In this document: positions 1 to 23,452 of the stretch, in pieces
Position numbering within the stretch: position 1 is the first letter of the stretch
Layout of the letters: every line of letters begins with the position of its first letter
Virus record (IMG/VR): IMGVR_UViG_3300014050_000143
Span: 1 to 23,452 of that record
DNA: 23,452 bases
Origin: a virus
Strand: one strand, 5' to 3'
Notes under the pieces: generated by a model
Told to the model about the DNA's origin: nothing
Databases searched by the model: none
Seen by the model: only the letters and a program-made list of their open reading frames with translations
Program-made: the position numbers and the translations under genes

Positions 1-470
1 TGGCTGCAGCGGCACGAAAAAAAAAAAACCAAAAACCCCACCCCCCCGCCGTTCTTGGCCAGACGAAGACCATTGGTGCTGGTCGGGTTGTGACCGACGC
101 CAAGAAACATGTCTGTGTCGGAAAGATTCTGGACAACACAATAAGTGCGGGTGCTGTGAGCCGCAAAGATCTGCTGGGGGGTGTTGGCTGAGGCGATCTC
201 GTTGACGCCTGAATCTGGAGCTTTTTGAACGGCCCCACGATTGGGGTCTGCGGTTACTTTTCCAGAGACAGGTATTGTATCTGAATTTCCAATAGATACC
301 GGAACTGGGGAGGCGCGAAGCTCCTGGTTAGTCAGCGCATCCCCGGAACCTCCTCCGCCGGTACCAGTCTTAGTATCAATGCTCTTTAGAAGACTATTAA
401 TCTTCTGAAGAGACCTGTTTGGAGCGTCCCCTATTCTGGGGTCATCGCCTTCTGGGTAGAAAGCGGGCAT
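1..470 (-). CDS. Phage structural protein, 3' truncated
   Basis: This frame is open from an ATG at 468-470 to the window edge (about 156 codons) and is not closed by a stop. The ATG lies 7 nt after the stop of the upstream coiled-coil gene and has a GAGGT ribosome site, so the two are co-transcribed. The N-terminus is hydrophilic with a Gly-rich stretch (TGTGGGGSG near residue 40), followed by DALTNQELRASPVPVS, a phrase I associate with phage tail or decoration proteins, and then a beta-rich segment (TYCVVQNLSDTDMFLGVG). It sits just after the scaffold-like gene, where capsid or head-decoration genes are usual. The last 15 or so residues (a run of Gly, then Phe) come from homopolymer tracts at bases 18-50 and are probably sequencing or assembly error. 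Exact role unknown. Confidence 0.7.
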   Translation of the reverse strand, partial: MPAFYPEGDDPRIGDAPNRSLQKINSLLKSIDTKTGTGGGGSGDALTNQELRASPVPVSIGNSDTIPVSGKVTADPNRGAVQKAPDSGVNEIASANTPQQIFAAHSTRTYCVVQNLSDTDMFLGVGHNPTSTNGLRLAKNGGGVGFLVFFFSCRCS

Positions 471-477
471 GAGTCAC

Positions 478-1722
478 TTACCTCAAACCTTTTTCAAGCG
501 CGTCCAAAAATCCGACGTCGGAAGCAAGATCGGGCGATCCGGTTTTGGCGTCGCCACCACCGGCACCAGGAGTAGCAGAACGATATTCGCTCAAAGCCTT
601 TTTCAATCCGGCAATCTCGCCCTGGCTTTTCTTTACGTACCCTTGAAAGAGTTGAACCATGAGAGGCATGGCAACGGCTTGATAGGTCAAAGCAGCCCGG
701 GTTTCAGTATCCAGGTCGGACTGCTCCACAAGCATTGCCTGCTCACGAAGGTTCTCGACCCTTGAATCCCACTCCGGATTTCCTGTCTTTTTAAGAATAG
801 GAACTTCCTGCGTGAAACGATTCCAGATTTCATTGTAGGCCGTAGTGGTCTCTTCCTGGGCTTTCTTTTGGGCGAGCTCCTGCTGGCGGGCTTGTTCGGC
901 CTGTTGGGCGGCCTCACGCTTGCTGATCTCCTGCATAGCTTTGTCAGCGTTGGAAAGAATGACATCCCGCTTGTTGTAGAGCGCATTGAGGTCGTCTACA
1001 CGGCGACGAACATCAACCGCATCAACGGGGTCAAGGTTTGTAAGCATTTCCTTAATGGCTGCACGACGCTGTACTGGATCATTAATTGCGGCAGTCCTGA
1101 CAACGGCGTCAGCGTCCAACTCGTACAACTTGGCCATCTCTTGAATGCTGCTGGTGGCTTCTCGGATCGGTGCGTCAATCGCAACTTTGTACTGCTTGGT
1201 CGCCTGGACACGAGCTACCGAAAGTTCACTCTCGTACTCGTCCCGCTCAGCTTTAAGCGTCTCAAGTTCTTTACGCAAAACTTCCAGCTCGGGAGAGGTT
1301 TGCTCGCCCTTGTCTTCAACTTTGGTCGTCTCTTTGTTAATCTTGGCCTCAAGCGCGGCCAATTTGGCTTTTGTATCACGGAGTTCAGTCGTGACTTTTG
1401 CAAAAGCAGTTTGAGCGGACTTCGTGGCATCCTTGGGAAGCTCTGGGGCCGTCTCTTCTTTGACGGCTTCCGGCTCCTTGGCAATTGCCTCAAGAACGTC
1501 GTCGGGAATATCCAGCTTGTTCTCCAAACCCTTAGTCTGAGTCGCCTCGGTTTTGGTCTCCGCCTTGACTTCGCTCTTGAGTGCGGTTGTCGCAGTCGGT
1601 TCTGGTGCGGTAACCGCCGTATTTTCGGCCGGCTTGGGGGTCTCTGCCGGCGGCGCGGAAGGAGTATCCAGCGCAACGTTTAATGCGTCCAACAAACCAA
1701 GTTCAGGAGCGGGTGTGCTCAT
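478..1722 (-). CDS. Probable capsid scaffolding-type coiled-coil protein
   Basis: The protein has 414 aa. Residues 1-110 are rich in Ala, Pro, Thr, Glu and Lys and look disordered. Residues of about 100-165 and 255-300 are Glu/Lys/Gln/Ala-rich and predicted coiled coil, and the C-terminus is Gly-rich with a short amphipathic end (DVGFLDALEKGLR). Low-complexity start, long helices and charged tail are typical of phage internal scaffolds, and the position directly after the portal gene fits. The start ATG overlaps the stop of the upstream 97-aa gene (ATGA) and has AAAGGA upstream, so translation is coupled. No protease or capsid fold is visible. It could instead be an internal virion or minor head protein. 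A long open frame on the opposite strand here is a shadow. Confidence 0.65.
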   Translation of the reverse strand: MSTPAPELGLLDALNVALDTPSAPPAETPKPAENTAVTAPEPTATTALKSEVKAETKTEATQTKGLENKLDIPDDVLEAIAKEPEAVKEETAPELPKDATKSAQTAFAKVTTELRDTKAKLAALEAKINKETTKVEDKGEQTSPELEVLRKELETLKAERDEYESELSVARVQATKQYKVAIDAPIREATSSIQEMAKLYELDADAVVRTAAINDPVQRRAAIKEMLTNLDPVDAVDVRRRVDDLNALYNKRDVILSNADKAMQEISKREAAQQAEQARQQELAQKKAQEETTTAYNEIWNRFTQEVPILKKTGNPEWDSRVENLREQAMLVEQSDLDTETRAALTYQAVAMPLMVQLFQGYVKKSQGEIAGLKKALSEYRSATPGAGGGDAKTGSPDLASDVGFLDALEKGLR

Positions 1723-2012
1723 TCGTTATTTTTTCCTTTGTTTTCAGTCCAGGGTTCCGGCAACACAGCCGGTTGCTCCGCCAAATTGGTCAAAGCCCCA
1801 AAGTTTCTGAGACAATCATAAAAACCTTCACGGCGTGCGTTTTGCAAAGCACCCCACAAGGCAATATCTGCTCCCTGCGGTACGGGCATGGCTTTTGGTA
1901 AGGCAAAATCCACCAACACTTCAAAAGCCTTGACCAAGGCCGGTTGCGCCAACAATTGTTTAAGTTCGAGCTGTAGATCTTCTCGTTTACGCCATTCGTC
2001 GATAGTCATCAT
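1719..2012 (-). CDS. Small phage protein between portal and scaffold
   Basis: A 97-aa acidic, mostly helical protein starting MMTIDEWRKREDLQLEL, with no membrane segment, no cysteine motif and a Pro-rich end. Tandem ATG codons at 2010-2012 and 2007-2009 are both possible starts. It overlaps the downstream scaffold-like gene by 4 nt and follows the portal stop after about 45 nt. No Shine-Dalgarno is seen; instead a promoter-like pair sits 7 nt before the ATG. A short conserved-looking gene between portal and scaffold occurs in many podovirus-type genomes, but I do not recognise this one and assign no function beyond probable virion morphogenesis. Confidence 0.7.
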   Translation of the reverse strand: MMTIDEWRKREDLQLELKQLLAQPALVKAFEVLVDFALPKAMPVPQGADIALWGALQNARREGFYDCLRNFGALTNLAEQPAVLPEPWTENKGKNNE

Positions 2013-2019
2013 ATGTATC

Positions 2020-2048
2020 TTATTGACAGATTTATGCCATTATGGCAA
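2020..2048 (-). promoter_or_regulatory. Promoter-like element with palindrome before 97-aa gene
   Basis: On the minus strand TTGCCA, a 17-nt spacer and CAATAA end 7 nt before the ATG. The -35-like box is part of the perfect palindrome TGCCATTATGGCA (2035-2047), which could be an operator. The -10 match is weak. Confidence 0.35.
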
Positions 2049-2056
2049 GCGCAAAA

Positions 2057-4270
2057 TTACGGAGAATTGCGAATCTTGCTGGCAATTTCAGCATCCCTAA
2101 GGGCCATTTTTTGCTGATGATCGGCCAACTTAATTTGTTGGTCGACTTTAGCTTCCTCAACTTTCATCTGCATGGCTAGCTGATGGTCTTGAAGTTTGGC
2201 TGCCATGCTCGGATCAACACCGCCCTGCCCTCCCCCGTTTCTCGCCTGGGCTTCTTGATGTTTGCGCATATTTTCCTGCTGCGCCCGCATGTTGTTTTCC
2301 AAAGCCACAATGGCTTCGCGCATCAAATTAAGCATTTCGTTATACTGCCCAATTTCGACCTTTCGGGTCGGGTCGCCGGCAATCTGCTGAAGGTGCATCA
2401 TCGAGTGCTGGTAATTCAAAGTTAAGTAAGCCAAAGCCATGTCGGGTTTAGCAATACCCTGGGCGGTAGCGTCGAGCATTCCGCGGGCGTCGGCCAAATG
2501 AACGCGAATATGAACCGAATGGTTTTCGGTGGGCATAACAGAAATAGGACGTCCGTCCTGGAACTGAGCGTTTTCGAGTTCGGCAATCTTGGCATCCGTA
2601 GGCAAACGCTCCTTGAGTTTCCCGGCCGGGAGATAACGATCAACCTGGTCGTACCCAACACGAGCGGCCACACGATCACGGATAAGGTTTTGTTGCCCCA
2701 CTTCGTCAAACCGAGGAAGGAGCTGGATAAATTCGTTAAAGGCCAAGATACGGGCTCCGCTTGAGCCGTACCCAACCGCCCGGACCGGAACAACCTCGTA
2801 CACATCGAGCACCGCTTTCCAGGGAACGCCACGCTGTTCAAGTCTCGATCTGAATTTGGAATATCCTTCGTAGCCCGCATCGCCGGGCTGCCAGGTATCC
2901 TTCTGCAATCTCTTAAAGCTCTCCTTAAGGAGTTTGCCCCAAGCCACGTAAAACAAATTAATGCTGGCCGTGGTAAGGACGGACTCGTTGGCTAATTGAG
3001 CCTGAACCTCGGTCGCGGTCCGCTCTTTGCTGCCTTGTACTTGCTGGTGTGAACGGTAAGTGCCTGTGTTGGCCTGGCGGGTCATGGAAAGTTCCTGAAC
3101 CACAGGCATCACGCTATTGTTGTAATTAGGGAACTGAGTGGAGACCACTTCAAGGTTCGGGGGCAAAAACGAAATTGGCCCGGCGAAAGCAAGCGAGAGA
3201 CGGCTTACGTCCTCGGCCGTTTTAGGCTGAAGAACCAAGCTGGTCGACATCATCGAGCCGTCGACCATCGCGCAACGAAGGCGATTGCTTACCTGAATAT
3301 GGGGAAAGATTTTGTAGCCCAATCCTCGGATCGAGTGGTATGTGCCGTTACCAACACCGAAAGTAAACAAGTTGAAAGCTTCCGAAGCTTTTTTAAACCG
3401 GCTCTCCTTTTTGTACAAAAAGTCGGTATTTGATCCGTCGCGAAGGCCAATGTAATGGCTAACCGTGCCGTCATACTCACGAACATAATAGTGATTCACC
3501 CGAATCTCGCCTGCGCGGGCATAAGAATAGAACAGGTCGTTGTTTTTAAACTCCCTCTCGAGCTCTTCCCAACCCTGGTCGGCCGGACGATTGCCTTTAT
3601 GAAGGTTGGATAAGGCTTTTCTGACTTCTTCCACATTCCACCCGGCTTCCTTGGCGACTTTGGGGTCTTTGATAAAGTTATAAAGTTCGTGAGCCAGGTA
3701 AACCCGACGGGCCACTGCAAACTCAATACGATCCTCAGTAGCTTGAGTGCCGCGCGGAATTAAGAAGTCACCGATACCACAAACGCGCCAACGCCAGTCT
3801 TTATCGTTTTCAAAAAAGGTAACACCGAGTCCCTGGGAAATAAAATGATGAGCCAACAATTGGAAATTAAAATGAAACTGATCCCACTCAACCAAGGTCC
3901 GGTGAAACTCCTCAGAGATCGCCCCTGCCCAATTCTGCCGCTCGCTCTCGTCACCAAACGTGGTTTTAACTTCAACCAGCTTCTCCACCCCGTTAACCAA
4001 ATCAGTATAGGCGGCCAAAGCATTTTCAAGGTCAGCGGCGGCTTCACCAAAGTTTAAATTGGCGCGATACGCCTGACCCATGCTGCGTAACGTATTAGGA
4101 TTGTAGGGCGGGTCGCCGTCAAACATCGCCTGAACCTTGCTGCGGTCCTGATCAGCGTGAGCATCCGACTCGCGCAGCGTAGTATAAATACTGTGAGCCG
4201 ACTTGGCGTCTTTAAGACGCGCTTTGGGCGGGGCTCCTGTTTCGCCGATGTTTTCGAGTAAGATGTCCAC
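2057..4270 (-). CDS. Phage portal protein
   Basis: At 737 aa this is in the size range of large podovirus portals (head-to-tail connectors), which form the dodecameric channel at one capsid vertex. It lies directly downstream of TerL and upstream of the scaffold-like gene, the usual order. Residues 35-75 carry a portal-like opening (MFDGDPPYNPNTLRSMGQ, then YRANLNFGEA). The middle has mixed alpha/beta with aromatic clusters, and the last 100 residues are Gln/Lys/Met-rich helices (QDHQLAMQMKVEEAKVD) typical of the barrel end. The start is GTG at 4268-4270; no ribosome site is visible, and a promoter-like pair precedes it at 9 nt. I recognise it by architecture and synteny, not by a diagnostic motif. 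Confidence 0.8.
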   Translation of the reverse strand: MDILLENIGETGAPPKARLKDAKSAHSIYTTLRESDAHADQDRSKVQAMFDGDPPYNPNTLRSMGQAYRANLNFGEAAADLENALAAYTDLVNGVEKLVEVKTTFGDESERQNWAGAISEEFHRTLVEWDQFHFNFQLLAHHFISQGLGVTFFENDKDWRWRVCGIGDFLIPRGTQATEDRIEFAVARRVYLAHELYNFIKDPKVAKEAGWNVEEVRKALSNLHKGNRPADQGWEELEREFKNNDLFYSYARAGEIRVNHYYVREYDGTVSHYIGLRDGSNTDFLYKKESRFKKASEAFNLFTFGVGNGTYHSIRGLGYKIFPHIQVSNRLRCAMVDGSMMSTSLVLQPKTAEDVSRLSLAFAGPISFLPPNLEVVSTQFPNYNNSVMPVVQELSMTRQANTGTYRSHQQVQGSKERTATEVQAQLANESVLTTASINLFYVAWGKLLKESFKRLQKDTWQPGDAGYEGYSKFRSRLEQRGVPWKAVLDVYEVVPVRAVGYGSSGARILAFNEFIQLLPRFDEVGQQNLIRDRVAARVGYDQVDRYLPAGKLKERLPTDAKIAELENAQFQDGRPISVMPTENHSVHIRVHLADARGMLDATAQGIAKPDMALAYLTLNYQHSMMHLQQIAGDPTRKVEIGQYNEMLNLMREAIVALENNMRAQQENMRKHQEAQARNGGGQGGVDPSMAAKLQDHQLAMQMKVEEAKVDQQIKLADHQQKMALRDAEIASKIRNSP

Positions 4271-4279
4271 GTGAATGTC

Positions 4280-4308
4280 TATTCTGTCTACTGTCAGTTA
4301 AAAGTCAA
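4280..4308 (-). promoter_or_regulatory. Promoter-like element of the portal gene
   Basis: Minus-strand TTGACT, a 17-nt spacer and AGAATA end 9 nt before the GTG start. The spacer contains the palindrome ACTGACAGT. The -35 box overlaps the terL stop codon. A start about 7 nt past the -10 would give a leader of only 2-3 nt. Confidence 0.45.
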
Positions 4309-6020
4309 TAATTTAACACAGGGTCTTTGTTAATGTCGATCACCCGGTCCAGCCTTCGTGCCTGCTCCTGCCAACCTCCACTCTTCCTTGCCATAACGGA
4401 TCCTCCGGCCATTGCCCCGACTCGCACACGAATACACTCCAAACCCACAAACGCCGCGTCCGCCAAGTCGGGGCTTTTCCCAACCCGGGCTTTGTAATCC
4501 CGTTTGGATTCTACAACGAGCTTACCGCCGGCCATGGTGGTGTACTTTCTGCTGGTTAGCTCTCTAGCCAGCTCGGGAGTCACGCCCTTCAGCTGACCCG
4601 AGCGCATAAACTCAACCCCACCAAACCAAAGCTCGGTGACCTTGTTCCCGTATTTGTCCTTGGCCTCTACCATTGAAGTTGAGCTGATAGGCAGCGTGCT
4701 AGGTTTCTCACCAAACTTGACCCGCAAGATTCGGGGCGACCAGGTTTCAGAAATAATATCGCAAAGAGGATCGCCGGCGCCGGTGGCGTCGACCGCCAGG
4801 TATTCGGGCGGCACCCCTCGCTTTTGACACTCGGCCATAACCTGCCTGGAGACCTGGAAGTTTCTTGGCTGCGGGTCGTTTACGTTTTCCCTGATGATAG
4901 TGAAATCTTTGAAGTTAACCGTAGGCCCGGCCTCTTCGGTCCGCCCGTACTCCAAGAAGTACAGTACCGTCCTGTCTCCACCGTTGGTAAACGAGGGATC
5001 AAGACCGGCAACTACCTTGGGCGGCTCCAACCACTTGGGGGCCTTATCCACCTCAAACTTACGGAAATCGGCTTCGGAATAAATGGACTCCTCTGCTCCC
5101 CCGGGAGCCGGAAAGGAACGAATAAACCGCCAGAACGAAATACTGTGTTCCCCGTCATGATCCTCGGCGTGGCGAAGCTGTTTTGTTGTAAGCAAGAACG
5201 GCCAGGCGTCGTCATGTTCAAGGTTGGGCGTCTTGGCTCCGTCCAAATGAAGGCAAAGCCCGAGCTTTGTCTTCCACTCCTCCTGATCCACGGTGACCGA
5301 GTTCCAACCACCCACAGGAGTGGCAAACATGCCGAAGGGGTCGTACTGGCTGGAAAAGTTGCCAAGGGCAATACATTGAAAGGTAGGGTTGGCGTTTAGG
5401 TTGGAGATAGCCTCAAAGACCGAATTGGTTACGTCGGTGGCCTCGTCAATGATAAGGAATACCCGCTGGTTCTTTAGACCGATAAGTTTGGCCGTAGCCT
5501 CCTTCTCTTTGTCAGGACTGGACGGAACCAGGGTTATGGAAGACCGGTCACTGGACTCCCCTTCCGTCAAAACAATCTTACCCATGGAGTCGATCAATTT
5601 CCCCGGAAAGCCTGGAACCTGCAAAAATCGCTCACGAATGCCTCCCCAAAGGCGTTTACGGGCTTCCCGGATAGATGTGCTGGTAACCAAGACAAGCGTC
5701 TCGTGGGGAGCGCATAACCAGTTTACAAGCCCCCACATGGCGAAGGTGGCAGTCTTGCCACTGGACTTGGGGCCAGAGATAGCCAGGTAGTCCTGCTCGC
5801 AAGCCGCCTGGATCATACGCTCTGCCCAGGGATGCCAACAGAACCCGGCTTTGTTTCGCGTCTTGTGATAAGGCCAAAGAAGCTCTACAACGTTCTTGAA
5901 ATGCTGAAACTTGCCCAAACCTCCATTTTCCGGGGACAAACCGAGCTTGAAAGCCATGAGTTCAATTTCGAGTTTTCCGGCCCCTTCCGGCCATACTTTT
6001 CCGTACAGAGTCGTCGGCAT
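4305..6020 (-). CDS. terL: Terminase large subunit
   Basis: This 571-aa protein is the ATP-driven DNA packaging motor and headful or cos nuclease. The ATPase domain shows Walker A GPKSSGKT at residues 83-90, Walker B VFLIIDEATD at about 187-196 (D192, E193) and a coupling motif ALGNFSSQ near 218-225. The RNase H-like nuclease domain shows GLDPSFTNGGD with D341, LAVDATGAGD with D411 and PDLADAAF with D518/D521, so all expected acidic residues are present. Length is normal. The start ATG has no Shine-Dalgarno; a TTGACA/17 nt/AATTAA promoter ends 6 nt upstream, so the mRNA may be leaderless. A candidate small subunit lies far away at 22282-22743 rather than beside it. Confidence 0.95.
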   Translation of the reverse strand: MPTTLYGKVWPEGAGKLEIELMAFKLGLSPENGGLGKFQHFKNVVELLWPYHKTRNKAGFCWHPWAERMIQAACEQDYLAISGPKSSGKTATFAMWGLVNWLCAPHETLVLVTSTSIREARKRLWGGIRERFLQVPGFPGKLIDSMGKIVLTEGESSDRSSITLVPSSPDKEKEATAKLIGLKNQRVFLIIDEATDVTNSVFEAISNLNANPTFQCIALGNFSSQYDPFGMFATPVGGWNSVTVDQEEWKTKLGLCLHLDGAKTPNLEHDDAWPFLLTTKQLRHAEDHDGEHSISFWRFIRSFPAPGGAEESIYSEADFRKFEVDKAPKWLEPPKVVAGLDPSFTNGGDRTVLYFLEYGRTEEAGPTVNFKDFTIIRENVNDPQPRNFQVSRQVMAECQKRGVPPEYLAVDATGAGDPLCDIISETWSPRILRVKFGEKPSTLPISSTSMVEAKDKYGNKVTELWFGGVEFMRSGQLKGVTPELARELTSRKYTTMAGGKLVVESKRDYKARVGKSPDLADAAFVGLECIRVRVGAMAGGSVMARKSGGWQEQARRLDRVIDINKDPVLNY

Positions 6021-6041
6021 CAGACATTAATTGCCAGTAAT
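6021..6041 (+). repeat. 21-bp direct repeat, copy 1
   Basis: CAGACATTAATTG, then C, CAGTAAT. It matches the copy at 6263-6283 in 20 of 21 positions and contains a GACA/TG(C/T)C inverted arrangement with a 5-nt centre. It overlaps the terL promoter -10. Confidence 0.75.
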
Positions 6042-6055
6042 CGCAAATTTGTCAA
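6027..6055 (-). promoter_or_regulatory. Promoter of terL, leaderless geometry
   Basis: Minus-strand TTGACA (perfect -35), a 17-nt spacer and AATTAA end 6 nt before the terL ATG, placing the expected start of transcription at or next to the start codon. TTACTGGCA lies across the spacer and the -10, a motif shared with other phage promoters in this window. Confidence 0.55.
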
Positions 6056-6062
6056 TAAAAAA

Positions 6063-6091
6063 TTGAGCGTTTTTTCGTAGCAAAGTATTGT
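6063..6091 (+). promoter_or_regulatory. Candidate promoter of the phage-borne tRNA half
   Basis: TTGAGC, a 17-nt spacer and TATTGT. The -10 ends 13 nt before the first base of the tRNA-Ser 5' half at 6105, the distance expected for a tRNA promoter with a short leader. Its presence on the phage side would let the integrated element transcribe a rebuilt tRNA. Confidence 0.45.
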
Positions 6092-6104
6092 TTTGCAACA
6101 ACTT

Positions 6105-6152
6105 GGTGCGGTGGCAGAGTGGTCGAATGCGGCGGTTTGCTAAACTGCTGAG
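6105..6152 (+). other. 5' half of tRNA-Ser(GCU): probable attP core
   Basis: Bases 6105-6148 fold as the first half of a class II tRNA-Ser: acceptor 5' strand GGTGCGG, TG at positions 8-9, D stem GCA/TGC with loop GAGTGGTCGAA, then anticodon stem GCGGT/ACTGC with loop TTGCTAA and anticodon GCT. After about 6152 the T arm and acceptor 3' strand are absent. It lies between terL and the integrase gene, so it is most simply the phage attachment site, with strand exchange in the anticodon arm or just after it. It is not a complete tRNA gene. Confidence 0.8.
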
Positions 6153-6262
6153 TGTCAATAATTTGTACACGATTTGTCTAGGCTTTTGTTGAGTAAAAAC
6201 GACTTACAGTTGACACTAGTGACACCGGAGCGGTCATAAAATGTACAACTTTTTCTTGACGA
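6152..6262. promoter_or_regulatory. Putative integrase arm-site region
   Basis: Between the tRNA half and int there is no gene. GTGTCAA (6152-6158) is inverted relative to TTGACAC (6210-6216), which is followed by GTGACACC (6219-6226); CACTAGTG (6214-6221) is a palindrome and TGTACA occurs twice. Such short repeats beside a core site are what arm-type binding sites of a tyrosine integrase look like. Binding is inferred only. Confidence 0.35.
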
Positions 6263-6284
6263 CAGACATTAATTGTCAGTAATG
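6256..6284 (+). promoter_or_regulatory. Candidate int promoter with repeat copy 2
   Basis: TTGACG, a 17-nt spacer and GTAATG end 12 nt before the ATG at 6297. The spacer contains the second copy of the 21-bp repeat (6263-6283), here with GACA-N5-TGTC intact, a plausible operator for a dimeric repressor. Confidence 0.4.
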
Positions 6285-6296
6285 TTCACTTTCAGT

Positions 6297-7556
6297 ATGA
6301 AAAAAGAATTTAAGCCGATCGAGATCCAAGACGGGTTTGCGAACGTGAAAATCTACCAATGCGTCAACAATAAGAATTATTTAACGTACATGGTGACCTG
6401 GTGGGCTGAGGGCAAAAGACAGCGCCGGGCTATTGCGGATTTGTCCGAGGCCAAGCGCGAAGCTCGCCGGATTGCCCGAGACCTCGCTGACGGCCGCGCC
6501 TCGATGGTGGCCGTGTCCAATAAAGAGCTGGCTTACTTTAGGGACCTCGAAAAGAAAATGGGAGGCACCCCGCTAAGCGAAGCGGTTAACCTGTGGTTGC
6601 AAACAAGCGAAAACAAACTGCCTAAAATAACGGTTAGCGAGATTGTTAAGGAAATGCTCAACCTTAAGTTGAACGACACCTTTATAGAAAAACGTCAAAA
6701 ACAAACTTTGCAGGTTCGTTGGGGTAAATTTGAAAAAGCTTTTGGGGGTCGAGTTATCTCCACAATCAAAGCTAAAGAACTGGATGCCTTTTTAGCCAAC
6801 CCGGAGTGGCAACCTCGCACAAGACAGCACTATCGTGGTGCCGTCAGCATGATTTTTGATTACGCCAAAAGAAAAGACTATCTGGAACCGGACAAAGATC
6901 ATCAGGCAGAAAAGACCGAAGTCATTCGGGTTAACGATGCAAAGTTGGAAAGCTGGTCCGTCGAGGACATGGCATTAATCCTTAAGCATGCCACAAAAAG
7001 GACAATACCGTGGATTGTTTTGGGCGCGTTTGCAGGAATTAGATCCTCTGAAATTGAAAGAATGAATTGGGAAGATATTGATTGGTCTAGCAATTTAATT
7101 CTGGTTAAAGGAAAACTTGTAGGTGGCTCCAAATCAAGGGCTAACAACGATAGAGCCATAGCAATGACCGCTAATTTAAAAGCTTGGCTTAGCCCTTTTA
7201 GGACATATAAAGGAAATATCCTCAAAAGCCTGGGTGTTGGAGATATAAACAAAGATATCTACCATGCTTTGGGAGAGGTAATTAACAAAATTCAAAAAGA
7301 AAAACCGCTTTTTAATTGGAAACAAAACGCGAATCGTCACAGTTTTGCTACTTACTATTTAGCTATGACTGGCGACGCTTCAACTACAGCACTTGCGATG
7401 GGCAATAGCCCTACCATGTTGTTACGTAGATACAAATCCATCCAGGTGGATGGAAAAACAGTGACTCGGGGGATGGCGGAGAAGTACTTCGCAATTATGC
7501 CGGGTCAAGGAGGAGTGCATGAACAAGTCGGAGAGGAGTCACGAAAGGTCAAGTAA
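6297..7556 (+). CDS. int: Tyrosine-type site-specific integrase
   Basis: The 419-aa protein carries out strand exchange between attP and the host tRNA site. An N-terminal arm-binding-like domain (to about residue 100) and a SAM-like core-binding domain (about 105-200) precede the catalytic domain. R249 is in FAGIRSSE, a Lys is in the beta hairpin (LVKGK, about 270), box II reads NANR (344-347), box III reads MGNSP and the nucleophile is Y379 in LLRRYKS. Both usual His residues (HxxR and GH) are Asn here, a variant I associate with integrases of PVC-group bacteria. I chose ATG 6297; ATG 6282 and TTG 6273 are alternatives. There is no Shine-Dalgarno. It overlaps the next gene by 38 nt. Confidence 0.93.
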   Translation: MKKEFKPIEIQDGFANVKIYQCVNNKNYLTYMVTWWAEGKRQRRAIADLSEAKREARRIARDLADGRASMVAVSNKELAYFRDLEKKMGGTPLSEAVNLWLQTSENKLPKITVSEIVKEMLNLKLNDTFIEKRQKQTLQVRWGKFEKAFGGRVISTIKAKELDAFLANPEWQPRTRQHYRGAVSMIFDYAKRKDYLEPDKDHQAEKTEVIRVNDAKLESWSVEDMALILKHATKRTIPWIVLGAFAGIRSSEIERMNWEDIDWSSNLILVKGKLVGGSKSRANNDRAIAMTANLKAWLSPFRTYKGNILKSLGVGDINKDIYHALGEVINKIQKEKPLFNWKQNANRHSFATYYLAMTGDASTTALAMGNSPTMLLRRYKSIQVDGKTVTRGMAEKYFAIMPGQGGVHEQVGEESRKVK

Positions 7557-7725
7557 TCAGACTGTAAAAACAATTAGTTTGCCCAAGCATATGGCAAAAT
7601 TCCTCGAAGAGGAAAGCCGGCGAATAGGAGTCAACAACGTTTCAGGTTTGGTTCGGATGGTTATCGCGCAATACATCGATGTCCATAACAAGCGCGGAGG
7701 GCGCGCTCAAGCGCAAGAAAAATAA
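7519..7725 (+). CDS. Ribbon-helix-helix DNA-binding protein
   Basis: A 68-aa basic protein. Residues of about 15-53 (TVKTISLPKHMAKFLEEE, then a helix and SGLVRMVIAQYI) show the beta-strand, helix, helix pattern of CopG/Arc-type repressors, whose dimers insert a two-stranded sheet into the major groove. The start has a strong AGGAGG ribosome site and overlaps the 3' end of int, so it is translated from the int transcript. A small DNA-binding protein coupled to int is a plausible directionality factor or autoregulator of the lysogeny module, but no target is shown. The AGGAGG also lies inside int coding sequence. Confidence 0.75.
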   Translation: MNKSERSHERSSNQTVKTISLPKHMAKFLEEESRRIGVNNVSGLVRMVIAQYIDVHNKRGGRAQAQEK

Positions 7726-7784
7726 TACGTCAAATATTTGGATGCCCTTTTTAGGATAACATATCGGTAAATTTCTGTTTATGA

Positions 7785-7813
7785 TTGACTGCCGTCATAC
7801 GGCGTGTTTATAT
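7785..7813 (+). promoter_or_regulatory. Promoter with embedded operator, HTH gene
   Basis: TTGACT, exactly 17 nt and TTATAT form a good sigma-70-type promoter. The spacer begins with the perfect inverted repeat GCCGT-CAT-ACGGC (7791-7803), placed where a bound repressor would block polymerase. The -10 ends 12 nt before ATG 7826, leaving a leader of about 5 nt. Confidence 0.6.
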
Positions 7814-7825
7814 GTACGACACCGT

Positions 7826-8122
7826 ATGAATCTAATATTGGAGGCTCAATCGTTCAAAGTAGCGGTCACTCCCTCCAACAAACTTCACATTGTCGTTGAG
7901 AACGTAAACCCATCCGAAGTCAGCAAACAAATCCCGGAAAAAATTTACTCGGTCAAAGAAGCAGCCTCCCGGCTCAACGTGGGAGACCGGACGATTCGCA
8001 GATACTTAAACAGCAAGCGCCACCCACTTCCGCACTCCAAGGCCGGAGGCGTGATTCGAATTTGTGAATCAGACATACAAGCGTGGCTCGCGAATGATAA
8101 ATTCGGGGTCGCCCGTGAATAG
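7826..8122 (+). CDS. Excisionase/MerR-type helix-turn-helix protein
   Basis: A 98-aa protein whose C-terminal half (IYSVKEAASRLNVGDRTIRR, then YLNSKRHPLPHSKAGG and the wing IRICESDIQAWLA) is a winged HTH of the helix_turn_helix_17 / Xis class. The N-terminal 40 residues are unrecognised. I chose ATG 7826 because a clear promoter ends 12 nt upstream; an upstream ATG at 7781 would lie before the promoter. It sits after int and the RHH gene, fitting an excisionase or the transcriptional switch that opens the replication operon. The palindrome in its own promoter suggests autoregulation. The next gene starts inside its 3' end. Confidence 0.75.
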   Translation: MNLILEAQSFKVAVTPSNKLHIVVENVNPSEVSKQIPEKIYSVKEAASRLNVGDRTIRRYLNSKRHPLPHSKAGGVIRICESDIQAWLANDKFGVARE

Positions 8123-8447
8123 CCGTGCAAAGGGTTGTGTCGGTGAGCGTGAGTGGCGGGACGAAGTCAAAAAGCGCGGATACACGGCGCGACGGGGCCA
8201 GCAGTTCTCTGGAAATCCGGATGCGCCCGATGTCATATCGGAACTCCCCTTTCATTTCGAAGTCAAAAGGGTTCAAGCCCTCAACGTCGGAAAAGCTGTT
8301 GAACAAGCGGTGCGTGACTGCGGCGGGAAACCGATTGCGGTAGCGCATCGCAAAAACAATTCACCCTGGCTTGTGACCATGACCGCGGATTCATGGTTTG
8401 AGCTGGTAACTAAAGTGCATCCGCCCCGTGGAGAAGAAATAAAATGA
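8094..8447 (+). CDS. PDDEXK nuclease, Holliday-junction-resolvase-like
   Basis: 117 aa from ATG 8094 (GTG 8115 is an equally reasonable start and reduces the overlap with the HTH gene to 8 nt). The fold signature is EREWRDEVKKRGYTARRG, GNPDAPDVI with the catalytic Asp, then FHFEVKRV with Glu and Lys, and later IAVAHRKNNSPWLVTM. This matches a family of short phage PDDEXK endonucleases often labelled resolvases, which would cut branched or packaged DNA intermediates. A basic N-terminus supports DNA binding. Its stop overlaps the next start (ATGA), placing it first in the replication operon. Confidence 0.8.
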   Translation: MINSGSPVNSRAKGCVGEREWRDEVKKRGYTARRGQQFSGNPDAPDVISELPFHFEVKRVQALNVGKAVEQAVRDCGGKPIAVAHRKNNSPWLVTMTADSWFELVTKVHPPRGEEIK

Positions 8448-8608
8448 CAGTTGGAGAACTGTTGGAAAAACTGCAGAAAGTAAGCCCCCACCTCGATATT
8501 TGTGTCGATGTGGACTCGGACTGCTTCGATATCCAGGAGGTTCAGGTCTGGCGAAGTGGAAGTGATGATCCTGAAGGTTCGTTTGTTTCGCTGATTATCG
8601 AAACTTGA
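8444..8608 (+). CDS. Small acidic phage protein (54 aa)
   Basis: A 54-aa frame starting MTVGELLEKLQKV and ending SLIIET. The pattern of a short amphipathic helix, an acidic strand (ICVDVDSDCFDIQEV) and a final strand is common to small phage proteins of the 'ELIEKLSKLPPD-EV' type whose role is unknown. GGAGAAG lies 7 nt before the ATG. It overlaps its neighbours at both ends, ATGA with the nuclease and TTGA with the helicase, so it is translationally coupled between them. Confidence 0.7.
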   Translation: MTVGELLEKLQKVSPHLDICVDVDSDCFDIQEVQVWRSGSDDPEGSFVSLIIET

Positions 8609-9879
8609 ACCTCTTTCCTTGGCAGAAGGAAAACGCGTCCGTGTTAATGGACGCCTTGATCAACAATCGCGTGGCGTTGGACGCCAGTGATTGTGGCACG
8701 GGAAAAACCGTCACGGCGGCCTTTGTGGCCAAGCAGATGAACTTACCGGTGGCCGTTATATGCCCCAAGGCAGTCATACCCTCCTGGAAACATTGGTTGA
8801 GCGAAGCCGGCGTCGAACCCCTGTTTGTGATTAACTACGAGAAACTCCGTACGGGCAAAAAGCACGGCAAGTGGGTGGCTAAAAAGTGGCAGTGGGATCT
8901 CCCCTCGCCCACCCTTCTTATTTTTGACGAGGTGCATAAATGCAAAGGGTACAGCAGCCAAAACGGAAAAATCCTGGGGGCGTCTAAAGCGGACCACATG
9001 GTATTAATGCTTTCGGCGACCGCTGCGCAAAACCCGTTGGATATGCGATGGACCGGGGATTTGCTGGGCATTCATGCCGGGGTCAATTACTGGGGTTGGT
9101 TGAAGACGATGAAGGTGGCTCAAGCCCCGTGGGGTGGGTTTCAGTATTACGGGGGCAAGGAGGGTTTGCTTCAGATTCATGCCCACATCTTCCCTAAAAG
9201 GGGCGTACGAACCCGGGTGGAGGATCTTGGTGACGCTTTCCCCAAGAACAACGTCATGTCTGAGGTCTTTGATATTGATGACCGGATAGGCAAGTTATAC
9301 GGGCAGATGGAGGCCGAGCTGGCGGCCTTAGCTGAGGCTAAATCCAACGATTTTGACCCTTCTGAGCCCCGTACGAGGCTTTTAAGACTTCGACAAGAGG
9401 TCGAATTACTTCGCGTGCCGGTGCTGACGGAAATGGCCAAGGAGCATGTGGAGGCTGGCTGTAGCGTAGTGATCTTTACTAACTTCATGCAGACGTGCCG
9501 GACGCTTATGGAGCGTTTAAATGCCCCTGCCATACACGGGGAGCAATCCCCCGAAGAACGCCAGGAGGCTATCGACAAGTTCCAGGCAAACAAAGAGCAC
9601 ATCATCATTGTGCAAATTCAAGCTGGTGGTGTTGGACTTTCGCTTCACGACCTGCACGGCCGTCCTCGAGTTAGTTTGGTGTGCCCGACATACTCCGCGA
9701 TTGATTTAAAACAGGCTCTTGGTCGCATTGCGCGAACCGGATCAAAGAGTCCTTGCAGACAATACTTGGTCTACGCGGCGAATTCGGTCGAAGAACAAGT
9801 CGCACGCAAAACAAAATCCAAAATCCGTGAAATTGACTTGCTTAATGACGGGGATTTGGTAGTAACGTTGCCCTCATGA
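8605..9879 (+). CDS. SNF2/DEAD-like superfamily 2 helicase
   Basis: The 424-aa protein has two RecA-like domains. Motif I is DCGTGKT (29-35), motif II DEVH (108-111) and motif III LSATA near 138. In the second domain the nucleic-acid contact motif is VGLSLHDL and motif VI is QALGRIARTGS, near residues 350-385. These are the elements of phage SNF2-like helicases that travel with DUF2800 nuclease and PolA genes, presumably unwinding or remodelling DNA in replication. I start it at TTG 8605 because this overlaps the previous stop (TTGA) and leads directly into NLFPWQKENA, the usual Q-motif-like opening; no later ATG precedes motif I except M15. The stop overlaps the next ATG. Confidence 0.9.
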   Translation: MNLFPWQKENASVLMDALINNRVALDASDCGTGKTVTAAFVAKQMNLPVAVICPKAVIPSWKHWLSEAGVEPLFVINYEKLRTGKKHGKWVAKKWQWDLPSPTLLIFDEVHKCKGYSSQNGKILGASKADHMVLMLSATAAQNPLDMRWTGDLLGIHAGVNYWGWLKTMKVAQAPWGGFQYYGGKEGLLQIHAHIFPKRGVRTRVEDLGDAFPKNNVMSEVFDIDDRIGKLYGQMEAELAALAEAKSNDFDPSEPRTRLLRLRQEVELLRVPVLTEMAKEHVEAGCSVVIFTNFMQTCRTLMERLNAPAIHGEQSPEERQEAIDKFQANKEHIIIVQIQAGGVGLSLHDLHGRPRVSLVCPTYSAIDLKQALGRIARTGSKSPCRQYLVYAANSVEEQVARKTKSKIREIDLLNDGDLVVTLPS

Positions 9880-10973
9880 GTAGTACTGACAATCACGCAA
9901 GCTACTCACCGAGCTCCCTGAAGTATTTTGAGCTCTGCCCCTGCTATCAAAAAGACAATTCTGGCGAAGTTCACCCCGTCACTCTTCGTGGCACTGCAAT
10001 GCACAAGGCGTGTGAGACCGGCGAAATGGAAGGTCTGGACGCTACTGAAAAGGCTTTGGTCCATAAATGCCTTTCTTTTGTTGAGGCCGCGAAAGCCGAG
10101 TACACGGAAAAGAATTCCAAGTTCATGGACCTGTCTGAGCAAAAGCTCGACGTGTTCGACCAGTGGGGTTACGTGGACAGGTTCTTTATTTGCGCGGACG
10201 AAGCCGCGATGTTTGATTTTAAGTTTGGGTTTAACCCGGTTGACCCGGCGGAAACCAACCCTCAGATGTGGGCGTACGCAATTGGGGTATTCAAGAAGTA
10301 TCCTTACGTAAAGACCCTCAAACTACACATCCTCCAGCCCCGTTTGGATTATGTGGATTCCGCAACCTTCACCAGGGACGGCGATCTTCCGAAAATGAAC
10401 GCCAGGATCAAGGGTATCATCGAGCGTGCCCGCAACAACACGCCCGACATGGCTCGGCCAGGAGATCAATGTGTGTTCTGTAGCCGTATTGCGACTTGCG
10501 ACGCAGTCCAGGCTATGTCCCTTTCCCTGGCCAAGTCTTACGACCTGGCTCACGACGCTCAACTTCCCGATCTCTTCCACCCAAGCCAGCTGGCTACTCC
10601 TGAAAAGCGGTCCCAGGCGCAACGCTTGGTCCCGGTATTGGAAGCTTGGTGCGGTTCCGTTCGAAAGCACAACGTGGAATACGCGAAGGAAGGCAACGAG
10701 ATCCCTGGGTACGGACTTACAGCTGTCCAGGGAGCCAGAAAGATCACAGACGCAAACAAGGCGTTTGATTTAGTCAAAGACAAGCTTTCCACGGCCGAAT
10801 TTATGAAGGCCGTAACAGTCAACTTCAAGGAGCTAGCTGATCAAGTCGCCAGCAAGGCTCCTCGGGGCACAAAACAAGAAGAACGCGACAACCTTGAGGA
10901 CGCATTGACCGAGGCGAACGCCCTGACGCGCGGCAGTGAATCCTACCAACTCAGAAAAATAAAGGATAAATAG
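9876..10973 (+). CDS. DUF2800-type Cas4/RecB-like nuclease with Fe-S cysteines
   Basis: 365 aa. It has the RecB/Cas4 signature: SYSPSSLKYFELCPCYQ at the N-terminus, RGTAMHKA with the conserved His, GYVDRFF with Asp, then MFDFKFG with Asp and Lys of the PD-(D/E)XK site, and a Gln-Tyr-like helix (NPQMWAYAIG). Cysteines at the N-terminal CPC and the later CVFCSRIATC fit a 4Fe-4S cluster as in Cas4 and AddB. In phages DUF2800 proteins sit beside an ssDNA-binding-like protein, PolA and an SNF2 helicase, exactly as here, and are thought to resect DNA ends for recombination. It overlaps both neighbours (ATGA upstream, TAG/GTG downstream). Confidence 0.88.
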   Translation: MSSTDNHASYSPSSLKYFELCPCYQKDNSGEVHPVTLRGTAMHKACETGEMEGLDATEKALVHKCLSFVEAAKAEYTEKNSKFMDLSEQKLDVFDQWGYVDRFFICADEAAMFDFKFGFNPVDPAETNPQMWAYAIGVFKKYPYVKTLKLHILQPRLDYVDSATFTRDGDLPKMNARIKGIIERARNNTPDMARPGDQCVFCSRIATCDAVQAMSLSLAKSYDLAHDAQLPDLFHPSQLATPEKRSQAQRLVPVLEAWCGSVRKHNVEYAKEGNEIPGYGLTAVQGARKITDANKAFDLVKDKLSTAEFMKAVTVNFKELADQVASKAPRGTKQEERDNLEDALTEANALTRGSESYQLRKIKDK

Positions 10974-11698
10974 TGAAAACTACATTCCCTAAAGAACAAA
11001 AACAAAAAGCAGAACCAAAAGCAGAAACCACAACCGAATCCAGCAAGGCATTGACGGAGGTTGTCGAACAACCCCTCACCTTGACCACCAACGCCGGCAT
11101 GGAGGGAGAATTCAACGTCTCCGATTTCCAAATCCCACGGCTCAACATCGCCAACAAGACTGGCGAACTGTCCAATGACTTCCCTCCAGGTAGCATTGTC
11201 TTCCGGAAAGAGGTGTCGGTTGGGAATCAGAAGTCTCCAGCCAAACTGACCATTATCCGCATGGCTAAAAAGTACATGCAGAGGATTCCGTACGGCACGG
11301 AGGAACGTCCCAAAATCTTTAATACGGCTGCCGACGTCAGAACCGCGGGCGGCACCACGGACATCACCGAGGGCGATATGGATATTTATGACCCTATCCT
11401 GATCCTCACGATGGCTGTCCAAAGCCCCGAAGGCGCGCATCCCTTGTTCGCCTTTGAGAAGGACGGAGCCCACTACGCTCTGGCGCAGATGATTCTGGCC
11501 AAGAGCGCGTACAACAACGCCGGGAAGCAGCTGATCACGGAAGCCACCACGGCTCTCCGCGACAAGCTCGCTGGCGGCAAGTACGAGTTGGTGACTCAGC
11601 TTCGCTCCAACACGATGGGTAGCTGGTTTACACCAGTGTTTCGGTTGGTAGGTAAGAACACCCCTGAAGCCACCACGTGGTTTGACGGGTTGATCTAA
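10973..11698 (+). CDS. Putative ssDNA-binding-like protein of the replication operon
   Basis: 241 aa, start GTG 10973 overlapping the TAG of the nuclease gene. Residues 1-45 are Lys/Glu/Thr-rich and disordered; the rest is beta-rich (FQIPRLNIANKTGELSNDFPPGSI, in two parts, then PAKLTIIRMAKKYMQRIPYGTE) and ends with GSWFTPVFRLVG. In known phages the gene between the DUF2800 nuclease and PolA encodes a DUF2815-type protein acting as an ssDNA-binding or annealing factor. By position and OB-like strand pattern this is the best guess; I cannot confirm the fold by eye. A 289-aa open frame on the other strand is a shadow. Confidence 0.6.
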   Translation: MKTTFPKEQKQKAEPKAETTTESSKALTEVVEQPLTLTTNAGMEGEFNVSDFQIPRLNIANKTGELSNDFPPGSIVFRKEVSVGNQKSPAKLTIIRMAKKYMQRIPYGTEERPKIFNTAADVRTAGGTTDITEGDMDIYDPILILTMAVQSPEGAHPLFAFEKDGAHYALAQMILAKSAYNNAGKQLITEATTALRDKLAGGKYELVTQLRSNTMGSWFTPVFRLVGKNTPEATTWFDGLI

Positions 11699-11802
11699 CT
11701 CACTGGGATTCGGCCATGGTGTTACAGGAGAACTGTAAACAGAGCAAAACCTCCGCTCTATTGAAACAGCCGAGTTCCTATCCCCTTCCCGAGGTGATGG
11801 CC

Positions 11803-12069
11803 ATGAGCACATTCAAAGAAATTGTTCATGTCATGACCAAGGGCGGGAGAGCCAAAACAGGTTCATCTAAATCAGGTCCGGGACAATGGTACACCCGGGA
11901 TTCAATCCGATATTCGGCGGATCGAGCTATAAGCCACATGGCCACGGCAATGATGATGTTGGACGGAAATAAGAAAGAGGACAAAGAGGGCGTTGTTGGT
12001 CACCTGCAGCGGGCTTTATGCAGGGCGGCGATGGTGCTCTACAAAATAAGAAAGGGTCAAAGCAGATGA
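11803..12069 (+). CDS. Unknown phage protein (88 aa)
   Basis: I start it at ATG 11803 since GAGGTG lies 6 nt upstream; the frame is open upstream to 11716 but that part (including 11716-11800) lacks a ribosome site. The protein has a basic, Gly/Ser-rich segment (TKGGRAKTGSSKSGPGQW), then two helices with SADRAISHMATAMMML and GHLQRALCRAAMVLYKI. The helix pair recalls the small helical phage DUF5664-type proteins, but the resemblance is weak and no catalytic residues are clear. Its stop overlaps the next start (ATGA). Confidence 0.65.
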   Translation: MSTFKEIVHVMTKGGRAKTGSSKSGPGQWYTRDSIRYSADRAISHMATAMMMLDGNKKEDKEGVVGHLQRALCRAAMVLYKIRKGQSR

Positions 12070-12323
12070 AGTCGAAGGGTAAAGCGCAAGTGTACAACAA
12101 AGACACGGGCAAAAGTTTGGGTCAGATCAAGTTGTTGGAGATGCGGGAGACAGAAACTGTCGAGTTGGATCTTCAGATGGAAGACGAGCTATTTAATCAG
12201 TTTGTTGGGTTTGGAAAAAGAGATGCTACACCGGAGGATTTTTTCAGCATTGCGTTTAGAAAGATGCTTGCTGAGACCATATCGGACTTGCACCGGAAAA
12301 AGAGGCATAAAAATGTTAAATAA
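12066..12323 (+). CDS. Unknown small phage protein (85 aa)
   Basis: MKSKGKAQVYNKDTGKSLGQ opens a short beta-hairpin-like basic stretch, followed by an acidic strand (TETVELDLQMEDELF) and a helix (DATPEDFFSIAFRKMLAETI) ending in a basic tail. Start ATG 12066 overlaps the previous stop by 4 nt. No known domain is recognised. It is read through from the replication operon. Confidence 0.65.
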   Translation: MKSKGKAQVYNKDTGKSLGQIKLLEMRETETVELDLQMEDELFNQFVGFGKRDATPEDFFSIAFRKMLAETISDLHRKKRHKNVK

Positions 12324-12510
12324 GTTTTTTATGTTGGTTTTTCTCAGGCTGGCTCAGCGCTGGTTTGGGTTTACAGACATCTACTGCCCCAATGATCAGG
12401 TAGAGGCGATCATTTTTGCCGTAGACCAGAAGCAACATCGGGAAGCCATTAAATCGGCCGCCAAATTTATATATGAAGTCAAACAAGAAGGATCAGCCGT
12501 CGGCGTATAA
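12313..12510 (+). CDS. Small protein with hydrophobic N-terminus (65 aa)
   Basis: The start ATG 12313 has GAGG 8 nt upstream, inside the end of the preceding gene. The N-terminus, LNKFFMLVFLRLAQRWFGF, is a short hydrophobic/aromatic helix that might anchor at a membrane, and the remainder is helical and charged. The open frame extends upstream but the only good ribosome site supports this start. Function unknown. Confidence 0.5.
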   Translation: MLNKFFMLVFLRLAQRWFGFTDIYCPNDQVEAIIFAVDQKQHREAIKSAAKFIYEVKQEGSAVGV

Positions 12511-12625
12511 CGTCGACGTGCCTGAAACAATCCAAAGAAACGAGCACGGATATCCAATATGGACGAAGTTGGAAATACAAAGAATGAAGCACCAAATCGA
12601 GAAATCGAAATTGGAGAAGAAGTAG
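12473..12625 (+). CDS. Possible tiny basic protein (50 aa)
   Basis: ATG 12473 to TAG 12625 encodes MKSNKKDQPSAYNVDVPETI followed by a Lys-rich amphipathic helix ending KSKLEKK. It overlaps the gene before by 38 nt and the gene after by 67 nt in other frames. There is no Shine-Dalgarno. The composition looks protein-like, but the long overlap with the next frame means only one of the two may be real. Confidence 0.3.
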   Translation: MKSNKKDQPSAYNVDVPETIQRNEHGYPIWTKLEIQRMKHQIEKSKLEKK

Positions 12626-12813
12626 TCGATGTCTTTCACCCAATCTTTATGAAAACATCCGAACAAATACTCGAACTCGGTCTCCGCCAGATGCGCGAGG
12701 AGAACGAATCTTTATCCACCGAGAACCGTCGTCTTAAAGACGAAATACGGACTCTCATTGAGCAAGCTCGTCGTGCCGGGTTTGTTCAAGCCACTAAAGA
12801 CACGCACCCGTGA
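12559..12813 (+). CDS. Small coiled-coil protein (84 aa)
   Basis: An acidic 30-residue start is followed by one long helix, EQILELGLRQMREENESLST and onward, with heptad leucines over about residues 32-75: a coiled coil likely to dimerise. The start ATG 12559 is weakly supported; ATG 12649 would keep only the helix. Its stop overlaps the next GTG start (GTGA), which supports its being translated. Function unknown. Confidence 0.55.
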   Translation: MDEVGNTKNEAPNREIEIGEEVVDVFHPIFMKTSEQILELGLRQMREENESLSTENRRLKDEIRTLIEQARRAGFVQATKDTHP

Positions 12814-12965
12814 TCCAGTTGGAATTTCCTTTTATGAAAGAACTTTACCCGAACCAAGAATCGATCTCCCAGGGTACAACGACCACGGTGGTTAATTACA
12901 CCTTCGGTGCTGCGATTGAAAGCGCAAGCACCACCACACATACCACGAAAGGAAACTCAGAATGA
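12810..12965 (+). CDS. Tiny Thr/Ser-rich protein (51 aa)
   Basis: From GTG 12810 (overlapping the preceding TGA as GTGA) to TGA 12965 (overlapping the next ATG as ATGA), which is the coupling pattern of this operon. ATG 12834 is the alternative start. The product is short, has QGTTTTVVNYTFGAA and a Thr/His-rich end, and matches nothing I know. Confidence 0.45.
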   Translation: MIQLEFPFMKELYPNQESISQGTTTTVVNYTFGAAIESASTTTHTTKGNSE

Positions 12966-13198
12966 GCGTAGACGTAAGAACACGCATCACAGCGGTTGAT
13001 GGAGAACTTAAGTTTGAAGTTCACACCGATCACATGGATGCACAACCGGTCGAGAAAACGGTGGCCGAGGAGCTTAAGGGCCTCACCTGCCGGATGCTTG
13101 ATCTTTATCTTGAAACCCTCAAGGAACCCACAGAAGAAATCCAAGCCGAATGCGAACAGTTGCCATCGACTTCGAATCCTACTACGACAACGAGCTGA
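12962..13198 (+). CDS. Unknown small acidic protein (78 aa)
   Basis: ATG 12962 has AAAGGAAA upstream. Strands (RTRITAVDGELKFEVHTD) are followed by a helix (KTVAEELKGLTCRMLDLYLE) and a Thr-rich end. The last 49 nt overlap the polymerase gene in another frame, so the pair is translationally linked. No domain recognised. Confidence 0.65.
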   Translation: MSVDVRTRITAVDGELKFEVHTDHMDAQPVEKTVAEELKGLTCRMLDLYLETLKEPTEEIQAECEQLPSTSNPTTTTS

Positions 13199-14910
13199 GC
13201 ATTAAGACGCTCGGCCAGTGGCATTACCTACGCGACCCGCGTGGGGAAATCTACATGGTGTCGATGGTTGGTGACGGGATTGAGCCGTATTGCGGTCCTG
13301 TGGACAAAGCTCCCTGGGACAAGATCGACGGCTGCCGATGGATTGCGCACAATTACAGCTTTGACGGAGCCTGTGTTGAGGCTCTTGGCGACCGAATCAA
13401 AGCCAAGCCGGCGGATTTCTTCTGCACGGCGAATCTTGCGGCCTACCTGGGTTCTCCAAGGGATTTGGAGGGTGCCTGTACCAACCTGCTTGGTAAGGAG
13501 ATTTCGAAGGATCCGCGAAAAAAGATGAAGGGCAAGAAGTGGTCTGATGTGGCCAATACTGAATTTGCGCAGGAAATGAAGCAATACGCTTTATCGGATT
13601 CTGTGAGCTGCCTGGAGCTGTACAAGAAATACGGTTCCGAGATGCCTGAAATCGAGCGCAAACTGTCAAAGCACACCATTGAGATGGCGTGGAAGGGTTT
13701 CGCGATCGATCAGCCTAGGGTCAAGGAGGGCATTAAGAAGCTTGATAAGATCAAGTGGGAAGCCGAGCAGAAGCTGCCCTGGATGGATAAAGGAGACGGC
13801 GTAGTCCTTTCCATCAAGAACTTCAGGGCGGAGTGTATCAACCAGGGTATCCCCTGGCCGGATTCCCTCTCGGAAGACTCCGAGGAGTGTGCGGTGTGGG
13901 AAAAGAAATACGGAGATAAGGTTCCCTTTGTGGCTGCCATGCGGGATTGGAGAAAATCCAATTCCTACCTGGTCAAGATGAAGGTGCTGGATTCTCGTGT
14001 GCGCCCGGATATGACGGCGTCATACGGCATGAAGTACTTTGGCGCGCATACAGGCCGGTTTAGCGGGGATAGCCGTTTTAACGTACAGAATCTACCCAGG
14101 GAGCCTCATTTTGGCGTCGATATGCGGGGCTGCATAGTGCCCCGCCCGGGCAAGAAGTTTATTGTTTGTGACCTATCCCAAATCGAACCAAGGGTGCTGG
14201 CTTGGCTATCCGGCAATACCGCTCTACTGGAAGCTGTCCGCAACGGCTACGGCATCTACGAGGCGTTCGCCCTATCCGCCAATCTTTGGAAGGGTGAGAA
14301 AGGAACCTTCAAGAAGAACAATCCGGCCATGTACCAATTGGCCAAGGCGATGGTGCTGGGTCTTGGGTATGGCGCAGGAGCCAAGAAATTTGCCTACATG
14401 GCCAATACCTCCTACGGCCTGGAGATCGATGAAGCGGAGGCGGCAAACATTGTCAGAACGTACCGCTCCAAGAATCATCATGTAGTCAATTTCTGGAAGA
14501 AGCTGGAGACGGCTTACAAGCAGTCCAAAGCAGACGGACAATACGAGATTGAGCTACCCTCCTGGCGCTCACTCAAATACCGCAACATCCGCACACAAAA
14601 TCTGGCAAGCGGGTACGCGGGATACACAGCCCAGACCATCATGGGTGGTCCTCACGTCAATTTCTACGGTGGGAACTTATGCAATAACACCGTTCAGGCT
14701 ACAGCCCGGGATGTCATGGCTGAATGCATCCTACGACTTGAAAAGGCTGGCCTACCCCTTGTCCTGCACGTTCACGACGAAGCCGTTGTGGAGGTCGACA
14801 AGGATGTGAAAGCAAAAGATGTGGAGATGTTGATGTCGGTAACCCCGGACTGGTTACAAGGCTGCCCGGTCGCAGCCGAGGCCGTGGAGACCGAAAGATA
14901 CGTTAAATAG
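13150..14910 (+). CDS. polA: Family A DNA polymerase with 3'-5' exonuclease
   Basis: The 586-aa enzyme is the phage replicative polymerase. The exonuclease domain has IDFES (D7, E9), HNYSFD (N68, D72) and YALSD (Y146, D150), so proofreading looks intact. The polymerase domain has motif A CDLSQIEPR (D341), motif B AMYQLAKAMVLGLGYG (K399, Y407) and motif C HVHDEAV (HDE 542-544). The residue four before the motif B Lys is Arg in Klenow (R754) but Tyr 395 here, and the Klenow F762 position is Leu. There is no 5'-3' nuclease domain, as usual for phage enzymes. Start ATG 13150 lies inside the previous gene with no strong ribosome site. Confidence 0.95.
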   Translation: MRTVAIDFESYYDNELSIKTLGQWHYLRDPRGEIYMVSMVGDGIEPYCGPVDKAPWDKIDGCRWIAHNYSFDGACVEALGDRIKAKPADFFCTANLAAYLGSPRDLEGACTNLLGKEISKDPRKKMKGKKWSDVANTEFAQEMKQYALSDSVSCLELYKKYGSEMPEIERKLSKHTIEMAWKGFAIDQPRVKEGIKKLDKIKWEAEQKLPWMDKGDGVVLSIKNFRAECINQGIPWPDSLSEDSEECAVWEKKYGDKVPFVAAMRDWRKSNSYLVKMKVLDSRVRPDMTASYGMKYFGAHTGRFSGDSRFNVQNLPREPHFGVDMRGCIVPRPGKKFIVCDLSQIEPRVLAWLSGNTALLEAVRNGYGIYEAFALSANLWKGEKGTFKKNNPAMYQLAKAMVLGLGYGAGAKKFAYMANTSYGLEIDEAEAANIVRTYRSKNHHVVNFWKKLETAYKQSKADGQYEIELPSWRSLKYRNIRTQNLASGYAGYTAQTIMGGPHVNFYGGNLCNNTVQATARDVMAECILRLEKAGLPLVLHVHDEAVVEVDKDVKAKDVEMLMSVTPDWLQGCPVAAEAVETERYVK

Positions 14911-14920
14911 GAGTAATAAA

Positions 14921-15100
14921 ATGGATAACGCGAGGTACATAGTATTGAGGGACGGTTCAAGAGTGTCCGAGAGGACACACCGGACAAAACTGGACGCAGA
15001 AGTCGAGCGCGATTACTGGCACGATATCGTCAGGAAGTGGCCCGATGGATCTGTGATCCGCATCGAAACCATCTATTTCAAGAACCGCGATCAGGAGTAA
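14921..15100 (+). CDS. Small basic protein after polymerase (59 aa)
   Basis: ATG 14921 follows the polymerase stop by 10 nt with AGGAG at good spacing. The protein MDNARYIVLRDGSRVSERTH, then a helix with DAEVERDYWHDIVRKWP and a final strand, is compact alpha/beta, rich in Arg and Asp. It lies between polA and the primase-helicase gene and ends 4 nt before it. I do not recognise it; a polymerase accessory role is only suggested by position. Confidence 0.75.
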   Translation: MDNARYIVLRDGSRVSERTHRTKLDAEVERDYWHDIVRKWPDGSVIRIETIYFKNRDQE

Positions 15101-15104
15101 AGCC

Positions 15105-17222
15105 ATGAGTCTTTACTCCCTGAAGAACCTGGCTTCGCTGGAGGTCTCTCCAGTCGACGCCTGGCTTCATACAACCCCTCTACCCAACATGACCAAGGAG
15201 GAATTCTCCTCCTGGTCGACCAACCCCTCGACGGATTGGCTGTTTGTGTCCGGCTTTGAGGGTCGTGCGCCCAACCTGCGTGTCTCCCGTGAGAACCAGG
15301 CGGTCAAGATGCACGCCCTTGTGGCGGACTACGACGCTCAGATTACGGCCGAGGAAATGCTCGAGGGTCTTACCCGTCGCTCGAAAGCCGGCATGAAGCC
15401 CGCCTACGCCCATCGCACCATCAGCGGTGGAGTGCGGGTTATCTGGCTGTTTGAGAAACCCGTAGCTATCGCGCCCGGGATATTCGACCCCTTCATCACT
15501 CGTCTGATGAAGGAACTCAATGTCCGTAAGCTGTTTCCTGGACTGGATGACAACATCCGCAAGCCGGAACAGTACTACGCTTGGAATCCTCCTGCCACGG
15601 AAGTCAGCGACAACCGGGTCAAATTCGACACGCTCTGTGCGCTCCTGGCTTCCGCGTTTGATTCGTCCCACCGCTATCGGGGTGAAGGTGATACCGAGAT
15701 TCCAATCGAGAAGATCAAGGAGCGTGTGGAAGCTTTGTTCCCGGGCAGACTTCGGGGGTCCCTTGAGATCAACGGTCGTTGTAATGCCTTTTGGTCCCCG
15801 GACTCCACCAACCCGTCAGCTTGTATCGTTACGGCGACCGGCATGGTTTCCTTCTCGCAAGACCGGGCGTTCTACCCCTGGGCCGATATCCTGGGAGCAG
15901 ATTGGGTCGATGAGTTTAACAACACTCGTCTGGGCGGACCCCTGGGTTCGTACTGGTACGACGGCAGCAAGTACTGGCGCAAGGACATGGAAGGCAACTG
16001 GAGAGACGCACCTTCGGAGACAGCCCGTAAAGACATTGCAGGCTTGTTTGGTTTAAGTCTCACCAGCGACGCCCGTGGAGAAATGTCGGAGACCGACGAA
16101 GCCATGCTTCGCATTCGGGAGAACCGGCGTGTCGATGCCACCGGCCCGGTGCTTTACAGCCATGAGGAGCTCGTGCGGTTTGGCAGCCGGTGCATCCTCA
16201 ACACCTCCAGGGTAAAAGTCATGACGCCCAGCAACACTCCGGGAGAGTGGGGCGAACACTTCCCCTGGACGGCCAGTCTATTGGACGATTTCTTTGATCC
16301 GTCCGACAGTCTTCAGTATTTCCTGGCCTGGCTGAAACGGTTCTACACCACGGCCAGCGCCGGAGCTCCGGCCCAGGGTCAGGCGGTGTTTATCGCCGGT
16401 CCGGTCGAGCAAGGGAAAACCCTGATTGGCACCAAGATTGTGGCGGCCCTGATGGGCGGAGGTTGCGATGCCTCCTCCCATATCAGCGGTGGAGACCAGT
16501 TCAATAACGAGCTTTTTGAGGTCGGCGTCCTCAACATCGACGACACCGTCGCCTCGACCAGCTACGAGAAGCATTTGCTCTTCACCAACTCGATCAAGAA
16601 GTTCGTCGCCAACACCCAGCACCGCCACCGTGCGATGCGGGAGAATCCAACGACGATCAACTGGATCGGGCGGATCATCTTCACGCTGAATGATGATCCC
16701 GAATCTATGCGGGCTATCCCCTACACCGATACCTCAATCCTGGACAAGATTATGCTCTTCAAGGCAAGGCACCGGAAGTTCCCCTTCCCTCCCCGCCAGG
16801 AGATCGACCGGATCTTGGCCAGGGAGCTGCCCAACTTTGCCCGATGGCTTCTGGATTGGAACCCGCCGGCGCACCTGGAAGGCACCAACCGGTTCGGCGT
16901 GGCCAACTACCACCACCCCGACATTTTGGAAGATACGAGAACAACCCACCCCAACCACGCCTTCAGTGAGTTGCTCGATAAGTATCTGATGAATTATAAG
17001 ATCGCGGCGAACGGCAAAAACCCCAAGCAGTGGGTTGGTTCTGCCACGGATCTGCTCAACAACATGTTGAATGACGCAGAGCTCGAAAAGCTTGCGCGTC
17101 ACTACGTATCAAGCCCGGACCGCATGGGTCAGAGATTGGCCAAGATTATGGCCATCCGACCCGAGCAGGTTATCCGGCGCAAATCAGGAGGAAAGATAAC
17201 ATGGGAAATCAATCTGGAATGA
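15105..17222 (+). CDS. Primase-helicase (AEP primase plus SF3-like helicase)
   Basis: 705 aa. Residues of about 1-200 look like an archaeo-eukaryotic primase-type domain: VADYD (D75, D77), then TISGGVRVIWLFEKP (about 105-119) as the nucleotide-binding strand. A linker with AFWSPDSTNP and FYPWADILG follows. The C-terminal domain is a VapE/D5/P4-alpha-like helicase with Walker A GPVEQGKT (432-439), Walker B VLNIDD (479-480) and a sensor FTLNDDPES (about 526-534). It would prime and unwind at the fork with PolA. It starts 4 nt after the 59-aa gene and its 3' end overlaps the oxygenase gene by 22 nt. It is the main candidate to act at the heptamer cluster at 19511-19786. Confidence 0.88.
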   Translation: MSLYSLKNLASLEVSPVDAWLHTTPLPNMTKEEFSSWSTNPSTDWLFVSGFEGRAPNLRVSRENQAVKMHALVADYDAQITAEEMLEGLTRRSKAGMKPAYAHRTISGGVRVIWLFEKPVAIAPGIFDPFITRLMKELNVRKLFPGLDDNIRKPEQYYAWNPPATEVSDNRVKFDTLCALLASAFDSSHRYRGEGDTEIPIEKIKERVEALFPGRLRGSLEINGRCNAFWSPDSTNPSACIVTATGMVSFSQDRAFYPWADILGADWVDEFNNTRLGGPLGSYWYDGSKYWRKDMEGNWRDAPSETARKDIAGLFGLSLTSDARGEMSETDEAMLRIRENRRVDATGPVLYSHEELVRFGSRCILNTSRVKVMTPSNTPGEWGEHFPWTASLLDDFFDPSDSLQYFLAWLKRFYTTASAGAPAQGQAVFIAGPVEQGKTLIGTKIVAALMGGGCDASSHISGGDQFNNELFEVGVLNIDDTVASTSYEKHLLFTNSIKKFVANTQHRHRAMRENPTTINWIGRIIFTLNDDPESMRAIPYTDTSILDKIMLFKARHRKFPFPPRQEIDRILARELPNFARWLLDWNPPAHLEGTNRFGVANYHHPDILEDTRTTHPNHAFSELLDKYLMNYKIAANGKNPKQWVGSATDLLNNMLNDAELEKLARHYVSSPDRMGQRLAKIMAIRPEQVIRRKSGGKITWEINLE

Positions 17223-17857
17223 CGCCCCCGCAGAGAACGGTGGCGCCTTTATTTAGCACCCCGCTGTTTGTCTCGCAGCTGGAACAGCCCGAACGGGAGA
17301 TCGTCGCGGCCGTCAAGCAGGCGGATATGCGAAGGGTCACGGCCAACAACGGGTGGAGTTCGGTGAACACCAGGATTCTGGATCTGCCGCAGATGGAGTC
17401 TTTAAAGACAATCATTCTGCAGGAGCTGGGCGCCTACACGTTCGAAGCTCTCGGCCTAAAGAGAAAGTACCAGTTCCACATCACCAATTCGTGGATCATG
17501 AAGCATCAGAAGGGGGATTTTGCGCACGCCCATGTGCATGAGAACTCGTTGATCTCCGGGGTCTACTACGTGGAAACCTTTGAGAACAGCGGTCCAATCC
17601 TGTTTTCCAAGTCCTACAAGGACTTCAACCTCTTCCCCGCTTTCTTTGGCTGGGAGTTTGAGCGCAGGGATATCCTCAACGCGGATCTGTGGCCCGTGCA
17701 GCCCAGGGACGGGATGCTGGTTTTGTTCCCCTCCCATCTGTCCCACTCGGTGGAACACAGCCGGGCGGAAGCCGACCGGTACTGCATTGCGTTTAACGTG
17801 TTTGTGAAGGGCAAGTTTGGGTCGGAAGAAAGCTTCAGTTCCCTGGAGATCACATGA
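17201..17857 (+). CDS. 2OG-Fe(II) oxygenase family protein
   Basis: 218 aa with the pattern of the phage 2OG-FeII_Oxy_5 family: NSWIMKHQKGDFAHAHVHEN, then SLISGVYYV, the distal SHSVEH with a His ligand and an Arg-containing RYCIAFNVF that would bind 2-oxoglutarate. Such enzymes are common in marine and freshwater phages; substrates (protein, nucleic acid or small molecule) are mostly unknown. The start ATG 17201 has a strong AGGAGG and lies within the end of the primase-helicase gene; its stop overlaps the next start as ATGA. Confidence 0.88.
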   Translation: MGNQSGMTPPQRTVAPLFSTPLFVSQLEQPEREIVAAVKQADMRRVTANNGWSSVNTRILDLPQMESLKTIILQELGAYTFEALGLKRKYQFHITNSWIMKHQKGDFAHAHVHENSLISGVYYVETFENSGPILFSKSYKDFNLFPAFFGWEFERRDILNADLWPVQPRDGMLVLFPSHLSHSVEHSRAEADRYCIAFNVFVKGKFGSEESFSSLEIT

Positions 17858-17982
17858 GGCCGCTGCTGATGTGCGCCGGAGTCGTGATTTTGATGGTCCT
17901 CTTACCCGTGTTGGTGGCGTTCACCTTGTGGTGCAAGGACCGTCGAGACGAGGAAAAGAAAGGATATTGGGACGTGGAATGA
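17854..17982 (+). CDS. Single-pass small membrane protein (42 aa)
   Basis: ATG 17854 overlaps the oxygenase stop by 4 nt. Residues of about 4-26 form one hydrophobic helix (LLMCAGVVILMVLLPVLVAF), followed by a short charged tail (KDRRDEEKKGYWDVE). With no other domain it could be an accessory lysis or superinfection protein, but nothing proves it. Its stop overlaps the next ATG. Confidence 0.65.
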   Translation: MRPLLMCAGVVILMVLLPVLVAFTLWCKDRRDEEKKGYWDVE

Positions 17983-18155
17983 AAAAGAAAAAACAAACAA
18001 GAAACATCACGGTCCGTAAACCGTGGAACTATGAAAATCGTTTGTGTTTTGGGCGTTGGAAAACAGCACCCTACGGCGCAGGCAAAGAAAGCAGGCTCAA
18101 ACCCCTCAATGCTTTTCAGCGCCTATTGAGGTGGTTTTTGGAGAAGTTAAACTGA
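17979..18155 (+). CDS. Small basic protein (58 aa)
   Basis: MKKKKQTRNITVRKPWNYEN begins a very Lys/Arg-rich protein with Trp and aromatic residues and an amphipathic C-terminal helix (NAFQRLLRWFLEKLN). ATG 17979 overlaps the previous stop. An upstream extension of the frame belongs to other genes. Likely nucleic-acid or membrane-surface binding by composition; function unknown. Confidence 0.6.
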   Translation: MKKKKQTRNITVRKPWNYENRLCFGRWKTAPYGAGKESRLKPLNAFQRLLRWFLEKLN

Positions 18156-18159
18156 TTCA

Positions 18160-18399
18160 ATGACGCTGGATCAGATCAAGAGTTTTTCCAATTCCGTATC
18201 CACCTGGATCATCAACGGAATGAGAACGGCTACGGATGAACAGCGTGCCGAGAGATATGCCATCTGCCAGGCATGTCCCAATTTTGACCAACGAGTATTC
18301 GGGGGTCACGGAGTCTGCAAGATTTGTGGGTGCAATATGCGTACCAAAACGGTGTTCCCCCACGAGAAATGTCCCATTGATAAATGGGGAAAGGTATGA
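18160..18399 (+). CDS. Zinc-ribbon protein (79 aa)
   Basis: After a helical N-terminus, CQACPNFD, VCKICGCNM and KCPIDKW provide two CxxC knuckles and extra Cys residues that could bind one or two zinc ions. The same arrangement recurs in small phage proteins beside tail or accessory genes (the DUF6171-like type, from memory). It lies 4 nt after the 58-aa gene and 1 nt before the HNH gene. A role in DNA or protein binding is inferred. Confidence 0.7.
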   Translation: MTLDQIKSFSNSVSTWIINGMRTATDEQRAERYAICQACPNFDQRVFGGHGVCKICGCNMRTKTVFPHEKCPIDKWGKV

Positions 18400-18400
18400 C

Positions 18401-18631
18401 ATGCCGCTAGGAAAACGAGACTACGCCAAGGAATACCGGGAATATCACGGTAAGCCCGATCAAATCAAACGTCGTGCCGGACGTAACGCTGCCCGAAGAT
18501 CGATGATCAAACGTCGTGGTTTGGCGGCTGTGCGTGGAAAAGACGTCAATCACAAGGACGGCAATACCATGAATAATGCAGCGTCAAACTTGAACCTTGA
18601 GTCCAAGAGCGTGAACCGGGGTCGCAAGTAG
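18401..18631 (+). CDS. HNH-type endonuclease-like protein (76 aa)
   Basis: MPLGKRDYAKEYREYHGKPD, then KRRAGRNAARRSMIKRRG, and the compact HNH core VNHKDGNTMNNAASNLNLES with His, Asp and Asn in the expected order. This short arrangement is common in phages as an HNH homing-type or packaging-linked nuclease. ATG 18401 has AAAGGT upstream and lies 1 nt after the zinc-ribbon stop. An upstream in-frame extension overlaps the zinc-ribbon gene and is not used. Confidence 0.75.
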   Translation: MPLGKRDYAKEYREYHGKPDQIKRRAGRNAARRSMIKRRGLAAVRGKDVNHKDGNTMNNAASNLNLESKSVNRGRK

Positions 18632-18633
18632 TA

Positions 18634-18662
18634 TTGACTGCCAAAAGACAGTAACTAGCATT
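18634..18662 (+). promoter_or_regulatory. Promoter-like element of the ferritin-like gene
   Basis: TTGACT, a 17-nt spacer and AGCATT (or TAGCAT with 16 nt) end 5 nt before ATG 18668. The spacer includes ACAGTAAC, the ACTGnCAGT-related motif found at other starts. No Shine-Dalgarno is present. Confidence 0.4.
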
Positions 18663-18667
18663 GATTT

Positions 18668-19141
18668 ATGGCTAAAAACAAGATCCCAGGATTGCTGATT
18701 GAAGGTCTTGGGGAGATCAAAAAAGAACCCGAGCATGACGAGGTAAGCGAAGGTCCTGAGCTTTTGGAGTCTTACAGTTCTTCCCCGGCCCCAGGCGAGT
18801 TCTTCTCTACCCTCCTTCACTCAGCCACGATTGCCCACCAGCTTCATTTTAAGACCCGTTCGTTTGCGGCTCACAAAGCCCTGGGCGAGTTCTACGACGA
18901 GATCGTGGAACTTACCGATGGGCTTGTGGAGTCCTGGCAGGGCAAATACGGGTTGGTTAAGAACTTTCCTTTCAAATACGACCTGGAGACCGAGGATCCT
19001 GAAGCTTTCTTGGCGGATCTGGACTACTACGTTAAGACCCACCGCGAGCTGGTTTCAGACGACTCTGAGATTCAGAACGACATTGATACGATCCAGACTT
19101 TAATTAACTCCACCACCTACAAGATTAGGTTTCTTAAATAA
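18668..19141 (+). CDS. Ferritin/Dps-like helical phage protein (157 aa)
   Basis: After about 40 disordered residues, the sequence FFSTLLHSATIAHQLHFKTR, then FAAHKALGEFYDEIVELTDG, has the helix-loop-helix with His and Glu spacing of Dps-like proteins, and two more helices follow. I recall a phage family (DUF5856) of this shape. Iron oxidation or storage is possible but metal ligands are not proven. It appears to be transcribed from its own promoter and ends before a hairpin at 19142-19156. Confidence 0.6.
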   Translation: MAKNKIPGLLIEGLGEIKKEPEHDEVSEGPELLESYSSSPAPGEFFSTLLHSATIAHQLHFKTRSFAAHKALGEFYDEIVELTDGLVESWQGKYGLVKNFPFKYDLETEDPEAFLADLDYYVKTHRELVSDDSEIQNDIDTIQTLINSTTYKIRFLK

Positions 19142-19156
19142 TAGCCCTTTTGGGCT
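19142..19156 (+). terminator. Short hairpin between genes
   Basis: AGCCC-TTTT-GGGCT directly after the ferritin-like stop codon. The stem is 5 bp and has no long U-tract, so it may only attenuate or protect the 3' end. Confidence 0.35.
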
Positions 19157-19162
19157 AAGCTT

Positions 19163-19459
19163 ATGCCTTTAGGTAAGAAAGCCAGCATGCCTTGCAATAG
19201 CCCAAGGCCAAGCACCCGGCCGGGCAAGAAACGTATGGTAAAAGCCTGCGAGGGTGGCAAGGAGAAGCTGGTTCATTTTGGGGCTAAGGGGTACGGAAAC
19301 AACTATTCGGCGGCAGCCCGCAAATCTTTTAGAGCCCGGCATAACTGCGACAACCCGGGGAGCAAGCTTGGAGCTCGCTATTGGGCCTGTAAAAATCTCT
19401 GGGCCGGCCCTGGTGGGGCAACCACTCCCAATCCCAAGGGTCGGCAAGGCAAGTACTAG
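19163..19459 (+). CDS. Basic phage protein with ARYWACK motif (98 aa)
   Basis: A strongly basic protein. AARKSFRARHNCDNPGSKLG followed by ARYWACKNLW is a pattern often seen at the C-terminus of small phage structural or capsid-associated proteins. CNSP, CEGG and the two motif Cys could bind a metal. ATG 19163 is used; ATG 19187 is a shorter alternative. It is the last plus-strand gene before the heptamer block. Confidence 0.65.
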   Translation: MPLGKKASMPCNSPRPSTRPGKKRMVKACEGGKEKLVHFGAKGYGNNYSAAARKSFRARHNCDNPGSKLGARYWACKNLWAGPGGATTPNPKGRQGKY

Positions 19460-19496
19460 ACATATCCCTTTGGGGGTATATGTCCCTTTAGGGATA
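19460..19496 (+). terminator. Two consecutive hairpins after the plus-strand operon
   Basis: CATATCCC...GGGTATATG (one bulge) is followed at once by TCCC-TTTA-GGGA. They sit directly after the last gene and before an AT-rich tract, so they could end or pause the long transcript. No uridine run is present. Confidence 0.4.
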
Positions 19497-19510
19497 AATA
19501 ATTCAATTTA

Positions 19511-19786
19511 GGGTAACCTAAGTTACCCCAAAATACAGGTTACCAGGGCAAGTTACCCCAAAATAACCGCTGTACTTCAATCAGTTACGACAAAAAGGGT
19601 AACTGGGTAACTTGTTTTTCGACTTTGGGGTTCACAAGCCCGGCACACGCAGTGCAAATATTTCACGCCAGATTATATACATTAATATATTATAGTTACC
19701 CTAGTTACCCTAGTTACCCTAAATATTATAACCACAAATACTTAAAATGGGTAACTTTGAAATTTCTGGGGTAACTTAGGTTACCC
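19511..19786. repeat. GTTACCC heptamer (iteron-like) cluster, candidate origin
   Basis: Eleven perfect GTTACCC or GGGTAAC heptamers, plus a partial one (GGTTACC, 19538-19544): 19511, 19522, 19552, 19597, 19605, 19695, 19704, 19713, 19749, 19769 and 19780 (start positions). Three are exact 9-bp tandem units TAGTTACCC (19693-19719). Pairs facing each other form GGGTAAC-N4-GTTACCC (19511-19528) and the like (19769-19786). A very AT-rich stretch (about 19665-19695) sits inside. No gene fits most of this area. Iterons beside an AT-rich element are typical of phage and plasmid origins or partition sites; which protein binds is not shown. Confidence 0.7.
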
Positions 19787-19887
19787 TAAAACCGCCTGAT
19801 ACCGTCATGGGTAGTCCTCTTGGCTAGGACCCAGATAACAGCCACCGCTGCCAGAAAAATAAGCTTACCTAGGATTTGCCGTATCAT
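19786..19887 (-). CDS. Possible single-pass membrane peptide (33 aa)
   Basis: ATG 19887 to TAG 19786: MIRQILGKLIFLAAVAVIWV, then LAKRTTHDGIRRF. One clean hydrophobic helix flanked by basic residues gives a positive-inside pattern. It overlaps the 42-aa frame upstream and ends at the last heptamer. Such small membrane peptides are often phage lysis or envelope factors. There is no clear ribosome site, so the gene call is tentative. Confidence 0.4.
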   Translation of the reverse strand: MIRQILGKLIFLAAVAVIWVLAKRTTHDGIRRF

Positions 19888-19993
19888 TGGCTCGGCTTTG
19901 GTAAAGCGCCCACTTTGTAATCTTGGCTATCAGCTTTTTGCTGTTCACCGGCCTTTGCGTAACCGCGATCTTTGGTCTGCGGTTTTTAGCCAC
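19865..19993 (-). CDS. Possible small basic protein (42 aa)
   Basis: GTG 19993 overlaps the stop of the 108-aa gene. The product (MAKNRRPKIAVTQRPVNSKK, then a helix LIAKITKWALYQSR) is strongly basic. It is upstream of the membrane peptide in the same direction, with mutual overlap. Its real status is uncertain since there is no strong ribosome site. Confidence 0.35.
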   Translation of the reverse strand: MAKNRRPKIAVTQRPVNSKKLIAKITKWALYQSRANDTANPR

Positions 19994-20312
19994 GGCGAGG
20001 CACCCTGCTGTTCAACCACGCTCTACGCTTGGAGCACGCTTTACAGGTGCTTAAACGACTGCCAAACACCGAATCCAGGGCTTTCGCGACAGGCAAGGCA
20101 AGAACATGCACCAGGTCCCCCAATCCTTTTGACTCGCAGAACCCCGGGTCCTTGGCACAGCTCTGTCGAATGATTTCCTTGCGATACAGTTCCCTGTTCT
20201 GGTACTCCCATGGGTCTTGCCCCTTCGATACCAGGATCTGCGTGATTAGCTCGTCCAGGCTTTCGTGAACCCTCTTTGTCGCCTCTTCTTCGTATTCCCA
20301 GATAAATTTCAT
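19986..20312 (-). CDS. Phage protein with C-terminal CxxC knuckle (108 aa)
   Basis: After an acidic helical start (MKFIWEYEEEATKRVHESLD), the middle has ESKGLGDLVHVLALPVAKALDSVFG and the end LSTCKACSKRRAWLN. The combination of a GLGD helix and a C-x-x-C-x-x-R-R/K-x-x-LN end is familiar from small, widespread phage proteins of unknown role. It begins the short minus-strand cluster near the heptamer block. Confidence 0.75.
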   Translation of the reverse strand: MKFIWEYEEEATKRVHESLDELITQILVSKGQDPWEYQNRELYRKEIIRQSCAKDPGFCESKGLGDLVHVLALPVAKALDSVFGSRLSTCKACSKRRAWLNSRVPRRG

Positions 20313-20332
20313 GACACTTGTTTGACATTAAC

Positions 20333-20344
20333 GGGGCATGCCCC
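20333..20344. promoter_or_regulatory. 12-bp palindrome between divergent genes
   Basis: GGGGCATGCCCC, a perfect palindrome, covers the ATG of the plus-strand 94-aa gene (20338) and lies 21 nt from the start of the minus-strand 108-aa gene. A dimer bound here could regulate both. Reading plus, TTGACA (20322-20327) lies just before it. Confidence 0.4.
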
Positions 20345-20622
20345 AAAATTGGTTGGTGGATTTGCATGACCTCAATTTACGCATGGTGGAGGACGAAGAC
20401 GCTTTGCTAATGGTAATCATGGCCGCTTGCGTTGATTCTCCAAACAACGAACTCCAGATTTCACGAAAAGCCATTGCCGAACTTAAGGAGCGGATGAAGT
20501 CGCTTAAGCCCGGGAATAAACCCGTACTTGTTTCGGTGAATGACGAGGAAGGAATTCGCGTTAAGTTTATGGTAACGGAGCAAGAGATTTGCGATTTTGT
20601 GCAAGAGTTCATGCCGGATTAG
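20338..20622 (+). CDS. Unknown acidic protein (94 aa)
   Basis: MPQNWLVDLHDLNLRMVEDE, then DALLMVIMAACVDSPNNEL and a Lys-rich helix, then two strands. It is read opposite to both neighbours; its stop overlaps the 3' end of the minus coiled-coil gene by 4 nt. ATG 20383 is a shorter alternative. No ribosome site is seen. No domain recognised. Confidence 0.6.
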   Translation: MPQNWLVDLHDLNLRMVEDEDALLMVIMAACVDSPNNELQISRKAIAELKERMKSLKPGNKPVLVSVNDEEGIRVKFMVTEQEICDFVQEFMPD

Positions 20623-20921
20623 AAATCCGCTTTCTCAAACTCTTGGATCAGTTTGTTGGCGTCCTGGACGTTGTCCCGGATATAACCACGAAGCTTGTTT
20701 TTTAGGATCCGCTCTTCGGTCTCCTGCTCTTTTCTGAGCTCCTTAAGGGCTTCAACCGATTCCTGGTAGACCTTTGTTTTTTGTCTCAGATCCGCCTTTA
20801 AGCCGGCGATTACCTCGCGAAGTTCCAGAAGTGTGAGCTCAGTGCGGGTGATATCACGATTCATGGCCCGCATACGCGAGCCCATTTTTTGAAACCACGT
20901 TTTGAATTTCACCGTCTCCAT
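20619..20921 (-). CDS. Coiled-coil protein (100 aa)
   Basis: One long helix, from about residue 15 to 95, with heptads in MRAMNRDITRTELTLLELRE and ALKELRKEQETEERILKNKL: a coiled coil that would dimerise or trimerise. I start at ATG 20919-20921, since a promoter-like pair ends 5 nt upstream and a CCCACA/TGTGGG hairpin lies 1 nt before it; the longer GTG start at 20927 would be inside that hairpin. Tail- or lysis-accessory roles are possible; nothing specific is seen. Confidence 0.65.
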   Translation of the reverse strand: METVKFKTWFQKMGSRMRAMNRDITRTELTLLELREVIAGLKADLRQKTKVYQESVEALKELRKEQETEERILKNKLRGYIRDNVQDANKLIQEFEKADF

Positions 20922-20922
20922 A

Positions 20923-20937
20923 CCCACATTCTGTGGG
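20923..20937 (-). promoter_or_regulatory. Start-proximal hairpin
   Basis: CCCACA-GAA-TGTGGG on the minus strand ends 1 nt before the ATG of the coiled-coil gene. It overlaps the candidate -10 (AGAATG, 20927-20932) of TTGATT/17/AGAATG, so as DNA it may be an operator and as RNA it would occlude a longer start. Confidence 0.35.
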
Positions 20938-20974
20938 CATGAAGAGGTTAATCAATTAGTCAACGTAAGACAAT

Positions 20975-21235
20975 TCAGCGCAAAGTTTGCAGCAACGCAT
21001 TTGCCTGCGCACGTGTCATGCGAGTCTCGTCTACATGCACGTCGTAACCACCGTACCATTTTTCTTGTCCCCAAACCGAAGCCTTCGCTTCACCAACTTT
21101 GACTCCACCGGAGTAGAGGTCATAACCGCCCGGCCATTTCTGGGTTCCCCACACGGAAGGACGAATGGCAAAGTCCTCCGCCTGGGCGCCTGCTGCAAAG
21201 GCCACCACGCATAATGCAGCGATTAGTTTCTTCAT
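20975..21235 (-). CDS. Secreted two-repeat protein, possible lysogenic-conversion gene
   Basis: 86 aa from ATG 21235. Residues 1-19 are a typical Sec signal peptide (MKKLIAALCVVAFAAGAQA, cleavage after AQA). The mature part holds two copies of a 25-residue unit: SVWGTQKWPGGYDLYSGGVK and SVWGQEKWYGGYDVHVDE, sharing SVWG-x-x-KW-x-GGYD. An exported, single-gene unit on its own promoter at the edge of operons fits a moron acting in the periplasm or outside. The function of the repeat is unknown. A longer TTG start is possible. Confidence 0.75.
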   Translation of the reverse strand: MKKLIAALCVVAFAAGAQAEDFAIRPSVWGTQKWPGGYDLYSGGVKVGEAKASVWGQEKWYGGYDVHVDETRMTRAQANALLQTLR

Positions 21236-21243
21236 TACCCGAA

Positions 21244-21272
21244 ACAATATAATGACTGCCTCCAGTCAGCAA
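21244..21272 (-). promoter_or_regulatory. Promoter with operator-like repeat, secreted-protein gene
   Basis: Minus-strand TTGCTG, 17 nt and TATTGT end 8 nt before ATG 21235. The spacer and -35 contain the perfect inverted repeat TGACTG-N4-CAGTCA (21253-21268). Confidence 0.5.
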
Positions 21273-21325
21273 TAAAAATAAATTAAATTTTTATTATATG
21301 TGTATTTATAGAACTTAAACTTCAA

Positions 21326-21347
21326 GGGGGGTGGGTGGGTGTGGGGG
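21326..21347 (+). other. Strong G-quadruplex-forming tract
   Basis: Plus-strand runs G6-T-G3-T-G3-TGT-G5 give a parallel quadruplex with loops of 1, 1 and 3 nt. It is in the 230-nt gap between the divergent secreted-protein gene and the 106-aa gene, between AT-rich DNA (about 21272-21312) and a GGGG...CCCC element at 21364-21380. Confidence 0.7.
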
Positions 21348-21368
21348 TAGTCGCCCAACATCAAGGGG

Positions 21369-21398
21369 TTACACCGCCCCGCAGCCTATTTGTATTAT
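21369..21398 (+). promoter_or_regulatory. Candidate promoter of the 106-aa gene and RNA region
   Basis: TTACAC, 18 nt and TATTAT. The predicted start near 21405 gives a 60-nt leader with a ribosome site before ATG 21467, unlike the leaderless-type promoters elsewhere. It could also transcribe the hairpin-rich region downstream. Confidence 0.35.
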
Positions 21399-21466
21399 TA
21401 GCAGAGAGAGAAGGGAACCGGATGGATCCCTGTATCTCAAAACCCCTGCTATAGATAGGAGTCACC

Positions 21467-21787
21467 ATGGCATATGATACTCAAACCGTAGCAGCTCAAC
21501 CCTCAACGACTTACGCACCGAAAAACGATGCGTTGTACTTGACGGTGAAACGGAGCAAGTTCGGCCACCTCGGCACGATCAACCCCAACGCGAACAACGG
21601 CGAACAGGCCGCTGCCTTCGCCGCCCTGGGCAAGATCTTGCTCGCTGGCAAGAGCTTGGACATCAGCGTGCGTCCCGCGAAGGACGATGCGGAGAATCTC
21701 ACCCTGCGCTTCTCGGTGAGTTCGTTCGTTCCGCAGCAGCGGACGTCGTTGGCAGAGCGGCTCGTCACCGCTCACCTCAATAGCTAA
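21467..21787 (+). CDS. Unknown protein upstream of the RNA region (106 aa)
   Basis: ATG 21467 has a well-placed AGGAG. Residues 1-20 are polar, followed by ALYLTVKRSKFGHLGTINPN, a helix EQAAAFAALGKILLAGKSL, a strand SLDISVRPAK and a final strand LTLRFSVSSFV. The alternation suggests a small alpha/beta domain, no membrane segment, few acidic residues. Unknown function. A 7-bp hairpin CCTCAAT/ATTGAGG spans its stop codon, where the structured region begins. Confidence 0.7.
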   Translation: MAYDTQTVAAQPSTTYAPKNDALYLTVKRSKFGHLGTINPNANNGEQAAAFAALGKILLAGKSLDISVRPAKDDAENLTLRFSVSSFVPQQRTSLAERLVTAHLNS

Positions 21788-21798
21788 TTGAGGCTCCG

Positions 21799-21836
21799 GA
21801 CCTCGTGGGGACTGCAAACCCACGGGGAACGGTTTA
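21799..21836 (+). repeat. Hairpin module copy 1 (GACCTCGTGGG ... GAACGGTTTA)
   Basis: CGTGGG/CCCACG stem (21804-21809 with 21819-21824), nine-base loop containing TGCAAA, and the conserved tail GAACGGTTTA (21827-21836). Confidence 0.65.
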
Positions 21837-22079
21837 CGAATCAGTGGACGGTGAACGGTGTAGGACCATAAGACTAAAATCAGTGACCTACGTCCCTCAA
21901 CTAGGATTGCAAGCTGACGTTGGGGATTGCACGTAGATAGATTGAGCCTTACAGAAATCTACTCCCTGCAATTGATGGATGTAAGCATATATGGCATCAG
22001 GCAGCTCAGTTAAATGAGCTGTAAAGGTTTGTGGAGTCGACTCCACAGTCGTCCCTGCCTACATCGTTCACCCTTCATT

Positions 22080-22116
22080 GACCTCGTGGGACAGCAAAAC
22101 CACGATGAACGGTTTA
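22080..22116 (+). repeat. Hairpin module copy 2
   Basis: Same leading GACCTCGTGGG (22080-22090), stem TCGTGG/CCACGA, loop with GCAAAA, and tail GAACGGTTTA (22107-22116). An outer CGTTCA/TGAACG helix (22065-22070 with 22106-22111) is an alternative to the 15-bp closing helix, so the two are mutually exclusive. Confidence 0.65.
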
Positions 22117-22226
22117 TAATGAACTTCATGATTTTCCTGGAGTTTGCGGATGCTGTTTTCGCAGATCCGCGAATCGTGAATACGACACGATTCCCAGGTA
22201 GCCGGACTCGTAGGCCACGAGTCGCT

Positions 22227-22269
22227 CCGTGGGGATTGCAATCCTGCAGTCCTCACGGGGAACGGTTAA
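22227..22269 (+). repeat. Hairpin module copy 3
   Basis: CCGTGGGGA pairs with TCCTCACGG (9 bp, one G-U) and the loop makes TGCA/TGCA; tail GAACGGTTAA (22260-22269). GGATTGCAA in the loop also occurs at 21904-21912. Confidence 0.6.
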
Positions 22270-22281
22270 TCAAACCGCAAG

Positions 22282-22743
22282 CTACACAGGAATAACTGAA
22301 TTACTGGCAGTTACTGACACGGAATCTTGTGGAAGTTGTTGTAAAACCGCGATGTTCACTGTTTGAGTTTTCGAGCCTTCCGACAAGCCAAAAGCTGTAG
22401 TAGCCACACGATTAACCTTTTCCAACGCAGTGAAGTGTTCTTCAACTTCGCTCCGGGTAGCTGGGGCTTCTGCCTCCAGCGCATTCATTCCACCTTCAAC
22501 CTGTTTCTTTAACCTCGACAGATAAGATTGGGCTTCGCCCACCATTTCATTCGTTGCAACACGATGCGCTTCTGCCACTCGTTGCAGAGATTGCTGCTTG
22601 TAAGTTGCAAGTTTGAACCGCGCTACATGACTGCGGATCGACGCTGCATTCACATTAAACTTCGTAGCTAATATCTGAGGCGGAATACCTTTCGCGTATT
22701 CCGCTTCGATCGGACCCCAGTCGATCACTGAACGCTTTCTCAT
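22282..22743 (-). CDS. Probable terminase small subunit / HTH DNA-binding protein
   Basis: 153 aa. Residues of about 8-45 (WGPIEAEYAKGIPPQILATK, then FNVNAASIRSHVARFK) form a helix-turn-helix of the kind that starts many phage small terminases. Then come charged helices (about 50-125) and a beta end with VNIAVLQQL, where TerS proteins carry their portal-contacting strand. TerS recognises the packaging site on DNA and hands it to TerL. It is unlinked to terL in this window but on the same strand. A regulator is the alternative, supported by palindromes in its own promoter. There is no Shine-Dalgarno; the promoter ends 12 nt before ATG. Confidence 0.6.
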   Translation of the reverse strand: MRKRSVIDWGPIEAEYAKGIPPQILATKFNVNAASIRSHVARFKLATYKQQSLQRVAEAHRVATNEMVGEAQSYLSRLKKQVEGGMNALEAEAPATRSEVEEHFTALEKVNRVATTAFGLSEGSKTQTVNIAVLQQLPQDSVSVTASNSVIPV

Positions 22744-22745
22744 GC

Positions 22746-22776
22746 CGTTGCAACGATTGTACCAGACGTTGCAACT
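22746..22776. promoter_or_regulatory. Two CGTTGCAACG operators flanking the -10
   Basis: CGTTGCAACG (22746-22755), a perfect 10-bp palindrome, lies immediately next to the -10 on the coding side, and GTTGCAAC (22768-22775) lies in the spacer. Their centres are 21 bp apart, two turns of the helix, which favours cooperative binding on one face. Confidence 0.55.
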
Positions 22777-22784
22777 CTTTGCAA
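22756..22784 (-). promoter_or_regulatory. Promoter of TerS-like gene
   Basis: Minus-strand TTGCAA, exactly 17 nt and TACAAT, close to the sigma-70 consensus -10. The start codon follows after 12 nt, so the leader is about 5 nt. Confidence 0.65.
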
Positions 22785-22845
22785 GTTACTGACAGTCATC
22801 AGTCATTTTAACCACGATCGATAACCCATAACCAAGGAGACAACC
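22785..22845 (+). promoter_or_regulatory. Regulatory gap before the right-hand plus genes
   Basis: Contains ACTGACAGT followed by ATCAGTCA (22789-22804) and then GATCGATAACC/CATAACC. It separates the divergent TerS-like gene from the 66-aa gene. A clear -10 for the plus genes is not seen. Confidence 0.3.
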
Positions 22846-23046
22846 ATGGACGACATCATGACCACAATGCTCTGCCCTTACGCCGTAGGACAGATCATCG
22901 ATAACGACAACGGCACCCAGGAGATCGTCAGCCATATCTCCAAGGTCGACGACGAGTTCATCGTTCAGACCAGGGTCCTGGCTGGGTTTAGTGGCTACTA
23001 CAAGGTGCAGGCTGACGGCTCCTTGAAGAACGGGTTGACCCGATGA
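22846..23046 (+). CDS. Unknown small protein (66 aa)
   Basis: ATG 22846 has AAGGAGA at good spacing. The protein is acidic at the start (MDDIMTTMLCPYAVGQIIDN) and then beta-rich (GTQEIVSHISKVDDEFIVQT), ending in a turn-rich strand, compatible with a small beta barrel. It is read divergently from the TerS-like gene and overlaps the next start (ATGACC). No family recognised. Confidence 0.7.
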   Translation: MDDIMTTMLCPYAVGQIIDNDNGTQEIVSHISKVDDEFIVQTRVLAGFSGYYKVQADGSLKNGLTR

Positions 23047-23258
23047 CCCGGTACGCAGTCGTTTACAACGGCCATGTGCAACGGGAGTTCAAGCGCCGTG
23101 AAGATGCTTGGGACTACCTGGTGCAACGCGGCTGGCGTTGGTCCGACGAGGCATACGTGAAGCCTGTCCGGGATGAATGGTTTACCGGCTTACAGGCTCG
23201 TGGCCTTGCCGTTGAGTGCAACGCCGGCTTCCTGATCCGTGGCGTTGACGAAGCTTAA
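23043..23258 (+). CDS. Unknown small protein (71 aa)
   Basis: MTRYAVVYNGHVQREFKRRE, then an aromatic helix (DAWDYLVQRGWRWSDEAY) and a second alpha/beta piece ending FLIRGVDEA. Start ATG 23043 overlaps the previous stop by 4 nt. The Trp-rich helix may be a protein-contact surface. Unknown function. Confidence 0.7.
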   Translation: MTRYAVVYNGHVQREFKRREDAWDYLVQRGWRWSDEAYVKPVRDEWFTGLQARGLAVECNAGFLIRGVDEA

Positions 23259-23270
23259 AACCCAATTTTC

Positions 23271-23303
23271 ATGCAACCGCGGTACTTTGCCTCCGCGTTG
23301 CAT
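23271..23303 (+). other. Long hairpin between small genes
   Basis: ATGCAAC-C-GCGG pairs with CCGCGTTGCAT over 11 bp with one bulged C and a 10-nt loop. No U-tract follows, so it is more likely a processing or stability element than a rho-independent terminator. Confidence 0.4.
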
Positions 23304-23335
23304 CCTGACGGTAAGGCAATCCAAGAGGTACATAT

Positions 23336-23452
23336 ATGCGATACGTAACCCCAATCGACTATGTCGAGGTGGATGAATACAGCAATCAGTCAACCCTTGA
23401 TGCCGTGAGCAGCGAATACGCTGCCATGCAGCACCCCATGCTTGAGATGGAC
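23336..23452 (+). CDS. Small gene cut by the right window edge
   Basis: ATG 23336 with AAGAGG upstream starts MRYVTPIDYVEVDEYSNQST and stays open to the last base (39 codons). Acidic, no domain visible. The rest lies outside the window. Confidence 0.6.
   Translation, partial: MRYVTPIDYVEVDEYSNQSTLDAVSSEYAAMQHPMLEMD

Follow-up and report, generated by a model that had tools for sequence, protein, structure and literature searches.

A hairpin-rich spacer between converging phage genes, possibly a conserved 3′-end double hairpin expanded by MITE-like inserts

The 494-nt spacer at positions 21788-22281 of IMG/VR record IMGVR_UViG_3300014050_000143 (the window, analyzed over its 23,452 bases) comes from an uncultured temperate phage and is composite: hairpin-rich modules that are present or absent among close relatives, with conserved ends and variable interiors, lie beside a small hairpin, hp1, and both hp1 and the long helix of the larger module (P1) have changed in ways that preserve pairing. 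The reading that we favor, tentatively and with slightly less than even confidence, is that a conserved 3′-end double hairpin has been expanded by MITE-like inserts. The core would be hp1 plus a second small hairpin (hairpin 2), located where two convergent genes have their 3′ ends. It most likely works at the RNA level, at the ends of transcripts, as a hairpin for ending, processing, or binding, and the hp1 loop, GACUGCAAA, would be recognized by some partner. Two hairpin-rich modules would have been inserted beside it. One of them, module A, would be a miniature element with long terminal inverted repeats that arrived with an extra hp1 copy, and a relative of it, module B, would have inserted at another intergenic site in sister phages. 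We infer transcription of the region, mobility of the modules, and a function and partner for hp1. Docking of small inverted-repeat inserts at the double hairpin is the simplest account and would explain the presence and absence of modules, the repetition of hp1, the conserved ends, and the variable interiors. The first-pass annotation had interpreted the region as a single structured RNA of ~500 nt; our analysis supports selection on the hairpins and a plus-strand bias, and does not support the single RNA. The features discussed below are as follows.

21467-21787, plus strand: gene for a 106-aa protein, upstream of the hairpin region, function unassigned
21788-22281: the 494-nt spacer between the two converging genes
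21801-21827, plus strand: hp1 copy 1, stem CCTCGTGGG/CCCACGGGG, loop GACTGCAAA; the ancestral element
21828-21836, plus strand: AACGGTTTA, conserved 3′ flank of hp1
21841-21864, plus strand: 5′ arm of P1 of module A, pairing with 22058-22081
21865-22057, plus strand: interior of module A, 193 nt (113 nt in G002), several hairpins, mostly unalignable between relatives
22002-22021, plus strand: hairpin CAGCTC/GAGCTG, the sole interior hairpin common to the window and G002/G003, with a G-C to G-U change
22030-22047, no strand assigned: 18-bp perfect palindrome, not in G002/G003
22058-22081, plus strand: 3′ arm of P1 of module A, closing the long helix
22084-22116, plus strand: hp1 copy 2 with AACGGTTTA, stem TCGTGG/CCACGA, loop GACAGCAAAA; direct repeat D2
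22117-22224, plus strand: module 2, four back-to-back hairpins, window only
22225-22281, plus strand: hp1 copy 3 (extended stem) and terminal hairpin CGGTT..AACCG; direct repeats D1, D3, and D4, and MFE fold
22282-22743, minus strand: convergent gene, 153 aa, helix-turn-helix and long-helix protein

No convincing gene was found in 21788-22281, which bears out its description as gene-free; two mechanical open reading frames, 22014-22295 (plus) and 22068-22256 (minus), cover sequence missing from relatives. Five IMG/VR records contain close relatives of the flanking genes in the same convergent pair (L001, L002, L003, L004, and L011), and in these the 106-aa protein is kept at about 87-94% amino acid identity. 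It is 42% identical in the outgroup L031 and had no Pfam or PHROG match. A transcript of this gene would carry the hairpins as its 3′ UTR. The product of the convergent gene is possibly a small terminase, as one homologue gave a weak PHROG match to terminase small subunit (E 0.016); its AlphaFold model, of low confidence (pLDDT 67), had no PDB match below E 1. The window contains no tRNA or tmRNA gene.

Spacer length among close relatives is about 60-70, 265, or 490 nt. In L001, L004, and L011, and in the more distant outgroup contigs L031, L038, and L056, the ~60-70-nt gap consists of a single hp1 (loop GACTGCAAA), GAACGGTT, and the second small hairpin; in these one-copy relatives AACGGTTTA forms the 5′ arm of hairpin 2 (CGGTT..AAACCG). 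L002 and L003 have one module after hp1 and then a second hp1 copy with loop GACAGTAAAA; in the window the count rises to two modules and three copies of hp1. Between the window and G002, the genes on either side are 84-90% identical. Phage and plasmid records contained no DNA or protein relatives of the locus, and a search for prophages in 399 genomes from a single phylum, the one to which a Microbulbifer genome belongs, gave no flanking gene beyond two weak partial matches.

We found hp1 in all eight relative contigs, with the loop GACUGCAAA invariant in the first copies. Stem position 3 varies among U-A, U-G, and C-G, L056 has deleted one pair on both sides, and a 31-nt segment, CGTGGGGACTGCAAACCCACGGGGAACGGTT, is identical in L004 and L031 even though the 106-aa proteins of their two groups are only 42% identical. 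This pattern would be the expected trace of selection on a folded hairpin with a recognized loop, in counts too small for significance: formal covariation among hp1 copies was not significant (column shuffling, 67/500) because the rows are too alike. Pattern searches of viral contigs returned 27 and 25 matches, those outside this phage group all being chance or coding, and the one match in bacterial genomes lies inside a coding sequence of a Microbulbifer contig. Integron attC sites carry the boxes RYYYAAC and GTTRRRY at their hairpin ends. Read directly, the ends of hp1 (GGGGAACGGTTTA) do not fit these boxes, and we rejected an attC site.

P1 of module A has 24 positions, comprising 20 Watson-Crick pairs, three G-U pairs, and one C-C (23 standard pairs). 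The 15-bp closing helix annotated earlier (21850-21864 with 22058-22072) is real and forms the inner part of this longer helix; the annotated 18-bp perfect palindrome, TGTGGAGTCGACTCCACA, is likewise present. Two pairs of P1 differ between the window and G002/G003, and both remain paired (G-C to A-U, two-sided; G-U to A-U, one-sided). The L002/L003 module is about 165 nt, with P1 arms of 27 nt at G002 53337-53363 and 53477-53503, and hp1 copy 2 comes together with module A in G002/G003. The outer helix and hp1 are conserved, the module interiors hardly: only about 31 nt of the module A interior align between the window and G002 (77%), and module A interiors alone fold little better than chance (z -1.5 to -1.7; window interior -1.7). 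Because the interiors fold weakly alone, the fold energy comes from P1 and the added short hairpins rather than from a conserved multi-branched core. Under the MITE-like reading, P1 probably represents the paired terminal repeats of a small mobile element, and these repeats, together with the added hairpins, would largely account for the strong fold. Since whole hp1 copies flank module A, recombination at hp1 is a possible route of entry, by which the module may have arrived as a module-plus-hp1 unit. G002 and G003, being nearly identical, count as one version, so the collections searched offer two independent versions of module A, too few for a covariation test to have power, and one of module B.

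Module B, which is strongly folded, emerged from a genome comparison for insertions and lies at another intergenic site, about 1 kb to the right.

G005 26813-27014 and G001 953-1136 (L001 about 6410-6615): module B, about 200 nt, in the gap between two same-direction genes

It is missing from the window, G002, G003, and G004. Its 31-nt arms pair in a perfect 23-bp core helix, and its folding z is -9.0 for the plus strand and -8.2 for the minus strand (interior alone, -2.4); Rfam gave no match. The arms of modules A and B share TGAA(A/G)GGTGAAC at 11 of 12 positions (P about 0.005 by shuffling), and the interiors are unrelated. In L001, GCAGTTTAAC and GCAGTTAC flank module B, whereas L003 shows one GCAGTTTAAC at this place; the pair resembles an imperfect 8-10-nt target duplication. 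A match to the module B end in G011 was discarded, as it lies in what reads as coding sequence. In the window, a conserved intergenic hairpin at 23272-23304 (TGCAACCGCGG..CCGCGTTGCA) adjoins the position that module B occupies in sister phages.

How closely do the modules resemble MITEs? They are short and non-coding with terminal inverted repeats (24-nt arms in A and 31-nt arms in B; no conserved open reading frame), and they occupy two different, polymorphic sites, their kinship resting on the 12-nt motif. Their ends matched no autonomous insertion sequence in phage or plasmid records, and no transposase associated with modules A or B was identified. MITE class membership is not established, because there is no parental element and no clean target duplication. 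Three further points speak against the MITE-like reading: a pure DNA element does not predict the plus-strand G-U bias described below; the arm similarity of A and B covers only 12 nt, with few independent module versions; and the flanks of module A are ~35-nt hp1 copies, not a short clean target duplication. We also considered that the modules are a new family of phage-borne mobile elements with a functional transcribed RNA, in which the closing helix frames swappable folded interiors beside hp1 at fixed intergenic docking sites, and we regard this as quite improbable.

By analogy, the nearest mechanistic parallels would be prokaryotic MITEs and the mycobacteriophage element MPME1. Like prokaryotic MITEs (PMC10969869), the modules are short, non-coding, and intergenic, have terminal inverted repeats (24-31 nt), are present or absent among close relatives, and can fold into long hairpins; they differ in lacking a known parental insertion sequence, a known transposase, and a demonstrated short clean target duplication, and in occurring at low copy number in a phage lineage. 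MPME1 and MPME2 are also ultra-small, occupy different sites in closely related phages, and were found by presence and absence (PMC3029335). At 439 bp, and with 6 bp added upon insertion, MPME1 (PMC3029335) differs from the modules here, which are 165-250 bp with long terminal repeats, no obvious gene, and a structured interior. According to two reports (PMC2800124, PMC5910586), mitochondrial double-hairpin and repetitive hairpin-forming elements similarly multiply as hairpin units in intergenic DNA, with stems more conserved than array loops, but they belong to another genetic compartment, and here the first hairpin is ancestral and its loop invariant. If the modules are mobile, they would be among the smallest known mobile elements, carried by an uncultured phage lineage.

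To quantify folding, we used dinucleotide shuffles as controls. The plus-strand RNA of the 494 nt has an MFE of -206.7 kcal/mol, far more stable than its shuffles (-151.7 ± 6.4 kcal/mol; z -8.6; 0/100). The minus-strand RNA gave z -5.3, and with DNA parameters both strands gave z -7.2. The plus-minus energy difference exceeds that of any of 300 shuffles (z -2.9), and G-U pairs make up 17 of the 168 pairs of the plus-strand MFE structure. Divided into 150-nt blocks, the region ranks with the most structured parts of the window on the plus strand, without being unique. The first-pass annotation was therefore correct that the hairpins are real and that G-U pairs favor the plus strand, and it overstated both the extent and the exclusiveness of the fold: 336 of 494 nt (68%) are paired, not nearly every base, and the minus strand and both DNA strands also fold well. 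The three-way domain that it placed at 22136-22198 appears in the DNA fold; the RNA fold has two hairpins there without the short closing stem. Selection for the hairpins, with a plus-strand bias, is supported by the pair-preserving changes in hp1 and the long helix together with the G-U asymmetry. The G-U bias suggests that the hairpins, once present, are read as RNA, presumably as the 3′ UTR belonging to the 106-aa gene.

A dedicated structured noncoding RNA read from the plus strand, either stand-alone or derived from the 3′ UTR, with P1 as closing stem and the hp1 repeats as functional loops, would be consistent with the strong folds (z -8.6 in the window and -7.3 in the G002 version), the plus-strand excess of stability (also p 0.005 for the G002 interior), the use of G-U instead of A-C in P1 and hp1, and the one two-sided change in each. 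We nevertheless consider it unlikely. Of the five close relatives, three lack the modules, as does the outgroup. Neither length nor interior is conserved between genomes that are 84-90% identical, module 2 has no strand preference (z -3.9 plus, -4.1 minus), and no promoter-like site was found on the plus strand at or upstream of the region. Nor did Rfam models, including GOLLD, ROOL, and HEARO, match the whole window at gathering score or, in a permissive search, 21200-22850 and the G002 version. The idea of one large RNA thus gives way to a composite region of variable length, whose modules are gained and lost and whose unconserved interiors fold near chance. No Rfam model for a group I or II intron, a known ribozyme, or a riboswitch matched, and we rejected these; a scan of neighboring proteins for a retron found no Pfam reverse transcriptase family. 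The phage RNAs GOLLD and ROOL often lie close to tRNA islands, and GOLLD members often exceed 800 nt (PMC12286853). The region shares with them the character of a hairpin-rich noncoding stretch of phage DNA, but it is much shorter, its interior is not conserved, it matched no Rfam family, and the window lacks tRNA genes. If the modules are mobile, a signal like that of a giant ornate RNA can come from nested terminal repeats, which calls for caution in RNA discovery by folding energy alone.

The location between converging stop codons in all relatives would also suit a purely bidirectional terminator or insulator, with extra hairpins accumulating because they block read-through or protect RNA 3′ ends, and the distant L012, L014, L049, and L051 do have ordinary hairpin-plus-T-tract terminators near this gene. 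We think this doubtful, however: no T-tract follows hp1 or hairpin 2, none of the hairpins within 21788-22281 scores as terminator-like, a terminator does not need an invariant loop, and module B lies between two same-direction genes. If, as the double-hairpin reading proposes, the hp1 loop binds a partner, it would provide an RNA-protein or RNA-RNA contact, simple and testable, at the ends of phage transcripts.

Finally, the hairpins or repeats might act in DNA as a site for packaging, replication, or recombination. As DNA, the two strands fold equally well, the neighboring helix-turn-helix protein weakly resembles a small terminase, and TTGCAA motifs cluster around its gene at 22282-22743. 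We judge such a site very unlikely, because pairing-preserving stem changes and one-strand G-U pairs suit RNA better than a duplex site, and because the origin and the attachment site probably lie elsewhere. A replication origin at 21788-22281 was rejected in favor of an iteron cluster 2 kb to the left, at 19507-19790, which is the probable origin: it has a 24-bp perfect inverted repeat around GGGTAACT/AGTTACCC iterons, of which three stand in tandem, as well as an AT-rich stretch, features that are kept in G001-G005 and partly in G011. We likewise rejected attP at 21788-22281, because a tRNA-Ser-like 5′ segment (anticodon-loop TTTGCTAAA) lies directly upstream of the integrase gene (6273-7556), making about 6105-6150 the probable attP. 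A Microbulbifer genome matches this segment at 81%, and 399 genomes of its phylum contain no near-identical attachment site.

Several other features of this phage group were observed. TTGCAA/GTTGCAAC motifs cluster at 22553-22784, in and upstream of the convergent gene (five of the window's 12 TTGCAA copies, with two more inside 21788-22281); they may be operator or packaging repeats. A G-quadruplex-like G-rich run at 21326-21349 (GGGGGGTGGGTGGGTGTGGGGG), upstream of the 106-aa gene, follows an AT-rich stretch; it is kept in L001, L011, L031, and L056, and the distant L014 has a similar run. Position about 18630 is a hypervariable insertion point, holding 0.8 kb in G004, 1.4 kb in G005, 4.9 kb in G002, and nothing in the window. 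The minus strand of G005 also carries an open reading frame of 4167 codons (41940-54443), an unusual length in a phage of 76 kb.
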